Assembly: GCF_039778605.1 (NCBI RefSeq)
Contig: NZ_CP156060.1
Span: 2,108,001 to 2,172,000, forward strand
Source of the DNA: Flavobacterium sp. WV_118_3
GTDB taxonomy: Bacteria > Bacteroidota > Bacteroidia > Flavobacteriales > Flavobacteriaceae
Direction of reading: 5' to 3'
Length of the DNA stretch: 64,000 nt
In this document: positions 1-64,000 of the stretch, piece by piece
How the letters are laid out: every line of letters starts with the position of its first letter
Numbering within the stretch: the stretch's first letter is position 1
Program-made: the position numbers and the translations under genes
Notes under the pieces: model-generated
Database searches by the model: none
The model's input: the letters and a program-made list of their open reading frames with translations, nothing else
What the model was told of the DNA's origin: nothing

Positions 1-1
1 A

Positions 2-418
2 GACCGGGAAGAAGCCGAAGATGTCCTTCAGGAAACCTTTGTTAAAATCTGGAAAAATCTGGACACTTATAACGAAAGCAAAGGCCGCTTTTTTACCTGG
101 CTGCTCAATATCGCCCGTAACAGCGCTATCGATCGGCTGCGTTCTAAAAACTTTAACAACAATCAGAAAAACTTATCTTCTGACAATTTCGTACATATAC
201 TCGATGACAATACAAGAACCATGAACAAGATCGATACGATTGGAATTCAGGAATTTGTAAAAAAACTAAAACCCAAATGTATACAGCTGATCGACCTCTT
301 ATTTTTTAAAGGCTATACACAACAGGAAGTTTCCGAAACACTGGAAATTCCATTGGGAACGGTTAAAACACAAAACAGAAACTGTATAAACGAATTAAGA
401 AACTTATTGCGAGTATAA
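2..418 (+). CDS. ECF-type RNA polymerase sigma factor, 5' end missing
   Basis: The open frame enters from the left edge without a start codon, so the N-terminus lies outside the window; 138 residues remain. The visible part begins in region 2 (DREEAEDVLQETFVKIWKNL, followed by the typical FFTWLLNIARNSAIDRLR) and ends with a region 4 helix-turn-helix (GYTQQEVSETL, then PLGTVK). This is the layout of extracytoplasmic-function sigma-70 factors, which direct RNA polymerase to a small regulon. Its stop codon overlaps the start of the next gene, a membrane anti-sigma factor, by one base (TAATG), the usual arrangement of a sigma/anti-sigma pair. The regulon cannot be told from the sequence. Confidence 0.9.
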   Translation, partial: DREEAEDVLQETFVKIWKNLDTYNESKGRFFTWLLNIARNSAIDRLRSKNFNNNQKNLSSDNFVHILDDNTRTMNKIDTIGIQEFVKKLKPKCIQLIDLLFFKGYTQQEVSETLEIPLGTVKTQNRNCINELRNLLRV

Positions 419-1203
419 TGAACACTAGAGAATACATAGAATCCGGAGTTTTGGAACTGTACATTTTCGGAAAACTGTCCGAATCGGAAAACGAAGAAGT
501 ACAGGTTTACGCCAATGAATATCCGGAAATAAAACAAGAAATCGAAAGCATCGAAAAGGCTATCATTAACCTTTCGTATAGTGTTGCACCGAATTTGTCA
601 CTGGAAAATTTCAACACCATCCGAAAAGCGTTACTGGAAAGAGAATCGGGTGTAGTCACGATGAAACCGAAATCCAACTGGCCGGCTTATATGGGTTGGG
701 CAGCATCATTCCTATTATTGCTAGGAGCTGGCTTCCTGTATTTCCAGATGAACCAAAACGATACTTTGCTTAAAGATAGTAGAGAAAAAAATCAGGATTT
801 ACAAAAATCAGTAGTGACCTTAGAAGAACAAAATAAAAACAACGAAACCCTGCTGAATCTCTTTAAAGACGAAAACAATAAAGTAGTAGCCCTTGCCGGT
901 CAAACGGTTGCTCCGGAAGCCAAAGCCAAAATATACTGGAATCAGAATGATCATTCTGTATATGTAGATGCTGCAGGACTACCGGAACCACCTAAAGGAT
1001 ATGTGTATCAGGTATGGTCGTTAAAAATGGATCCGCTTACACCAACAAGTATCGGACTACTGGAAAAAACAGAAATCGGAAAATCCAGAATATTTAAAGT
1101 CGACAATACCACGGATGCCGAAGGGTTTGGTATCACACTGGAACCAGCCGGTGGAAGTGCCGCGCCTACTTTAGAGCAATTATATACCTTAGGAAAAGTA
1201 TAA
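418..1203 (+). CDS. Anti-sigma factor, RskA family
   Basis: 261 residues. An N-terminal cytoplasmic part (about 1-85) would hold the sigma factor. A single hydrophobic segment follows at about residues 90-110 (YMGWAASFLLLLGAGFLYF), then a coiled-coil-like stretch, then a periplasmic domain with the motifs typical of RskA proteins (LAGQTVAPEAKAKIYWN, YVYQVWSLK, GITLEPAGGS). Start and stop overlap the upstream sigma gene by one base, so the two are translationally coupled. By family analogy it sequesters the sigma factor at the inner membrane and releases it after regulated proteolysis. The inducing signal is not visible. Confidence 0.88.
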   Translation: MNTREYIESGVLELYIFGKLSESENEEVQVYANEYPEIKQEIESIEKAIINLSYSVAPNLSLENFNTIRKALLERESGVVTMKPKSNWPAYMGWAASFLLLLGAGFLYFQMNQNDTLLKDSREKNQDLQKSVVTLEEQNKNNETLLNLFKDENNKVVALAGQTVAPEAKAKIYWNQNDHSVYVDAAGLPEPPKGYVYQVWSLKMDPLTPTSIGLLEKTEIGKSRIFKVDNTTDAEGFGITLEPAGGSAAPTLEQLYTLGKV

Positions 1204-1210
1204 ACCAGTA

Positions 1211-1918
1211 ATGATCACAAAGAAAAAATTAGTCGTTCTTTCCGGAGCCGGAATCAGCGCGGAAAGCGGTATCAAAACTTTTCGCGATGCCGGCGGGCTA
1301 TGGGAAGGGCACCATATTGAAGAGGTTGCCAGTCCGGAAGGATGGGACAAAAATAAAGCGTTGGTATTGGACTTTTACAACAAAAGAAGAACACAACTTC
1401 TGGAAGTACATCCCAACAACGCCCATCAGATTCTGGCCGAAATGGAAACCGAATTCGACCTGCACATCATCACTCAAAATGTAGACGATCTACACGAAAG
1501 AGCCGGTAGCACCAAAGTTTTACACCTACACGGCGAACTACTCAAAGTACGCAGCACTATGGATCCCGATTATATTCTGGATTGGAAAACCGATCTTCAT
1601 ATTGGCGACAACGACAGCAACGGGCACCAGTTACGACCCCATATCGTTTGGTTTGGAGAAGCCGTACCCGCAATGGAAGAAGCCATAACACTTGTTCAGA
1701 AAGCCGACATCTTTTTGATTATCGGAACTTCGTTACAGGTTTATCCTGCTGCCGGATTAATCGGTTATACCCAACCAACAACACCGGTGTATTATATCGA
1801 CCCAAAACCAGCCCAAATTTACAATGTAAACAATCCGTTTAAAGCCATAGCCTTATCCGCTTCCGAAGGAATAGAAGTACTGCGACAGGAGCTTAGCACT
1901 CAGCCGGAAAAGATTTAA
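1211..1918 (+). CDS. Sir2-family NAD-dependent protein deacylase without a zinc site
   Basis: 235 residues, close to E. coli CobB in its core. NAD-binding motifs are GAGISAESGI, FRDAGGLW and TQNVDDLHERAG; the catalytic histidine is His107 in HLHGEL. Tyr56 and Arg59 (FYNKR) match the pair that reads succinyl or malonyl groups in CobB and SIRT5, which suggests desuccinylase or desmalonylase activity. The four zinc-binding cysteines expected between the catalytic loop and the LRPHIVWFGE motif are absent, and the whole protein contains no cysteine. It starts 7 bases after the anti-sigma gene, so it may be read from the same transcript, but a functional link is not shown. Confidence 0.9.
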   Translation: MITKKKLVVLSGAGISAESGIKTFRDAGGLWEGHHIEEVASPEGWDKNKALVLDFYNKRRTQLLEVHPNNAHQILAEMETEFDLHIITQNVDDLHERAGSTKVLHLHGELLKVRSTMDPDYILDWKTDLHIGDNDSNGHQLRPHIVWFGEAVPAMEEAITLVQKADIFLIIGTSLQVYPAAGLIGYTQPTTPVYYIDPKPAQIYNVNNPFKAIALSASEGIEVLRQELSTQPEKI

Positions 1919-1949
1919 AATTGTATTTCCAGAAGTTTCGGTAAAACCT

Positions 1950-1957
1950 TATCTTTG
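1950..1957 (+). promoter_or_regulatory. Bacteroidetes -7 box upstream of purB
   Basis: TATCTTTG matches the TAnnTTTG consensus exactly and lies 28 bases before the purB ATG. A weak TTTCC about 20 bases upstream could serve as the -33 element. Position and motif only. Confidence 0.55.
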
Positions 1958-1985
1958 CGATTATTAGAAAATAACACAACAACAA

Positions 1986-3329
1986 ATGCATTTAACTGAA
2001 CTTAGTGCTATATCGCCTATCGACGGCCGGTATAGAAACAAAACCGTTTCCCTTTCCGAATATTTTTCTGAAGAAGCTTTGATCAAATACCGTGTACTGG
2101 TAGAAGTCGAATATTTTATCGCCCTTTGTGAATTGCCTTTACCGCAGTTGGCCGGAGTGAATAAAAACCTGTTCGCTGATTTGCGAAAAATATACGAGAA
2201 TTTTACGACAGAAGATGCACTTTGGATCAAAGAAACTGAAAAGACCACCAATCACGATGTAAAAGCGGTTGAATACTTTATTAAAGCTGCTTTCGACAAA
2301 TTGGGATTGCAAGCCTACAAAGAGTTTATCCATTTCGGATTGACTTCTCAGGATATCAATAACACTGCGATTCCGCTTTCGACCAAGCACGCTTTTGAAA
2401 AAGTATACCTGCCGTCGTTGGTGCGCGTAGTTGCCAAATTAAAAGAATTAAGTCAGGAATGGAAAGACGTTCCGATGTTGGCCCGTACGCACGGACAACC
2501 GGCTTCCCCTACCCGTCTGGGTAAAGAAATCGCTGTGTTTGTAGAACGTTTGGAAGAACAAATGCGTTTGTTATTTAACGTACCGTTTGCCGCCAAATTT
2601 GGTGGTGCCACCGGTAATTACAACGCCCATTTTGTAGCTTATCCAAAGGTTGACTGGCGAAAATTCGGAAATGATTTCGTAGAAGCTACACTAGGACTAC
2701 ACCATTCTTTTCCAACGACACAAATTGAGCATTACGATCATTTTGCTGCTTTTTTCGATGCTTTAAAGCGTATCAATACCATTTTGATCGATTTGGATCG
2801 CGATATCTGGACGTATGTTTCAATGGAGTATTTCAAACAAAAAATCAAAGCCGGAGAAATTGGTTCCTCGGCGATGCCACATAAAGTAAACCCGATTGAT
2901 TTTGAAAATTCAGAAGGAAATCTGGGAATCGCCAATGCCATTTTCGAACATTTGGCAGCCAAATTGCCAGTATCCCGTTTGCAACGCGATTTAACCGATA
3001 GTACTGTATTGCGTAATATTGGTGTACCAATCGGACATACGATTATCGGTTTTGAAGCGACTTTAAAAGGATTAAACAAATTACTTTTAAATGCCGAAAA
3101 ATTCGAAGAAGATCTGGAAAAAAACTGGGCGGTAGTAGCCGAAGCGATTCAAACGATTTTAAGACGTGAAGCCTACCCGAATCCGTATGAAGCGTTAAAA
3201 GATTTGACCCGTACTAATACGGTGATCAACAAAGAGGCAATCCATAATTTTATCGCGACTTTAAACGTATCGGATGCGATAAAAGCAGAACTTTTACAAA
3301 TTACACCGAGCAATTACCTCGGAATATAA
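1986..3329 (+). CDS. purB: Adenylosuccinate lyase
   Basis: 447 residues, full length. It splits SAICAR to AICAR and adenylosuccinate to AMP in purine synthesis. The fumarase/aspartase-superfamily signature SSAMPHKVNP is present with its flexible catalytic loop; LTSQDINNTA and ARTHGQPASPT supply the other conserved active-site blocks. The N-terminus begins directly with the family block LSAISPIDGRY, supporting the ATG used. It has its own likely promoter and is followed by a strong hairpin terminator, so it appears to be a single-gene unit. Confidence 0.96.
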   Translation: MHLTELSAISPIDGRYRNKTVSLSEYFSEEALIKYRVLVEVEYFIALCELPLPQLAGVNKNLFADLRKIYENFTTEDALWIKETEKTTNHDVKAVEYFIKAAFDKLGLQAYKEFIHFGLTSQDINNTAIPLSTKHAFEKVYLPSLVRVVAKLKELSQEWKDVPMLARTHGQPASPTRLGKEIAVFVERLEEQMRLLFNVPFAAKFGGATGNYNAHFVAYPKVDWRKFGNDFVEATLGLHHSFPTTQIEHYDHFAAFFDALKRINTILIDLDRDIWTYVSMEYFKQKIKAGEIGSSAMPHKVNPIDFENSEGNLGIANAIFEHLAAKLPVSRLQRDLTDSTVLRNIGVPIGHTIIGFEATLKGLNKLLLNAEKFEEDLEKNWAVVAEAIQTILRREAYPNPYEALKDLTRTNTVINKEAIHNFIATLNVSDAIKAELLQITPSNYLGI

Positions 3330-3352
3330 CAATTTTTACAAAATATTCTTAG

Positions 3353-3384
3353 ATCCCGATGGCTATAACCATCGGGATTTTTTA
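3353..3384 (+). terminator. Rho-independent terminator of purB
   Basis: A perfect 10-bp stem (ATCCCGATGG / CCATCGGGAT) with a 6-base loop and a run of T, 24 bases after the purB stop codon. Confidence 0.85.
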
Positions 3385-3493
3385 TTGCCATTTATGATAA
3401 ATTTATCTTAAAATAACAGCATAATAAGCTCCGCTGCTTTTATAAATACGCATTATTTTATAACTTACACAAATCCTAAAAAACAAAAAATAT

Positions 3494-5743
3494 ATGCCTT
3501 TATCAACAGCTGAAACCGTAGCCGAAACCTCTCACCATTTATATCCGTTAATCAGTGATTTAGGATTAATCCTAATGACAGCCGGAGTAGCCGTACTGTT
3601 GTTTAAAAAAATCAAACAACCGCTGGTTTTAGGCTATCTGGTTGCCGGTTTTCTTGCCGGAAATAATTTTGATTTTTTCCCGTCAGTCACCGATAGCAAA
3701 AGTGTTGAAGTCTGGGCCGAAATCGGGGTGATATTCCTTTTATTTAGCCTCGGATTGGAATTCAGTTTTAAAAAACTGATGAAAGTCGGCGGAACCGCCT
3801 CCATTACCGCTATTATCCAGATTATCTCGATGATTTTTATCGGATATATGTCCGGACAATGGATGGGTTGGTCACAAATGGACAGTATTTTCCTCGGTGC
3901 CATACTCTCCATGTCCTCTACCACGATTATTCTCCGTGCTTTTGACGAATTGAACGTCAAAGGAAAGAAATATGCCGGAATCGTTTTCGGTGCTTTAATT
4001 GTCGAAGATATTGTTGCCATCTTACTGATGGTGTTGCTTTCGACCATATCCGTTAGTCAGCAATTTTCCGGAGCCGAATTATTCGAATCCGTTTTAAAAC
4101 TCTTATTCTTCCTGATTCTTTGGTTTGTAGGTGGTATTTTCTTTATTCCGACCTTACTGAAAAAAGCCAAGACCTTATTAAATGAAGAAACTTTATTGAT
4201 CATTTCATTAGCCCTATGTCTGATGATGGTTATCCTGGCGACTAATGCCGGTTTCTCCCCTGCTTTAGGTGCTTTTATCATGGGATCTATTATAGCAGAA
4301 ACCACTCAGGCCGAAAAAATCGAACACCTTATCAAACCGGTAAAAGACCTTTTCGGAGCGGTATTCTTCGTATCTGTCGGAATGTTGATCAATCCGGATA
4401 CTTTAGTGGAATATGCTGTTCCCGTATTGTTGATCACTTTGATTACCATCTTAGGAAAAACGGTCAGTACTGCCGCCGGAGCATTGGTATCCGGTCAGCC
4501 TTTAAAACAATCCGTTCAGGCGGGTATGAGTCTGGCGCAAATCGGGGAATTCTCCTTTATTATCGCCACCTTAGGGATGTCGCTAAAAGTAACCAGCGAT
4601 TTCCTGTATCCGATTGTTGTGGCGGTTTCGGCTGTGACCACGTTTACAACACCTTTTATGATCAAAATGTCAATGCCGTTTTATGAGAAACTTGAAAAAG
4701 TATTACCCAAAAAATGGCTTACCGCTATCGATAATTACAGTACCAATTCCCAGTCGATTAAAGCAACCAGTAACTGGCAGGTCGTATTACGTGCTACGAT
4801 GACACAGGTTGTGATCAGTTCGGTTATTATTATTGCGATTATCCTGTTGGCCGATCTTTATATTTCGCCTTTGGTAATCGATTCTAAATTCGGAAATGCC
4901 GTAGCCGCATTGATAACCTTAGTGATCATCGCTCCGTTTTTATGGGCGTTATCGCTACGAAGAGTCGCCGAAAGAGCCATGGAAGAACTCCGAAAAGAAC
5001 GCAAATACCGCGGTCCTTTAACCATGTTGATTCTCGTTCGAATTGGCCTTGCACTGTTCTTTGTGGGATTCCTTTTAAATAATTTCTTTTCGCCGGTCGT
5101 GGCTTTTATCGCGTTGATACTTGTGATCATCTCCTATATCATCTTCCCTAAAAAGTTACATGCCCAATACGACAAAATCGAAAAGCATTTCCTTAAAAAC
5201 TTTAACGATCGTGAAATTGCACGCGCTCAGAAAACCCGGGATGACTTAACCCCCTGGGACGGACACATGGCTAATTTTGAAATTGCTAAAGAGTCTAACC
5301 TTGCCGGAAAGAAACTTCAGGATCTGAAAGTGCGTGAAAAAATGGGCGTGAATATCGCTTTTATCAAGCGTGGTGAAATCATGATCAACATACCAACACG
5401 TAACGAACGGTTGTTTCCGGGTGATGAAATTTGTGTGATCGGAACAGACGACCAGGTTCAGAATTTTAAAGGTTATCTGGATCAGAATGAGATTGAAGTT
5501 CCGGAATCGGTTACCGAAGCACAAATCGTGCTACAGCAATACGAATTGACCAATCAGGAGTTTATCGGAAAATCAATTCGCGAATCGCAATTACGGGAAC
5601 GTACCAGTGGTCTTGTTGTAGGTATCGAACGGAATGGTGAACGTATCCTGAATCCGGAGTCCCACCTGATTTTAGAACGAAACGATATCTTATGGCTGGT
5701 TGGTGATAAAAAACTATTGGCTGCCGCTTTTAAGAATCAATAA
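3494..5743 (+). CDS. Monovalent cation:proton antiporter, CPA2/KefB-like, with two TrkA-C domains
   Basis: 749 residues. Residues about 15-400 form a Na+/H+ exchanger membrane domain of roughly a dozen helices (blocks VLGYLVAGFLAG, LFSLGLEFSF, SPALGAFIMGSIIAE, AQIGEFSFI). A second hydrophobic region follows (about 435-560), then a cytoplasmic tail with two TrkA-C/RCK-C modules (about 590-665 and 675-749; FPGDEICVIG and LERNDILWLVG end them). There is no nucleotide-binding RCK-N domain, unlike KefB or KefC of E. coli. Family knowledge points to K+ or Na+ for H+ exchange in pH and ion balance; the ion cannot be assigned from sequence. It converges with guaB. Confidence 0.88.
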   Translation: MPLSTAETVAETSHHLYPLISDLGLILMTAGVAVLLFKKIKQPLVLGYLVAGFLAGNNFDFFPSVTDSKSVEVWAEIGVIFLLFSLGLEFSFKKLMKVGGTASITAIIQIISMIFIGYMSGQWMGWSQMDSIFLGAILSMSSTTIILRAFDELNVKGKKYAGIVFGALIVEDIVAILLMVLLSTISVSQQFSGAELFESVLKLLFFLILWFVGGIFFIPTLLKKAKTLLNEETLLIISLALCLMMVILATNAGFSPALGAFIMGSIIAETTQAEKIEHLIKPVKDLFGAVFFVSVGMLINPDTLVEYAVPVLLITLITILGKTVSTAAGALVSGQPLKQSVQAGMSLAQIGEFSFIIATLGMSLKVTSDFLYPIVVAVSAVTTFTTPFMIKMSMPFYEKLEKVLPKKWLTAIDNYSTNSQSIKATSNWQVVLRATMTQVVISSVIIIAIILLADLYISPLVIDSKFGNAVAALITLVIIAPFLWALSLRRVAERAMEELRKERKYRGPLTMLILVRIGLALFFVGFLLNNFFSPVVAFIALILVIISYIIFPKKLHAQYDKIEKHFLKNFNDREIARAQKTRDDLTPWDGHMANFEIAKESNLAGKKLQDLKVREKMGVNIAFIKRGEIMINIPTRNERLFPGDEICVIGTDDQVQNFKGYLDQNEIEVPESVTEAQIVLQQYELTNQEFIGKSIRESQLRERTSGLVVGIERNGERILNPESHLILERNDILWLVGDKKLLAAAFKNQ

Positions 5744-5756
5744 TACTTTAAACACA

Positions 5757-5789
5757 AGACCTGACAGGTTTCGAAAACCTGTCAGGTCT
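5757..5789. repeat. Dispersed palindromic repeat, CCTGACAGG family, copy 1
   Basis: A perfect 15-bp inverted repeat (AGACCTGACAGGTTT and its complement) around the loop CGA. Related copies lie at 45979-46007 and 52751-52776, with a more distant relative at 53608-53632. A second, imperfect palindrome (CAGACTT...GAGGTCTG, 5794-5817) follows at once. Confidence 0.8.
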
Positions 5790-5830
5790 GCTACAGACTT
5801 AAAACCTTTGAGGTCTGTTTTAAACATAAA

Positions 5831-5858
5831 AAAACCTGATATTTTCATATCAGGTTTT
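5831..5858. terminator. Bidirectional terminator between the antiporter gene and guaB
   Basis: A 12-bp perfect stem (AAAACCTGATAT / ATATCAGGTTTT) with loop TTTC, flanked by A-rich and T-rich runs on both sides. It sits between two convergent genes and can end transcription of either. Confidence 0.85.
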
Positions 5859-5864
5859 TATTTT

Positions 5865-7337
5865 TTATCGCGAATAATTCGGTGCTTCTTTTGTAATGGT
5901 TACGTTGTGCGGATGGCTTTCTCCGATTCCGCTGGCCGTGATACGAACAAATCGTCCTGTTTCCTGTAAGGTCTGGATGTCTTTTGCACCACAGTATCCC
6001 ATTCCGGCACGTAGTCCGCCAACAAACTGCAGCATACTTTCGTTTAGCTCTCCTTTGTACGGTACACGTCCTACAATTCCTTCCGGAACCAGTTTTTTTA
6101 CGTCGTCTTCCACATCCTGGAAATAACGGTCTTTAGACCCTTCTTTCATCGCTTCTACCGATCCCATTCCACGGTAGGATTTGAATTTTCTTCCTTCGAA
6201 AATGATGGTTTCACCCGGCGATTCTTTGGTTCCTGCTAATAGCGATCCTAACATCACACAATCGGCTCCGGCTGCTATCGCTTTCGGAATATCACCGGTA
6301 TAACGGATTCCTCCATCGGCAATAACCGGAACTCCGGTTCCCCGTAAAGCGGCTGCGACTTCCAATACGGCCGAAAACTGCGGAAATCCTACTCCGGCAA
6401 CCACTCGGGTGGTACAGATCGACCCCGGTCCGATTCCTACTTTAACAGCATCGGCACCATTCTCAGCTAAATATAAAGCCGCTTCCGGTGTTGCAATATT
6501 CCCTACTACTACGTCCAGTTGTGGGAATTTTTCTTTTACTTGTTTTAAAACACCAACTACACCTTTGGTATGTCCGTGCGCTGTATCAATAATCACAGCG
6601 TCTACACCGGCGTTTACCAAAGCTGTTGCTCTTTCTACGGCATCATTTGTTACTCCTAAAGCTGCTGCAACACGTAAACGTCCGAATTTATCTTTGTTTG
6701 CGTTTGGTTTTTGTGTTAACTTGGTAATATCTCTAAAAGTGATCAATCCAACTAGTTTGTTTTCTGGATTGACTACCGGTAGTTTTTCAATCTTATTTTG
6801 TTGTAAAATTGCTTCGGCAGTAGCTAAAGTTGTTCCTTCCCCGGCTGTTACCAGATTCTCAGAAGTCATTACTTCGATAATAGAACGAGTGTTGTCTTTC
6901 TCAAAACGCAAATCCCGATTGGTAACAATCCCTTTTAAAATCTGATTTTCATCTACTACAGGGATTCCTCCGATACTGAATTCGCGCATCGCCAGTTTAG
7001 CATCACCCACAGTCGCCGTAAGCGGTAACGTAACCGGATCGATAATCATCCCGGATTCGGCTCTTTTTACTTTTCGTACTTCGGCAGCCTGCTGCTCGAT
7101 TGTCATGTTTTTATGTAATACACCAATACCACCTTCCTGTGCCATTGCAATAGCCATAGCACTTTCTGTAACCGTATCCATAGCAGCCGAAACAACCGGT
7201 ACGTTTAGTGTTATATTTTTTGAAAATTTCGTTTTGATACTTACTTCTCTGGGAAGTACTTCTGAATAATTGGGAACGAGTAGAACATCATCATAGGTTA
7301 GTCCTTCCCCGATGATTTTAGCTGTGTGTGCTTTCAT
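5865..7337 (-). CDS. guaB: Inosine-5'-monophosphate dehydrogenase
   Basis: 490 residues, the usual bacterial length. It oxidises IMP to XMP with NAD+, the committed step to GMP. The barrel begins at [14 protein letters not shown]; two CBS domains are inserted at about residues 95-205 ([18 protein letters not shown]); the catalytic cysteine lies in [18 protein letters not shown] and the flap region (FKSYRGMGS) follow. A -7 box is present upstream on the minus strand. It shares a terminator with the convergent antiporter gene. Confidence 0.97.
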
Positions 7338-7363
7338 GTTGCAATTTGTAGTTGAATTGCATG

Positions 7364-7371
7364 CAAATATA
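7364..7371 (-). promoter_or_regulatory. -7 box of guaB
   Basis: Read on the minus strand the sequence is TATATTTG, an exact TAnnTTTG match, 26 bases upstream of the guaB start codon. Confidence 0.55.
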
Positions 7372-7426
7372 ACACATTTATTCCATCCGTGGGAAAAACT
7401 TTAACATTATTATAAATTGTCCTGTA

Positions 7427-7816
7427 GTGGCTTATTTAACGATCCAACCGCTTTATTCGAATGCTTTTCTATTCCATAAACTACCGGGAAGTCCGATTGA
7501 CACACTTAGAACCGTTGAAAAAATTAAGAATTCAGAATTTCAGGTCTTTACGATTACCCAAAAACCTCCCAGTCAAAAAACATTTACGATGCTCCTGTAT
7601 GATCGGTTATTCGGTAAAAAAGAATTAGCCCTTACTAGTCTATATAGGAACGAAGAGAAAGGTAAAACAGCGGTTATCCGCCTGGCGAAATTCTACATTT
7701 TAAAAGAAAGTTCCAAAACCGGCCATGCGGAAGAAAAAACAGGATTCCTTTTTATTATAGTTTCAACAACATGGGTTAACTTCTTCTGTTCGACTAAAAC
7801 CGATATTGCAATGTAA
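7427..7816 (+). CDS. Doubtful hypothetical ORF in the guaB/TonB-receptor gap
   Basis: 129 codons from a GTG start. It fills almost the whole 456-base gap between guaB and the TonB receptor gene and overlaps the 3' end of the latter by 23 bases on the opposite strand. The first 100 codons use codons similar to the neighbours, but there is no recognised domain, no convincing promoter, and the C-terminus runs into antisense sequence. It may be a small species-specific protein, a decayed remnant, or chance. Apart from the guaB promoter nothing else is seen in this gap. Confidence 0.25.
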   Translation: MAYLTIQPLYSNAFLFHKLPGSPIDTLRTVEKIKNSEFQVFTITQKPPSQKTFTMLLYDRLFGKKELALTSLYRNEEKGKTAVIRLAKFYILKESSKTGHAEEKTGFLFIIVSTTWVNFFCSTKTDIAM

Positions 7817-10250
7817 GATAGCCCGCTCTCGGTGCTGATGGTATAATCCCCGGACCAGGATAACCGGTGGCTCTTCGGGTAAAATAAATCGTATTCATCA
7901 GGTTCGTAATTCCGGTTTCCAATGTAAAATGGGAACCGAATTTATAGGATAACGACCAATCTGTAATTGCATAACCGGGAACCTGACCTTCGATTCCGCG
8001 TAAGTTTTCGTTTTTGTCCTGTTTTATATTCGTAGCATCGGTGTATTGCGCGCTTAGATACGTAAACTGTACACTTGCTATCAGGTTTTTATAGCCTGAC
8101 GTTATCCCTGTTTTTAAATTGATCATCGGAACAAATTCTACCTGATTTCCGGTTATCCCCGGTTGTTTCGAATGCGTATACGCTGACTTTGTAAGCGCCA
8201 GATTGGCAAATACATTCCATTTGTAATTGTTATTTAACGGATTAAATAGTATTTTTTGCAAACTTAAATCAGTGAAAAATTCAAATCCGTATAGCATTGC
8301 ATCCCCCACATTGGTTCGGAAGCGGATAATCCGAAAATCGTCTGTCTCTTTAATAATCTGTCCCAAACGCCCTTTGTAGGCCAATCCAAAAGCACTGATA
8401 TCATACGTCAACTTGTTTTTCCATTGGCCCCGAATTCCGAAATCAAACGTATAACCGTATTCATCCTTTAGATGCTCATCGATCTGGTAGGATGGTTCTG
8501 TAATTCGTATATCATTAAACGTAACCGAGCGGTAATTTTGTGAGCAATTCAGATACGCTTCCATTGCTTTGACCGGCTTAAAACTCAAACCGATTCCTAA
8601 CAGCACAAACGAACGTTTTAAATCGTTTTCTTCATCATAGCGATTATCCAAAATGACATTCCCGGCATTATCGCGGTTTATTTTTCGATAGTATCCTTTC
8701 GCCCGTGTATTGATATATTCCCAACGAATTCCGGGTGTTATCGAAAGTGCATTCGTGACACGGATAATATTTTCTCCAAACAACGCTAAATTGAAATTTG
8801 GATAGCTGTAATCGGATTGATTTTGATAGTACGGGAATTCTTCCGTTGCAAAATTAAAATCAGCATCACTTCCGGAACTTCCCGGCCCTTGTCGGGCATT
8901 GTTTTTCGACTGATAATACTTTCCGCCTATCACAAAGGCATTTTCATGACCAAGAAAGCGATACCGGTGTACTATTTTTGCTTCGGCACCCCAATTGGCA
9001 AATTTTCCGGTAATCAGATCACGAACGGTTCCTTCCTGATCTTCCTGAAATACACGATTGGAACGAAATCCTAATGCTTTCCGACCGGCATACAATCCGA
9101 ATACATTCAGGCTTATATCTGTTTTTTGAGTAGCCTGATGTCTCATTCTAAATGAAAAAAGATTCCAATCAACCGCAAACCAATTTCGCTTCCGATTACT
9201 TTGAAAGGCATCTTCATAAAACATTTTATCCGTTAATCCTCCGGGCTGATGCGCTATATACTGAAAATGAGTGTAGTCAAAACTTAAGTTCGTTTTACTA
9301 TTAATACGATAATTAAAGTTTCCAAAATAATTTTGAGATTCAAAATCAGAATTAAGCTGAAAACCATCTCCTTTTTTATAATTTAAAAACGTGTAATAAC
9401 TAAAATTCTTTATCGTTCCGCTTAAATCGGTAAAGCTGGTAAATAAATTATGGCTCCCTATGGTTTGTCTGTTCGTCAACCGGAGTTTTTTATGTTGCTC
9501 CGGAGCTTTAATTTTAAAATTGATCAATCCGCCAAACTGCGTTCCGTATTGTAAGGATGCGGCGCCTCTTACGATCTGTATCCGGTCTAATCCTTCGGCC
9601 GGCGGTGTATAATAACTTTCGGGATATCCTAAAATATCGGCACTACTATCGTAATCGTTTTGACGGATATTAAAATGTGCCGATCGATTCGGATCCAGTC
9701 CTCTTCCGCCAATGTTAAGTTGTAAACCACCGGCATCACTTTCATAAATATTCAATCCTACGACCTGTGAAAACACTTGTCGGGCTAGATTTACAGCCTT
9801 ATTTCCCATTTGTGCAGCAACAATAACCACTTCTGATTTTTTACCGGCATAAATTCCCATTCCATCAACATCCCGCAATCGTGACATTGCAAAAACTTCC
9901 TTTCTCCTTTTTTGAATTAAAACTTCACTGAGTCGTATTTCCATCGGCCTCAATACCACCAACACACTGATATCCTGATCCTTTACATTTATTTTTTGTT
10001 CTTTCAGATGAAAATTATCGGATAAAAAAATCAAATGATATTGACCGGGCATTATATTCGAAAAAGTAAATTCCCCGTTTTCGTCGGATTGTACCCGGAT
10101 ACCATCATCTACTTTTAAGATTTGAGCCCAAACAACCGGAGCTTCATTATTAGCATTTATTATTTTTCCATGGATATTGTATTGTGGAAAACAACTCCAA
10201 CAGATCAATGTAAATAATACGATACTAAAGTCCTTTACTCTCATCTTCAA
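7794..10250 (-). CDS. TonB-dependent receptor, FecA-like (iron chelate uptake)
   Basis: 818 residues. A signal peptide (VLFTLICWSCF) is followed by a carboxypeptidase-regulatory-like beta domain (about 25-105), a plug domain (about 140-260; GGRGLDPNRSAHFNIRQND and IQIVRGAASLQYGTQFGG), and a 22-strand barrel ending in the aromatic residue of LTLQYRF. The plug block resembles Fe3+-dicitrate receptors; the substrate is inferred to be a ferric chelate. Its start overlaps the 3' end of the HTTM gene by 26 bases, and it is the last gene of a four-gene operon with an imelysin, which supports an iron role. No separate promoter is seen. Confidence 0.9.
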   Translation of the reverse strand: MKMRVKDFSIVLFTLICWSCFPQYNIHGKIINANNEAPVVWAQILKVDDGIRVQSDENGEFTFSNIMPGQYHLIFLSDNFHLKEQKINVKDQDISVLVVLRPMEIRLSEVLIQKRRKEVFAMSRLRDVDGMGIYAGKKSEVVIVAAQMGNKAVNLARQVFSQVVGLNIYESDAGGLQLNIGGRGLDPNRSAHFNIRQNDYDSSADILGYPESYYTPPAEGLDRIQIVRGAASLQYGTQFGGLINFKIKAPEQHKKLRLTNRQTIGSHNLFTSFTDLSGTIKNFSYYTFLNYKKGDGFQLNSDFESQNYFGNFNYRINSKTNLSFDYTHFQYIAHQPGGLTDKMFYEDAFQSNRKRNWFAVDWNLFSFRMRHQATQKTDISLNVFGLYAGRKALGFRSNRVFQEDQEGTVRDLITGKFANWGAEAKIVHRYRFLGHENAFVIGGKYYQSKNNARQGPGSSGSDADFNFATEEFPYYQNQSDYSYPNFNLALFGENIIRVTNALSITPGIRWEYINTRAKGYYRKINRDNAGNVILDNRYDEENDLKRSFVLLGIGLSFKPVKAMEAYLNCSQNYRSVTFNDIRITEPSYQIDEHLKDEYGYTFDFGIRGQWKNKLTYDISAFGLAYKGRLGQIIKETDDFRIIRFRTNVGDAMLYGFEFFTDLSLQKILFNPLNNNYKWNVFANLALTKSAYTHSKQPGITGNQVEFVPMINLKTGITSGYKNLIASVQFTYLSAQYTDATNIKQDKNENLRGIEGQVPGYAITDWSLSYKFGSHFTLETGITNLMNTIYFTRRATGYPGPGIIPSAPRAGYLTLQYRF

Positions 10251-11589
10251 ATGGAATAATCCAGTATTTTGGTAAAAAAGAATCTTTCTCTTTTGCCAGA
10301 TTTACAGTCGGGTTAATGAATATTCGAGAAGGTCTTCCGTTAAGGGTTACGAAGCTTTCCACAGAAACTATAGGATCATGTATCCCTTTTTGTTTGTAAT
10401 AATCGTGTATAAAACGGGCAAACTCAATGATAAAGTCCGGCTGAAAGGCCATTTGTTTTTCCTGAAAAGGGGTTAAAAATTCGGAGTTATCGATATAAAA
10501 AGAATTTCCTGTTACCGCATCTTTTACAATAAACTGCGTGTAACCTGCTTTTTCCATCAGCATAACCCGCCAGGAAAAGCGGAACCCCTCTTCTGTCCAG
10601 AATAATGCACCCGGATATAAAAGATAACGCAGTGGGAATAGCAATTGTAGTACAAAAAAACAAATCAATATTCTGATACGTATTGCTGCGCCGTTCAGTG
10701 TTGTGGTGAATCGTGCTTTTCCGTTATCAAATCGGGTCTTATTGATTTTAAAAATTATACTGAGGTATTGCAATGCTTTATGATGAGACTTTGCCTTAAA
10801 AAACACCAATGTTGCACCGATCATGATAAACGGAAACATTCCGATTGGAAACAAAATCCGGGTTAGACTATGAAAAACGACTACCAGTACAAAGGCAATA
10901 AATCGGGTTTTGCGATACAACAACAGAAACGGGATAGCCAAATCATATAACATACCTGCCCAACTGAATACAAGTGGCATCCATTCCTGTTGGAATAAAA
11001 AACCCAATACCGGAAGATCATACTGCGGTTTTAGCCATAACTGTAACGGCATGGCTTTGAACAACCAATCTGAATTGATTTTGGCCAATCCGGCATAAAA
11101 ATATACAATCCCTAACATAAGCTTCAGACAGTCGATACACCAGGCCGGTATTTTCTGAAAGGCTAATTCCGGTTTTAATCGGGCATCCATTGCATAATAG
11201 ACATTAGCCGGCAAAAAAAGGAGTATAAACGCTATCGCACTAATAAAATAGTAATGATTCAGATAGGTTGTTTTATCCATTAATTCGATATACGTAAAGC
11301 TTATAAAAAACAGGATAATGGCAATTCTATATCGATATCCTATAGTGATCAATGCACAGGACAAAGCACAAACCAAAAAAATCAGATACGTAAAATTCCC
11401 TAATGGTTTTATCCCTTCCAATCCGTAATAGGAAAAGAAAAACTTTGGTTCAATATACAACGTCTTCACCCAACCTTTACTCACAAACCGAACCAGACTA
11501 ACCAACATAATAGTACCGAAAAGGATACGAAAAGTAGCCAACGGAGCGGCTTCGGTTGTTCGGTTTAGATAGTCCTGAAATCGTTTCAT
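10225..11589 (-). CDS. HTTM / vitamin K-dependent gamma-carboxylase-like membrane protein
   Basis: 454 residues from the ATG at 11589, 10 bases after the imelysin stop; an in-frame ATG at 11622 would add 11 residues and overlap the imelysin gene. Several membrane helices form the HTTM domain, followed by a soluble C-terminal domain of about 120 residues. From memory of human gamma-glutamyl carboxylase, the block LNHYYF matches the region of His160, and YFYAGLAKINSDW matches that of the catalytic base Lys218; FPIGMFPF also aligns. Flavobacteria make menaquinone (vitamin K2), the relevant cofactor type. The substrate is unknown. It lies between an imelysin and a TonB receptor, with tight spacing on both sides. 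Confidence 0.8.
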   Translation of the reverse strand: MKRFQDYLNRTTEAAPLATFRILFGTIMLVSLVRFVSKGWVKTLYIEPKFFFSYYGLEGIKPLGNFTYLIFLVCALSCALITIGYRYRIAIILFFISFTYIELMDKTTYLNHYYFISAIAFILLFLPANVYYAMDARLKPELAFQKIPAWCIDCLKLMLGIVYFYAGLAKINSDWLFKAMPLQLWLKPQYDLPVLGFLFQQEWMPLVFSWAGMLYDLAIPFLLLYRKTRFIAFVLVVVFHSLTRILFPIGMFPFIMIGATLVFFKAKSHHKALQYLSIIFKINKTRFDNGKARFTTTLNGAAIRIRILICFFVLQLLFPLRYLLYPGALFWTEEGFRFSWRVMLMEKAGYTQFIVKDAVTGNSFYIDNSEFLTPFQEKQMAFQPDFIIEFARFIHDYYKQKGIHDPIVSVESFVTLNGRPSRIFINPTVNLAKEKDSFLPKYWIIPFEDESKGL

Positions 11590-11599
11590 CTGATTCGTA

Positions 11600-12727
11600 T
11601 TAATCACCGTCTGTGTCTGCATAATCGATCGCGATACTCATCGCGGATGTCATATCCGATTTCATATAGGCTACATTACGTTGTAAAACATTAAAAGTGG
11701 CAGTCATCTTTGTATTATCGGTAATAATCTGCTGACTTAAATCCGGTAGTAGCAAATTTGCTATACAAAGTGATTTATAGAATTGATTACAAATCAGTTT
11801 ACTTAATAAAATTCCAGACTCTTCGCTCTTACCCTTTATAGTCAGATAATCCAAATAACTTTTCAACGAAGATCCGCTTTCATTTCCGTTAAAATGTTTG
11901 CCTTCAAAGAAGTTTTGCGCCGCTATGATCGACTCCAAAAGCAGTTCTTTCGAATACTTCTTACTGTAATATGCTTCTACCTTATCCGGATAGGTTTCAG
12001 TCGAAAACTTACCTGCCGGATAGCCTATTTTTGCAGTCCGAATGTCTTTTTCATAAAAATGAATATACGCATTAATCATCCGGTTTACACTTCCGGAAGC
12101 CGTATTGTCATTTCTTTGAATAAAAATGGCTTTATATCCGGATTGCCAGTCATCATAAACCGTGTTAAACAATAATGTCAATCGGTTTACAAGCGCAGAC
12201 AGGTAACCTTTATACTTGTTGGCATTCGTGTTTGTTGTATACCGCTCCAGGATTGCATTTTCATTCTCTCCTAATCCGAACAACATATAATCCAGAGCCG
12301 GAAACCCCTGTACGACATCAAAAGAAATTCCGTTCAGATCAAAATTACCCGAATCGATTTTTACCGCTATTTGTCCTGTTGCCGTCGGATAGGTATTTGA
12401 ATACTTGCTGAATTGTATTTCATCTGCTTTACCGATAGAAAACATCGAAATATATTGATAGGTTTTATACGCTTCCAGCCATTTTTGTCTTACTTCTTCA
12501 AGCTGAGTCCTATCGGGTGTCGCAATAAAATCATCCGAAGCTCTTTTCAGGTTTTCTAATTTTGATTTATAATGCTGAAATGAAGGCATAATGTTATTAT
12601 CTACCCAATTCACCAGCATAGCTTTTCTATCGTATTTATCTGCTACAACCTCACTATCCGTAGTATTAAGACCGCAAGACCACAATAATTGCGCTACCAC
12701 CATTAATAACAGCCCTGTTTTTTTCAT
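11600..12727 (-). CDS. Imelysin-family (peptidase M75-like) lipoprotein
   Basis: 375 residues. A lipoprotein signal peptide ends at LLWSCG, so the protein is probably anchored in the outer or inner membrane facing the periplasm. The body is helical, with the Bacteroidetes form of the imelysin GxHxxE region at GFPALDYMLFGLGENE, where the histidine is replaced. Imelysins are iron-regulated and linked to iron uptake (EfeO carries the same domain); peptidase activity is doubtful in most. It lies downstream of the DUF4856 gene by 110 bases and just before the HTTM gene, so it is probably the second gene of the operon. Confidence 0.87.
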   Translation of the reverse strand: MKKTGLLLMVVAQLLWSCGLNTTDSEVVADKYDRKAMLVNWVDNNIMPSFQHYKSKLENLKRASDDFIATPDRTQLEEVRQKWLEAYKTYQYISMFSIGKADEIQFSKYSNTYPTATGQIAVKIDSGNFDLNGISFDVVQGFPALDYMLFGLGENENAILERYTTNTNANKYKGYLSALVNRLTLLFNTVYDDWQSGYKAIFIQRNDNTASGSVNRMINAYIHFYEKDIRTAKIGYPAGKFSTETYPDKVEAYYSKKYSKELLLESIIAAQNFFEGKHFNGNESGSSLKSYLDYLTIKGKSEESGILLSKLICNQFYKSLCIANLLLPDLSQQIITDNTKMTATFNVLQRNVAYMKSDMTSAMSIAIDYADTDGD

Positions 12728-12837
12728 TGAATAAATGCTTTAAAGTTGAACAAAAGAATCATGTCAGAAAGGAATATCCGGTTCCTGAATGTCTTTAAAA
12801 ATGGAAAGCGTCCCGAATTCAGGATTCTTTTTAAACA

Positions 12838-13953
12838 TTAATGGCTTCCCCCTTGTGTTATGGCTTGTTCAACCGTAAATCCAAATGCCGCTGCGATCGT
12901 CTTAGAAATCAAATCAATTTGATCTGCTGTATAGTTAGCATCCCAAAATCCATCATTACCGCCTAAAAATGAAGTCAATAATTCCGTAACCCTTGCCTTT
13001 GTAAGATAAGGCTGTCCGGTAGCCGGGTTGTGTGTATAAGCCAATCCGCTTATAAATCCGTAAGCTTCCGACAAACCGTGAAAGGCGGCCGCAAGATCAC
13101 CGGTGATTGTTGTTGTACCTGATAATTTACCTTTTGCTTTATTCATATAATAAACCGCACGGATAGCACCTACTTTTGATAGTTTTTCTCTTATGATGTT
13201 TATCTGCTTATCCCGTTCTATTTTATTACCTGCTATAATTGTCGCTTTCCCTTTTTCAAAAGCAGCCGTAACCGACTGTGTTATCCCTGAAAAATTCGCA
13301 TTTCCATTGACGGTATTCAAATAACTTTCCCAGAAATATTTTTTGTTATTGTCCGGTCCTTTGTATCCGAAGATGTAATTATACCCTTCCTCCCATAGTT
13401 GTTGTGCTTCCTCTGTATTAGCCGCAGCATTTAAAACAGCAGGATTCAAACAATAATTCAACGTCTGATCGAGTAAAACGGCCCCCATAAGTCCTTTGAT
13501 AATAGCTTGATTGATTTCAAGTCCTTTTTCATTAAATAATCTGGTAGAAGTAGCCGTTGTATACGATCCTTTTACACCCTTAGCCGCCGGAATCTGATAG
13601 GTCGCAGCTACATCTCCCATTTCGGTAAAGAAAAGATCAAACTCCGGTTTTGCATTCTCAGCTGTTTTTTCCTTTAGGGAAACGCCGGAAGTATTTAAAG
13701 CAGCTTCCGAAAACGGATTTCCGCTATTTGTAAACATTCCTTTAATTTTGGCTTTGGTCAACGGATAAAGTGTTTTATCCTTAGAATATGCATCAAATTC
13801 AACCAGCATTTTTACCCTTGTTAAGGCCTGAGCCGGATTAGCATGAACCTGAATTGCAATTGTTTGCTGTGGCGTGTCATTGGAATCATTTGAACACGAT
13901 ACCGTAAAGGCCGACGCTATTAAAACGGCAGCTGTAATTTTTCTAAAACGCAT
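12838..13953 (-). CDS. DUF4856 domain lipoprotein, first gene of the imelysin operon
   Basis: 371 residues. The signal peptide ends in a lipobox (AFTVSC then SNDSND), so this is a predicted lipoprotein. The rest matches the DUF4856 pattern as I know it: the N-terminal block LVEFDAYSKDKTLYP, the helical blocks LWEEGYNYIFGYKG and FWESYLNTV, and AAAFHGLSEAYGFISGLAY. It is commonly found beside imelysins in Bacteroidota and may be a distant relative of them; the function is unknown. A -7 box lies upstream, and the 110-base gap to the imelysin gene leaves room for an internal promoter or processing site. Confidence 0.82.
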   Translation of the reverse strand: MRFRKITAAVLIASAFTVSCSNDSNDTPQQTIAIQVHANPAQALTRVKMLVEFDAYSKDKTLYPLTKAKIKGMFTNSGNPFSEAALNTSGVSLKEKTAENAKPEFDLFFTEMGDVAATYQIPAAKGVKGSYTTATSTRLFNEKGLEINQAIIKGLMGAVLLDQTLNYCLNPAVLNAAANTEEAQQLWEEGYNYIFGYKGPDNNKKYFWESYLNTVNGNANFSGITQSVTAAFEKGKATIIAGNKIERDKQINIIREKLSKVGAIRAVYYMNKAKGKLSGTTTITGDLAAAFHGLSEAYGFISGLAYTHNPATGQPYLTKARVTELLTSFLGGNDGFWDANYTADQIDLISKTIAAAFGFTVEQAITQGGSH

Positions 13954-13990
13954 ATTAATTCTTATTAAGATTAATTATAAACTATTAAAA

Positions 13991-13998
13991 CAAAAGTA
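13991..13998 (-). promoter_or_regulatory. -7 box of the DUF4856-imelysin-HTTM-TonB operon
   Basis: The minus strand reads TACTTTTG, an exact TAnnTTTG match, 37 bases upstream of the DUF4856 start codon. The leader between is strongly A+T rich (several ATTAAT/TTAATT blocks) and could hold an iron-regulator site, but no clear Fur palindrome was identified. Confidence 0.5.
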
Positions 13999-14082
13999 AT
14001 AATCCCTCTCAAGAAGACACGTTATCACGCATGTTCAAGAATAGACACATAACGGACAATAAATAATACGTTTTATTTTTGA

Positions 14083-14949
14083 TTAATGATAAACCGTGAA
14101 AACTTTCAGTGCTTCGTTATACGCACTTTCAAAACTCATCGGACTTAATCCGGTGTCGGCTTTTTGTGAAGTAAAATACGATAGCATTTTTTCGGTTGGC
14201 ATATTCCCGGTTAAATCATCTTTAGCCATCGGACAACCGCCAAATCCCTGAATAGCTCCGTCAAAACGACGACAACCGGCTTTATAGGCGGCATCCACTT
14301 TTTCAAACCATTTATCGGGAGTAGTATGCAAATGTGCTCCGAATTCGATATGCGGGTATTTCGGAATCAGGTTGGAAAACAAATAGGAAATCACTTCCGG
14401 TGTCGATGATCCTACCGTATCGGAAAGCGATAAGATCTTCACGCCCATATTGGATAATCTTTCGGTCCACTCTCCTACGATTTCCACACTCCACGGATCG
14501 CCGTAAGGGTTTCCAAAGCCCATCGACAAATAGGCCACAACTTCTTTATCGGTAGCATTGGCAATGTCCAGAATTTCCTGTAACGTCACAAGGGATTCCG
14601 CTATGGTTTTATGCGTGTTTCGCATCTGAAAATTCTCCGATATTGAGAACGGAAATCCCAGATATTTAATTTCAGCATAACGGGACGCATTTTCTGCCCC
14701 TATAGTATTGGCAATGATAGCCAATAATTTACTCTTGGTTTGCGACAAATCCAGTTGGGCCAATACTTCCGGCGTATCCTGCATTTGCGGAATGGCTTTT
14801 GCAGAAACAAAACTGCCAAAATCAATCGTATCAAATCCTACTCGCAATAAGGATTGAATATATTGTACTTTCTTTTCTGTAGGAATAAACGCCTTGATAC
14901 CTTGCATGGCATCGCGGGGACACTCTATGATTTTAACTTGTTCCATCAT
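14083..14949 (-). CDS. Hydroxymethylglutaryl-CoA lyase family protein
   Basis: 288 residues. The enzyme cleaves HMG-CoA to acetoacetate and acetyl-CoA in leucine breakdown. Active-site features are present: the N-terminal Arg-Asp in ECPRDAMQG, the metal-binding HxH in GAHLHTTPD, and the signature with the catalytic cysteine GFGGCPMAKDDLTGN. The first motif differs from the common PRDGLQ form (Gly-Leu replaced by Ala-Met). Two consecutive ATG codons start the frame; either may be used. It is a stand-alone minus-strand gene between the iron operon and pyrD. Confidence 0.9.
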   Translation of the reverse strand: MMEQVKIIECPRDAMQGIKAFIPTEKKVQYIQSLLRVGFDTIDFGSFVSAKAIPQMQDTPEVLAQLDLSQTKSKLLAIIANTIGAENASRYAEIKYLGFPFSISENFQMRNTHKTIAESLVTLQEILDIANATDKEVVAYLSMGFGNPYGDPWSVEIVGEWTERLSNMGVKILSLSDTVGSSTPEVISYLFSNLIPKYPHIEFGAHLHTTPDKWFEKVDAAYKAGCRRFDGAIQGFGGCPMAKDDLTGNMPTEKMLSYFTSQKADTGLSPMSFESAYNEALKVFTVYH

Positions 14950-15031
14950 GTTTCAAAGATAAGCTAAAGTTCATAATTTTCAAATATACGGATAGTGTCA
15001 TCACTCTATTTTAAAAAGGTTGATCAACATA

Positions 15032-15076
15032 AAACCGCAATCCTATAATTTTCAAACAATTATAAAATTGCGGTTT
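15032..15076. repeat. Intergenic hairpin between the lyase gene and pyrD
   Basis: A 10-bp stem (AAACCGCAAT / ATTGCGGTTT) with an inner 7-bp stem (TATAATT / AATTATA). It follows the pyrD stop codon (minus strand), but there is no good T run on that side, so a terminator role is only possible. Confidence 0.5.
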
Positions 15077-15130
15077 GTTCCAAAGGAAAAAGTTTAACAG
15101 ATTCCAATTGTAGTGTCAAAATAAATGGTA

Positions 15131-16150
15131 TTATTTCCCAGCCAGTATTTTTTTATTGATGGCTTTTATCAGACCCGGTCCTTCGTAAATAAATCCGGTA
15201 TACAATTGAATCAGACTCGCGCCTGCTTCGAGTTTTTCGATCGCGTCTTCGGCCGAATGAATCCCACCTACTCCGATAATCGGAAACGCTTTATTGCTTT
15301 TTTCCGACAGGAACCGGATGACCTCGGTCGAACGTTTGGTCAAAGGTTTTCCGGAAAGTCCACCGGTTTCTTTTTTGTTTTCGGAAACCAGTCCGTCTCG
15401 CGAAATGGTCGTATTGGTTGCAATCACACCGGCAATCTTCGTATCGCGTACAATATCGATAATGTCCAGCAATTGCTCATCGGTCAAATCCGGAGCGATT
15501 TTTAACAATATCGGTTTTTGTTTTGGTTTGGTCTGGTTTTTATTTTGTAACGTTTGTAGCAATTCGGTTAGTGGTTCTTTATCCTGTAAGGCTCTTAGAT
15601 TAGGTGTATTGGGCGAGCTTACATTCACCACAAAATAATCCACATAATCGTATAACGCCTCAAAGCAAATTTCATAATCCTGAGTCGCGGCTTCATTGGG
15701 TGTCAGTTTGTTTTTCCCAATATTACCGCCAATCAGTACACCTTTATTTTTTTTCAGACGTTCCACTGCTTCAATAACGCCACCGTTATTAAACCCCATA
15801 CGGTTGATCAACGCGCTATCGGCTTTTAAACGGAACAATCGTTTTTTAGGATTTCCCTCCTGACCTTTAGGTGTAAGTGTCCCAATTTCGATAAAACCAA
15901 AGCCTAAATTGGACAATTCTTTGTATAATTTGGCATCCTTATCCAGTCCGGCGGCAAGTCCTACCGGATTCTTAAAACGCAATCCAAAAACTTCCCGTTC
16001 CAGTCGCGGGTCTTTCACTTCGTAAATAGCGTTTAACAATGCCGGAACACCCGGTATTTTATGAAGAAAACGGATGCTTCCAAAGGTAAAATGATGGATT
16101 TTTTCCGGATCAAAACGGAACAGTATCGGTCTGATTATTGATTTGTACAT
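15131..16150 (-). CDS. pyrD: Dihydroorotate dehydrogenase (quinone), class 2
   Basis: 339 residues. It oxidises dihydroorotate to orotate with a membrane quinone as acceptor in pyrimidine synthesis. The N-terminal amphipathic extension ([11 protein letters not shown]...) typical of the membrane-bound class 2 enzymes is present. FMN and substrate blocks include [33 protein letters not shown] and [13 protein letters not shown], with [11 protein letters not shown] near the end. The catalytic serine of class 2 enzymes lies in NVSSPNTP. It diverges from dapD, with about 130 bases between the start codons. Confidence 0.95.
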
Positions 16151-16234
16151 AAGTGTGTTGTGTTGTGCTGCAAAAATAGAAAAATATATGGGGTTTCGAA
16201 AGGTATCGGCCCGCCCAAATTCTGCTATTTTCTA

Positions 16235-16264
16235 TTTCGTTTTAAAAAAATGGGGCTATATTTG
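16235..16264 (+). promoter_or_regulatory. Promoter of dapD and possibly the glycan genes
   Basis: The -7 box TATATTTG (16257-16264) is an exact TAnnTTTG match; TTTCG (16235-16239) is a plausible -33 element 18 bases upstream. The ATG at 16283 is 18 bases downstream of the box, giving a very short leader. The box rules out the longer in-frame start at 16160, which would lie upstream of the promoter. Confidence 0.6.
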
Positions 16265-16282
16265 CTAAAAATCGACTTTTAT

Positions 16283-17098
16283 ATGAATGCCTTACAGCCA
16301 ATAATAGAGCAAGCATGGGAAAACCGTGCCTTATTACAAGAAGAAAAAACGACGAATGCCATTAGAGAAGTGATCGAATTACTGGATGCCGGAAAATTGC
16401 GTGTTGCCGAACCAACAACCGACGGATGGCAGGTTAACGAATGGGTAAAAAAGGCCGTAGTTATGTACTTCCCAATCCAGAAAATGGAAACGCTTGAGGC
16501 TGGAATTTTCGAATATCACGATAAAATGCCGTTAAAAAGAGGGTATGCCGAAAAAGGCATCCGCGTGGTTCCAAACGCGGTGGCGCGTCACGGAGCCTAT
16601 ATTTCCAGTGGGGTGATCTTAATGCCTAGCTATGTGAATATTGGTGCATATGTAGACGAAGGAACCATGGTCGATACCTGGGCAACAGTGGGTAGTTGTG
16701 CCCAAATCGGAAAACACGTACACCTAAGTGGTGGTGTTGGAATCGGTGGTGTATTGGAACCGTTACAGGCGGCTCCGGTAATCATTGAAGACGGTGCTTT
16801 TATCGGCTCAAGATGTATCGTGGTAGAAGGTGTTCGCGTTGAAAAAGAAGCCGTACTAGGTGCCAATGTTTGTCTTACCGCCTCTACAAAAATCATCGAT
16901 GTAACCGGCGATACGCCAGTCGAAATGAAAGGTATTGTTCCGGCGCGTTCGGTGGTGATTCCAGGTAGTTATACCAAAAAATTTGCAGCCGGTGAATACC
17001 AGGTGCCATGTGCGCTGATCATCGGAAAACGCAAGCCTTCAACCGATTTAAAAACGTCATTAAACGACGCTTTAAGAGAATACGACGTTGCCATCTAA
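16283..17098 (+). CDS. dapD: 2,3,4,5-tetrahydropyridine-2,6-dicarboxylate N-succinyltransferase
   Basis: 271 residues from the ATG at 16283 (MNALQPIIEQAW is the normal family N-terminus). It succinylates tetrahydrodipicolinate in the lysine/meso-diaminopimelate pathway. The C-terminal half is a left-handed beta helix of hexapeptide repeats (GAYVDEGTMVDTWATVGSCA, HLSGGVGIGGVLEP, GAFIGSRCIVVEGV). Only 4 bases separate its stop from the next ATG, so the first glycosyltransferase is very likely co-transcribed, linking cell-wall precursor supply and surface-glycan synthesis on one message. Confidence 0.95.
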   Translation: MNALQPIIEQAWENRALLQEEKTTNAIREVIELLDAGKLRVAEPTTDGWQVNEWVKKAVVMYFPIQKMETLEAGIFEYHDKMPLKRGYAEKGIRVVPNAVARHGAYISSGVILMPSYVNIGAYVDEGTMVDTWATVGSCAQIGKHVHLSGGVGIGGVLEPLQAAPVIIEDGAFIGSRCIVVEGVRVEKEAVLGANVCLTASTKIIDVTGDTPVEMKGIVPARSVVIPGSYTKKFAAGEYQVPCALIIGKRKPSTDLKTSLNDALREYDVAI

Positions 17099-17102
17099 TT
17101 TA

Positions 17103-18995
17103 ATGAGCGAAAGTCCAAAAATATCGGCTTTAGCCATCATCAGGAACGAGGAAGACAATATCCGGGCGTATCTCCGGAATATGGCTTTCGCGGACGAAAT
17201 TATTGTAGTCGATTCGTATAGCAGTGATACCACACTGGATATTATCCGGAGTGAATTTCCACAGGTACGAATCGTACAACGCCCGTTTGACGATTTTTCC
17301 CGTCAGCGGAATTTTGCCATCGATTTGGCCACAAATGACTGGGTTACCTTTTTTGATGCCGACGAAAGGGTTACCGAAAATGGTATCCGGGAACTTCTGG
17401 AGCTCGTGGCTTCCCATCCGGAAGAAGTAGCTTTTTGGGTCAAACGCGCGTTTTATTATGCCGAAAAACCGATGTTTTATGGTGGACAAAATCAGGACAG
17501 AGCGATACGCCTGTTCCGAAAATCCAAATGCCGCTATTCCCATAAACTAGTACACGAACAACTTATTGTTGACGGTAAAACCGGAATTTTAAAGGAAATT
17601 ATTCATCATTATTCGTTTAAAAATAAAGCCGATTTTCTAGGTAAACGGCTACAATATTCGCAATTACGGGCTCAGGAGTTGTATCAGAAAAATACAAAAC
17701 CTACCGCTTTTCATTTTTATATAAAACCCGCCTTTCGTTTTTTTAAACATTATATAATCGAATTTGGATTCCTAAATGGATCACAAGGTGTATCTTTGGC
17801 AAAAATCATGTCACAACACGTCTATATGCGTTATGTGTATCTGCAACAACTACACCGGAATAAAAACCCGAATAACGAAAGCCTGACAATTGGTTATGAG
17901 GCGAAACGCGTTTTTCACAATCAGACCGGACTGGGTAATTACAGCCGGGATCTGGTTCGGATTATGAATCGTTTTTTTCCGGAAAACAACTATTTGCTGT
18001 ACAATCCGAAACCCGCAAAGAAGCAACTTTTCACTTCGGATTCGGATACGATCATCGAAAAACGTCCGACCAGCTGGTTCAATCGGAAATTTTATAATAT
18101 ATGGCGCCAACGTACCATTATTTCCGATCTGAAAAAAGACGGTGTTCAATTATTCCACGGCCTTTCGGGCGAACTTCCTTCGGGATTACAAAAAGCCGGA
18201 ATTAAAAGTACCGTAACGATTCACGATCTGATCTTTATGCGTTACCCGGAGTTTTATTCGTTCTTCGACCGGAAAATTCATTTTTATAAATTTAAAAAGG
18301 CTGCTCAAAGTGCCGATACGGTTATCGCGATCAGCGAACAAACCAAAAAAGATATTGTACAGTACCTGAAAATCCCGGAATCGAAAATCGAAGTGATTTA
18401 CCAGGGATGCCAACAGGTATTTAAAGAAATCTATACCGATCAGGAAAAGAAAGCCGTTATCGAAAAATACAAGCTTCCGGAACAGTTTGTTTTAAATGTC
18501 GGTACGATTGAAACCCGTAAAAACGTACTGGCGGCGGTAAAAGCCATTCGGAATATCGATACGAAGCTTGTCATTATCGGAGGGGAAACGGCTTATACGC
18601 AAACGGTAAAAAATTATATCCGGGAACATCAAATGGACGACAAAGTTCTGTTTTTAAAAGGACTTAGCAGCCGCGAACTGGCGATGGTATACCAGTTGGC
18701 TACCGTTTTTATTTATCCGTCGTTGTTTGAAGGTTTCGGAATTCCGATTATTGAGGCCTTGTATTCCAAAACTCCGGTTATCACAACCAACTCCGGTGTT
18801 TTCCCGGAAGCCGGTGGCCCTGATAGTCTTTATGTCGATCCGAACGATACTGCCGACATACAGTCAAAAATTGAATTATTACTTCGTGATCCTAATTTAA
18901 GAGTCGAGATAACAGAAAAAGGTTATATGTTTGTACAGAAATTTAATGACGATGTTATCGCGAACAGGATTATGACCTTATATAAATCATTATAA
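17103..18995 (+). CDS. Bifunctional glycosyltransferase, GT2-GT4 fusion
   Basis: 630 residues from the ATG at 17103; a TTG five codons upstream overlaps dapD and is less likely. Residues about 8-250 form a WaaE/KdtX-like family 2 transferase (IIRNEEDNIRAYLRN, EIIVVDSYSSDTT, metal-binding DAD in FFDADERV), collinear with the stand-alone gene at 19942. Residues about 258-630 form a family 4 GT-B transferase (HNQTGLGNYSRDL, NVGTIETRKN, and the donor-site motif SLFEGFGIPIIEAL). The frame runs without a break across the junction near 17860. It probably adds two successive sugars to a lipopolysaccharide or exopolysaccharide core. Sugars are unknown. Confidence 0.88.
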   Translation: MSESPKISALAIIRNEEDNIRAYLRNMAFADEIIVVDSYSSDTTLDIIRSEFPQVRIVQRPFDDFSRQRNFAIDLATNDWVTFFDADERVTENGIRELLELVASHPEEVAFWVKRAFYYAEKPMFYGGQNQDRAIRLFRKSKCRYSHKLVHEQLIVDGKTGILKEIIHHYSFKNKADFLGKRLQYSQLRAQELYQKNTKPTAFHFYIKPAFRFFKHYIIEFGFLNGSQGVSLAKIMSQHVYMRYVYLQQLHRNKNPNNESLTIGYEAKRVFHNQTGLGNYSRDLVRIMNRFFPENNYLLYNPKPAKKQLFTSDSDTIIEKRPTSWFNRKFYNIWRQRTIISDLKKDGVQLFHGLSGELPSGLQKAGIKSTVTIHDLIFMRYPEFYSFFDRKIHFYKFKKAAQSADTVIAISEQTKKDIVQYLKIPESKIEVIYQGCQQVFKEIYTDQEKKAVIEKYKLPEQFVLNVGTIETRKNVLAAVKAIRNIDTKLVIIGGETAYTQTVKNYIREHQMDDKVLFLKGLSSRELAMVYQLATVFIYPSLFEGFGIPIIEALYSKTPVITTNSGVFPEAGGPDSLYVDPNDTADIQSKIELLLRDPNLRVEITEKGYMFVQKFNDDVIANRIMTLYKSL

Positions 18996-19047
18996 ACGAA
19001 CATTCTTATTTTAAGATAGTATAACAAACCAAATAAATCCAACCTAC

Positions 19048-19935
19048 ATGAAAGTCGCCGGTTTTACCTTTATCCGCAATGCGGTACAAAACGATTACTC
19101 TATCGTAGAAGCAATTACGTCAATATTACCGATATGTGATGAATTTATAGTAGCTCATGGAAACTCAACCGACACCACTTTAGATCTTATTAAAAGTATT
19201 GATTCCCCGAAAATCAAAATTATTGAGACCGTTTGGGACGATAGCGTACGCGAAGGCGGTCGCACTTTTGCATTGGAAACCAACAAAGCTTTTAAAGCCA
19301 TTAGTCCGGATGTAGACTGGGCTTTTTATATTCAGGGAGACGAATGTGTCCATGAAAAATATCTGGAAACCATTCGTAAAGAAATGGAAGCCTCACTAAA
19401 TGATCCATCCATCGAAGGCTTACTATTTAACTATATGCATTTTTACGGATCGTATGATTTTTATGCACATTCCCGCAGATGGTACCGTAGGGAAATCCGT
19501 ATTGTCCGTAACCTTCCGGGTATGGAGTCGTATAAAGATGCGCAGGGTTTCCGCTTTAACGGTCGCAAACTGAAAGTAAAACACATTCCGGCATATATTT
19601 ATCATTACGGATGGGTGAAAGCACCAAGTGGCTTAAAAACAAAGGTGAAAAACACCGGTCGTTTTTACAATAGCGACGACGAATGGATCGACCGGACCTA
19701 TAATGAAGATTATGAATTTGACTACGGTAATGCCGAACGCTTACTGAAGTTTAAAGATACCCATCCTCAGGTTTTCCAGGGCCGGGTGAATCGTAGCAAC
19801 TGGAAATTCTCTTTCGATCCAACCAAAATGGGTCGCAAAATGAATTTAAGGAGAAAATTCCTGGCTTTTATCGAAGATTTAACCGGTAAACGACTGTTCG
19901 AATACCGCAATTATGTAATTGTAAAAAGAAGCTAA
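19048..19935 (+). CDS. Family 2 glycosyltransferase
   Basis: 295 residues. The N-terminal fold matches GT2 enzymes acting on glycan cores: FTFIRNAVQND, EFIVAHGNSTDTTLDLI, and a metal site replaced by QGDE in AFYIQGDECVHE. The C-terminal part is basic and carries no membrane helix. It lies 52 bases after the fusion gene and 6 bases before the next transferase, inside the glycan operon. Acceptor and donor are not predictable. Confidence 0.8.
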   Translation: MKVAGFTFIRNAVQNDYSIVEAITSILPICDEFIVAHGNSTDTTLDLIKSIDSPKIKIIETVWDDSVREGGRTFALETNKAFKAISPDVDWAFYIQGDECVHEKYLETIRKEMEASLNDPSIEGLLFNYMHFYGSYDFYAHSRRWYRREIRIVRNLPGMESYKDAQGFRFNGRKLKVKHIPAYIYHYGWVKAPSGLKTKVKNTGRFYNSDDEWIDRTYNEDYEFDYGNAERLLKFKDTHPQVFQGRVNRSNWKFSFDPTKMGRKMNLRRKFLAFIEDLTGKRLFEYRNYVIVKRS

Positions 19936-19941
19936 TCGTAT

Positions 19942-20718
19942 ATGACATTGCAATCCGGTTCAATTAAAATCAGCGGACTGATAATCACGTATAACGAAGA
20001 AAAAAATATACGGGAGGTCATCGAATGCCTGGACTTTGTAGATGAGATTATCGTCGTGGATTCGTATAGCACTGATAACACTGTGGCCATTGCCAAGACG
20101 TATCCGAACGTTAAGGTGGTACAAAATAAATTTGTCGATTTTACCACGCAACGAAATCTGGCACTGGAACTGGCCCGCTATAACTGGGTTCTATTTTTGG
20201 ACGCCGACGAACGCATTACACCGCCATTGCGTGCCGAAATCATTGCAGAAGTTCAGAAACCGGAAACCAAAGATGCGTATTACTTTGTACGAAAATTTTA
20301 TTTCGCCGGAAGAGCCATTCATTTCTCCGGTACACAAACGGATAAAAATTTCCGATTGTTTAAAAAAGATAAAGCGCATTATATCCCGGAAAAACTGGTT
20401 CACGAAACTCTAAAAGTCGACGGAACTATTGGAATACTTCAAAATAAGTTGCTCCATTATTCCTACGACAATTATGCCATTTATAAACAAAAAATGATTA
20501 GCTACGGGGTTTTAAAAGGAAAAGAACTGTTCCTTAAAGGCAAAAAGTACAGCGTTTTGACCCAGTACCTGAAAACCATTTTTAAGTTTATAAAAGCTTT
20601 CTTTTTCCGCCTCGGAATACTGGACGGAAAAGACGGATTCATTGTATCCTATTTACAAGCCTTGAGCGTATATCATACGTATAAATCATTAAAAGTGAAC
20701 CAAAAACAAAATATTTAA
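19942..20718 (+). CDS. Family 2 glycosyltransferase, WaaE/KdtX-like
   Basis: 258 residues. Motifs: GLIITYNEEKNIREVIECL, EIIVVDSYSTDNT and the metal-binding DAD in LFLDADERITPP. It closely parallels the first 250 residues of the fused enzyme at 17103, including the same order of blocks through KLVHETLKVDG, so the two are paralogues. WaaE-type enzymes add the first beta-glucose to the lipopolysaccharide inner core; here only the general role is inferred. Starts 6 bases after the previous stop. Confidence 0.85.
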   Translation: MTLQSGSIKISGLIITYNEEKNIREVIECLDFVDEIIVVDSYSTDNTVAIAKTYPNVKVVQNKFVDFTTQRNLALELARYNWVLFLDADERITPPLRAEIIAEVQKPETKDAYYFVRKFYFAGRAIHFSGTQTDKNFRLFKKDKAHYIPEKLVHETLKVDGTIGILQNKLLHYSYDNYAIYKQKMISYGVLKGKELFLKGKKYSVLTQYLKTIFKFIKAFFFRLGILDGKDGFIVSYLQALSVYHTYKSLKVNQKQNI

Positions 20719-20771
20719 CTCGTTGTAACGGTTATAGTAATAACACATTCCCTTTAATTCGTATTTAAAAA

Positions 20772-21812
20772 ATGAAGCAGAAGATTTGTTTGATCAGTTT
20801 CGACAACTGGCACTACGACAAATATATCATCAAATTGTTACAGCAAAAGAATATCGATGCGTATCATATCAATTTGGGAGGTTATAAACATGCCAGTTTA
20901 GCATCGCGAATCGTTAATGTGTTTTCCAAAATTTTCCTGGGTATTAATCTGAAAACCAAAAAGAAACAGGAACATATTATTTCCGAATTACAAAAAAACG
21001 GTCAACACGATATTATTCTGGTGATCAATCCCGATGTTATCGAATTGAAATACCACCAACTAATCAAACAATACACTAAAAAATATGTTGCGTATCTGTA
21101 TGACAGTCTGCATCGTTGCCCGGTTGACCATCTTTTAAATGCAAATCTTTTTGACAAAGTTTTTTCCTTTGACGAACAGGATGCCAAAGCGCACAATTTT
21201 GTCAAAATGAATAATTATATCTACTTTGACAAAAAGGAAATCCCGACCGAAAAACCGAAATATAAAGTTACAACCATCTCTTCGTTTGACAAACGCTTTC
21301 CGATATACAATAAAATTGCCTATCAGTTGGAACAATTGAAAACGCCTTTTCATTTTATTTTTGTGAGCCGAAATATTGAATACAAAAAATTTAAATACAA
21401 TTTCAAAGCCGAAGCCAATGCCAAAACCAACAGGCAATTACTATTTCAGTCGAAAAAAATACGGTTAAAACAATTGTTGAATTTGTATTCGGAAGCCGAA
21501 ATTATTCTGGATATCGTTCAAAATAACCAAACCGGTCTTAGTTTCCGTGTATTTGAGGCTATGGGAATGCAGAAAAAACTGATCACCGATAATAAAACCG
21601 TGGTGAATTACCCGTTTTATAATCCGAATAACATCCTGATCATTGATCGCGAAAACCCTGTAATTGCACCCGAATTTTTAAATACGGAATATGAACCCGT
21701 TCCCGATGAAATTTACAATCAATATACATTAGACAATTGGGTCACTACTATTTTTGACCTAAAAAATCCTCCAAATGAATATCCTAATCCTAACCAGAGA
21801 ATACAAAAGTAA
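20772..21812 (+). CDS. GT-B type glycosyltransferase-like protein, CgeB-like
   Basis: 346 residues. No classic nucleotide-sugar signature at the N-terminus, but the C-terminal half has a GT-B donor-site arrangement (NQTGLSFRVFEAMGMQKKLI, then YNPNNILII). A paralogue with the same C-terminal blocks lies at 27133. The middle contains a block predicting a cytoplasmic Rossmann-like domain (YVAYLYDSLHRCP). It overlaps the next gene by 38 bases, so the pair is co-translated. Role: probable sugar transfer in the surface-glycan pathway. Confidence 0.7.
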   Translation: MKQKICLISFDNWHYDKYIIKLLQQKNIDAYHINLGGYKHASLASRIVNVFSKIFLGINLKTKKKQEHIISELQKNGQHDIILVINPDVIELKYHQLIKQYTKKYVAYLYDSLHRCPVDHLLNANLFDKVFSFDEQDAKAHNFVKMNNYIYFDKKEIPTEKPKYKVTTISSFDKRFPIYNKIAYQLEQLKTPFHFIFVSRNIEYKKFKYNFKAEANAKTNRQLLFQSKKIRLKQLLNLYSEAEIILDIVQNNQTGLSFRVFEAMGMQKKLITDNKTVVNYPFYNPNNILIIDRENPVIAPEFLNTEYEPVPDEIYNQYTLDNWVTTIFDLKNPPNEYPNPNQRIQK

Positions 21813-22962
21813 TAAACTCCCACCTTGCGGTGGAACCGGGATTTTTAATACACTACTGGCCAAAGAACTTGTAAAAAGAGGGCATCAGATCTATGTTTTT
21901 GGTGTAAACAAAACCAATATCGATTTTGACGACGAAGGTGTTCGTGTGCATTATACCAAAAACCTTTTTAAACGAAATTTTTTGTACGATCTGTTCCGAT
22001 CCGTTACGCAGAAGTTCCCCTTTTTAATGTCGTATCATTTTAAAATACACGAAAAAGAAAAACGCGATATCAGTCGGCGACTTTTTGAATATATTGAAAA
22101 GAACAATCTGAATATCGATATGATCGAATGTCATGATTTTGAGGGCTTGAGTTTATTTTTAGGCAAAAAAATCCCATATGTAGTGCGTTGTCATGGTTCG
22201 TTTTCCGTTTTGGAAAAATATTTTGGCTACAAAGTAGAAGCCGGTCGTAAGCATTGCGAGCGCGAAGCGTTTAAAAAAGCCAAAAATGTGATCGCCATTT
22301 CTCGTTTTTCCGAACAGGTTAATCGGGAATTGTTTGGTGTTTCCAAATTTAAACTGATTTATAACGGTATCAATATACAGGAATTCCGACCGGATTCTAA
22401 TCCATCTATAATTCCGTTTTCTATTTTCTATATCGGAAATGTTACCTTAGAAAAAGGAGCCGATACGGCTTTCCGCGTATTCACCCGTTTAGTAGAGAAA
22501 TTTCCACTGGCTACCCTGCATTTTGTAGGTCGGGAAACACCTTATAAAGCGACTTTAGATAAGGAAATTCAGGCACAGCATTTAACCGACAAGGTGATTT
22601 TTCACGGTTATCAGTCTAAAGAGAATATCATTCGTTTACTCAACAGTGCTGCTGTTCTTATTTTTCCGTCCAAAGGAGAAACTTTGGGGCTGGCACTTTT
22701 AGAGGCAATGGCCTTGGCCAAACCTGTTGCTGCTTCGAATCTGGATCCTTTTAAAGAATTGATTACATCGGGCGAAAATGGCTATATCTGTGACACCGAT
22801 GCTGATTTTGTAAACCGTATATCCGATATACTGACCGACACTACTTTGGCTGAAACCCTTTCCAAAAAGGCGCGAAAAACCGTTGTAGATCATTTCAGCG
22901 TCGAAAAAATGATGACTGAAACCTTAGATTATTATACGACAGTTACCCAAAACCATAACTAA
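21775..22962 (+). CDS. Family 4 glycosyltransferase
   Basis: 395 residues. Full GT4 architecture: N-terminal acceptor domain with the glycine-rich entry (REYKSNKLPPCGGTGIFNTL), IAISRFSEQVN at the inter-domain region, then the donor domain with YIGNVTLEKGAD and the EX7E motif in PSKGETLGLALLEAMAL. Its start lies inside the preceding gene (38-base overlap), but the N-terminus is the natural one for the family. It retains the nucleotide sugar's anomeric configuration. Donor unknown. Confidence 0.88.
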   Translation: MNILILTREYKSNKLPPCGGTGIFNTLLAKELVKRGHQIYVFGVNKTNIDFDDEGVRVHYTKNLFKRNFLYDLFRSVTQKFPFLMSYHFKIHEKEKRDISRRLFEYIEKNNLNIDMIECHDFEGLSLFLGKKIPYVVRCHGSFSVLEKYFGYKVEAGRKHCEREAFKKAKNVIAISRFSEQVNRELFGVSKFKLIYNGINIQEFRPDSNPSIIPFSIFYIGNVTLEKGADTAFRVFTRLVEKFPLATLHFVGRETPYKATLDKEIQAQHLTDKVIFHGYQSKENIIRLLNSAAVLIFPSKGETLGLALLEAMALAKPVAASNLDPFKELITSGENGYICDTDADFVNRISDILTDTTLAETLSKKARKTVVDHFSVEKMMTETLDYYTTVTQNHN

Positions 22963-22982
22963 CTTTTGTGAATCGATTATTT

Positions 22983-23993
22983 ATGAGCCAACCTATTTTA
23001 TCTGTAATTATACCGGTATATAATGCCGAAAAATACCTTCAGGAAACAATTAACAGTATCCTGAACCAATCTTTTACTGATTATGAGTTGATAATTCTCA
23101 ACGATAAATCGACCGATAACAGTAAAGCCATTATCGAAAAAAATGCGGCTGCCGATTCCCGTATCGTGTTTGTTGACAAAATAGAAAATATAGGACCGGC
23201 GCGGTTGCGAAATGAAGGTTTTGAAACGGCAAAAGGGGAATTTATAGCCTTGATGGATGCCGATGACATCGCCATGCCCGATCGTTTTTCCAAACAGCTC
23301 CAATTTCTAAAAGAAAATCCGGAAGTAGGTGTTTGCGGAACGTTTTACACCCTTTTTAAAATGGATGGCAAACGAAAACTAATAGCTCTTCCGACAGAGC
23401 ATCTTGCGATCCGAACAGCTTTTCTTTTTTATGATCCAGTTGGGAATCCTACGATCATGCTTCGTAAGGCTGTTTTAAACGATTTTCGCTTTGATGACGA
23501 TTTTGTGCCGATCGAAGACTATGAATTGTGGGATCGGATGAGTGCTCACACTCTAATGGCTAATATATCGGAATCGCTTCTTGATTACCGATGGCATGAT
23601 ACGAATATCAGTCAGACCAAAATTCATAATGTAAACCGCGCGCTCCGAAACCTCCGGTTAGCGCAATTACAACGTGATTTTGGTATTACTCCTGAAAACA
23701 CCAATATTGAGGGCTATCTGAATGCGTTTAATTTTAAACGGGGATTATCGGCTCAGGAGGTCATCGCGACTATTGACGCCTCTCAGCAATTAATCGCCAA
23801 AAACCGCGAATCCCGTATTTTTGATCAAAAAATACTCGAAAAACAGATGAACCAGATTGTTGTTCGCACCCTTCGCAAATCGAAAGAGTTTAACAAACCA
23901 CTGTTACAATACCTTCGAAATGAAGGTAAGCCGATATTCCGAAAGGTACGCTGGTTCGACCGTATTTTGATTACTTTAAAATCGATATTCTAA
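22983..23993 (+). CDS. Family 2 glycosyltransferase
   Basis: 336 residues from the ATG at 22983; an in-frame GTG at 22968 would add five residues. Typical GT2: LSVIIPVYNAEKYLQETI, NDKSTDNS, the DAD-equivalent LMDADDIAMPDR and the later acidic pair PIEDYELWDRM. These proteins usually transfer hexoses or N-acetylhexosamines from UDP sugars. It is the last plus-strand gene before a bidirectional terminator at 24044, closing the first part of the glycan operon. Confidence 0.87.
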   Translation: MSQPILSVIIPVYNAEKYLQETINSILNQSFTDYELIILNDKSTDNSKAIIEKNAAADSRIVFVDKIENIGPARLRNEGFETAKGEFIALMDADDIAMPDRFSKQLQFLKENPEVGVCGTFYTLFKMDGKRKLIALPTEHLAIRTAFLFYDPVGNPTIMLRKAVLNDFRFDDDFVPIEDYELWDRMSAHTLMANISESLLDYRWHDTNISQTKIHNVNRALRNLRLAQLQRDFGITPENTNIEGYLNAFNFKRGLSAQEVIATIDASQQLIAKNRESRIFDQKILEKQMNQIVVRTLRKSKEFNKPLLQYLRNEGKPIFRKVRWFDRILITLKSIF

Positions 23994-24043
23994 ATCGGAA
24001 ACCGATTCCTTTCTATTTTCAGAATTGAGTATTTCTTATTATA

Positions 24044-24071
24044 AAAAAGAGGAACAGAAGTTCCTCTTTTT
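24044..24071. terminator. Bidirectional terminator between two convergent GT2 genes
   Basis: A 12-bp perfect stem (AAAAAGAGGAAC / GTTCCTCTTTTT) with loop AGAA. It overlaps the stop codon of the minus-strand gene and ends the plus-strand glycan operon that starts at dapD. Confidence 0.85.
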
Positions 24072-25065
24072 AGTTGTATTTTATACCGAAATAGTTCATT
24101 TTGATATGACGTCGCCAGAATTTTATTCGCATTCCAAACGAAGCCTGTTTTAAAAACAGCTGTACCGCCAGATGGGGTTCTTTTGCATAGGCTTCCTTGT
24201 CTTTATACTGTTTTAACGCTTCGAAAGCCGAATCTTTTAGCAACGACTGGATTACTTCGCGCATGTTTGGAGTGTGCGACTGCGGCAATCTGTCGTAAAT
24301 TTCTTTTACGTTCAGATAAGACGAATAACGTTGAAAAAAAGCCGGCTTTAACGAAAAAATCCCGCCCATATGCCAACGGTACACCCCGCCCTGGAAGTTC
24401 AGAAAAGCACCTTTTCCATTACAAAGTGCCAAACCATATAGGGTATTATCTTTGGAGTAGCGGAAGCTTTTATAATCCTGTGGTTTTACAGCCGACTTTA
24501 AAAAGACACATGTGAGTGTATAAGTACAATACGGTCGGAAAATTGTATCAAAATCGATGGTGTACACTTCCGGTAAGGTTTCTTTAAAATCGCTTGGAAT
24601 CAATTCCTCTCCTTTTCTATTTAAAAAGTCCGTCCAGGTGATGACATAATCCGGATTGGCTTCCAGAAAATCGACTTGTTTTTGCAGTTTATACGGATCA
24701 ATCCAATAATCGTCTCCTTCACAGAGCGCTATGTATTTTCCTTTCGCTTTTGGAAAAGTAATATCGCCCCAAATATCCACATCGGGATTGGAATATTGGT
24801 TTTCGGTTTGATAAATTGGTTTGATCAGTAATGGATAACGGCTTTCAAATTCTTTTAATATTGCCGGCGTTCCATCTGGAGAAGCATCTTCATGCACAAT
24901 AATTTCAAACGGAAAATTGGTTTTCTGACTTAAAAATCCTTCCAGCGCATCGCTTAAATACGCTTCATGCTTAAAGGTATCACATAAAATACTGACTAAG
25001 GGCTTGTGAATATCCTGTCCGCTCCAATCGGCCAGTATTTCTTCCTGACTTCTGCAATGCTTCAT
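24070..25065 (-). CDS. Family 2 glycosyltransferase on the opposite strand
   Basis: 331 residues. GT2 motifs: VSILCDTFKHEAYLSDALEG, IIVHEDASPDGT, and the acidic site LCEGDDYWIDPYKLQ, a form common in capsule and lipopolysaccharide transferases. It is the only transferase of the locus on the minus strand and has its own likely promoter, so it is regulated apart from the two plus-strand blocks. Diverges from the aminotransferase gene with about 150 bases between starts. Confidence 0.85.
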   Translation of the reverse strand: MKHCRSQEEILADWSGQDIHKPLVSILCDTFKHEAYLSDALEGFLSQKTNFPFEIIVHEDASPDGTPAILKEFESRYPLLIKPIYQTENQYSNPDVDIWGDITFPKAKGKYIALCEGDDYWIDPYKLQKQVDFLEANPDYVITWTDFLNRKGEELIPSDFKETLPEVYTIDFDTIFRPYCTYTLTCVFLKSAVKPQDYKSFRYSKDNTLYGLALCNGKGAFLNFQGGVYRWHMGGIFSLKPAFFQRYSSYLNVKEIYDRLPQSHTPNMREVIQSLLKDSAFEALKQYKDKEAYAKEPHLAVQLFLKQASFGMRIKFWRRHIKMNYFGIKYN

Positions 25066-25162
25066 CTATAATTCTGTTACGATCCGGCCGATCCGGATCT
25101 GATTGATATCTTATTCCGTTTGGGTACGTTTAGATTGCTTAACTTTTTATATTTTTACTGCA

Positions 25163-25170
25163 CAAATGTA
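25163..25170 (-). promoter_or_regulatory. -7 box of the minus-strand glycosyltransferase
   Basis: The minus strand reads TACATTTG (exact TAnnTTTG), with a TTTG 23 bases upstream as a possible -33 element. The leader to the start codon would be about 90 bases and contains a GATCCGG direct repeat (25081-25099). Confidence 0.5.
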
Positions 25171-25219
25171 ACCATTAAGTTCGTTTATCTATACAAATAA
25201 AATTTACAAACCCATATTA

Positions 25220-26302
25220 ATGATAACAGTAACCAAAACCTTTTTTCCGGATTTAAAAGAATACGAAAAGCAACTTGAACGGATATGGGAAAACAAATGG
25301 CTTACTAACCGGGGAGAACTGGTACTGGAATTGGAACAGAAATTAACCGATTATCTGAAAAGCAATTCCATGATCATCACCAATAACGGAACTGTACCAC
25401 TACAAATTGCTCTTAAAATTCTAGGCAAACAAGGGGAAATTATTACCACTCCGTTTTCGTATGTAGCGACGACGTCTTCTATTATATGGGAAAACTGCAC
25501 ACCTGTTTTTGTAGACATTCATCCGGAATATCTCACTATTGATGAAACCAAAATCGAAGCGGCGATAACTTCAAAAACGACCGCAATTCTGGCTACGCAT
25601 GTCTTTGGTAACCCTTGTGAAGTCGAAGCGATTGAAGCCATTGCTACAAAATATGGCTTAAAGGTGATCTATGATGCCGCTCATGCTTTTGGCGTAACCT
25701 ATAAAGGGAAATCCTTGTTTAATTATGGCGATGTGAGTACCTGTAGTTTTCATGCAACCAAGCTTTTCCATACCGGTGAAGGTGGTGCACTGTTTTGTAA
25801 AGATAAAACGCTGTTTCATAAACTATTCTATAGTCATAACTTCGGACATAACGGTCCGCTGGAATTTCACGGACTGGGAATTAATGCGAAGATATCCGAA
25901 CTTCAGGCCGCTATGGGACTGGCTGTTTTACCACATATGGAAACCATTTTGTCCGAACGAAAAAAAGTAGTTGATTTCTACAACCAACATCTGGATTTCG
26001 ATTCGTTACAAACAATGATCATCCGACCGGAAACAGATTGGAATTACAGCTATTATCCAATTATAGTACCATCGGAAACGATACTCTTACAAGTTCAAAA
26101 AGCTTTAAACGACCACAATATTATCCCGAGAAGGTATTTTTACCCTTCGTTAAATACCATCGGATATGTAAACCAACCGGATCAGTCCATGCCGGTGTCG
26201 GAATCGGTTTCCCAACGGGTACTTTCGTTACCGCTTTATGTTGGACTGACCACGGAAGAATTACAAAAAATAACCACCTTAATTAATCAAAACGCATGCT
26301 AA
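25220..26302 (+). CDS. DegT/DnrJ/EryC1-family sugar aminotransferase
   Basis: 360 residues. A PLP-dependent enzyme of the kind that aminates 3-keto or 4-keto nucleotide sugars. The Schiff-base lysine is Lys181 in CSFHATKLFHTGEGG; the cofactor aspartate is in VIYDAAHAFG; TNNGTVPLQIAL binds phosphate. It overlaps the acyltransferase gene that follows by 7 bases, so the two products very likely act in sequence to make an N-acylated amino sugar nucleotide. The keto-sugar-forming dehydratase is not in the window. Confidence 0.9.
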   Translation: MITVTKTFFPDLKEYEKQLERIWENKWLTNRGELVLELEQKLTDYLKSNSMIITNNGTVPLQIALKILGKQGEIITTPFSYVATTSSIIWENCTPVFVDIHPEYLTIDETKIEAAITSKTTAILATHVFGNPCEVEAIEAIATKYGLKVIYDAAHAFGVTYKGKSLFNYGDVSTCSFHATKLFHTGEGGALFCKDKTLFHKLFYSHNFGHNGPLEFHGLGINAKISELQAAMGLAVLPHMETILSERKKVVDFYNQHLDFDSLQTMIIRPETDWNYSYYPIIVPSETILLQVQKALNDHNIIPRRYFYPSLNTIGYVNQPDQSMPVSESVSQRVLSLPLYVGLTTEELQKITTLINQNAC

Positions 26303-26943
26303 TCGTTGGAGCTAAAGGATTTGCCAAAGAAGTTTTAGAGGTATTGCATCAGGACAATCAAACCGAAAATCTGGTTTTTTACGATGATGTCAATACTGAT
26401 ATTCCAGCCGTATTATACGATCGTTTCCCGGTTCTTACAAACCTTGACGATGCTGCGGCCTACTTTATGCATACCGATAATCGGTTTACCATTGGTATCG
26501 GCAATCCGGTTTTGCGAAAACGGCTGTATGAAAAATTTAAAGCTATTGGAGGTGTCTTTACTGCTACCATAAGCCCAAAAGCCGTTATCGGTAGTTTTGG
26601 GAATCAAATTGGCCCCGGATGTAATATCATGACCGGGACCATCCTTACAAATGATATTATTGTCCAAAAAGGGACACTTATTAACCTTAATTGTACCATC
26701 GGTCACGATTGCCATATTGGAGAATTTTCGGAAATTTCACCAGGTGTAAATATTTCTGGTAATTGTAAAATCGGTGCGTATAGTAACATCGGAACCAATG
26801 CGACAATACTTCCAAAAATTACAATCGGAAAAAATGTTGTCATTGCTGCAGGTGCTGTCGTTACAAAAGATTTACCGGACAATTGTATGGCTGCCGGTGT
26901 TCCTGCGGTTATCAAAAAAGAATTACCTGAAATAACATTCTAA
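26296..26943 (+). CDS. NeuD/PglD-family sugar acyltransferase
   Basis: 215 residues. An N-terminal Rossmann-like PglD_N domain (LIVGAKGFAKEVLEVL) is followed by a left-handed beta helix of hexapeptide repeats (INLNCTIGHDCHIGEFSE, SNIGTNATILPKITIG, VVIAAGAVVTKDL). The histidine of TIGHD is the expected general base. The family transfers acetyl groups from acetyl-CoA to amino sugars. The start overlaps the aminotransferase stop by 7 bases, which fits stepwise amination and acetylation of one nucleotide sugar. Confidence 0.88.
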   Translation: MLIVGAKGFAKEVLEVLHQDNQTENLVFYDDVNTDIPAVLYDRFPVLTNLDDAAAYFMHTDNRFTIGIGNPVLRKRLYEKFKAIGGVFTATISPKAVIGSFGNQIGPGCNIMTGTILTNDIIVQKGTLINLNCTIGHDCHIGEFSEISPGVNISGNCKIGAYSNIGTNATILPKITIGKNVVIAAGAVVTKDLPDNCMAAGVPAVIKKELPEITF

Positions 26944-27132
26944 ACCCGCCCCAAACAATTTGACAATCGACTATTAATCGATTAAACGCTGCGTTTATAA
27001 TTCGGCTATGGCTCTTATTGTCCTAATTAAAGCAATAAAATAGATCTTAAAACGATTCCGGAAAAGGATATTCTCCACTCCGGCCAGACTTTTATTGTAC
27101 CTGCTAAAGCATAATAATAACCACTAAAATTC

Positions 27133-28113
27133 ATGTCAATGAAGAAAAGGATGTTATATATTGCTCCGGATCATTATGACTTTTACAAAGTTGTCTTAAA
27201 TGGCTTTCAGGATTTTACCAATTATACCCTTATCATGGTTTTATCCAACGGATATCCATATTACTATAGAAATCTGGGGGAACGGTGCCTGAATTTCGTT
27301 TTGAAACGATGTTTTAACATGAATATCAAAACAATACCTTCTCAAAATGTTATCCTCCAAAAAATAAATCAATATGCTACTTACGATATCGTGTATGCTA
27401 ACCGCCACGATATGCGCTCCCCTAAACTATTAACGCTTATCACAAACAAAGCAAGACTTTCCATTGTGCATTATTGGGATAGTCTTACCAAAATAAAAGG
27501 ACAGAAAGAGACTATTCCTTATTTTGATAGTCATTATAGTTTCGATAAAAATGACCGTGTCCCATATGGATTACACTTTACTACAAATTTCTATTTTATT
27601 GATAATTTTTCCCAAAAACCAAAATACGAAGTCCTTTTCCCGGGTACATATGATCATCGCTTTCCGAAAATAAAACAAATCATTCAACAATTAAGCAACC
27701 AGGGAATAAATGTAAATGCACTATTATTTCCCAAAGACAAAAACATTCGTAAACAATATGCTTCCACAAACACTTCGTTTCCGGATAAAATCACCCCTTT
27801 CCCGGAAATTGTAGCCTATAGCGGCAATACTCCAATTATCCTTGATATACACCATCCCAATCAATCCGGTTTATCTTTTCGTCCATTTGAAGCAATTGGT
27901 CTAAAGAAGAAATTAATTACTACCAATCCGGATATCCAAACCTATGACTTTTACGATCCTAATAATATTTTTATCTGGACCGATACCACCTTATCTGTTC
28001 CGGATTCTTTTTTCTCCACTCCGTATACCGAAATCCCCTTAACAATACAGCAAAAATACACACTCGAAAATTGGGTTCATTCCGTACTAACTATAAAAAG
28101 CAATTCATTATGA
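27133..28113 (+). CDS. GT-B type glycosyltransferase-like protein, paralogue of the gene at 20772
   Basis: 326 residues (ATG codons at 27133 and 27139 are both possible). The C-terminal third repeats the block order of the 20772 product: NQSGLSFRPFEAIGLKKKLI, YDPNNIFI, and a final YTLENWV. It therefore appears to be a divergent duplicate within the same locus. Its stop overlaps the next ATG (ATGA). The 189 bases upstream hold no gene. Base composition from here to about 31300 is richer in A+T than the left half of the locus. Confidence 0.7.
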   Translation: MSMKKRMLYIAPDHYDFYKVVLNGFQDFTNYTLIMVLSNGYPYYYRNLGERCLNFVLKRCFNMNIKTIPSQNVILQKINQYATYDIVYANRHDMRSPKLLTLITNKARLSIVHYWDSLTKIKGQKETIPYFDSHYSFDKNDRVPYGLHFTTNFYFIDNFSQKPKYEVLFPGTYDHRFPKIKQIIQQLSNQGINVNALLFPKDKNIRKQYASTNTSFPDKITPFPEIVAYSGNTPIILDIHHPNQSGLSFRPFEAIGLKKKLITTNPDIQTYDFYDPNNIFIWTDTTLSVPDSFFSTPYTEIPLTIQQKYTLENWVHSVLTIKSNSL

Positions 28114-29231
28114 GACAGCAAAAAATTTATTTTATTTGTCCTGATACCAAAGCTCCAATTGGAGGTATTAAACAACTATACCGGCAGGTTGATATCTTAA
28201 ACAGAAACGGATTTAACGCATCCATCCTCCATAAGAAAAAACGGTTTCGACATAAGTGGTTTGAGAATAAAACGCGAATAGAATATAACTTCCCTTTATT
28301 TTGCTTGATCAAACAAACTATCCGATCCGGTAGTAAATCATCTTTTCTAAAAAGAGTTTTTACCAAAATTAATTGGGGTATACAAAGTCTTATGGCTTCT
28401 AAACTCGATACGAACGCCATATATGTTTTTCCTGAATTCCTTAGTCTGAGTTTCTTAAAAATTAAAAAAGATACCCTAAAAGTAATTTTCAATCAGAACT
28501 GCTACTATTCTTTTTTCTATAATTCCATTGAAGAACATTCTGATGAAAAACAGTATGCCGATAAAAATATCATTGCCACGATAGTCGTTTCCGAAGATTC
28601 TAAAAATTATTTATCCTTTGCCATTCCCAATATAAAACTCTATCGGATACGAATAGGTATTGATCAAAACACGTTTTATTATCAACCCCGGAAAAAGAAA
28701 CAGATTGCTTTTATGCCTCGTAAAATGAAAGAGGACATTATACAGATTTTCAATATTCTAAAATATCGAAATAGTTTGCAGGACTGGTTACTGGTAAGTA
28801 TTGATAATAAAACAGAACAGGAAGTGGCTCAGATTCTGAGGGAAAGCCATATTTTCCTGAGTTTTAACCATATCGAAGGGTTTGGCCTTCCTCCTGCCGA
28901 AGCTATGGCTTGTGGCTGTATCGTTATCGGGTATACAGGACGGGCCGGTGAAGAATATTTTAATCCCGATTTTTCCTACCCTATCCCAGATGGAGACATT
29001 ATTAATTTTGTCCATAAAATTGAAGAAGTTCTCATGTTCTTTGAAAAAGATCCTATTACTTTCCTTGAAAAACAAATCAATGCGTCACAAGCCATTCTGA
29101 ATGAATACAGCCTTGAAAACGAAGAGCAGGATATTGTTACCACCTGGAACCAGATTTTAGACCTTCAGAAATCCTACACCACAAAATCCGAACAGCAATC
29201 TGTTCCCGCAACTGATTTTCATTCCATTTAA
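28110..29231 (+). CDS. Family 4-like glycosyltransferase
   Basis: 373 residues from the ATG at 28110, which overlaps the previous stop as ATGA; this start gives the normal N-terminus QKIYFICPDTKAPIGGIKQL. The C-terminal donor domain ends with FNHIEGFGLPPAEAMACGC, the EX7E-type motif of GT4 enzymes. The middle is unusually rich in Lys, Ile and Asn, in line with the A+T-rich DNA. Probable sugar transfer in the same glycan. Confidence 0.8.
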   Translation: MRQQKIYFICPDTKAPIGGIKQLYRQVDILNRNGFNASILHKKKRFRHKWFENKTRIEYNFPLFCLIKQTIRSGSKSSFLKRVFTKINWGIQSLMASKLDTNAIYVFPEFLSLSFLKIKKDTLKVIFNQNCYYSFFYNSIEEHSDEKQYADKNIIATIVVSEDSKNYLSFAIPNIKLYRIRIGIDQNTFYYQPRKKKQIAFMPRKMKEDIIQIFNILKYRNSLQDWLLVSIDNKTEQEVAQILRESHIFLSFNHIEGFGLPPAEAMACGCIVIGYTGRAGEEYFNPDFSYPIPDGDIINFVHKIEEVLMFFEKDPITFLEKQINASQAILNEYSLENEEQDIVTTWNQILDLQKSYTTKSEQQSVPATDFHSI

Positions 29232-29242
29232 CACCATAAAAA

Positions 29243-30355
29243 ATGACAAATAACTATGATATTTTAATTGTAGGTTCCGGACTTTTTGGAGCCGTTTTTG
29301 CTCACGAAGCTACTAAAATAGGTAAAAAATGCCTCGTTATTGACAAAAGGTCACATCAGGGCGGTAATGTATATTGTGAAAAAATAGAAGATATTACGAT
29401 ACACAAATATGGTGCTCATATTTTTCATACAGATGATAAGTTTATTTGGGATTATGTAAATCAGTTTACCACCTTTAACCATTTCATTAATAGTCCCGTA
29501 ACCATTGCAAAAGGGAAGCTTTACAACCTACCTTTTAATATGAACACGTTTTACCAGCTATGGGGTGCCATAACACCAGAAGAAGCCCGGGCAAAAATTA
29601 ATATTCAGATTGATCGGTTTGGCGTTACTGATCCGTCCAATCTGGAAGAACAAGCACTTTCCCTGGTGGGCAAAGATATTTATGAAACTTTAATCAAGGA
29701 ATATACCGAAAAACAATGGGGACGTAAAGCGAAGGAATTACCTCCATTCATCATTAAAAGACTCCCGATACGGTATACTTTCAACAACAATTATTTTAAT
29801 GATACTTATCAGGGCATACCGGTTGGGGGCTATAATAAAATTATAGACGGATTACTGGAAGGAAGCGAAGTTCGCCTAAATACTGATTTTTTTGACGATC
29901 GCTCTTATTTTGAATCGTTAGCCGATACCATTGTGTTTACCGGAAAAATCGATGAATATTTCGACTATCAATTCGGTGAACTCGAATATCGCTCGTTACG
30001 ATTTGAAAACGAAATCATCAATAGTACCAATTTTCAGGGTAATGCTGTTGTCAATTATAATGATGCAACCGTTCCTTTTACCCGTATCATTGAACACAAG
30101 CATTTCGAATTTGGCAGACAGCCACAAACAGTCATCACCAAAGAATACCCGGAATCCTGGTGTTCAAAAAAAGAAGCTTTTTACCCTGTTAATGATAAAA
30201 AGAATCAGGCGATTTATAAAAAATATTGCCTGATGGCTAAAGAATCCAAAGTTATTTTCGGTGGCAGGCTTGCCGAATATAAATACTACGATATGCACCA
30301 GATCATCGCTTCCGCTATTAGAAAATTTAAAACCGAATATTGTGAAACTAAATAA
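29243..30355 (+). CDS. glf: UDP-galactopyranose mutase
   Basis: 370 residues. It interconverts UDP-galactopyranose and UDP-galactofuranose, so the glycan made here probably contains galactofuranose. The FAD-binding Rossmann motif is IVGSGLFGAVFAHEA; HKYGAHIFHTDD, EKQWGRKAKELPP and YNDATVPFTRIIEHKHF are characteristic UGM blocks with the catalytic arginines. It starts 11 bases after the preceding transferase and overlaps the next gene, placing it firmly in the operon. Confidence 0.95.
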   Translation: MTNNYDILIVGSGLFGAVFAHEATKIGKKCLVIDKRSHQGGNVYCEKIEDITIHKYGAHIFHTDDKFIWDYVNQFTTFNHFINSPVTIAKGKLYNLPFNMNTFYQLWGAITPEEARAKINIQIDRFGVTDPSNLEEQALSLVGKDIYETLIKEYTEKQWGRKAKELPPFIIKRLPIRYTFNNNYFNDTYQGIPVGGYNKIIDGLLEGSEVRLNTDFFDDRSYFESLADTIVFTGKIDEYFDYQFGELEYRSLRFENEIINSTNFQGNAVVNYNDATVPFTRIIEHKHFEFGRQPQTVITKEYPESWCSKKEAFYPVNDKKNQAIYKKYCLMAKESKVIFGGRLAEYKYYDMHQIIASAIRKFKTEYCETK

Positions 30356-31337
30356 AAACACAACAACACTATATCTGATAGCCCCGGCAAATTTTGCTTC
30401 GGGCGAACCATTTGTAATACATCGGCTGGCATCTCGACTAACTGCCATGGGATTCAATGCCAAAATGATCTATATCGGACAACAAGCATCCACAGATCCT
30501 GTACATGATTTTTACAAGCACTTTAAAATCCCGTATACGGATCAAATAACAGATGCTCCGGAAAATATCGCCATCTTTCCCGAAATCTATTCCGGCATGA
30601 TGTATCAATATAAAAAAATCCATAAGGTAATCTGGTGGCTAAGTGTCGATTTCTTTTTGGCTGCCACTAGGCCAAAACCCTTTTCCTTAGGACGCTTTTT
30701 GGGATTAAAACCAACGGTGTGCCATTATGATTTTAAAAAGGAACCCTTGCTTTCCCATTGGGTACAATCGCATTATGCCCGGCATTTTCTGGAATCGAAA
30801 AGCGTCACTGACATTTATAATTTATCCGATTATCTTGACGCTATTTTTATCAATAAATTAAAAGAAAGATCTTTTACCAACCAGAATAAAAAAAACAGGA
30901 TTGTATACAATCCCAAAAAAGGATTTAATGATACGCTGGAGTTGATCCGAAAAGCACCTTATATCGATTGGGTTCCGATAGAAAACATCACTCCGTCGCA
31001 GGTGCGACAATTGTTACTTAGTGCCAAAATTTATATCGACTTTGGAAATCATCCCGGTAAAGACCGTATTCCAAGAGAAGCTGCAATGTGTGGCTGTATT
31101 ATAGTTACAAACAGAAAAGGAAGTGCTAACTTTGCAGAAGATATTCCGATACCGGACAAATTTAAAATAGATTTTATACCGGGTAAAGAACGCGATGTTA
31201 TTGACTTGTTAGAAAATTGTTTTACAGCATATGAAAAAGAAGTCCGCCATTTCGATAGCTATCGCAAAAAAATTGAACAGGAAGAAGCTGTTTTTAACGA
31301 CGATTTATCTAAAATAATGTCTGCTTTTTTTGATTAA
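30342..31337 (+). CDS. GT-B type glycosyltransferase-like protein
   Basis: 331 residues from a GTG at 30342 that overlaps the end of glf by 14 bases; an upstream in-frame ATG at 30261 would run deep into glf and is unlikely. The N-terminus is LYLIAPANFASGEPFVIHRL; the C-terminal part holds FGNHPGKDRIPREAAMCGC, a GT-B donor-site-like block. With glf directly before it, a galactofuranosyl transferase is one possibility, but no specific family signature supports this. Last gene of the glycan locus. Confidence 0.65.
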   Translation: MKLNKNTTTLYLIAPANFASGEPFVIHRLASRLTAMGFNAKMIYIGQQASTDPVHDFYKHFKIPYTDQITDAPENIAIFPEIYSGMMYQYKKIHKVIWWLSVDFFLAATRPKPFSLGRFLGLKPTVCHYDFKKEPLLSHWVQSHYARHFLESKSVTDIYNLSDYLDAIFINKLKERSFTNQNKKNRIVYNPKKGFNDTLELIRKAPYIDWVPIENITPSQVRQLLLSAKIYIDFGNHPGKDRIPREAAMCGCIIVTNRKGSANFAEDIPIPDKFKIDFIPGKERDVIDLLENCFTAYEKEVRHFDSYRKKIEQEEAVFNDDLSKIMSAFFD

Positions 31338-31402
31338 GTTGCTAGTATTGTTTTGAATCGCTTCCTGTAACTATTTATAAAAACAGTCTAAACAAATATA
31401 AA

Positions 31403-31966
31403 ATGATTGCAGAAGAAATTCATAAAGCATACGAAGTGATCAAAAACGGAGGAATCATTCTATACCCAACCGATACCGTTTGGGGAATCGGTTGTGATGC
31501 GACCAATCCGGAAGCCGTAAAAAAAATATACGCGCTAAAGCAACGGGAAGAAAGTAAAAGCATGATCGTTCTGATGAACGGGGACCGTATGGTATACAAT
31601 GTTTTTAAAGATATTCCCGAAGTAGCCTGGCAAATCCTCGATTTATCCGAAAAACCAACCACACTAATCCTGGATAATCCGCGAAATGTCGCACCAAATA
31701 TTATCGGTCAGGATAATACGTTAGGGATGCGAATCGTTAAAGAACCTTTCTGTTTTAAACTAATGGAACGGATGAAAGTTCCGCTGGTTTCCACTTCGGC
31801 AAACATCAGTGGCGAACCTACTCCAAAATCGTTTAAAGAAATAAGCCCCGCAATTTTGCAAGGCGTCGACTATGTTGTAAATTTGCACCACGATAAAATT
31901 GGCGGTAAACCGTCGACTATCATAAAACTGTCTGGGAACAGTGAGGTAAAAATTATACGAAAATAA
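31403..31966 (+). CDS. L-threonylcarbamoyladenylate synthase (Sua5/YciO/YrdC family)
   Basis: 187 residues. It makes threonylcarbamoyl-AMP from threonine, bicarbonate and ATP for the t6A37 modification of tRNA. The YrdC motifs are ILYPTDTVWGIGCDATN, KQREESKSMIVLM and STSANISGEPTPKS. It has the single-domain TsaC-like length without the C-terminal Sua5 domain. It stands directly before the CCA-adding enzyme gene, giving a small tRNA-maturation pair. Confidence 0.93.
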   Translation: MIAEEIHKAYEVIKNGGIILYPTDTVWGIGCDATNPEAVKKIYALKQREESKSMIVLMNGDRMVYNVFKDIPEVAWQILDLSEKPTTLILDNPRNVAPNIIGQDNTLGMRIVKEPFCFKLMERMKVPLVSTSANISGEPTPKSFKEISPAILQGVDYVVNLHHDKIGGKPSTIIKLSGNSEVKIIRK

Positions 31967-31999
31967 ACAGCTTAGCCCTGCAAACCGGAGCGACCATTA

Positions 32000-33433
32000 A
32001 TGAAAAAACAAACTTCATATAAAGAGGCATTACAGTCCAAAATTTTTGAAATTATATCCCGTGCGGCCAAAGAGCTACAGGTCGATTCCTATGTTATTGG
32101 CGGCTTTGTAAGGGATTTGATTCTGGAACGCAATCATAAAAAAGACATCGACATCGTGGCCGTTGGCAGTGGTATCGAATTGGCTTTAAAAGTGTCGGAA
32201 CTGATCCCACACAATCCGAAAGTGCAGGTCTTTAAAAATTACGGTACCGCCATGCTTCGCTATGAGGATATGGATATCGAATTTGTAGGTGCCCGCAAAG
32301 AATCCTATCATTTCGACAGCCGGAATCCGGTTGTGGAAAATGGTACGCTGGAAGACGATCAAAACCGTCGCGATTTTACAATCAACGCTTTGGCGCTTTC
32401 CCTAAACCAAGCCAACTACGGCGAACTGGTGGATCCTTTTGACGGATTGACCGATATGGAAAATAAAAGTATCAAAACGCCTTTGGATCCGGATATTACC
32501 TATTCCGATGATCCGTTGCGCATGATGCGTGCCATCCGTTTTGCATCCCAACTCAATTTTACTATCGAAGCGGAATCACTCCATTCCATTTCCCGGAATA
32601 AAGATCGGATTGGCATTATTTCCGGAGAACGTATCGTCGAAGAATTAAACAAAATTCTATTGTCCGACAAACCTTCTGTTGGCTTTCTGTTGCTATACCA
32701 AACCGGCTTACTGGATATTATTTTACCGGAACTGACCGCTTTAAATCAGGTGGAAGAAATAGAAGGCCATACCCATAAAAACAACTTTTATCATACCCTG
32801 GAAGTGGTCGACAATATTTGTCCGAATACAGACGATGTATGGTTACGCTGGTCGGCTTTGCTACACGATATTGGTAAAGCGCCGACAAAACGTTATAATA
32901 AAAAACAGGGATGGACCTTCCACGGACATGAATTTTTAGGTGGTAAAATGGTAAAACGCATCTTCGAGCGTTTGCATATGCCGTTAAATCACAAAATGAA
33001 ATTTGTACAGAAAATGGTGATGATGAGTTCCCGACCAATCGTACTGGCTCAGGATATTGTGACCGATTCGGCCGTGCGTCGTTTGGTTTTTGATGCCGGT
33101 GAGGATGTCGAAAATCTGATGACCTTGTGTGAAGCCGATATCACAACTAAAAATCCGTCGAAATTCCGAAAATATCATAATAATTTTAAACTCGTCCGCC
33201 AGAAAATTGTCGAAGTGGAAGAACGCGACCATGTTCGAAACTTTCAACCGCCTATTACCGGAGAAGAGATCATGGCGATTTTTGATCTGAAACCTTCCCG
33301 CGAAATCGGTCTTTTAAAAGAAGCCATCAAAGAAGCCATACTCGAAGGAGAAATCCCGAACGAATACCAGCCGGCTTATGATTTTATGATGGAAAAAGCG
33401 GCAAAACTAGGATTAAAAAAGGCAACCGAATAA
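32000..33433 (+). CDS. CCA tRNA nucleotidyltransferase with HD domain
   Basis: 477 residues. It adds or repairs the 3' CCA end of tRNA. Class II nucleotidyltransferase head: [11 protein letters not shown] with catalytic carboxylates in KKDIDIVAV, then [11 protein letters not shown] and the nucleotide-recognition block [17 protein letters not shown]-terminal HD domain ([22 protein letters not shown]) is fused, which may give phosphohydrolase activity. It follows the threonylcarbamoyl-AMP synthase gene by 33 bases. Confidence 0.94.
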
Positions 33434-33464
33434 CCTTCTGGTTCAAACTTAAAAGCTTACAAAA

Positions 33465-34484
33465 ATGAAAAAACATTTCACCACCATCGCAAAAACAGCT
33501 TTAGTATTAGTCTATTTGGTAATTGTAGCCGGAGCGCTGGTTCGTATGACCGGTTCCGGAATGGGTTGTCCCGATTGGCCGAAATGTTTTGGATATTATA
33601 TTCCTCCAACCGATATCAAGGAACTGACCTGGAGTGAAAACCACGCGTTTAAAAAAGGCCAGGTGATCATTAAAGACAAAAGTCTGCTGGTAGCCAAAGA
33701 TGATTTTACCACCGGAGCGGAATTTGACGCTTCCCATTGGAAAAAATACACCAAGCACGATTATGCGATCTTTAATGCTTCACATACCTGGACCGAGTAT
33801 GGCAACCGACTGGTAGGTGCTTTGGCCGGTCTGGCTTGTTTTATTATGGCCATTGCGTCTTTTTCACTGTGGAAACAAAGTAAAAAAATCACCCTATTGT
33901 CCTGGCTGGTTGTTTTTATGATGGGATTCCAGGCATGGTTGGGCGCAACGGTTGTGTATTCGGTATTAAACCCGGTAAAAATCACCGTTCATATGGTAAT
34001 GGCTCTGGTAATCGTTGCCGTTATCTTATATATTATCCGACTGGCCAAACCGGTTTCGTCGGATAAAATTGCGAATCCTATGTTTTTGACTATCCTTTGG
34101 GTTTCACTTGGCTTAACACTAATTCAGGTGGTTTTAGGAACTCAGGTACGTCAGTTTGTAGACGAACAGGTAAAATCCGGAATCGGAAATGAAACCCTTT
34201 GGTTAAGCAAACCCGAAGTGAGTTTTTACTTTCACCGTACGTTTTCCGTAGTGGTATTTTTATCGAGTCTGTTTCTGTATTTACGCAACAAACGACTTGG
34301 TTTGGGCTTTTCAAAAATCAACTGGGTGATGCTTCTATTAGCATTGGAAATCGCCTCCGGAATTGCCATGTATTACCTGCATTTTCCTTTCGGAAGTCAG
34401 ACGATTCATTTGGTCCTTGCCTCGATTTTATTCGGAGTGCAGTTTTATATGATTCTGGAAGCCCGAAAAAATAAAACGGTATAA
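33465..34484 (+). CDS. ctaA: Heme A synthase, COX15/CtaA family
   Basis: 339 residues with about eight membrane helices. It oxidises heme O to heme A for the terminal oxidase. The N-terminal block ALVRMTGSGMGCPDWPKCFG is diagnostic. Heme-ligand histidines are expected in NASHTWTEYGNRL, VHMVMALV, YFHRTFSV and IHLVLASILF. The loop after the first helix is longer than in Bacillus CtaA, the usual Bacteroidota form. It converges with the LytTR gene, with a shared terminator between. Confidence 0.93.
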   Translation: MKKHFTTIAKTALVLVYLVIVAGALVRMTGSGMGCPDWPKCFGYYIPPTDIKELTWSENHAFKKGQVIIKDKSLLVAKDDFTTGAEFDASHWKKYTKHDYAIFNASHTWTEYGNRLVGALAGLACFIMAIASFSLWKQSKKITLLSWLVVFMMGFQAWLGATVVYSVLNPVKITVHMVMALVIVAVILYIIRLAKPVSSDKIANPMFLTILWVSLGLTLIQVVLGTQVRQFVDEQVKSGIGNETLWLSKPEVSFYFHRTFSVVVFLSSLFLYLRNKRLGLGFSKINWVMLLLALEIASGIAMYYLHFPFGSQTIHLVLASILFGVQFYMILEARKNKTV

Positions 34485-34486
34485 AA

Positions 34487-34508
34487 AATGGATCCTAACC
34501 GATCCATT
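34487..34508. terminator. Bidirectional terminator between ctaA and the LytTR gene
   Basis: An 8-bp stem (AATGGATC / GATCCATT) with loop CTAACC, an A run on the left and T-rich sequence on the right. It overlaps the last codons of the LytTR gene. Confidence 0.65.
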
Positions 34509-35250
34509 CTTTAAAATCACTAACCCTTTCGCGGCTTACAATTACCTCATCGCCTTTATAGGTTGGCAAAACCACTTTTAGTCTGGAATTGCTATAGAGT
34601 ACGATTTCCTTTATCGCGCGCATCGGAATGATAAATTTACGACTCACGCGATAGAAATCTTTTGGGTCCAATTCGGTTTCCAGTAACTCCAGTGTCTGAT
34701 CCAGTAAATAATCCCGATTATCAGTCGTATGAACATAGGTTCCTTTGTTTTCGCTATAAAAACATTCGATTTCCTCTATCGGAATTACTTTTAACTGCTG
34801 ACCGATTTTTACCGTAAAGCGCTTTTTATACGATTTATCCACCGGATTCACCAGCATTCGTTTGATCGTTTCAAAATCCAGTGACAATTGTTGCGGTTCC
34901 GGATTGCGTTGTCGGTATTTGTTTAATGCCACTTCCAGATCGTCTTCGTCTATCGGTTTTAACAGATAGTCAATACTGTTTAATTTAAAGGCTTTTAACG
35001 CATATTCGTCGTAGGCCGTCGTAAAAATAACCGCGCTTTTGATATCGATCTGTTCAAAGATTTCGAAAGAAAGTCCGTCGGAAAGCTGGATATCGAGAAA
35101 GATAAGATCCGGATGCGGATTGGCTTGAAACCATTGTAAAGATTCTTCTACCGAATGCAACATGGTATGGACGTTTAATCCCAGTTTTTCAACTTTTCGC
35201 TGTAATAATCGCGCTGCCGGTTTTTCGTCTTCTATAATTATAATATTCAT
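34495..35250 (-). CDS. LytTR-family response regulator
   Basis: 251 residues. Receiver domain (1-120): acidic pocket in IIIEDEKPAAR, phospho-acceptor aspartate in LIFLDIQLSDG, and the TTAYDEYALKAF / YLLKPID switch blocks. The C-terminal LytTR DNA-binding domain (about 145-250) carries IECFYSENKGTYVHT and FYRVSRKFII. It binds direct repeats upstream of target genes by family rule. It is the last gene of an operon with a LytS-type kinase and two 2TM proteins, 24 bases after the second 2TM gene. Confidence 0.94.
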   Translation of the reverse strand: MNIIIIEDEKPAARLLQRKVEKLGLNVHTMLHSVEESLQWFQANPHPDLIFLDIQLSDGLSFEIFEQIDIKSAVIFTTAYDEYALKAFKLNSIDYLLKPIDEDDLEVALNKYRQRNPEPQQLSLDFETIKRMLVNPVDKSYKKRFTVKIGQQLKVIPIEEIECFYSENKGTYVHTTDNRDYLLDQTLELLETELDPKDFYRVSRKFIIPMRAIKEIVLYSNSRLKVVLPTYKGDEVIVSRERVSDFKEWIG

Positions 35251-35274
35251 CGTACTCGTATTCCTATTTTGTGA

Positions 35275-35610
35275 TTATTCCCATTTTTCATTTTTCTCTT
35301 TTTCCATAAATTCTTTGATTTTACGGGCTTCCCAATCGCGTCCAAAGAAAAAATCGTACCCAAAAACCCGTAATCCGTGTGCAAGCAATCCGACTCCCCA
35401 ACATATTGCGGTAAAGAAGTTTTTAAACTGAAAATAACTTTCCCCTACTTTTAAATCCCGAAAGTTTAAAAATACGATAAACAAATTGATCAATATGTAT
35501 AGCATCAGGTGCGTATAGAATCCTTTGATTCGTTTTACCCTTTTGGCAGCTTCTTCATAACGACTATCGCTACTATATTGCTCTTCCCATGATTTGTATT
35601 TGCGGCGCAT
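35275..35610 (-). CDS. 2TM domain protein
   Basis: 111 residues. The pattern is a basic N-terminal helix (AAKRVKRIKGFYTHL), two membrane helices, and a conserved tail (WEARKIKEFMEKEK). The same module occurs in the next gene upstream and at the C-terminus of the kinase, showing repeated duplication. Family function is unknown; its placement between kinase and regulator suggests a membrane accessory to the signalling pair. One base separates it from the preceding 2TM gene. Confidence 0.85.
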   Translation of the reverse strand: MRRKYKSWEEQYSSDSRYEEAAKRVKRIKGFYTHLMLYILINLFIVFLNFRDLKVGESYFQFKNFFTAICWGVGLLAHGLRVFGYDFFFGRDWEARKIKEFMEKEKNEKWE

Positions 35611-35611
35611 C

Positions 35612-35923
35612 TTAGTTCCAGTTTTGTTTGTGTTTTTGTTTTTCTTCTTCCTCTAAAAATTCTTTCATTTTACGGGCTTCCCAGTCACGCCCCAAAAAGG
35701 GCATATAGTTGAAAACTTTCATCCCGTGGAAAACCACTCCAATTCCCCATCCGATCATCGGATAAAAAAACCATAAATGCTCCGGGGACGTTAGCAGGTT
35801 GATTGCTAATAATGTGATATTTACAGCGATATAGGCGGTAAGGTTTCCGTAAAAACCTTTGATTTCTTCCACTCTTTTACGAGCTTGCTGATAGCGTTCC
35901 TGTTCGTTATAATTAGGTTCCAT
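35612..35923 (-). CDS. 2TM domain protein
   Basis: 103 residues, built like the neighbour: QARKRVEEIKGFYGNLTAY, two hydrophobic helices (AVNITLLAINLL; WFFYPMIGWGIGVVFHG), then GRDWEARKMKEFLEEEEK. It lies 15 bases downstream of the kinase gene and 1 base upstream of the second 2TM gene. Closest in sequence to the 2TM module fused to the kinase (KGFYGNLT and GWG.G..FHG shared). Confidence 0.85.
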   Translation of the reverse strand: MEPNYNEQERYQQARKRVEEIKGFYGNLTAYIAVNITLLAINLLTSPEHLWFFYPMIGWGIGVVFHGMKVFNYMPFLGRDWEARKMKEFLEEEEKQKHKQNWN

Positions 35924-35938
35924 GAATATTCTTTTACA

Positions 35939-37279
35939 TTATTTCCAGTTCTTTTTACTGTCGGTATCCTGTTTTTCCATCAGTTCCCGGATCTTGCGTT
36001 CTTCCCAGCTGGCGCCATATCCCAATACGCTAAATCCGTGTATAAAAAGCCCCATACCCCATCCCAACATCGGAAACCAAAACCACTGGAATCCCGGTGA
36101 AAAATAAAGATTGATAAATATGAGGGATGGAATTACCACACAATAGGATGTCAGGTTGCCATAAAAACCTTTTAAGGCTTCAACTTTCTTTTTGGCCCGA
36201 TAATAAGCCGTATCGTCATGTTGCTCATACGTTTCCATAATACCAATTTGTTTGGTTAACATCGGTAGTTGTACCGTGAATGTTTTTTCAGTTTGTTCTA
36301 TTTTTACCTTACGTTCCGTGAGAATCGCATAACGGTCGATGATGTTTTGTAAACCTACCCCTTGCCGGTCTTTTAAAACTTCTTTTTTTTGCAGATCGTT
36401 TTGTACTACGAGGTAGCCGTTTTGTTCGAATATCCGAATGTGTAATGGTTTTTGTTCGCTAACGATATTGTGTTTTATCGTGTTTTCCAATAATAACTGT
36501 AAGGATAACGGAACCACTTTTGCCTCCGGATTTGCTAATTTTTCAGGGTGTTCGTAGAAAATACTGTTTTCAAAACGCATTTTTAATAAGTTCATATACG
36601 TCTTGGCAAAGGCCAGTTCTTCTTCCACACTAACCAATTCCTTATCTTTTTGTTCCAGCACATAGCGGTATATTTTCGATAAAGAAGACGTAAAACGTTG
36701 TGCATTATCCGGGTTTTCTTCGATTAACGAACTCAGTACATTCAGACTGTTAAACAAAAAATGCGGGTCAATCTGGTTTTTTAAACTTTCAAATTTTGCC
36801 GAAGCCGTTCCGGCGATAATCTTTTGTTGTTTGAATCGGTTTTCCTGATAGGCTCTATAAAAATAGACCATATGGAGGATCAGCGTGATGATAAAGGTGA
36901 TGATAATCGCTGTCAGGTAATTTCCCGGACTTTCTTTTGCTAAAAACGCTCGAAATGTTAGTCCGTTAAATTGTATTTCTTCAAAAGCCCGTAACAAAAA
37001 AATTACCGCTATAGAAACCACAAAGGAGCTTAAAAAACCTATAATTACCCTTTTCAAAGCAAAACGATCTTGTGTAAATATCCGGTCCAGCACCACGAAA
37101 ACAGCCATATTTGCCATATATAATGCTACCGTATAGAGCATTGTAAACTCAACATTTAGCCAGAAAGCATCGTTAATCGGTACCGGGTTTCCATTCATCC
37201 ATCGAAGCAAAAGCAATACACCAATGATGGCCGTTCCAATACCTATGGCTCGTAAAAAATGTCTCAGGTAAAAGTTCAT
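35939..37279 (-). CDS. LytS-type sensor histidine kinase with C-terminal 2TM module
   Basis: 446 residues. Four N-terminal membrane helices (to about residue 150) precede the His_kinase domain with phospho-acceptor QIDPHFLFNSLNVLSSL. The ATPase part has an N box LLLENTIKHN and a G box GVGLQNI. After it, from about residue 360, comes a complete 2TM module (AKKKVEALKGFYGNLTSY ... EERKIRELMEKQ), so the protein ends in two further helices. No extracellular sensing domain is seen, so the signal may be membrane state or a partner. Cognate regulator: the LytTR protein of the same operon. Confidence 0.92.
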   Translation of the reverse strand: MNFYLRHFLRAIGIGTAIIGVLLLLRWMNGNPVPINDAFWLNVEFTMLYTVALYMANMAVFVVLDRIFTQDRFALKRVIIGFLSSFVVSIAVIFLLRAFEEIQFNGLTFRAFLAKESPGNYLTAIIITFIITLILHMVYFYRAYQENRFKQQKIIAGTASAKFESLKNQIDPHFLFNSLNVLSSLIEENPDNAQRFTSSLSKIYRYVLEQKDKELVSVEEELAFAKTYMNLLKMRFENSIFYEHPEKLANPEAKVVPLSLQLLLENTIKHNIVSEQKPLHIRIFEQNGYLVVQNDLQKKEVLKDRQGVGLQNIIDRYAILTERKVKIEQTEKTFTVQLPMLTKQIGIMETYEQHDDTAYYRAKKKVEALKGFYGNLTSYCVVIPSLIFINLYFSPGFQWFWFPMLGWGMGLFIHGFSVLGYGASWEERKIRELMEKQDTDSKKNWK

Positions 37280-37321
37280 TTTATTTTCTGTTTATTCGTG
37301 GCTATTCCGCCGGTTTGTTTT

Positions 37322-37948
37322 TTATTTTGTGTTGCAGTTTTGCAGCACTTCCTGCGCTCTGTCCAATCCCCAGTTCGGATGAAAAGGCGATTCTGGTTTA
37401 AAAGTAGCAAAAAGTTCAATTGATTTCGCAACTTGCCCACACATTGGTTTGGTGTCTTTTCCGAAAAATTTGGCGCCACCTATTTCAAATTCGGCTTTCG
37501 AAAATACAACTCTCGGGTTATTCGGTGCCAAAGCCAGTGCTTTATAATATTGTTCCATCGTTTTCCCGCTATATTTCATTCCGTTCGATTGCGGATCGTA
37601 TACAATCCAAGCGGTGTAAATCATTGCCTGCATGACCATTAATTCCGGATTATTCGGACTGATGGTGCTGGCGTCGTTTTCGGCCTGTTGTGCTTTTTCC
37701 AATAAAGCCGAAACCTTGTCGCGATTGGCTGGAACAAAAGCTTCTGTTGTATTGACCAATGCTACGTAGTAGTTCGGTAGCCAGTTGTCTTTTTCCACTA
37801 ATGCGATACGTTCAAAAAGGGCCTTTGCTTCGGTTGTTTTCCCTTCACTCCACAAACCAAGGGCCTTTTTCATTCCTTGTTCGTATTGCGTTTGTGAAAA
37901 TGTGATAGTGCTGATCAAAAGTGTTAGCGCGATGATAATTTTTTTCAT
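37322..37948 (-). CDS. Secreted TPR-like protein of unknown function
   Basis: 208 residues. A signal peptide (LTLLISTITFSQ) leads into helical repeats resembling TPRs: MKKALGLWSEGKTTEAKALF, YYVALVNTTEAF and YYKALALAPNNPRVVF. Two cysteines near the C-terminus (MCGQ, NCNTK) could pair. It is probably periplasmic. It has a likely promoter of its own and is the first gene of the transcript that continues into the kinase 42 bases later, so it may take part in the sensing. Not recognised further. Confidence 0.75.
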   Translation of the reverse strand: MKKIIIALTLLISTITFSQTQYEQGMKKALGLWSEGKTTEAKALFERIALVEKDNWLPNYYVALVNTTEAFVPANRDKVSALLEKAQQAENDASTISPNNPELMVMQAMIYTAWIVYDPQSNGMKYSGKTMEQYYKALALAPNNPRVVFSKAEFEIGGAKFFGKDTKPMCGQVAKSIELFATFKPESPFHPNWGLDRAQEVLQNCNTK

Positions 37949-38016
37949 GATTTCTATTTTTTTAAATGGATTAATGATTTTGTATTGTGATGATTGAAAC
38001 TTTATTATTTACAGGT

Positions 38017-38024
38017 CAAAGGTA
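38017..38024 (-). promoter_or_regulatory. -7 box of the TPR-kinase-2TM-LytTR operon
   Basis: The minus strand reads TACCTTTG (exact TAnnTTTG), about 68 bases upstream of the TPR-like gene and downstream of the TonB receptor stop, so the signalling genes can be transcribed apart from the receptor. Confidence 0.55.
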
Positions 38025-38086
38025 GTATGGGGGCTTCTACTTTAAAATTAATCCTGACCCAACTGTCATTTTTCAGGGATGAATTG

Positions 38087-40240
38087 TTAGAGGTTTTCCA
38101 ATTGGTTGGATTTCTTATCCTGACTGATGGTCCAGAAGAAACCGATAAAGAAAAACCGGTCGGCAGCCTGTCCTATCGCCTGGCGCTGAAATTGTCCGCC
38201 TACATCAGGTGAATTGGCATATTGGTAACCAAAAACGTTGTCTTTTCCCATTACATTTGAAACCGATAGGTATAGTATTTTTTGTGGTGACATCAGGTAG
38301 GCCCAACTCAGACTCAAACTGTTATAGCTCGTCGTTTTTCCATTCATAAAAGTCATTTCATTCGGATTGTTATACGGACGTCCGGTGGCAAAGCTGTTCG
38401 TCACACTCAACTGCGAACGCAAATCGTTGATCCAGTATTTTCCCACTACCGAAAGCGTATGGTTCGCTACAAAATTGGGCGTTACTTTATCCGGATAGTT
38501 TTTATAATCCCTTTTACTGTCGATATACGAGTAGGACAACCAATATTCCAGATTTTTAACCGTTTTATTATCCCTCCAGAAAAGATCAAATCCTTTGGCA
38601 TATCCGCTTCCGTTGTTGGTATAAATACTGTTGTATTGCGGCAAATCGGTGTTGTATTTTACCAGATTGCTATAATCCTTATAATACAATTCGGCACGTA
38701 GTGTTCTTCCGTTCGGGTTATAGGTGTAATTCAGTATATAATGTGCTGTTTTTTCCGGTTCGAACGCCGAAGTGTATTTCAGGTAATCCTGTTTTGGCAA
38801 CTGATTAAAATCGCCATACGCAAGTGACAATTGCCCGTTTTTATTGGTTCTGTAAGCCAGAGAAGCTCGCGGTTCCAATACCGATGTTCCTAATAAATCG
38901 CTGTGCATCCCGCGAAGTCCGGCTTTTACGGCAAAGTCTGATGTTAGTACAATATCCGTTTCAGCATATAAAGCTCCGATTCCACTGCTATAACCTGTTT
39001 TGAATTCATTTGACGGCTGGCGGTAACTTCCATCGAAATCCGTTGTAAAATAATCCCCTCCGAAAATCATTCTTACTTTATTCGAAAACTTTTTACCCAG
39101 TTTTAGTTTTAGGTGTGCGGCATTTTCCTGATCTTTTACCGCATTACTATCCAAATCTGTTTTGGTCAGACTATAACCATAACCTATTCCGGTTTGTATC
39201 GTCCAGTTGGCGCCAAAATTTCCTTTATAAGATGCATTCAGATACAGATTATTATTTTGAATGGCTACACGAATCGGGTCTTCATAATTGATATCTTTTT
39301 GATTGAGTTCAAAATTGGCATAATCATAAGCCGTATAAAATTTAAACAACCCGTTTTTAAACTGACGACGGAAAACCATTTCCCCCGACATGGACTGATA
39401 CGGTTTGATCCAGTCTACATTTTGTTGGATCGCCTTTTGATACGGCTCCAGATTGATATAGCTTGTATTAAAACTAAAAGATCCTTTCCCCCATTTTTGC
39501 GTATTCCCTACACCCAAACCAACTGTCATCAGGGATATATCTGTTTTTTCCTGATCCGGTTCATCAATCGTATTCAATAACAACACACTGGATAAAGCAT
39601 CGCCAAATTCCGCCGAATAGCCTCCGGTTGTAAAAGACATTCCACTAAACAAGAAAGGTGAAAAACGTCCCCGGGTTGGCAGATTATTGGCTGAAGCGCC
39701 ATAAGGCTGTGCGACCCGGATACCGTCAATATAGGTTTGGGTTTCATCCGATTCCCCACCGCGAACAAACAAACGACCGCTCTCTCCTACAATCTGCGCG
39801 CCCGGAAGGGTTTGCAAGGCTCCGATTATATTACCGGGCGAACCGGCCGTAGTGACAATATCCAGTGGTTTTAAAACCGATGCTTTTGAATTGCCTCCAG
39901 CTTGAAACGATCCCACGGAAATCACCACATCATTTAAAGCATTCGCACTGGATTTTACGGTAAACGAACGGGATTTGTAAGTCTCTATTACGATGGTTTC
40001 CCGAATGGTTTCCAACAACAACGAGCTGATCACCAAAACCTGACTTCCTTTCGCATCGGTTTCAAATGAGAAGGTACCGTCGGCTGCAGATGGCGCTCCG
40101 TCATAGGTTCCTTCTATAAACACATTCACCCCCTCCTGCGGTTTCCCTTTTTGATCAACCAGTTTTCCGGAAATTTTTGTTTGCGCCTGAAATACCAGAC
40201 AACATAAAAGACTACAAATTGTAAGTATCGTTTTCATCAT
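38087..40240 (-). CDS. TonB-dependent receptor
   Basis: 717 residues. Signal peptide (ICSLLCCLVFQAQ), a carboxypeptidase-regulatory-like domain (about 20-105; GKLVDQKGKPQEGVNVFIEG), a plug (about 115-240; SPGNIIGALQTLPGAQIVGE, GGESDETQTYIDG, GGYSAEFGDALSS) and a barrel. No SusD partner is next to it, so it is not a typical polysaccharide-utilisation pair; the substrate is unknown (iron chelate, vitamin or small peptide are possible). It does not end in the usual C-terminal aromatic residue: the barrel is followed by a short polar tail (DKKSNQLENL). It lies upstream of the LytS/LytTR genes on the same strand. Confidence 0.9.
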   Translation of the reverse strand: MMKTILTICSLLCCLVFQAQTKISGKLVDQKGKPQEGVNVFIEGTYDGAPSAADGTFSFETDAKGSQVLVISSLLLETIRETIVIETYKSRSFTVKSSANALNDVVISVGSFQAGGNSKASVLKPLDIVTTAGSPGNIIGALQTLPGAQIVGESGRLFVRGGESDETQTYIDGIRVAQPYGASANNLPTRGRFSPFLFSGMSFTTGGYSAEFGDALSSVLLLNTIDEPDQEKTDISLMTVGLGVGNTQKWGKGSFSFNTSYINLEPYQKAIQQNVDWIKPYQSMSGEMVFRRQFKNGLFKFYTAYDYANFELNQKDINYEDPIRVAIQNNNLYLNASYKGNFGANWTIQTGIGYGYSLTKTDLDSNAVKDQENAAHLKLKLGKKFSNKVRMIFGGDYFTTDFDGSYRQPSNEFKTGYSSGIGALYAETDIVLTSDFAVKAGLRGMHSDLLGTSVLEPRASLAYRTNKNGQLSLAYGDFNQLPKQDYLKYTSAFEPEKTAHYILNYTYNPNGRTLRAELYYKDYSNLVKYNTDLPQYNSIYTNNGSGYAKGFDLFWRDNKTVKNLEYWLSYSYIDSKRDYKNYPDKVTPNFVANHTLSVVGKYWINDLRSQLSVTNSFATGRPYNNPNEMTFMNGKTTSYNSLSLSWAYLMSPQKILYLSVSNVMGKDNVFGYQYANSPDVGGQFQRQAIGQAADRFFFIGFFWTISQDKKSNQLENL

Positions 40241-40402
40241 TTCTTGTTTTTTAGTGCTTCAAAATTGCAACAGTTGGTTTTCATTTAATAAAAAAGGATA
40301 CCGAACTGTAGTTTTCTTAGGATGAATTGTAAATTTTTTAAAAGCGTGCTTTTCTTTTGTCGCAAAATGGCGTAAATTAGCAGGAATCCAAGTTATTATC
40401 GT

Positions 40403-40744
40403 ATGAATATTGAAGAACTACAAATCCTTTGTTCCTCTTTTCCGGGTGTAACGGAGGACATCAAATGGGGAAATGATCTGTGTTTTCTGATCGCCAATAA
40501 AATGTTTTGTGTAATCGGTCTTGATAGCACACCGCTAACGGTTTCGTTTAAAACGACCGAAGAAGATTTTGATCAATTAACCACACGACTGCATATAAAA
40601 CCGGCTCCGTATATGGCCCGGTATAAATGGGTATTGGTAGAAGACAGTTCCGTACTAACATCTAAAGAGTGGGAACACTATATCGCGCAGTCCTATCGAC
40701 TGATCAAAGGAAAACTGTCAGCAAAAGTTCAGGCTTCCCTATAG
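40403..40744 (+). CDS. MmcQ/YjbR family protein
   Basis: 113 residues with a CyaY-like fold. Family blocks: CSSFPGVTEDIKWGNDLCF, KMFCVIGLDSTPLTVSFKT, and a C-terminal YRLIKGKL. Such proteins are small, cytoplasmic and often annotated as DNA-binding, but their role is unsettled. It is followed 19 bases later by a damaged VOC gene; the two may share a transcript. Confidence 0.85.
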   Translation: MNIEELQILCSSFPGVTEDIKWGNDLCFLIANKMFCVIGLDSTPLTVSFKTTEEDFDQLTTRLHIKPAPYMARYKWVLVEDSSVLTSKEWEHYIAQSYRLIKGKLSAKVQASL

Positions 40745-40763
40745 TAATCCAAAAAACAAAACC

Positions 40764-41122
40764 ATGAAAATACCCGACCAATACCTACCGGTCATGCCGT
40801 ATATCATTACCGACCAGGCCGAGTCTTTTCTCGATTTTACCAAAAAAGTACTGGGCGCCCGGGAGCAGCTTATCGTTCCCGGTGAAGGCAACCGAACGAT
40901 TATGCATGGCGAAATTCGGATTGGAGATGCGGTAATCATGTTTGCCCAGAAACCGGACAATTATGATACCCGTTCCTGTGGTATGTTTGTTTATGTCGAA
41001 AATGTAGACACCGTTTATCAAAATGCACTCCAACAACATGCTGTTTCCCTGATGCAACCTATTGCTATACGGCTGGTTTTGAAGATCCTTTTGGTAACCA
41101 GTGGTGGATCGTTACACCGTAA
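40764..41122 (+). pseudogene. VOC-family (PhnB-like) protein, frame-shifted near the C-terminus
   Basis: The first 99 residues are a normal PhnB-like glyoxalase/bleomycin-resistance fold protein (MPYIITDQAESFLDFTKKVL, GEIRIGDAVIMFAQ, GMFVYVENVDTVY). After position about 41060 the frame loses similarity and runs on to 41192, but the +2 frame restores the family's conserved end (YTAGFEDPFGNQWWIVTP) and stops at 41122. A loss of 1 base plus a multiple of three explains this; the usual residues between LM(E/Q)P and the aromatic block are also missing, so a deletion of about 10 bases is likely. A sequencing error remains possible. The shifted product would be 142 residues. Confidence 0.8.
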
Positions 41123-41201
41123 TTTTAACGTTTTTATACCGTTTTTTAGCATTTCAATGGTTATTTTTGCGTATCAAATTTTGCATTCATAGCTCCCCGA
41201 A

Positions 41202-42473
41202 ATGAAAAAAACAACCCGGATCAAAAAGAACCATCGTCTGATTGTTCTTCAAAAGTTGATCATCACATCTGCCGTTATCGGTTTTTTAAGTGCCTTACTT
41301 GGCAATACGCTCAAAAAAATAACGGAACATTACGAAGCTATTTTCTTTACACTGGCGCAACAACACTGGCTGTTGTATTTATTGTTCCCGATCTTGGGTT
41401 TTTCGATCATTTATTTTTTAAGGCAGACACTATTCCGCAAAAAGGAAAACAAAGGCATCAAGGAAATTTACGAGAGTACCGAATCCAAAAACAAAAACCT
41501 GCCGGCCTATAAAGTGAGTTCGCATTTCCTGAATGGACTGATCACGGTTATTTTTGGAGGATCAACCGGGATTGAGGTTTCTACCGTAGTGGCTTCGGCG
41601 GCTATCGGGTCGGTGGTTCAGCAAAAGGAAAATCTGTTTAAACGTTATAAAACACAACTCATTTGCGCCGGAATTGCTTCCGGAATCACCGCGCTTTTTG
41701 GTAGTCCGTTTGCCGGACTGATTTTCGCCTATGAGGTGATTTCCCGAAAATGGTCCCGATCGTTTTTACTGACCAATGGCGTTGCAGTAGCCGTCGCTTT
41801 TGCCTTTACGTATTTTGTAGACAATCAGCCCCTTTTTAATATTAACGTATTGCCCTGGCATTTGCATGCGCTTCCGTATATGATCCTCTTGGGAATGATC
41901 GCCGGAGTGAATGCCGTATATCTAAATCGTTGTGTCTTGCTTTTTAAAAAGAAATTCGCCGAAATTGATCAGCATCATTTTCGTATTATCATTGGCGCCG
42001 GATTGGTTAGTCTTGCCCTGATTGTTTTCCCGCAACTTTATGGCGAAGGCTATCACGCAGTAAAAGAACTGACGCTACAATCGGGCAATCTTACACTCAC
42101 CGTATCGCTGGCCGCAACGTTGGTTTTTGTAATTTTACTAAAACCAATCGTTACCTCATTGACCCTGGTTTCCGGTGGCGATGGCGGTGTATTCGCACCG
42201 AGTTTGTTTATCGGTGCCTTTTTAGGCTTACTAACTGCCTCCGTTTTAAATACGTTTTTCCACGCCAATGTCTTACCAATTAATTTTATGGTTATTGGAA
42301 TGGCAGCCATGTTAAGTGCCAGTATCCATGCTCCGTTTACCGCTTTATTTCTGGTTTGTGAAGCCATTGGCGATTATACGTTGTTTTTCCCGATCCTGAT
42401 GGTTTGTCTGATATCGAAAACTACTGCTAAATTCATTTATCCATATACTGTTTACAGCTATTCCCGAGTTTAA
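41202..42473 (+). CDS. ClC-family chloride channel or H+/anion antiporter
   Basis: 423 residues with about ten or more membrane helices. The selectivity-filter region aligns as GIEVSTVVASAAIG with the GREGPTVQIGGNIG of E. coli ClC, keeping the gating glutamate but changing the following Gly-Pro to Val-Ser. The second filter block GGDGGVFAPSLFIGAFLG is well conserved. There are no CBS domains. One base separates its stop from the HPP gene, so the two form an operon, likely for anion handling. Transport mode and ion are not certain. Confidence 0.88.
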   Translation: MKKTTRIKKNHRLIVLQKLIITSAVIGFLSALLGNTLKKITEHYEAIFFTLAQQHWLLYLLFPILGFSIIYFLRQTLFRKKENKGIKEIYESTESKNKNLPAYKVSSHFLNGLITVIFGGSTGIEVSTVVASAAIGSVVQQKENLFKRYKTQLICAGIASGITALFGSPFAGLIFAYEVISRKWSRSFLLTNGVAVAVAFAFTYFVDNQPLFNINVLPWHLHALPYMILLGMIAGVNAVYLNRCVLLFKKKFAEIDQHHFRIIIGAGLVSLALIVFPQLYGEGYHAVKELTLQSGNLTLTVSLAATLVFVILLKPIVTSLTLVSGGDGGVFAPSLFIGAFLGLLTASVLNTFFHANVLPINFMVIGMAAMLSASIHAPFTALFLVCEAIGDYTLFFPILMVCLISKTTAKFIYPYTVYSYSRV

Positions 42474-42474
42474 T

Positions 42475-43071
42475 ATGCCTACTCCTAAAATCAAACGCAA
42501 TTACCGTAAAGCCCGTTATGTGCTTTACAAAGAAACCTTAATCGATTATAAAGAACATTTTTGGGCTTTCCTCGGATCGTTGGTCGGATTGGGGATTATT
42601 GCCTACTTCCAATACGGTTTGTTTACTCCTCAGGATTATACCTTCCTGATTGGTTCTTTTGGTGCGTCATGCGTACTGGTTTACGGCGTGATTCAGAGTC
42701 CGCTGGCACAACCGCGCAATCTGGTAGGTGGTCATCTTATTTCCGCACTGATCGGTGTTACCATACAAAAACTGATTCCGGATATTTTATGGATTTCGGC
42801 TCCTTTAGCTGTTTCCCTGTCGATTGTGCTCATGCAAATCACCAAAACACTACATCCACCCGGAGGCGCCACAGCATTAATCGCGGTTACCGGTTCGCCT
42901 CAGATTAAGGAACTCGGTTACTGGTATGTGGTTTCGCCGGTGTTAACAGGAGCACTGGTATTGCTGGTAGTGGCACTCCTCTTTAACAATATGACCTCCA
43001 ACCGACAGTATCCTACGCATCCGAAGTTTACTCATTTTAAGAAAAGCATCATCAGCCGGTTAAAACCTTAA
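42475..43071 (+). CDS. HPP-family membrane protein
   Basis: 198 residues, four or five membrane helices. The family signature TLHPPGGATALIAVTG and the preceding GSFGASCVLVYGV and LAQPRNLVGGH are present. HPP proteins have been linked to nitrite transport in plants and cyanobacteria; in Bacteroidota the role is open. Directly coupled to the ClC gene (1 base between), suggesting joint control of an anion. Confidence 0.9.
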   Translation: MPTPKIKRNYRKARYVLYKETLIDYKEHFWAFLGSLVGLGIIAYFQYGLFTPQDYTFLIGSFGASCVLVYGVIQSPLAQPRNLVGGHLISALIGVTIQKLIPDILWISAPLAVSLSIVLMQITKTLHPPGGATALIAVTGSPQIKELGYWYVVSPVLTGALVLLVVALLFNNMTSNRQYPTHPKFTHFKKSIISRLKP

Positions 43072-43200
43072 ACTAACAAAGTGCTGCTAAAAGTGCGAAT
43101 TAATAACAAAATGATATCAATATTTTAATTACTCTTAAAATATTATAATTATAAAATTAATTTTCTTAGTATTGCAAAACAATATTAACTACCTTAAACT

Positions 43201-43635
43201 ATGAAATACTTTAAATCTTTATTAGTTATCGTTGCATTATTCGCATTAAACACGATTTCAGCACAGTCCGTTACCGATAAATGGCCGGAAATGAAAAATT
43301 TTCAGGATTTATTAACCAAAGTATCCCGTGACGCTCAGAAAGGGAATTTCACTCCGCTTAAAGGAAATGGAGAATCTCTGGTACAATATGCAGTAGCTAT
43401 TGATGCCAACAAATTTCCAGAGCACGTAACCAGAACATCCGGTTTAACGGAAAAGGTAGAAGCACTACACAACGAAACCAAAAACTTAAATGACATCATT
43501 AACAGTAAAGGTTCTAATGATGCGATTTTAAAAGCGCTTACCAAAGTAAACGATTCGTACCAAACAGTATTAAATACAGTAAACGGAACTGCAAAGGCTA
43601 AAAGTGCCGCTCCAGCTCCAAAAGCTAAAAAATAA
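43201..43635 (+). CDS. Small secreted protein of unknown function
   Basis: 144 residues. A clear signal peptide (LLVIVALFALNTISAQS) is followed by an all-helical body without recognised domain and an Ala/Pro/Lys-rich C-terminal tail (SAAPAPKAKK). Probably periplasmic. The upstream 129 bases are very A+T rich with a near-consensus -7 box TAGTATTG at 43167, and the gene ends in a strong terminator, so it is a single, possibly well-expressed unit. Confidence 0.75.
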   Translation: MKYFKSLLVIVALFALNTISAQSVTDKWPEMKNFQDLLTKVSRDAQKGNFTPLKGNGESLVQYAVAIDANKFPEHVTRTSGLTEKVEALHNETKNLNDIINSKGSNDAILKALTKVNDSYQTVLNTVNGTAKAKSAAPAPKAKK

Positions 43636-43643
43636 TTTACAGA

Positions 43644-43667
43644 AGCCTGGTTAACACCAGGCTTTTT
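43644..43667 (+). terminator. Terminator of the small secreted protein gene
   Basis: An 8-bp perfect stem (AGCCTGGT / ACCAGGCT) with loop TAAC and a T run, 8 bases after the stop codon. Confidence 0.88.
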
Positions 43668-43680
43668 CTTTCTCTATTCC

Positions 43681-44070
43681 ATGTTATCGCTTAACAAAAT
43701 TCACCACATTGCCGTTATCTGTTCGGACTATACCGTTTCCAAACATTTCTATACCGAAATTTTAGGATTAACCGTACTTCAGGAAGTATACCGAAGCGAA
43801 CGCCAATCGTACAAACTGGATCTGGCGATTAACGGAAATTATTGCCTCGAACTTTTTTCTTTTCCCGATCCGCCGCAACGTCCTTCCCGACCGGAAGCTG
43901 CCGGATTACGCCATCTGGCTTTTGAAGTCGACGATATTGTCGCCACACAACACTATCTTTCCGAACGTAAAATCGAAACCGAAGCCATCCGCATCGATGA
44001 ATATACCGGAAAGCGCTTTTTCTTTATCGCCGATCCGGACGATCTTCCGATCGAATTCTACGAAAAATAA
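43681..44070 (+). CDS. VOC-family (glyoxalase-like) protein
   Basis: 129 residues. Metal-site pattern of a single VOC module: INKIHHIAVICSDY at the N-terminus, FYTEILGLTVLQE, GLRHLAFEVDDI in the middle, and FFIADPDDLPIEFYE at the end, where histidine and glutamate ligands are expected. It is intact, unlike the VOC gene at 40764. Substrate unknown; related proteins include SMU.1112c-type glyoxalases. Confidence 0.88.
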   Translation: MLSLNKIHHIAVICSDYTVSKHFYTEILGLTVLQEVYRSERQSYKLDLAINGNYCLELFSFPDPPQRPSRPEAAGLRHLAFEVDDIVATQHYLSERKIETEAIRIDEYTGKRFFFIADPDDLPIEFYEK

Positions 44071-44166
44071 ACGGTCTTTATCCGAAACAATATCCCGCAT
44101 AAAAAACATTTAACACACTAACGTTAAACACCTTACAAAACTTCGTCAAAAAATTATCAACACTAA

Positions 44167-44196
44167 TTGGAATCAAAAGTATTAACCGTAACTTTG
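44167..44196 (+). promoter_or_regulatory. Promoter of the pRiA4b ORF-3-like gene
   Basis: TTG (44167-44169) and the exact -7 box TAACTTTG (44189-44196) are 19 bases apart, the classical Bacteroidetes spacing. The start codon is 23 bases downstream. Confidence 0.7.
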
Positions 44197-44218
44197 GCTT
44201 TTTAAAACAAATAAGGTT

Positions 44219-44764
44219 ATGGTTTATAAATTTAGAGTTATACTCGACGCCGAAGAAGACATTTTCAGGGACATTGCTATCCTTGAAGAAGACACTTTGG
44301 AGGATTTACACAATGCGATCGTAAACGCTTTTGGCTTTGACGGAATGGAAATCGCTTCATTTTATACTTGCGATGACGAATGGACACAGGAAGATGAAAT
44401 CCCGTTGTTTGATACCGGTGACGTTCCTGGCGAACAAAGAACCATGGCGGATTATCCGCTTTCTTCCATTTTGGACGAAGACAGTACTAAAATCATCTAT
44501 GTATACGATTTCTTAAATATGTGGACATTCTTCGTAGAATTGGCTGCTGTAGAAGAACCTGAAAATGGGGTAACCTATCCGGATCTGTTGTTTGCGCATG
44601 GCGAATTACCAACGGATGCACCTACCAAAGATTTCAATAGTCCTATCGTATCGAGCGACGATATGTATGGGGAGTTTGAAGACGATTTTGACGAAGAAGA
44701 TTTAGACATGTTCGACGGAGACGACAGTTTTAACGATTACGGTTTTGAAGAAAACTGGAACTAA
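44219..44764 (+). CDS. pRiA4b ORF-3-like domain protein
   Basis: 181 residues. The N-terminal 120 residues match the IS1096/pRiA4b ORF-3-like fold: VYKFRVILDAEEDIFRDIAI, TLEDLHNAIVNAFGFDG and YVYDFLNMWTFFVEL. The C-terminal 45 residues are extremely acidic (EDDFDEEDLDMFDGDDSFND). Despite the name there is no mobile element next to it. Function unknown. It has its own promoter and terminator. Confidence 0.83.
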   Translation: MVYKFRVILDAEEDIFRDIAILEEDTLEDLHNAIVNAFGFDGMEIASFYTCDDEWTQEDEIPLFDTGDVPGEQRTMADYPLSSILDEDSTKIIYVYDFLNMWTFFVELAAVEEPENGVTYPDLLFAHGELPTDAPTKDFNSPIVSSDDMYGEFEDDFDEEDLDMFDGDDSFNDYGFEENWN

Positions 44765-44808
44765 AAATAGCTTTAAAAATACAACCACATCAATACTATA
44801 TCCGGCAT

Positions 44809-44842
44809 AAAAAATCCGACTAAAAAACAGTCGGATTTTTTT
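44809..44842 (+). terminator. Terminator downstream of the pRiA4b ORF-3-like gene
   Basis: A 13-bp stem (AAAAAATCCGACT / AGTCGGATTTTTT) with a 7-base loop, ending in a T run, between two same-strand genes. Confidence 0.88.
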
Positions 44843-44862
44843 GCCACAGCAATTATAACACC

Positions 44863-45921
44863 ATGATAAACTTATTTAATACCCACATCGACAACCTTTC
44901 TATCCACAGAGTAGGAAATAAAAGCCGCAGTGAGGCCATCTTTCTTTCGGAAACACCTTATGCTCTGAATGATGAGATTATGCCTTTATTAAAAGAGTAT
45001 TTTTTTAAACCTTTCCGCGAAAAAGAGGAAAATTACTTTCAGTTTGCTCACGATGTGGATTTGGATTATAACGAAATGTACAATTTCTCGAACGAGATTT
45101 TTGCCAATCCGGGAAGCATTCACGATGTTTCTAAAAAAATAACCAAACACCTTTTTGAACAGTCCAATCATCCGCATATCAAAAACGGAGAGGTGTATGT
45201 AACCTACCTGACCAATGTTTCGATCGACAATAATGTAGTGGATGCGATCGGAATTTTTAAAAGTGAGTTAAAAGCCGATTTCCTTCAATTTGAAGAAAAA
45301 GGTTCGACATTGGAAATGATTTTGCAACAGGGAATCAACCTGAACAAGCTGGACAAAGGCTGTTTGATTTTCAATTATAAAAAAGAAGAAGGTTATAAAA
45401 TTTTAACGATCGACAGTAACCGTTATGATGCCCGTTACTGGTTGGAGCATTTCCTATCGGTGGACGCGTTTCAGGACGAAAACTTTATGACTAAAAAATA
45501 CCTGAAATTCTGCCAGGATTTTGCAAAAGAAGTTGTTTTACCGGCCGAAGACAAAAAAGAAGAGGTAATGTTTATGAACCGTTCGGTAAATTATTTTGCT
45601 AAAAACGACGAGTTCGAAGAAACCAACTTCTTAAACGAGGTAATTGACAATCCGGATCTGATTTCCGAATTTAAAAACTATAAAGTTGACAAAGGCGAAA
45701 AATACAGTATTGAAGACCTGACCAACTTCCCGATTGCCAATGCGGCCGTTTCGGATGCCCGTAAAAAAATGAAGAACATTATCGAACTGGATACCAATAT
45801 TCAGATCAAACTGGACTTTATTAACCCGGAAAGTGCCGAAAAATTCGTAGAAAAAGGCTGGGACGAAGAAAAACAGATGTATTACTACTTAGTATACTTC
45901 AACAAAGAGCAAAAAAGCTAA
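44863..45921 (+). CDS. Nucleoid-associated protein, NdpA/YejK family
   Basis: 352 residues, the full family length. Recognisable blocks: the N-terminal strand region INLFNTHIDNLSIHRVGNK, FKSELKADFLQF, GINLNKLDKGCLIFNY and the block DSNRYDARYWLEHFL before a charged C-terminal half. The E. coli member associates with the nucleoid; the biochemical role is not known. In many genomes such genes sit near phage-defence or mobile loci; here the neighbours are ordinary. Bounded by terminators on both sides. Confidence 0.88.
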   Translation: MINLFNTHIDNLSIHRVGNKSRSEAIFLSETPYALNDEIMPLLKEYFFKPFREKEENYFQFAHDVDLDYNEMYNFSNEIFANPGSIHDVSKKITKHLFEQSNHPHIKNGEVYVTYLTNVSIDNNVVDAIGIFKSELKADFLQFEEKGSTLEMILQQGINLNKLDKGCLIFNYKKEEGYKILTIDSNRYDARYWLEHFLSVDAFQDENFMTKKYLKFCQDFAKEVVLPAEDKKEEVMFMNRSVNYFAKNDEFEETNFLNEVIDNPDLISEFKNYKVDKGEKYSIEDLTNFPIANAAVSDARKKMKNIIELDTNIQIKLDFINPESAEKFVEKGWDEEKQMYYYLVYFNKEQKS

Positions 45922-45930
45922 TACAAGACA

Positions 45931-45966
45931 AAGCGGCTGTTTCAAAAATGAACAGCCGCTTTTTTC
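45931..45966 (+). terminator. Terminator of the nucleoid-associated protein gene, GGCTGTTTC family
   Basis: An 11-bp stem (AAGCGGCTGTT / AACAGCCGCTT) with a 9-base loop and a T run. Its left arm and loop (GGCTGTTTCAAAAATGA) resemble the hairpin at 56004-56046, suggesting a repeated terminator element. Confidence 0.88.
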
Positions 45967-45978
45967 ATGTAATACCAT

Positions 45979-46007
45979 ACCTGACAGGTTTTAAAAACCT
46001 GGCAGGT
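45979..46007. repeat. Dispersed palindromic repeat, CCTGACAGG family, copy 2
   Basis: ACCTGACAGGTTTT followed by AAAACCTGGCAGGT, one mismatch in the stem (A·G to G position). Same core as 5757-5789. Confidence 0.8.
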
Positions 46008-46153
46008 GTCACTAATCGGAATAACTTTCGAATATCGTCCGTAAAAGACAAAAAGAAAGTTCCCTATTTTTTTATTCCACAAGATAACAAGATTCGTTTT
46101 TTTCCGTTCATTAACGTATCTTTATAACATCAAGTACCGATTATTACCGATAA

Positions 46154-48010
46154 ATGTTACAAAAAATTGCTGCTTTTCTGGTTGTATTTCTCGTTCTCGC
46201 ATCACATGGATATGCGCAGGACAACAAAACCAAAGCCGATTCGACAAAAGTCATTTATCAGGATATCGAAAAGTTTTCCAAAAAGAAAAAATTTACCAGC
46301 TTTATTCACCGGCTTATTTTCAGGCCAACCCGTAGTGTAACCACTCCGAAAAAGGAAATTAAAAACGCACCGCCACCCAAAGTGGCCTCCTATTTACCGT
46401 TTGAAGGAAAAGTAATCCGTAACATCAAAATCGAAACACTGGATCCGTTTGGTTATTCCGTTACCGATGAAAATGAGGCGCCGCGAAAATGGATCGAACG
46501 TTTTGGAAACCGGATTCATATACGCACCAAAAACTGGACGGTGCGCAATCTATTACTTTTTAAACAAAACGAAACGGTCGACTCGCTAAAAATGCGGGAA
46601 TCGGAACGTCTGATTCGTCGCCAACGTTATGTGCGCAGCGTGGTCGTAAAGCCCGTTCCAACCACAAGTCCCGATTCGGTTGATGTGGTAATCCGCGTAC
46701 TCGATTCCTGGAGTTTTGTTCCTACCGGAGCCATTTCCAGTTCGCAAAGTAATCTGGAACTTACCGAACGAAATTTTCTGGGATTGGGACATGAATTCGA
46801 AAATAATTTTAAGCAACGTTTTTCCGATAATAAAAGTGCCTATAGTGCGAAATATACAATTCCAAATATCCGGAATACCTATATCAATACAACGCTTCGC
46901 TATGAATACGGACTGGAAGACGATTATATTAAAGGTTTTGCCGTAGAACGTGGGTTCTTTTCACCCTTAACCCGATGGGCCGGCGGCTATGGTTTTGAAC
47001 AAAACTTTCATAAAGAAGAATTTAAAGACGGTACTTTAGATGATGAAGGCAATCCGAATATGGTTTCCCAAAACTTTAAAGCCGAAGGACAAAATATCTG
47101 GGCTGGTCATGCATTTCGTATTTTTAAAGGCCGATCGGAAGACAATCGGGTAACTAATCTGGTAACCACAGCTCGATATTACAACCTCAAGTTTATCGAA
47201 AAACCCGGAATACAATACGATTCCATCAATTTCTTTTCCAATACACAATTGTATCTGGCCAGTGTCGGTATTACCACCCGTAGTTTTGTTCAGGAACGGT
47301 TTTTATTTAACTACGGCATTATCGAAGACGTCCCGGTAGGACGTGTGTATTCGATTACCTCCGGAATTCATCATAAAAACCAATTGAAACGTCTGTATTT
47401 GGGCGGCCGACTATCATCCGGCGATTATTATAATTTCGGATTTTTAGGCACTACTGTCGAATGGGGTGCTTATTTTAACGGTGCATCTACCGAACAAACG
47501 GTTTTCCGCTTCGAACTTAACTATTTCACCAAACTGATTGAACTCGGAAGCTGGAAATTCCGTCAGTTTATAAAACCCGAACTGATCATCGGTAGTCATC
47601 GTTTACCTACGGAACGGGATTTATTAACCTTATCCGGCACTAATGGCATTCAGGGTTTTGATAGCGTCGATCTCTATGGAAGTCGGAGATGGCAGTTTAC
47701 GGTTCAAACACAATCGTATATGCCGGGAAGTTGGTACGGTTTCCGTTTTAGTCCGTTTGCCAACTTTTCATTTGGTATGTTAGGCGACGAAAACCATCTG
47801 TTTTCTACCCGTCTCTATTCTAAATTCGGTTTGGGAGTACTGATCAGTAACGATTATCTCGTTTTTAACAGCTTCCAATTATCGTTTGCCTTCTACCCTA
47901 CGATTCCCGGAAACGGAGATAATATTTTTAAGACAAATTCTTTTAAAAATACCGATTTCGGTTTGCAAAATTTCCAGATGGGGAATCCTAGCGTGGTTCC
48001 GTATCAATAA
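46154..48010 (+). CDS. BamA/TamA-like outer membrane protein
   Basis: 618 residues. Signal peptide (FLVVFLVLASHGYAQ), then one POTRA-like domain (about 90-195; IRNIKIETLDPFGY, RQRYVRSVVVKPVPT, VDVVIRVLDSWSF) and a beta-barrel of the Omp85 type (ISSSQSNLELTERNFLGLGH ... NDYLVFNSFQLSFAFYP). Only one or two POTRA units are present, fewer than in BamA, so it is more likely a TamA-like or Bacteroidota-specific Omp85 protein than the essential assembly factor. A near-consensus -7 box TATCTTTA lies at 46117. Confidence 0.78.
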   Translation: MLQKIAAFLVVFLVLASHGYAQDNKTKADSTKVIYQDIEKFSKKKKFTSFIHRLIFRPTRSVTTPKKEIKNAPPPKVASYLPFEGKVIRNIKIETLDPFGYSVTDENEAPRKWIERFGNRIHIRTKNWTVRNLLLFKQNETVDSLKMRESERLIRRQRYVRSVVVKPVPTTSPDSVDVVIRVLDSWSFVPTGAISSSQSNLELTERNFLGLGHEFENNFKQRFSDNKSAYSAKYTIPNIRNTYINTTLRYEYGLEDDYIKGFAVERGFFSPLTRWAGGYGFEQNFHKEEFKDGTLDDEGNPNMVSQNFKAEGQNIWAGHAFRIFKGRSEDNRVTNLVTTARYYNLKFIEKPGIQYDSINFFSNTQLYLASVGITTRSFVQERFLFNYGIIEDVPVGRVYSITSGIHHKNQLKRLYLGGRLSSGDYYNFGFLGTTVEWGAYFNGASTEQTVFRFELNYFTKLIELGSWKFRQFIKPELIIGSHRLPTERDLLTLSGTNGIQGFDSVDLYGSRRWQFTVQTQSYMPGSWYGFRFSPFANFSFGMLGDENHLFSTRLYSKFGLGVLISNDYLVFNSFQLSFAFYPTIPGNGDNIFKTNSFKNTDFGLQNFQMGNPSVVPYQ

Positions 48011-48013
48011 TTT

Positions 48014-48021
48014 TATTTTTG
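48014..48021 (+). promoter_or_regulatory. -7 box of the ABC transporter genes
   Basis: TATTTTTG, an exact TAnnTTTG match, 3 bases after the preceding stop codon and 57 bases upstream of the likely TTG start. It supports a start well downstream of the long in-frame extension into the barrel gene. Confidence 0.5.
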
Positions 48022-48077
48022 TCGTAACAAATTGGTTGGTGGTTCGTCATATATTTTATCAATCAAAAAAATATACT

Positions 48078-48974
48078 TTGGAAACAATCCTTACTATTCA
48101 AAACTTAGATAAAAAGTTCGGGAATGTACATGCCGTAAAAAATGTGTCTTTCGAGATCAAAAAAGGAAATGTATATGGCATTTTAGGACCGAACGGTAGT
48201 GGAAAATCCACTACATTGGGTATTATCCTGAATGTGGTTAACAAAACATCCGGAAATTACACCTGGTTCGATGGCAAACTGGACACACATCATGCGCTTA
48301 AAAAAGTCGGTGCCATTATCGAACGCCCTAATTTTTATCCGTACCTGACCGCTGAAGAAAACCTAAAACTGGTTTGTAAAATCAAAGGCGTTTCGTATGA
48401 TAAAGTAAAGGAAAAGCTGGAAGTCGTGGGGCTTTACGAACGAAAAGACAGCAAATTCAGAACTTTTTCACTGGGAATGAAACAACGTCTTGCCATTGCA
48501 TCGGCTCTTTTAAACGATCCGGAAATCCTGATCCTGGACGAACCAACCAACGGATTGGATCCGCAGGGAATCCGTCAGATTCGTGATATTATCCGACATA
48601 TTGCCTCAATGGGCACCACAATTCTATTGGCTTCGCACTTATTGGACGAAGTGGAAAAAGTATGTTCGCATGTGGTCGTACTTCGCAAAGGCGAAATCCT
48701 GTATACCGGTACCGTTGATGGAATTATTTCGAACGAAGGCTTCTTTGAACTGCAATCGGATAATCACGACATTCTAAAATCGACGCTTACAAACCTTACC
48801 GCTATTGATAAAATTGAAGAGGAAGAAGGCAAATTGCTGGTCTATCTCAATGCTCCATTGGAAGCTTCGGAACTCAATCGCTTTCTGTTTCAGCACAATA
48901 TTGTCCTGAATCACCTGGTAAAACGCAAACACAGTCTCGAAGAACAGTTTTTACAATTAACCAGCAAGCACTAA
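48078..48974 (+). CDS. ABC transporter ATP-binding protein
   Basis: 298 residues if started at the TTG at 48078 (LETILTIQNLDKKFG); no ATG stands at the right place and the open frame upstream runs inside the preceding gene. Walker A GPNGSGKST, signature FSLGMKQRLAIA, Walker B LILDEPTNGLDP and the H-loop ASHLLDEV are complete. The length and C-terminal extension match BcrA/NatA-type subunits of ABC-2 exporters. The membrane partner follows 25 bases later. Substrate unknown. Confidence 0.92.
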   Translation: METILTIQNLDKKFGNVHAVKNVSFEIKKGNVYGILGPNGSGKSTTLGIILNVVNKTSGNYTWFDGKLDTHHALKKVGAIIERPNFYPYLTAEENLKLVCKIKGVSYDKVKEKLEVVGLYERKDSKFRTFSLGMKQRLAIASALLNDPEILILDEPTNGLDPQGIRQIRDIIRHIASMGTTILLASHLLDEVEKVCSHVVVLRKGEILYTGTVDGIISNEGFFELQSDNHDILKSTLTNLTAIDKIEEEEGKLLVYLNAPLEASELNRFLFQHNIVLNHLVKRKHSLEEQFLQLTSKH

Positions 48975-48999
48975 TTTTCATCAATCACAATCGCACCTT

Positions 49000-49839
49000 A
49001 TGAAACGTCTTTTAGAAATCGAACTTCAAAAACTATGGAAAAACAGAGCCAGTAAAGTACTGATTCTTTCCTATTTTATTTTATTATCATTTATCGCCTT
49101 AATCGCAGCCATCAAATTCGATTTTGGAAACTTCAGACTGCATATTGCCGAACAAGGAATTTTTAATTTCCCGTTTATCTGGCACTTTAATACCTGGATT
49201 GCGTCTATTTTTAAACTTTTCCTGGCCATTGTAATCGTTTCCATGATGGCAAATGAATACAGCTACGGTACACTAAAACAAAATCTTATCGATGGTTTAA
49301 GTAAAAAAGAATTTATCCAGTCCAAATTCCTGACGGTGTTGCTTTTTGCCTTTGGATCGACTGTTTTTGTATTCCTAATGTCCCTTATTTTAGGCTATAG
49401 TTATTCGTCCTATAATGAATTCGGCATTGTCTTTTCTGATATGGAATATCTATTTGCCTATTTTATAAAACTAACCGCTTTTTTCTCGTTCTGTTTGTTA
49501 TTGGGTATTTTGGTAAAACGTTCGGCATTTGCACTTGGTTTCCTTTTATTATGGAGTATTTTAGAAGCGATCGCCATCGGGTTAATGCGCTGGAAATTTT
49601 TCAAAGACACAGATGTTTATCAAAAAGTTAGTCAGTTTTTTCCTTTAGAATCGATGAGCAATCTGATTAAAGAGCCTTTTAGCCGTCTTTCGGTTATTAA
49701 AAACCTGAGCAGCACCATTAGCGGACAAGACATGGCAAAAGACTACAGTGTTCATTTTGGCGACGTAACTATTGTGCTTATCTGGACCGTTATTTTTATG
49801 TTAATATCGTATAAAATTCTAAAAAAACGAGATTTGTAG
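49000..49839 (+). CDS. ABC-2 family transporter permease
   Basis: 279 residues with six predicted helices, beginning with an N-terminal amphipathic stretch (LLEIELQKLWKNRASKVLIL) and the conserved block ANEYSYGTLKQNLIDGLSKKEF after helix 2. It pairs with the ATP-binding protein directly upstream to form an exporter (two copies of each per complex by family rule). The gene ends just before the promoter of the next gene. Confidence 0.88.
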   Translation: MKRLLEIELQKLWKNRASKVLILSYFILLSFIALIAAIKFDFGNFRLHIAEQGIFNFPFIWHFNTWIASIFKLFLAIVIVSMMANEYSYGTLKQNLIDGLSKKEFIQSKFLTVLLFAFGSTVFVFLMSLILGYSYSSYNEFGIVFSDMEYLFAYFIKLTAFFSFCLLLGILVKRSAFALGFLLLWSILEAIAIGLMRWKFFKDTDVYQKVSQFFPLESMSNLIKEPFSRLSVIKNLSSTISGQDMAKDYSVHFGDVTIVLIWTVIFMLISYKILKKRDL

Positions 49840-49847
49840 TATCTTTG
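49840..49847 (+). promoter_or_regulatory. -7 box of the T9SS cargo gene, nearly leaderless
   Basis: TATCTTTG (exact) ends only 8 bases before the ATG at 49856, so a transcript starting about 7 bases downstream would have almost no leader. Confidence 0.5.
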
Positions 49848-49855
49848 CAGGCATT

Positions 49856-52135
49856 ATGCAGGTACAGATCTCCCGTTTTTTTACAGCAATAGTATTGTTG
49901 TTTTCCACAACAATATGGGCACAATACATACAAGTAACCGAAAATTACACAGACGATCAACTCGTTCTTGACAAACTATTTAACAGTTCCTGTGCACAGG
50001 TTTCCAATATTGCGATTAATGGATACACTTTTTCGGATGGCGCCAAAAGTTATGGCTACTTCCAGGGTTACAACGGTTTTCCTTTTAACGACGGTGTGAT
50101 CATCACCACGGGGAAAGCTATATCGGCAGTAGGTCCGAATTCCTCGATTTTGAGTGAAGGCCCGGCCAGCTGGCTCGGTGATCCGGATCTGGAACAAGCC
50201 ATTAACGAACACAACACGATTAATGCCACTGTTTTAGAGTTCGACTTTGTACCGATTTCCAATAAAATGAGCTTTGACTATGTCTTTGCATCCGAACAAT
50301 ACTTAACCAATCCGAGTTCCAATCAATGTAATTACTCGGATGGTTTTGCTTTTTTATTACGGGAAGCTACTACGCCTCAATACCAAAATCTGGCCGTAGT
50401 TCCAGGAACCAATATCCCGGTTAAAGTAACTACCGTTCGCGGACCGGGAACTATTTGCCCGCAGGCGAATCCACAATATTTTGGTGGATTTAACGATGTA
50501 AACAGTCCAACCAATTACAACGGACAAACCCAAACCTTACGCGCGGAAGCGACCGTAACGCCGGGTGTGACCTATCATATTAAAATGGTTATTGCCGATC
50601 AGGGAAATCAATATTACGATTCGGCTATTTTCCTAAAAGGCGGTAGTTTTAATATTGCAACCGATTTAGGTCCGGACCGACTTATTGCTACCGGAAATCC
50701 ATTATGTCCCGGAAGCAGCTATCCACTGGATGCAACGGTAACGGGTACTAATGTTACCTATCAGTGGTTTGATGCTACTGGAGCTATTACCGGTGCGACG
50801 AATCCGATTTATAACGTAACTGCTCCGGGAACCTATCGCGTGGAAACCACGATTACTACGTCCGGCGGAAGTTGTACATCCAGTAGCGAAGTGACTATCG
50901 AATATGCTCCGGTAACGGCAAACAACGCTACTTTGATCCAATGTGCCGCTCCTAGCGGGCCAACAAAATTTAATCTCACGCTTGCCAATCCGACCATTAC
51001 CGCTGGCGGAAACAATCTTAGTGTGGCTTTTTATCCAACATTAGCCAATGCTCAGGCACAAACTAACTTAATCACCAATCCCGACGATTATCAATATAAC
51101 AATATAAATACCGTTGTAGCCCGTGTTGAAAACCAATTCGGTTGTGTGGATTATGCTACGGTAACCTTACAGGTTGTCAACAATACAATTACACCTATTG
51201 GTCCGCAAAGCGAATGTGATAACGATGGCGACAATAAAGCCGATTTCGATTTGAATGCGATGACTGTTATGTTTACCGGCTTACCTGCTGGTGCTACAAT
51301 ACAGTATTTTGCATCGGCAAATGACGCCCTTTTATTAGTCAACCCATTAAGTTCTCCTTATAATACGGCTAGTACGACCATTTATGCCCGCGTGGTAAAT
51401 GGTTCCGATTGTTATGGTATTGCTCCCATTTCGTTGGTTGTAAACAATTTTAACGGCTCGAATATTCAGGACGAAACCAAAAATATTTGTCCGAATACGC
51501 TACTTCCACTTTATGCTCCGGCCGGATTTACCTACGAATGGAATAACGATCCCACTCAAACCGGTCAGCATATTACTGTGGCTCAGTCAGGTACCTTTAG
51601 CGTAAAAATTACCAATTCCGACGGCTGTTCCGTAATCAAAACCTTTACCGTAGTTGCTTCGGCACCGGCTACCATCCTATCGGTTACGGTAGATGATTTT
51701 CAATCCGGTCAAAACAGTGCTACTGTAAATTACCAGGGAATTAGCGATTATGAGTTTTCACTCGACGGAATTCATTTCCAATCCTCACCTACGTTTACCA
51801 ATCTGGATTCCGGTGAATATACCGTTACGGTAAAAGACAAAAAAGAATGTGGTATCACAACTAAAACCTTTTTTGTTTTGGATTATCCGCGTTTTTTCAC
51901 CCCTAACGGTGATGGCTATAACGATGTATGGCGCATTCCGTACCTCAACCGTTATCCAACCGCACAGGTTGCTATTTTTGACCGCTACGGAAAGCTGCTT
52001 TACTTTTTTAAAGGAAACGGCGCTGGCTGGAATGGAAAGTACAACGGTCGTGACTTACCTTCGACCGATTATTGGTTTACGGTAACATTTGACAGCGGAC
52101 GAATCGTAAAAGGACATTTTTCAATGTTGCGCTAA
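49856..52135 (+). CDS. Choice-of-anchor L / T9SS type B sorting domain protein
   Basis: 759 residues. Signal peptide (FFTAIVLLFSTTIWAQ). A choice-of-anchor L domain occupies about 40-260 (SYGYFQGYNGFPFNDGVIIT, FDYVFASEQYLTNPSSNQCN). Ig-like or PKD-like segments follow. The C-terminal 85 residues are the type B sorting domain (FTPNGDGYNDVWRIPY, VAIFDRYGKLLYFFKGN, GWNGKYNGRDLPSTDYWFTV), which sends the protein through the type IX secretion system to the cell surface or medium. Probably a surface adhesin or structural protein; the T9SS machinery itself is not in the window. Confidence 0.93.
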   Translation: MQVQISRFFTAIVLLFSTTIWAQYIQVTENYTDDQLVLDKLFNSSCAQVSNIAINGYTFSDGAKSYGYFQGYNGFPFNDGVIITTGKAISAVGPNSSILSEGPASWLGDPDLEQAINEHNTINATVLEFDFVPISNKMSFDYVFASEQYLTNPSSNQCNYSDGFAFLLREATTPQYQNLAVVPGTNIPVKVTTVRGPGTICPQANPQYFGGFNDVNSPTNYNGQTQTLRAEATVTPGVTYHIKMVIADQGNQYYDSAIFLKGGSFNIATDLGPDRLIATGNPLCPGSSYPLDATVTGTNVTYQWFDATGAITGATNPIYNVTAPGTYRVETTITTSGGSCTSSSEVTIEYAPVTANNATLIQCAAPSGPTKFNLTLANPTITAGGNNLSVAFYPTLANAQAQTNLITNPDDYQYNNINTVVARVENQFGCVDYATVTLQVVNNTITPIGPQSECDNDGDNKADFDLNAMTVMFTGLPAGATIQYFASANDALLLVNPLSSPYNTASTTIYARVVNGSDCYGIAPISLVVNNFNGSNIQDETKNICPNTLLPLYAPAGFTYEWNNDPTQTGQHITVAQSGTFSVKITNSDGCSVIKTFTVVASAPATILSVTVDDFQSGQNSATVNYQGISDYEFSLDGIHFQSSPTFTNLDSGEYTVTVKDKKECGITTKTFFVLDYPRFFTPNGDGYNDVWRIPYLNRYPTAQVAIFDRYGKLLYFFKGNGAGWNGKYNGRDLPSTDYWFTVTFDSGRIVKGHFSMLR

Positions 52136-52192
52136 AATCGTTTTTTGAATCAAAAGTTTTTATACTTTTAATTGATTTTTAATTCTGAGACT

Positions 52193-52744
52193 ATGCTCCA
52201 TTTGAATTTTTCCCCTTTTCCGATCCTGGAAACCGATCGTCTGCGATTGCGCCAAATTGTGGAAACCGATGCCGAACAAATGTTCCAACTTCGTTCCAAT
52301 CCCGAAACCATGCAATATATCCCGCGGGAGTTACCCAAAACGATCGACGATGCCATTGCGCATATCAATTATATGAATGACCTACGGTTGAATAACGAAT
52401 GTGTAAACTGGGGCATTACCTTTAAAGACGAAGATATCATAGTGGGTCTGATTGGCTATTTCCGTCCGAAACCGGAAAACCATCGTGCCGAAATCGGTTA
52501 TATGTTATCGCCCGATTATCACGGCAAAGGGATTATGCAGGAAGCGCTGACAAGGGTTATCGATTATGGTTTTAATGACCTGAAACTACATTCTATTGAA
52601 GCGATTACCGCTCCGGAAAATTATGCTTCCTGGAAATTACTCGAAAAAAACGATTTTATCCGCGAAGGCCATTTTAAAGAAGATACCTATTGGAACGGGC
52701 GTTATCTGGATAGTTATGTTTATTCCTTGATTAATAAAAAATAA
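52193..52744 (+). CDS. GNAT-family N-acetyltransferase, RimJ-like
   Basis: 183 residues from the ATG at 52193; a TTG seven codons upstream is less likely. Blocks: LETDRLRLRQIVETDAEQMF, IVGLIGYFRPKPENHRAEIGYM, the acetyl-CoA-binding loop LSPDYHGKGIMQEAL, and NYASWKLLEKNDF. This is the pattern of RimJ/RimL-type acetyltransferases that modify protein N-termini or small molecules. A palindromic repeat follows 7 bases after the stop. Confidence 0.9.
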   Translation: MLHLNFSPFPILETDRLRLRQIVETDAEQMFQLRSNPETMQYIPRELPKTIDDAIAHINYMNDLRLNNECVNWGITFKDEDIIVGLIGYFRPKPENHRAEIGYMLSPDYHGKGIMQEALTRVIDYGFNDLKLHSIEAITAPENYASWKLLEKNDFIREGHFKEDTYWNGRYLDSYVYSLINKK

Positions 52745-52750
52745 AAAAGA

Positions 52751-52776
52751 CCTGACAGGTTTTAAAACCTGTCGGG
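52751..52776. repeat. Dispersed palindromic repeat, CCTGACAGG family, copy 3
   Basis: CCTGACAGGTTTT / AAAACCTGTCGGG, perfect apart from one G·U-compatible position. It lies between the stops of two convergent genes and may end transcription. Confidence 0.8.
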
Positions 52777-52803
52777 ATTACATCCTAATAATATCAAATA
52801 GCT

Positions 52804-53403
52804 TTAATTTTCAAACGAATCGACATATTCTTTTAATCCCCCTAATCCCATTTCCTTCCTCAGTTCATCAACCTTATCCGGAAATTTAAGCTCCGGAAAC
52901 GGATGCATTTTTTCTTCACCAGTACGACGCCCCAGTTGTGTTCCGTAGATTTGTTTCTTGCCTTTATTTTTCATTACTCTGTCATATAAATACGCATAAT
53001 TTCTTACCAGAGCGTTCCCTTTCTTTAATTGCCTTTTAAGAGCCTTTAGCATTTTTTCCTGGAATACTACATCATGGTCACTATGTTGTACGACTAACCA
53101 AAATCTTACGCAAGCATCCCTACCATTCTCTTTTAAACCCGGATAACCACATTCTTTATAATATTTTTTAATCGTCTCACAATTTGCTCTAACAACTCTT
53201 GACATTTCAGTTTCCATAGAATCTATATATTTGTTATCACTTAATCGCTTGACATCCCAATCCTGAAGCTCTTGATCTTTTTTAAACATTTTAGCCAATT
53301 CAGCCTTCATTTCTCCAGAATAGGGTTTCGAACTACTACATGAAGTGAATAGTATCATTATAAAACCAAAATAAATTATGCTATAAAAAGATATGCTTTT
53401 CAT
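52804..53403 (-). CDS. DUF6624-like lipoprotein
   Basis: 199 residues from the ATG at 53403, preceded by GGAAGG, an unusually good ribosome site for this genome; an ATG four codons upstream is possible. The lipobox is MILFTSC with SSSK after it. The body matches the DUF6624 pattern as I know it (MFKKDQELQDWDVKRL, GYPGLKENGRDACVRFWLVV, QHSDHDVVFQEKML, YAYLYDRV, QIYGTQLG). Function unknown. It converges with the GNAT gene. Confidence 0.78.
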   Translation of the reverse strand: MKSISFYSIIYFGFIMILFTSCSSSKPYSGEMKAELAKMFKKDQELQDWDVKRLSDNKYIDSMETEMSRVVRANCETIKKYYKECGYPGLKENGRDACVRFWLVVQHSDHDVVFQEKMLKALKRQLKKGNALVRNYAYLYDRVMKNKGKKQIYGTQLGRRTGEEKMHPFPELKFPDKVDELRKEMGLGGLKEYVDSFEN

Positions 53404-53607
53404 AATCCTTCCCATCTTTATTTAATTCCTTAATGATATTCGATCTGTATTTTTCTTAGGTCGTAATCTTAAAGTTAAATCAAAACAATCTATCAGAAAT
53501 ACCATTAGTTTTAATGGATCCTATTTGTACTGAATTGTCTTTCGCTTTCATTTGATCATCCTACATCTCGGTTCAGTTTATTATTTGATCAATAAAAAAT
53601 AAAAAAA

Positions 53608-53632
53608 CAGACCTGTTTTAAAAACGGGTCTG
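53608..53632. repeat. Palindromic repeat related to the CCTGACAGG family
   Basis: CAGACCTGTTTT / AAAACGGGTCTG with one G·U-compatible position and a single-base centre. It lies in the 292-base gap between the DUF6624 gene and the S8 peptidase gene, which otherwise holds a terminator and no gene. Confidence 0.65.
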
Positions 53633-53647
53633 GTCTAACATAATAAA

Positions 53648-53676
53648 AAAGGGTTGCCTTCATCGGGCAACCCTTT
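53648..53676 (-). terminator. Terminator of the S8 peptidase gene
   Basis: An 11-bp stem (AAAGGGTTGCC / GGCAACCCTTT) with a 7-base loop. On the minus strand it is followed by a T run, 19 bases after the stop codon. Confidence 0.85.
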
Positions 53677-53695
53677 ATATTTGATCATTCTATGA

Positions 53696-55219
53696 TTATT
53701 GTACCGCTAACTGCGCATTGATATTTCCGTGTCCGAAATTCGCGTTTTTAGTCGGATAGAACGTCGATGACTGTTTCATTTTAGTCAATACCTGATCGCG
53801 TGTCCAACCCGGATTTTTAGCCCAAACCAAAGCCGCAATTCCGGCTGTAGTAGCTGTTGCTACTGACGATCCGCCTACATAATTAGCCGCATTATTATAG
53901 TAACTTAATACCGGTACGTTGTTATTGGTCCCGGCGCGTTCCATTACAATTGTAAAGTCGATTTTTCCACCTTTATGACATACATCGCATTCCTGGAAGG
54001 TCGACCCTTCTTTAACTCCGGTTACGGCAACCGCTTCGTTCATCGAAGCCGGGAAAATCACACCGGCAAAGTTCGTAAAACTGGTAGACGTTCCGCCGGC
54101 ACAGAAAATCAGTTTTCCTTTGCTATAAGCATATTTCACACCGTCTTCAATTTTTCCAACCGAAATAATATGCCCCATCGACATCGAAATAATTTTAACA
54201 TTGTTGTTATTTCCTAAAGCGGTAAAAGCCAACTTCACTCCTTCTTGCTCGTGATAACCATCCAAAACCACATTCGAAGCCGCTCTATAGGTAATCAAAC
54301 TGGCATTATAGGCCACACCTACCGGTAATCCGCTGTTGTTTCTTGGTGCAGTTGCCACTGATGCCATACTGGTTCCGTGTCCGCATTGATCATCCGGACC
54401 GTCAAATCCCGAAGACCACGGCCAGATCGAATCGACATAAACACCAAAACGCTGTACGGTCCTGCCGGACGAAGCACCGGAGTTAAAACTGCTTCCCATC
54501 AGGCTTTGTTGCGGCGATAATCCGGTGTCGACAACTCCAATCGTTATTCCGCTTCCGGTACTGTAATTCCAGGCTCCCGGGATATTGTGTTTGTAAAAAT
54601 TCCACGGTACCCGTGCATTTGGTGTTACCGTTGTATAATCGGCTGTTGCAATGGTAGCCGATGAAAAACCGCAACCCGAACTCGAACTTACTTCCGGTCC
54701 ATAAACCGGACGTGCCTCAACAGTATCAAAATAACGATAGTCGGCCGGTTCGATATAACGGATATGTTGTTCTTTTAATAAGGCTTCCAACGTTTCGCGC
54801 TTTTTAATCACCACATCCATAAGGTTTAGATCATCATCCTCTTTGAAAATCACATCTTTTTCGGATCCTTTTTCAGATTCCAGAATAATGCTTTTCAAAC
54901 GGGCTTTAATCTCACGTCCTTTCCCGGATTTGTGACTGTCGAAATCATCGGCATTCACACCATACCCGATCGTAACGGTGTTGTTTCCGCGGATAATAGC
55001 ACTCCATAACATCTGGTAGCCACCATCTTTCCAATGAAACGATCCTTTTTCATTGCTAATTTGATCAATACGGGAATTGATCGCGGCTTTAGACAGGGTA
55101 TCTTTTCGGAACAATTCTTGTCCGGACTGGTTTTCACCCGGATAGCGATCTTCATCTTTAGAACAGGCCGAAAAAAGCACTACACTCAGCAGTGCCACTA
55201 CAACATAATTTTTTTTCAT
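53696..55219 (-). CDS. S8 (subtilisin-like) serine peptidase lipoprotein with altered oxyanion position
   Basis: 507 residues. A lipoprotein signal (ALLSVVLFSACSKDEDR) and an N-terminal propeptide-like region (to about 190) precede the S8 domain. The catalytic triad is present: Asp231 (IGVVDTGLSP), His281 (CGHGTSMASVA) and Ser452 (GGSSVATATTAG). The usual oxyanion-hole asparagine of the AGN block is Gly376 (FCAGGTSTSF), so activity may be reduced or specific. There is no T9SS signal; the protein is probably anchored in the outer membrane. Single-gene unit with a terminator. Confidence 0.88.
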   Translation of the reverse strand: MKKNYVVVALLSVVLFSACSKDEDRYPGENQSGQELFRKDTLSKAAINSRIDQISNEKGSFHWKDGGYQMLWSAIIRGNNTVTIGYGVNADDFDSHKSGKGREIKARLKSIILESEKGSEKDVIFKEDDDLNLMDVVIKKRETLEALLKEQHIRYIEPADYRYFDTVEARPVYGPEVSSSSGCGFSSATIATADYTTVTPNARVPWNFYKHNIPGAWNYSTGSGITIGVVDTGLSPQQSLMGSSFNSGASSGRTVQRFGVYVDSIWPWSSGFDGPDDQCGHGTSMASVATAPRNNSGLPVGVAYNASLITYRAASNVVLDGYHEQEGVKLAFTALGNNNNVKIISMSMGHIISVGKIEDGVKYAYSKGKLIFCAGGTSTSFTNFAGVIFPASMNEAVAVTGVKEGSTFQECDVCHKGGKIDFTIVMERAGTNNNVPVLSYYNNAANYVGGSSVATATTAGIAALVWAKNPGWTRDQVLTKMKQSSTFYPTKNANFGHGNINAQLAVQ

Positions 55220-55386
55220 TATTTATCTGTTTTTGGGATTACATTTTCTAAAAATAACAATATTTTTAACACAAAAACAAAATATTTATAACAAAATCAT
55301 CCAAAATAAACAACAAAAAACAACAAAACCCTTATCACTACTGGTTTTATAAAATAATGTTACCTTTAAGCACTAAAGATCAAAAA

Positions 55387-55869
55387 ATGAAAAATTTACT
55401 ATTTATTTTTACCCTGATCATGACACAGGCACTCCATGCACAAGAAGTTACGACCTCTTATTTTTTAATTCGTCATGCCGAAAAAGCCGATTCTTCAAAA
55501 GACACCAATCTGTCTGAAAAAGGTCATGAACGCGCGGCCAAATGGGACCGAATTTTACAAAATATTTCCTTTGATGCGGTGTATGGTACTGTATACAAAC
55601 GTACCCAACAAACAGCCCAGCCAACCGCTAACCGGAATCATAAAGATATAATCGTATACAATCATAAAGAACTCGATATTCCGAAATTTAAAAAAGAAAC
55701 CTTAGGAAAAAATGTGCTTATCGTTGGTCATAGCAATTCCATACCCGGTTTAGTCAACACGCTGATTGGTCAACCGAAATACCAGGAAATTGACGAAAGT
55801 GTATTTGGGAATCTCTACCTCGTAGTCGTTAAAGGTGATAGCGTTACCGACTACCTGTTACAGTTTTAA
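55387..55869 (+). CDS. Secreted histidine phosphatase superfamily protein
   Basis: 160 residues from the ATG at 55387, which gives a clean signal peptide (LLFIFTLIMTQALHAQ); an in-frame ATG ten codons upstream would spoil it. The phosphohistidine loop is FLIRHAEKAD (RHA form), with the second catalytic histidine in LIVGHSNSIPG. These small periplasmic phosphatases act on phosphorylated small molecules; substrate unknown. A near-consensus -7 box (TACCTTTA) lies just upstream. Confidence 0.88.
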   Translation: MKNLLFIFTLIMTQALHAQEVTTSYFLIRHAEKADSSKDTNLSEKGHERAAKWDRILQNISFDAVYGTVYKRTQQTAQPTANRNHKDIIVYNHKELDIPKFKKETLGKNVLIVGHSNSIPGLVNTLIGQPKYQEIDESVFGNLYLVVVKGDSVTDYLLQF

Positions 55870-55875
55870 AAAAGA

Positions 55876-55898
55876 AAAAGGGGTTGTTTCAAAAGTCA
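55876..55898. repeat. Degenerate left arm of the GGCTGTYTC hairpin family
   Basis: AGGGGTTGTTTCAAAAGTC and neighbouring bases match the left arm and loop of the hairpin at 56004-56046 with few changes, but the right arm is lost. It appears to be a decayed copy about 130 bases from the intact one. Confidence 0.6.
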
Positions 55899-56003
55899 AA
55901 ACGCTATTTTTTAAGATCAGAATAATGCGTTAAAATTTAAAAATAACCAACAATAAATCAGCAAAAAACAGGTTTTAAGGCATCTTATTGTCAATCATTC
56001 AAA

Positions 56004-56046
56004 AAAGAAAAGGGGCTGTCTCAAAAGTGAGTCAGCCCCTTTCTTA
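56004..56046. terminator. Bidirectional terminator, GGCTGTYTC hairpin family
   Basis: A stem of AGGGGCTG / CAGCCCCT plus an inner CTCA / TGAG pair, separated by a T-T mismatch, loop AAAG, with A and T runs outside. It lies between the convergent phosphatase and ompW genes. Confidence 0.82.
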
Positions 56047-56069
56047 TCAAAAAACCACTAAACCATGGA

Positions 56070-56765
56070 TTAGAATTTCATTCCAACCCCTAACCCTAAT
56101 AACCATGGATTTATTTTAACATCCGCCGGGATACTTAAGCCATCGGCTAAATTGGAAGCATCCACTGTGACATCTGTTTTCAAGAATAATCGTTTTACAT
56201 CGGCATTGATAAAGAACTTATCGGTCACCATAAGGTCAAAACCAGCCTGAACTGCGTAGCCTAATGCGTTGTCGTATTTGACATCTTTTACTGTATTTCC
56301 GGCTTTTACATCATAAAAGATCGTATAATTTAGTCCGGCACCCACATACGGTTTAAATACTTTTTCGTTCATCGGATAAAAATGGTACTGTGCCATCAAT
56401 GTTGGTGGCAACAAGCGTACCGAACCCAGATCGACATTTGCTCTTGACGGTCCGCCAACGGCCGAAATATCAGAACCTACCGTATGTACATCGTGTTTGG
56501 ATGTTCCTAAAATCAGTTCCACAGCGAAATTTTTAGTAAAGAAATACGAGAAATCCAGCTCCGGAATAATGGTGTTCGAAATGGAAACATCACCACCAAT
56601 CGTACTGATATCCGCACTTTCGTTCGGTACCACGCCTACACCACGTACCCGAACCTGCCATCTTTTAAAATCTTCGCTTTTATATTTTGTATTGGTTTCC
56701 TGCGCCTGAGTTGCATTCGCGCCAAATAGCAATACCATTGCTGCTAATAAAGTTATTTTTTTCAT
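56070..56765 (-). CDS. OmpW-family outer membrane protein
   Basis: 231 residues. Signal peptide (LLAAMVLLFGANATQAQ) and an eight-stranded barrel with OmpW blocks: WQVRVRGVGVVPNESAD, IIPELDFSYFFTKNFAVELI, LPPTLMAQYHFYP, FKPYVGAGLNYTIFYD and a C-terminal phenylalanine (GVGMKF). The family forms small hydrophobic channels in the outer membrane. A -7 box is present upstream. Confidence 0.93.
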   Translation of the reverse strand: MKKITLLAAMVLLFGANATQAQETNTKYKSEDFKRWQVRVRGVGVVPNESADISTIGGDVSISNTIIPELDFSYFFTKNFAVELILGTSKHDVHTVGSDISAVGGPSRANVDLGSVRLLPPTLMAQYHFYPMNEKVFKPYVGAGLNYTIFYDVKAGNTVKDVKYDNALGYAVQAGFDLMVTDKFFINADVKRLFLKTDVTVDASNLADGLSIPADVKINPWLLGLGVGMKF

Positions 56766-56791
56766 CTTTGAATCGGTTAATTATTACAGGA

Positions 56792-56799
56792 CAAAAGTA
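56792..56799 (-). promoter_or_regulatory. -7 box of the ompW-like gene
   Basis: The minus strand reads TACTTTTG (exact TAnnTTTG), 26 bases upstream of the start codon. Confidence 0.55.
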
Positions 56800-56898
56800 G
56801 CCGCTTAATAATGGGCAAAAACTGACAAAAATCATAGTCCATAAACTTTTTCATTAGTAATTGGAATCACAAAATTTTTACGATTCGCTTTTTGTTCT

Positions 56899-56906
56899 TA
56901 CCTTTG
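56899..56906 (+). promoter_or_regulatory. -7 box of smpB, nearly leaderless
   Basis: TACCTTTG (exact) ends 7 bases before the smpB ATG, so transcription would start at or within 1-2 bases of the start codon. Confidence 0.5.
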
Positions 56907-56913
56907 CCATCCT

Positions 56914-57366
56914 ATGCAAAAAACAGTTAACATACTTAATAAGAGAGCGAAATTCGATTATGAAATACTCGAGAAGTATACGGCCGGAATCGTACTGACC
57001 GGAACGGAGATCAAATCGATCCGTTTAGGTAAAGCCTCTATAGCCGAGAGTTTCTGTGAATTTCACGGTCATGAACTGTTTGTGATCAATTCGCATATCG
57101 AAGAATACCTGTACGGAACGCATTATAACCATAAAGCCAAAAGCGAGCGTAAGTTGCTGATGAACAAAAAAGAGCTGAAAAGCCTTTTAAAAAGCATGCA
57201 AAACAAAGGGCTTACGATTATTCCACTTCGTTTGTTTACCAACGAAAAAGGATTGGCCAAACTGGATATTGCGCTTTGCCGTGGTAAGAAAAACTTCGAC
57301 AAACGCGAGACCATCAAAGACCGTGATAACAAACGGGATCTGGATCGCATCAAAAAAGTACACTAA
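56914..57366 (+). CDS. smpB: SsrA-binding protein
   Basis: 150 residues, full length. It binds tmRNA and brings it to stalled ribosomes for trans-translation. Family blocks: NKRAKFDYEILEKYTAGIVL, LTGTEIKSIRLGKASI, the basic HYNHKAKSERKLLMNKKE and the C-terminal tail KKNFDKRETIKDRD. The gene for tmRNA was not seen in this window. Short gap to the Fic gene. Confidence 0.96.
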   Translation: MQKTVNILNKRAKFDYEILEKYTAGIVLTGTEIKSIRLGKASIAESFCEFHGHELFVINSHIEEYLYGTHYNHKAKSERKLLMNKKELKSLLKSMQNKGLTIIPLRLFTNEKGLAKLDIALCRGKKNFDKRETIKDRDNKRDLDRIKKVH

Positions 57367-57434
57367 AATTATCGTTTAAAAGTGTTTTACATTTGCTGAT
57401 TTATGACTAAAATTGTCATGAAAAAGCCTGAAAC

Positions 57435-58487
57435 ATGAAAGACCTACTCAAAAACGCCCGCGAACAAAAAGGACTTAAAACCCGCGAAGTGGCGCAGATG
57501 CTTCATATCGATCAGGCATTGATCAGTAAATTCGAAAATGGTCAGCGCAAGCCAACTCGTGAACAGCTCGTTAAACTGGCTGCCTTACTCGAAATCGATT
57601 TCGATACCTTATTGGTCAACTGGCTTAAAGAAAAGATTCTCTATGAAGTTGGTCAGGACGAATTGGCTCTAAAAGCAATACAAATGGCCGAAGAAGAGCT
57701 CAAACGCAACGCTTTTACCAAGACGTATTCCATTCCGGCCGCTTTGCAAATTCTGCTGAACGAGATCGATACTCTAAAGGAAAAAGTGACACGTTTCCGG
57801 TCGTTCGAAACCGAAACCATCCGGCAAACCCTTGCGTTGGATTATATATTTTATAGCAATCAGTTGGACGGAGCGGCTTTTTCACTGGACGAAACCCGTG
57901 CCGTCATTCAGAAAGGCGAAACCATTACCGGAAAAAGTATGCGGGAACACCTCGAAGCGATCAACCATCACGAGGCGATCCGCTATCTCGAAAGTCTTCC
58001 GGAAAAGAATAGTTTTATAGCCGAAAAAGATATTTTTACGCTTCACAATCTGATTGTCCGTGGTATCGCGCCCGACGAATCCGGAAAATACAGAAGTACC
58101 GACAACATACCAAACCACAATTCCGACACCTTACCACGCGCCAACTGTATTCCCAAACTGATGGACGATCTGTTTTTATGGTACGAAACCAATAAAAACA
58201 AATTGCATCCGGTGATTCTGGCTGGTGAAATACTTTCACAATTTTGTTTTATACAGGCTTTTACACACGGAAATAATAAAGTCGCCCGTTTGGTGATGCA
58301 TTCCATTTTAATCCAACACGGTTATCTTTATGCGTTGATCAAAGGTGATCCGGCATCCCGAATACTGTTTGAAAACGCACTGCATGAAGCCCATTCCACT
58401 CAAAATAAAGAAAAGCTGCTGCTACTCGTAGCGCAGGCCGAAAAGGAAAGTCTGGAGCGCTACCTCAACCTTTTGGTTCATCAATAA
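57435..58487 (+). CDS. XRE helix-turn-helix / Fic-domain protein with degenerate Fic motif
   Basis: 350 residues. Residues 1-60 are an XRE-type DNA-binding domain (LKTREVAQMLHIDQALISKF). A Fic domain follows (about 125-330). The canonical HPFxDGNGRxxR motif reads QAFTHGNNKVAR, so the catalytic histidine is Gln274 and the Pro, Asp/Glu, second Gly and Arg positions are also changed. The auto-inhibitory motif region reads SNQLDG (Ser141-Gly146), with Asp for Glu. AMP transfer is therefore unlikely; a regulatory or binding role is inferred. Single gene, followed by a terminator. Confidence 0.85.
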   Translation: MKDLLKNAREQKGLKTREVAQMLHIDQALISKFENGQRKPTREQLVKLAALLEIDFDTLLVNWLKEKILYEVGQDELALKAIQMAEEELKRNAFTKTYSIPAALQILLNEIDTLKEKVTRFRSFETETIRQTLALDYIFYSNQLDGAAFSLDETRAVIQKGETITGKSMREHLEAINHHEAIRYLESLPEKNSFIAEKDIFTLHNLIVRGIAPDESGKYRSTDNIPNHNSDTLPRANCIPKLMDDLFLWYETNKNKLHPVILAGEILSQFCFIQAFTHGNNKVARLVMHSILIQHGYLYALIKGDPASRILFENALHEAHSTQNKEKLLLLVAQAEKESLERYLNLLVHQ

Positions 58488-58491
58488 AAAA

Positions 58492-58514
58492 CGCCCGACT
58501 CGTCGGGCGCTTTC
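58492..58514. terminator. Bidirectional terminator between the Fic gene and pcm
   Basis: A GC-rich 7-bp stem (CGCCCGA / TCGGGCG) with loop CTCG, A run on the left and TTTC on the right, between two convergent genes only 28 bases apart. Confidence 0.85.
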
Positions 58515-58515
58515 A

Positions 58516-59157
58516 TTAATTTTTATCTTCTAGTAAAGGAACGAATCGGAAGTCGCCGAATTCGTGCTTTTCAAATTGTGTTTCGTTTTTACGGATCAGT
58601 AAGGTCATTACCTGAACATCTTCTCCCAATGGAATAACCAATCGACCGCCCACTTTAAGTTGCGCCATAAGCGGTTGTGGAATAAAAGGTGCGCCAGCCG
58701 TAACGATAATACTATCGAAAGGGGCAAAATTAGGCAAGCCTTTATAACCATCGCCGAAGGACAATTGTTTCGGGCGAATGCCCAGTTTTGGTAATAATAA
58801 GGACGTACTTTTAAACAACTCGTTCTGGCGTTCTACGCTGTAGACTTTGGCGCCCATCATACACAAAACGGCCGTTTGGTAACCCGAACCGGTTCCGATT
58901 TCCAATACTTTGTCGTCTTTTTTTACCTGTAATAATTCCGATTGGAAGGCTACCGTATAGGGTTGCGAAATCGTCTGCCCGGCTCCGATCGGAAAGGCCT
59001 TATCCTGGTAGGCAAAATCTTCAAATCCTGAATTTAAAAACAGATGTCTCGGGATTTTTTTAATGGCTTCCAATACATTTCTGTCCGTAATACCTTTTTG
59101 TTGTAATACGGTTATCAGCTGATTTCGAAGTCCTTGATGTTTGGCAGTATCTCTCAC
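58516..59157 (-). CDS. pcm: Protein-L-isoaspartate O-methyltransferase
   Basis: 213 residues. It methylates isoaspartyl residues in damaged proteins using SAM, starting their repair. The family blocks are present: QKGITDRNVLEAIKKIPRHL, GAGQTISQPYTVAF, the SAM site VLEIGTGSGYQTAVL, and IIVTAGAPFIPQPLM. A -7 box lies upstream. Converges with the Fic gene. Confidence 0.95.
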   Translation of the reverse strand: MRDTAKHQGLRNQLITVLQQKGITDRNVLEAIKKIPRHLFLNSGFEDFAYQDKAFPIGAGQTISQPYTVAFQSELLQVKKDDKVLEIGTGSGYQTAVLCMMGAKVYSVERQNELFKSTSLLLPKLGIRPKQLSFGDGYKGLPNFAPFDSIIVTAGAPFIPQPLMAQLKVGGRLVIPLGEDVQVMTLLIRKNETQFEKHEFGDFRFVPLLEDKN

Positions 59158-59192
59158 TTTTATGGCAATTATTAAAGGGTAAAAATAACAAA

Positions 59193-59200
59193 CAAATTTA
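59193..59200 (-). promoter_or_regulatory. -7 box of pcm
   Basis: The minus strand reads TAAATTTG (exact TAnnTTTG), about 35 bases upstream of the pcm start. Confidence 0.45.
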
Positions 59201-59301
59201 CAATTTGAAATCCATCTCCGGAAATTATTAACACGAGCCTCTCTTAAAAAAAATCCCCTAACTTTTAAATTTGAAATAGAAGTTTTTACGTCGAAATCTT
59301 T

Positions 59302-59309
59302 TATTTTTG
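59302..59309 (+). promoter_or_regulatory. -7 box of the oxidoreductase-mscS-dehydrogenase operon
   Basis: TATTTTTG (exact) 16 bases before the ATG at 59326 and 10 bases before the alternative ATG at 59320; the leader is very short either way. Confidence 0.5.
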
Positions 59310-59325
59310 TTGAAAATAGATGCTC

Positions 59326-60291
59326 ATGCTAAAAGTTGGCGTATTAGGTGCCGGCCACCTTGGAAAAATACATTTACGATTACTCAATCAATCTGAAAAA
59401 TATGAATTAGTAGGGTTTTACGACCCGAATACCGATAATGCCGAAAAAGTGGCTCAGGAATTTGGTTACCAAAAATTCGACTCCATAACCGCGCTGATTC
59501 AGGCTGTTGACGTGGTTGATATTGTAACCCCTACCCTTTCCCATTTCGATTGTGCCAAAGAAGCCATCGAAAACGGAAAACACATATTCCTTGAAAAACC
59601 CATCGCTAACACGGTCGATGAGGCCCGTGAAATCATAGCCTTGGCCGCCAAACATCAGGTAAAAGGTCAGGTAGGCCATGTGGAACGTTTTAACCCGGCG
59701 TTTAAAGCAGTAAAAGACAAAATCGAAAATCCGATGTTTATCGAAACGCACCGTCTGGCGGAGTTTAATCCCCGTGGTACCGATGTTCCGGTAGTGTTGG
59801 ATCTGATGATTCATGATATCGACGCTATTCTGAGTGTGGTACAATCCAAAGTCAAAAATATTAGCGCCAGCGGTGTTTCGGTGATCAGCGATTCTCCGGA
59901 TATTGCCAACGCCCGAATTGAATTCGAAAACGGTTGTGTGGCTAATGTAACCTCCAGTCGGATTTCGATGAAAAGCATGCGTAAAGCCCGTTTTTTCCAG
60001 AAAGATGCCTATATTTCGGTGGATTACCTTGACAAAATCTGTGAAGTGGTAAAAATGAAAGACGCTCCGGAAGTACCGGGTGATTTCGATATGATCCTGC
60101 AAAATGCCGAAGGTGTCAAAAAACAAATCTATTACGATAATCCAAGTGTAGAACAAAACAATGCGATTCTGGACGAACTGGAGACTTTTGCCGATGCCAT
60201 CAACAACAATACAACACCAATTGTAACGTTGGAAGACGGAACAGAAGCACTTCGGGTGGCACATCAGATTATCGACTGTTTTAAAAAATAA
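59326..60291 (+). CDS. Gfo/Idh/MocA-family oxidoreductase
   Basis: 321 residues (a second ATG two codons upstream, at 59320, is also possible). NAD(P)-binding fold at the N-terminus (VGVLGAGHLGKIHLRLL); the family's EKP motif is present (HIFLEKPIANTVDEA), with the lysine in the active site. The substrate-side block is LDLMIHDIDAILSV. These enzymes oxidise or reduce sugars and cyclitols; the substrate is not clear. It is the first gene of a three-gene operon; the mscS gene starts 2 bases after its stop. Confidence 0.9.
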   Translation: MLKVGVLGAGHLGKIHLRLLNQSEKYELVGFYDPNTDNAEKVAQEFGYQKFDSITALIQAVDVVDIVTPTLSHFDCAKEAIENGKHIFLEKPIANTVDEAREIIALAAKHQVKGQVGHVERFNPAFKAVKDKIENPMFIETHRLAEFNPRGTDVPVVLDLMIHDIDAILSVVQSKVKNISASGVSVISDSPDIANARIEFENGCVANVTSSRISMKSMRKARFFQKDAYISVDYLDKICEVVKMKDAPEVPGDFDMILQNAEGVKKQIYYDNPSVEQNNAILDELETFADAINNNTTPIVTLEDGTEALRVAHQIIDCFKK

Positions 60292-60293
60292 GC

Positions 60294-60806
60294 ATGATCC
60301 AAAGGATACTTCAGGATACGGAAACGTTGGTGCATTTCGCAATTATTTGCGGACTGACACTGCTATTCTCGTATTTTGCCAATTTGTATCTAAAGCGACT
60401 GATTTTCAAAAAATCCAACATCATAGACAGCGATCCGACGAATTATGTTTTTTTTAAACATTTTGCGACCGCTATCATTTATTTATTCGGATTTGGATGG
60501 GCCTTGCTCACCTTACCGATCGCCAAAACCTACGGTCACTCGCTACTCGCCGGTGCCGGTGTCACCACCTTAATCGCCGGATTCGCCTCACAACAGGCGT
60601 TGAGTAATATCGTGGGCGGCATTTTTATCCTGATTTTCAAACCGTTCCGCGTGAACGATTATATCGAATTTCAGGGCAAATCGGGACGTGTATTGGAAGT
60701 AAACCTACACGACACCATTATTCTGGACGATACCCAAAATAGAATCATCATCCCGAATACGTTACTATCAAACGGAATTATAACAAACATTAAAAAACAA
60801 CCATAA
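60294..60806 (+). CDS. Small mechanosensitive channel (MscS family)
   Basis: 170 residues. Two or three membrane helices are followed by the pore-lining helix and beta domain of MscS: GAGVTTLIAGFASQQALSNI, VGGIFILIFKPFRVNDYIEF and RIIIPNTLLSNGIITNI. It stops after the beta domain and lacks the C-terminal alpha/beta cage, so it is shorter than E. coli MscS (286 residues). Such short forms are common in Bacteroidota. Role: release of solutes on osmotic down-shock. Tightly coupled to both neighbours (2 and 1 bases). Confidence 0.9.
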   Translation: MIQRILQDTETLVHFAIICGLTLLFSYFANLYLKRLIFKKSNIIDSDPTNYVFFKHFATAIIYLFGFGWALLTLPIAKTYGHSLLAGAGVTTLIAGFASQQALSNIVGGIFILIFKPFRVNDYIEFQGKSGRVLEVNLHDTIILDDTQNRIIIPNTLLSNGIITNIKKQP

Positions 60807-60807
60807 A

Positions 60808-61695
60808 ATGAAAAACATAGCTGTAATCGGAGCCGGTACCATGGGCAACGGAATTGCGCATACTTTTGCACAAAGCGGTTTTAAAGTATTATTAATCGAT
60901 ATTTCCGAAAAATCATTGGAAAAAGGAATGGCAACTATCGTTGGTAACCTGGATCGTATGATTGCCAAAGGAACCATTACCGAAGCCGACAAAAAAGCGA
61001 CTATCGAAAACATTATCACTTATACCGACATTGCAGACGGTGTGGTAAATGCCGACTTAGTAGTTGAGGCAGCTACGGAAAATGTGACGTTAAAACTGAA
61101 CATTTTCAAACAATTAAGCGAGGTTTGTAACGAAAATACGATTTTAGCTTCCAACACCTCTTCTATTTCCATTACGCAGATTGCCTCTGTGGTGAAAAAC
61201 CCGGCACGTGTTATCGGAATGCACTTTATGAACCCGGTGCCGATTATGAAATTGGTTGAAATTATCCGCGGTTATAATACAACCGACGAAGTAACCAAAA
61301 CGATTATGGACTTGTCTGTAAAACTTGGTAAAACACCAGTAGAAGTAAACGATTACCCTGGATTTGTAGCCAATCGTATTTTAATGCCAATGATCAACGA
61401 ATCTATCGAGACCTTATACAATGGCGTAGCCGGAGTATCCGAAATCGATACGGTTATGAAACTGGGAATGGCACATCCGATGGGACCATTACAATTGGCC
61501 GATTTTATTGGATTGGACGTATGTCTTTCGATCCTGAATGTAATGTACGACGGATTTAAAAACCCTAAATACGCACCTTGTCCGTTATTGGTCAACATGG
61601 TAATGGCCGGAAAACTGGGCGTAAAATCCGGTGAAGGTTTCTACGATTATTCCGAAAGCAAAAAAGCAGAGAAAGTTGCGAAAATGTTCGCTTAA
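60808..61695 (+). CDS. 3-hydroxyacyl-CoA (3-hydroxybutyryl-CoA) dehydrogenase
   Basis: 295 residues. NAD-binding motif IAVIGAGTMGNGIAHTFA; the catalytic block IGMHFMNPVPIMKLVEII has the active-site histidine, and SNTSSISITQIA the conserved Ser-Asn region. C-terminal domain with NDYPGFVANRILMPMINE. It interconverts acetoacetyl-CoA and 3-hydroxybutyryl-CoA (butanoate or fatty-acid metabolism). Its start follows the mscS stop by 1 base, but a functional link to osmotic stress is not evident. Followed by a hairpin terminator. Confidence 0.94.
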   Translation: MKNIAVIGAGTMGNGIAHTFAQSGFKVLLIDISEKSLEKGMATIVGNLDRMIAKGTITEADKKATIENIITYTDIADGVVNADLVVEAATENVTLKLNIFKQLSEVCNENTILASNTSSISITQIASVVKNPARVIGMHFMNPVPIMKLVEIIRGYNTTDEVTKTIMDLSVKLGKTPVEVNDYPGFVANRILMPMINESIETLYNGVAGVSEIDTVMKLGMAHPMGPLQLADFIGLDVCLSILNVMYDGFKNPKYAPCPLLVNMVMAGKLGVKSGEGFYDYSESKKAEKVAKMFA

Positions 61696-61710
61696 TCATA
61701 CGTATACCCG

Positions 61711-61750
61711 ATTGGCAATTGGTAATTTCGGTTATCAATTGCCAATTTTA
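61711..61750 (+). terminator. Probable terminator of the three-gene operon
   Basis: An 11-bp stem (ATTGGCAATTG / CAATTGCCAAT) with a 14-base loop, then a short T run. The stem is A+T rich, so strength is moderate. Confidence 0.6.
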
Positions 61751-61761
61751 ATTTCGATTCA

Positions 61762-62982
61762 ATGGCTATAATACAACCTTTTAAAGCGGTTCATCCTACG
61801 GCAGACAAAGTAAGTCTGGTAACTTCCCGTTCGTACGACGATTACGGGGCTACCGAGCTGGCTGCTTATCTGGAGTTTAATCCGTTTTCCTTTTTGCATA
61901 TTTTAAATCCGGCCTATGTGAACCAGCAAAAAATTGGTTTTGACAAACGCTTTAAAGCGGTGGCGCATAAATATGCCGATTTTAAAAGGGACGGCATTCT
62001 GGTTCAGGAAGACAAACCGGTATTGTATCTGTATCAGATCGAATCCAAAAATCATTCGTTTATCGGAATTCTGGCCGGAACATCCATCAAGGATTATCAG
62101 GATAACGTGATCAAAAAACACGAAGATACGCTACAGTATCGCGTGGATTTGTTTAAAGATTATTTGCATCAAACCGGTTTTAATACCGAACCTGTATTGA
62201 TCACCTATAATAGCAATACGGCTTTAAGCGAATGGATCACGACTAAATCGCAGGAACGTCCGCTATTGGATTTTTCTACGACGAATAAAGAAAAACATAC
62301 GCTCTGGAAGATTGCAAACGAAAAAGAGATCCAATGGCTGCAGGAACAATTTAAAAGCATTGGCGATTTGTATATTGCCGACGGCCATCACCGTTCGGCA
62401 TCGGCAGAATTATTATACCAACAGGATAAAAATTCCGGAAATCAGAATCTGGATTATTTTATGAGTTATCTGATTGCCGATACCAATGTGAAAATTTACG
62501 AATACAACCGATTGATCCGCGATTTGAATGGTTTTTCCAAAGAGGATTTTATCAAAAAACTGGCCGATAACTTTGTGATCAAAAGCAAAAAACAGGAATT
62601 GTGGAAACCAAAGCATAAATTTGAGTTTGGTATGTATCTGGATAACGATTTTTATTCTTTAAAACTTAAAGAAGAAAACTTTATCTTTGATGATGCCTTG
62701 TCCGGGTTAGATGCTCAGATTCTTTACAAAACGGTTTTACAACCGATACTAGGTATTGACGATTTACGAACGGACGACAGAATTGCATATGTTCCCGGTA
62801 CAAAATCCATTACAACCATCAAAGAACAGGTCGATAATGGCGAATTTGAAGTTGGTTTTATGCTCTTCCCGATTACAATTAAAGAAATTAAGGATCTGGC
62901 CGATGCCAATTTGATCATGCCACCAAAAAGCACCTTTATCGAACCGAAGTTCAGAAGCGGTCTTGTGGTTTATGAAATTTAA
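61762..62982 (+). CDS. DUF1015 family protein
   Basis: 406 residues. Typical blocks: N-terminal QPFKAVHPTADKVSLVTSRSYDD, YLYQIESKNHSFIGIL, and the highly conserved IADGHHRSASAELLY, whose histidines suggest metal or phosphate binding. In Bacteroidota and Clostridia it often lies beside serA/serC; here it precedes the YggS gene. The function is unproven. Single likely start (ATG 12 bases after the hairpin). Confidence 0.9.
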   Translation: MAIIQPFKAVHPTADKVSLVTSRSYDDYGATELAAYLEFNPFSFLHILNPAYVNQQKIGFDKRFKAVAHKYADFKRDGILVQEDKPVLYLYQIESKNHSFIGILAGTSIKDYQDNVIKKHEDTLQYRVDLFKDYLHQTGFNTEPVLITYNSNTALSEWITTKSQERPLLDFSTTNKEKHTLWKIANEKEIQWLQEQFKSIGDLYIADGHHRSASAELLYQQDKNSGNQNLDYFMSYLIADTNVKIYEYNRLIRDLNGFSKEDFIKKLADNFVIKSKKQELWKPKHKFEFGMYLDNDFYSLKLKEENFIFDDALSGLDAQILYKTVLQPILGIDDLRTDDRIAYVPGTKSITTIKEQVDNGEFEVGFMLFPITIKEIKDLADANLIMPPKSTFIEPKFRSGLVVYEI

Positions 62983-63007
62983 TTTTGGCAAAAACAGTAA
63001 TGACGCT

Positions 63008-63667
63008 ATGACAATACGTGAAAATCTTACAGCAATACAAGCAGGCTTACCGGAACAGGTTACACTGGTAGCCGTTTCCAAAACCAAACCCGTTTCCGAT
63101 TTAATGGAAGCCTATGAAGCCGGTCAGCGTATTTTCGGGGAAAATAAGATCCAGGAAATGACCGACAAATGGGAACAAATGCCCAAGGATATCCAATGGC
63201 ATATGATTGGCCATGTTCAGACCAATAAAGTGAAATATATGGCGCCATATGTGAGCCTGATTCACGGTGTGGACAGTTTAAAACTACTACAGGAAATTAA
63301 CAGGCAGGCGCAAAAAAACAATCGGGTTATCGATTGTCTGCTGCAAATATATATAGCCGAAGAAGAAAGCAAATTCGGATTGGATGAAAACGAATTAAAA
63401 ACATTGCTCACTTCCGATGCTTTACAGGACTTGCAAAACGTGCGAATTAAAGGTTTAATGGGAATGGCAACCTTTACCGATAGTAAAGCGCAAATTAAAA
63501 AAGAATTTAGCCGTTTAAAAGCTATCTTTGACACGTATAAAAATAATAAGACCCAAACTACTGACCTTTCCATTTTATCGATGGGCATGTCGGGCGATTA
63601 TGCTATTGCTATCGACTGCGGCAGTACAATGGTACGGATCGGAAGCAGTATTTTTGGCTCCCGCTAA
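63008..63667 (+). CDS. YggS family pyridoxal phosphate-binding protein
   Basis: 219 residues from the ATG at 63008; an upstream in-frame ATG at 62963 overlaps the DUF1015 gene. The PLP lysine is in VTLVAVSKTKPVSDLMEAY. Other blocks: FGENKIQEMTDKWEQM, WHMIGHVQTNKVKYM, LMGMATFTDSK and SMGMSGDYAIAIDCGSTMVR. It helps balance PLP and amino-acid pools and has no known catalytic reaction. 28 bases later the next gene starts. Confidence 0.95.
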   Translation: MTIRENLTAIQAGLPEQVTLVAVSKTKPVSDLMEAYEAGQRIFGENKIQEMTDKWEQMPKDIQWHMIGHVQTNKVKYMAPYVSLIHGVDSLKLLQEINRQAQKNNRVIDCLLQIYIAEEESKFGLDENELKTLLTSDALQDLQNVRIKGLMGMATFTDSKAQIKKEFSRLKAIFDTYKNNKTQTTDLSILSMGMSGDYAIAIDCGSTMVRIGSSIFGSR

Positions 63668-63695
63668 CCGCGAATTTTAAAACTCAGACACAGAA

Positions 63696-64000
63696 TTGTA
63701 CGCTATACTTGACATAGAAACAACAGGAGGACAATATAACGAAGAAGGCATTACCGAAATTGCCATCTATCGTTTCGACGGCCATGAAGTGGTCGATCAG
63801 TTTATTAGTCTGGTTAACCCTGAAATTCCCATACAACCGTTTGTAGTTAAACTGACCGGTATTAATAATGCCATGCTACGTTCGGCTCCTAAATTTTATG
63901 AAGTCGCCAAACGTATCATCGAAATTACACAGGATTGTATTATCGTGGCGCACAATGCGGCTTTCGATTATCGCGTACTCCGTATGGAATTCCGACGATT
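63696..64000 (+). CDS. DEDD-family 3'-5' exonuclease (DNA polymerase III epsilon-like), truncated by the window
   Basis: The frame opens after a stop at 63678, so the TTG at 63696 (YAILDIETTGGQYNEEGITE) is the likely start; 101 codons are visible. Exonuclease motif I is DIETTG, with the second acidic site in VAHNAAFDYRVLRME. It is 28 bases after the YggS gene. In Bacteroidota this N-terminal domain is often fused to a GIY-YIG nuclease, but the C-terminus is outside the window, so that cannot be decided. Confidence 0.85.
   Translation, partial: MYAILDIETTGGQYNEEGITEIAIYRFDGHEVVDQFISLVNPEIPIQPFVVKLTGINNAMLRSAPKFYEVAKRIIEITQDCIIVAHNAAFDYRVLRMEFRR

Follow-up and report, generated by a model that had tools for sequence, protein, structure and literature searches.

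The window, by which we mean the whole 64 000-nucleotide stretch analysed from Flavobacterium sp. WV_118_3, carries four neighbouring genes on the reverse strand. The first gene of the module encodes a DUF4856 lipoprotein (12838..13953; PF16148, E=6e-72), whose upstream place is conserved, and is followed by a gene for an imelysin-like lipoprotein of the IPPA (proline, GFPALD) type (11600..12727; PF09375, E=1.3e-28); the Pfam matches bear out the identities originally given to both products. The third gene (10225..11589) encodes a homologue of the vitamin K carboxylase GGCX, here called VKGC, with an HTTM membrane domain and a periplasmic (lumenal-type) domain. The fourth (7794..10250; Pfam, ORF) encodes a TonB-dependent receptor with a CarbopepD_reg_2 domain. 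It had been described as FecA-like; it is a TonB receptor, but the qualifier is loose, with 72 bits against the FecA equivalog model for a cut-off of 1100. A search by sequence for solved relatives of DUF4856 gave nothing credible.

In VKGC, the HTTM domain spans residues 9–266 (E=5.4e-78) and the lumenal domain residues 305–450 (E=8.1e-56), with PF05090 at 262.6 bits and PF22777 at 188.6 bits (cut-offs 27.7 each). This order of domains is the family-defining architecture, and the second domain agrees with the full C-terminal soluble domain claimed earlier. Human GGCX was matched to VKGC residues 3–446 (E=7.4e-40, phmmer against PDB sequences). The first-ATG ORF (10225–11622, reverse strand; 465 aa) overlaps the imelysin gene by 23 bases, while the alternative ATG at 11589 gives the 454 residues, and the start 10 bases past the imelysin stop codon (11600–11602), of the original prediction. 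The 26-base overlap described between the receptor ORF and VKGC is correct for a receptor start at TTG 10250; an in-frame ATG at 10244 gives 20 bases. Both starts are possible, since overlaps of 19–26 bases are the commonest among relatives (34 of 66).

Conservation of gene order

VKGC was found directly downstream of imelysin at 69 of 97 VKGC places, and in 68 of the 82 VKGC genomes within a sample of 395 Bacteroidota genomes. The original prediction was to fall if homologues lacked a conserved association with imelysin genes; the association is conserved across the phylum. The complete order DUF4856–imelysin–VKGC–receptor, for which a genome-context search had been suggested, was kept in 129 of the 137 distinct imelysin–VKGC pairs with room for it. 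A tree reconstructed from every second operon VKGC and the window protein placed the operon VKGCs in one clade (SH-aLRT 99). Membership of this clade for G136, G338, G179 and G030, and exclusion of G235, were assigned by best BLAST match; in G338 the imelysin is whole and VKGC is cut by the contig end. Counts for 67 operon loci derive from 69, of which L088 and L094 were lost in ORF picking. L116 and L126 were scored as non-operon in the residue-conservation count, and the tree puts both in the operon clade. No publication linking HTTM with imelysin, and none on DUF4856, was found in the open-access literature; gamma-carboxylase and imelysin occur together in one paper there.

Probable iron control

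A Fur-box-like 19-mer is predicted on the reverse strand at 13964..13982, 11–29 bases ahead of the DUF4856 start codon, with 15 of 19 positions agreeing with the Riemerella consensus given in PMC5609570. A Fur-box-like leader was present at 57 of 67 operons vs 6 of 367 other genes, and a leader-only control gave such a sequence in 3 of 154 leader-like genes. In Riemerella anatipestifer, all four genes are listed as increased when iron is limiting (PMC5609570, Table 4). These genes, RAYM_09779–09794, resemble the window's operon in being annotated as a TonB receptor, VKGC, imelysin and a hypothetical protein in locus-tag order; VKGC is entered in that listing without comment. According to the same paper a fur mutant still shows this response for all four, which indicates that Fur is not the whole control. 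The module is probably iron-controlled.

Gene order, Fur-like boxes and the published iron response support a single module, the core of the four-gene uptake system that had been put forward, and we regard it as very likely that the four genes form one iron-uptake module. It is highly improbable that their order reflects chance or hitch-hiking and that VKGC has no part in iron uptake. VKGCs of other clades do lie elsewhere, 13 of 23 non-operon ones directly after an apparent ribF, but the Fur-like leaders, the joint iron response listed for Riemerella (PMC5609570) and the retention of the partners in genomes after operon splits argue against chance, and the frequencies of the imelysin–VKGC and four-gene arrangements given above led us to reject it.

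Fold and active site of VKGC

Two sequence blocks of VKGC had been assigned to the His160 and Lys218 regions of human GGCX, and alignment agrees. With phmmer, DKTTYLNHYYF pairs with DKTSWNNHSYL of GGCX (His160 region) and VYFYAGLAKINSDW pairs with VYFIAGVKKLDADW (Lys218 region). His112 (11254..11256, reverse strand) is thus aligned with His160 of the Glu pocket, and Lys170 (11080..11082, reverse strand) with the base Lys218; the same residues occur in 67 of 67 operon homologues. The VKGC model has the fold of GGCX 48–511, and in the superposition that had been proposed it fits GGCX over its whole length, the His/Lys pair being equivalent by alignment.

Residue roles were taken from PMC12589487. 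Equivalents of the catalytic Lys218 and of the Glu-pocket residues His160 and Asn159 are present in the window protein and, by alignment, in all 67 operon VKGCs, in which the equivalents of Phe286, Phe294, Phe299, Trp223, Ala214, Gly259 and Met402 are also invariant. Five of the six naphthoquinone-pocket residues (Phe286, Phe294, Phe299, Trp223, Val210 and Met401) are present in the window VKGC; Val210 is retained in 61 of 67 homologues, and the position of Met401 is Val in all 67. At the Tyr395 position, 52 have Tyr and 15 have Phe. Quinol chemistry is probably retained.

VKGC nevertheless differs from GGCX in several respects. Asn158, Arg436 and Lys217 of GGCX are replaced (Lys217 by Ala in the window protein), as is Met401. 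VKGC aligns to GGCX 48–511 only and nothing in it matches GGCX beyond residue 511, so that the two-lobed form of the propeptide-binding domain (exosite) is not kept, the second lobe being missing; as this form belongs to the animal enzyme, its absence counts against VKGC working exactly like GGCX and not against the wider family. VKGC also sits in a bacterial operon, has no known propeptide or Gla protein and has no link with VKOR, which recycles the epoxide and occurred in 17 of 68 operon genomes vs 76 of 327 others (P=0.75) and was rejected as a partner. One VKOR-domain frame (533 aa) is present in the window's own genome.

The quinol pocket and the Lys base are conserved without any co-occurrence of VKOR, the setting is iron uptake, and the imelysin tail is acidic with a flexible end; this would also suit a ferric reductase, or a factor that releases iron, driven by menaquinol. 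A partner, for example through the imelysin tail, would present Fe(III), deprotonated menaquinol would reduce it and Fe(II) would be let go, with no covalent modification and no epoxide. We consider this unlikely: on reading, the VKGC sequence shows no obvious haem or metal site for redox chemistry, and the carboxylate-binding Asn159/His160 pair, which a reductase would not need, is also kept.

The imelysin C-terminal tail

The window imelysin has the M75 fold with Pro in place of His in GxHxxE (IPPA-type); at this position operon imelysins have Pro in 49 of 67 and His in 1 of 67. Its tail (11603..11641, reverse strand; residues 363–375) follows the last helix and ends in a conserved D-G-D, the last five residues of the model having a pLDDT of 54 and the preceding ten 85. 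The DGD ending was present in 147 of 148 VKGC-adjacent imelysins, with pairwise identity from 18 %. Within the 395-genome sample, a DGD imelysin was found in 72 of 72 genomes with an imelysin-clade VKGC and in 0 of 17 imelysin genomes without VKGC, the latter leaving out G390 (a weak M75 match). Two weak imelysin matches (G105 and G280) were left out of the tail readings, and for G136 the tail comes from a fragment lying at the end of a contig.

The idea that DGD marks VKGC partners exclusively was borne out in these Bacteroidota genomes but failed in Proteobacteria, where nine of nine IPPA imelysins (L262–L270) end in DGD, five of 14 plasmid matches having been left out of the readings. Psychrobacter IPPA (Psyc_1802, 3pf0) has the same ending, and the IPPA family to which it belongs (ICMP-DHOR-IPPA type operons) has the fold, the replaced GxHxxE histidine and the C-terminal DGD in common with operon imelysins. 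Judged from this distribution of sequences, the tail is older than the pairing with VKGC. We lowered the reading of the tail as a substrate because DGD imelysins without an adjacent VKGC occur in Proteobacteria.

Proteobacterial operons often carry DUF1513 in place of the VKGC of Bacteroidota: of 7 annotated loci, 5 have it following the DGD imelysin. Above the cut-off, DUF1513 was found in 0 of 72 VKGC-operon genomes, with a weak match in six. VKGC might then modify nothing and serve in the same slot as a membrane docking partner for the imelysin tail. This is quite improbable in our view, as mere docking would need neither the base nor the quinone-pocket residues that are invariant in 67 of 67 homologues. 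The tail was also considered as a docking tag for DHOR, an idea weakened by the absence of a DHOR match from 46 of 72 VKGC-operon genomes.

Among other proteins of the window's genome, 13 matches to the DGD-ending pattern were found vs 8 in a reversed control; six of the 13 have a true stop codon, and the only long open frames are the imelysin and a 231-aa membrane-protein-like frame. We found no published definition of a DGD tail for IPPA-type imelysins, and no open-access literature joining the DGD motif, imelysin and DUF1513 in pairs. The imelysin mechanism is called poorly understood in a passage of PMC3143127, and the D-G-D tail of proline-type imelysins, common to two phyla, offers a handle on how these proteins work.

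Split operons and the partner of VKGC

VKGC was apart from imelysin at five loci, and for four of these (G108, G288 and two Roseivirga MAGs of 8.6 and 8.2 Mb) a DGD imelysin is encoded elsewhere in the genome. G288 (L126, L231) is a true operon split, with lipoprotein, VKGC and receptor together and imelysin elsewhere; in the Roseivirga MAGs DUF4856 adjoins VKGC, and imelysin lies with a receptor elsewhere. In these three splits that keep a lipoprotein, VKGC is thus beside the lipoprotein and not the imelysin. In the 2.2 Mb L202 MAG, VKGC and a receptor are present, no imelysin was found, and an Asp-rich CARDB protein is encoded upstream of VKGC instead.

The G288, Roseivirga and L202 cases, with the DGD tails that lack an adjacent VKGC in Proteobacteria, favour a DUF4856-type lipoprotein or the TonB receptor as the target, the imelysin tail being separate and older. 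Two loci oppose it: the G108 genome has VKGC and a DGD imelysin with no DUF4856 match, and a Persicobacter plasmid has the order imelysin(H)-DHOR-imelysin(DGD)-VKGC, with neither DUF4856 nor a TonB receptor found in that stretch. As to the partner, the findings point both ways, although an imelysin lies next to VKGC or elsewhere in the genome almost without exception. Because G288 is truly split and no imelysin was found in the L202 MAG, we lowered imelysin as the target, which we now hold tentatively, and raised the lipoprotein or receptor, which we still think rather unlikely.

Proposed function

Our tentative view is that VKGC is a dedicated carboxylase-like enzyme of an iron-starvation module, with imelysin its likeliest single target. 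The family, fold, conserved active site, operon, Fur-like boxes and tail are results of the analysis; menaquinol use, reaction, target and metal we infer as follows. The module would comprise the DUF4856 lipoprotein, a lipid-anchored proline-type imelysin, VKGC in the inner membrane and the TonB-dependent receptor. Iron shortage would release the operon, and the exported partners would pass the periplasmic face of VKGC. Menaquinol would be bound in the conserved naphthoquinone pocket and, as in GGCX, would give up its hydroquinone proton to the lysine (Lys170). Once oxygenated, the quinone would serve as a strong base towards an acidic residue that Asn111/His112 hold in place. The imelysin D-G-D tail above all, or the invariant Glu226 or Glu251, would be the likeliest site, and modification there would yield a malonate-like ligand to bind the metal, iron passed on by the receptor.

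Asp is a poor substrate of GGCX, and the tail has Asp and not Glu, which counts against its carboxylation. That carboxylation is the reaction at all is somewhat doubtful, and VKGC as an imelysin maturase, driving with menaquinol the carboxylation of (or another change to) the D-G-D tail or an invariant Glu, is an unlikely though specific proposal. If true, bacteria would have an equivalent of the Gla metal ligand that serves iron uptake instead of calcium binding. To our knowledge, no substrate is agreed on for the bacterial homologues of vitamin K carboxylase, and we know of no earlier physiological substrate for any bacterial VKGC; the maturase would give the first. The analysis ties one VKGC clade that retains its catalytic residues to three defined partners, probably controlled by iron, and points to one tail of unusual conservation. 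Should VKGC modify one of them, vitamin K chemistry would gain a bacterial role in metal capture, with a bearing on the origin of the animal clotting-factor enzyme.

The orthologue in Leptospira is likewise a bacterial VKGC, and reportedly has an altered activity that suggests a role other than carboxylation. Leptospira also carries an iron-responsive imelysin-DHOR-imelysin operon, according to passages of PMC7567364 and PMC13066512.

Conservation of the VKGC module across Bacteroidota

The GGCX homologue (VKGC; 10225..11589, - strand) was present in 82 of 395 sampled Bacteroidota genomes, at 97 places, while imelysin was found in 90 genomes and a DUF4856 match in 58. An imelysin lay directly upstream on the same strand at 69 of the 97 places (68 of the 82 VKGC genomes), with DUF4856 also upstream at 52 of these 69. 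A further 80 named-record loci, the best 80 by similarity and partly from the same genomes, included 77 with an adjacent imelysin; the two sets gave 145 distinct imelysin–VKGC pairs. The complete order lipoprotein–imelysin–VKGC–receptor occurred in 129 of the 137 distinct pairs with room on both sides. In a VKGC tree (63 rows, quick method, midpoint root), all 35 operon VKGCs included (those adjoining an imelysin) grouped with the VKGCs of loci L116 and L126 and that of a Persicobacter plasmid, set apart from the rest by a branch whose SH-aLRT was 99.

Human GGCX was aligned with 67 operon and 23 other VKGCs, with residue roles taken from PMC12589487. Equivalences were assigned by alignment, the register of which agrees with the structural match. 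Lys218, His160, Asn159, Phe286, Phe294, Phe299, Trp223, Ala214, Gly259 and Met402 were invariant in all 67 operon VKGCs and Val210 was retained in 61; at the Tyr395 position 52 carried Tyr, and the other 15, among them the window protein, Phe. In contrast to human GGCX, Asn158 was replaced by Leu, Met401 by Val and Lys217 by Ala in 67/67, and Arg436 by Gln in 57/67. From this alignment pattern of kept and replaced residues, the chemistry looks retained and the mode of substrate holding looks altered. The uptake module thus almost always includes a VKGC in which the catalytic residues are retained.

The imelysin and its DGD tail

The His position of GxHxxE was occupied by Pro in 49, by other residues in 17 and by His in one of the 67 operon imelysins; loss of this His is described for the proline-type (IPPA) family in PMC3143127. 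Apart from the C-terminal tail, the invariant acids were Glu226 and Glu251 (67/67). Of 148 imelysins next to a VKGC, 147 (144 of the 145 distinct ones) ended exactly in D-G-D and the remaining one in DGDS; pairwise identity among these proteins ran from 18 % (median 39 %). Eight of 50 non-adjacent imelysins had this terminus, namely L231 of genome G288 and seven in imelysin–di-heme oxidoreductase (DHOR)–imelysin settings, in genomes having VKGC. Across the 395-genome sample, a DGD imelysin was present in 72/72 genomes with an imelysin-clade VKGC and in 0/17 imelysin genomes without VKGC. The tail end is unstructured: in the window imelysin (11600..12727, -) model pLDDT was 54 over the last five residues and 85 over the preceding ten, and residues 384–389 are disordered in the IPPA crystal (PMC3143127).

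The tail was common to proline-type imelysins of two phyla, with the Psychrobacter IPPA (PDB 3pf0) and 9/9 proteobacterial IPPA-type imelysins examined (L262–L270) ending in DGD, and 6/6 His-type imelysins of the same loci lacking it. Since proteobacterial IPPA imelysins share it, the tail appears, on sequence, to be an IPPA-family trait older than the pairing with VKGC. No description of it was found in the open-access library searched. DUF1513 came next after the DGD imelysin in 5/7 annotated proteobacterial loci and was above cut-off in 0/72 VKGC-operon genomes (weak matches in 6); VKGC occupies this slot in Bacteroidota. The gene before the DGD imelysin in the seven loci was annotated as a DHOR in four and a cytochrome c or c-type cytochrome in three; no DHOR match was found in 46 of the 72 VKGC-operon genomes.

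Probable iron control

Fur-like boxes were defined as at least 15 of 19 bases matching the Riemerella anatipestifer consensus published in PMC5609570. By this measure a box preceded 57/67 operon leaders versus 6/367 other genes of the same loci, or 3/154 when only genes that have an opposed neighbour or are preceded by a gap of more than 100 bases served as controls. With both strands counted, the figures were 60/67 leaders and about 1/67 shuffled leaders. The window's box (13964–13982) matched at 15/19. The operon's genes are already listed in Table 4 of that paper, with wild-type -Fe/+Fe values of 2.11 (RAYM_09779, TonB receptor), 2.64 (RAYM_09784, vitamin K-dependent gamma-carboxylase), 3.07 (RAYM_09789, imelysin) and 2.41 (RAYM_09794, hypothetical); the response remains in the fur mutant (2.70, 2.77, 2.92 and 3.07, respectively). 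Names and locus-tag order suggest that RAYM_09779–09794 is the same operon as the window's. The module is probably Fur-controlled.

Proposed target and reaction

Five members of the operon VKGC clade had no adjoining imelysin. In two Roseivirga MAGs VKGC adjoined DUF4856, with the DGD imelysin and receptor on a different stretch; in G288 lipoprotein, VKGC and receptor were together and the DGD imelysin was alone on a separate contig. Genome G108 had a solitary VKGC with an operon-like Fur box (16/19), a DGD imelysin in a DHOR operon and no DUF4856 match. In the fifth, a Flavobacteriaceae MAG (L202), VKGC and receptor were preceded by an Asp-rich-repeat protein with a CARDB domain (L202 2–979, +). 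This protein fills the imelysin's place, is truncated at its start by the edge of the contig and has a weak secretion-tail match. The 2.2 Mb of this possibly incomplete MAG yielded no imelysin. A DGD imelysin was thus present in trans for four of the five. The Persicobacter plasmid had the order imelysin (His type)–DHOR–imelysin (DGD)–VKGC, with neither DUF4856 nor receptor found in the stretch. In the three splits keeping a lipoprotein, VKGC remained with it, which favours the alternative that the lipoprotein or the receptor, rather than the imelysin, is the target.

No association of VKOR with VKGC was found among the genomes. Gene content therefore gives no support to a vitamin K cycle like that of GGCX, and VKGC would need de novo menaquinone or another reductase. 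We infer both reaction and target: most likely, menaquinol would drive VKGC modification of an exported partner, with the imelysin as first candidate. A single paper in the open-access library searched names gamma-carboxylase and imelysin together; none was found there for HTTM with imelysin.

Other VKGCs

Another VKGC in the genome of this strain (L033 7712–9103, -; G000:C1 near 646 kb) belongs to the ribF-type clade and is preceded by a Fur-like box (15/19). Downstream on the same strand are genes that we take, by eye from sequence, to be thioredoxin-like, ApbE-like and DUF3570-like, and the VKGC is divergent from a cluster of beta-barrel, His-type imelysin and DHOR. A small lipoprotein-like protein nearby (L033 2417–3028, -) contains three runs of 7–8 aspartates. 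The gene just upstream of 13/23 non-operon VKGCs (L037, L042, L045–L050 and L118–L122) resembles ribF (FAD synthase). This is a second conserved association, perhaps reflecting a flavin link. A VKGC-like HTTM protein is encoded in Proteobacteria too, on plasmid p1 of Paracoccus albus (L258 8968–10359, +; 32 % identity full-length); its gene adjoins a DUF393 gene, and the 19-kb stretch around it contained no imelysin.
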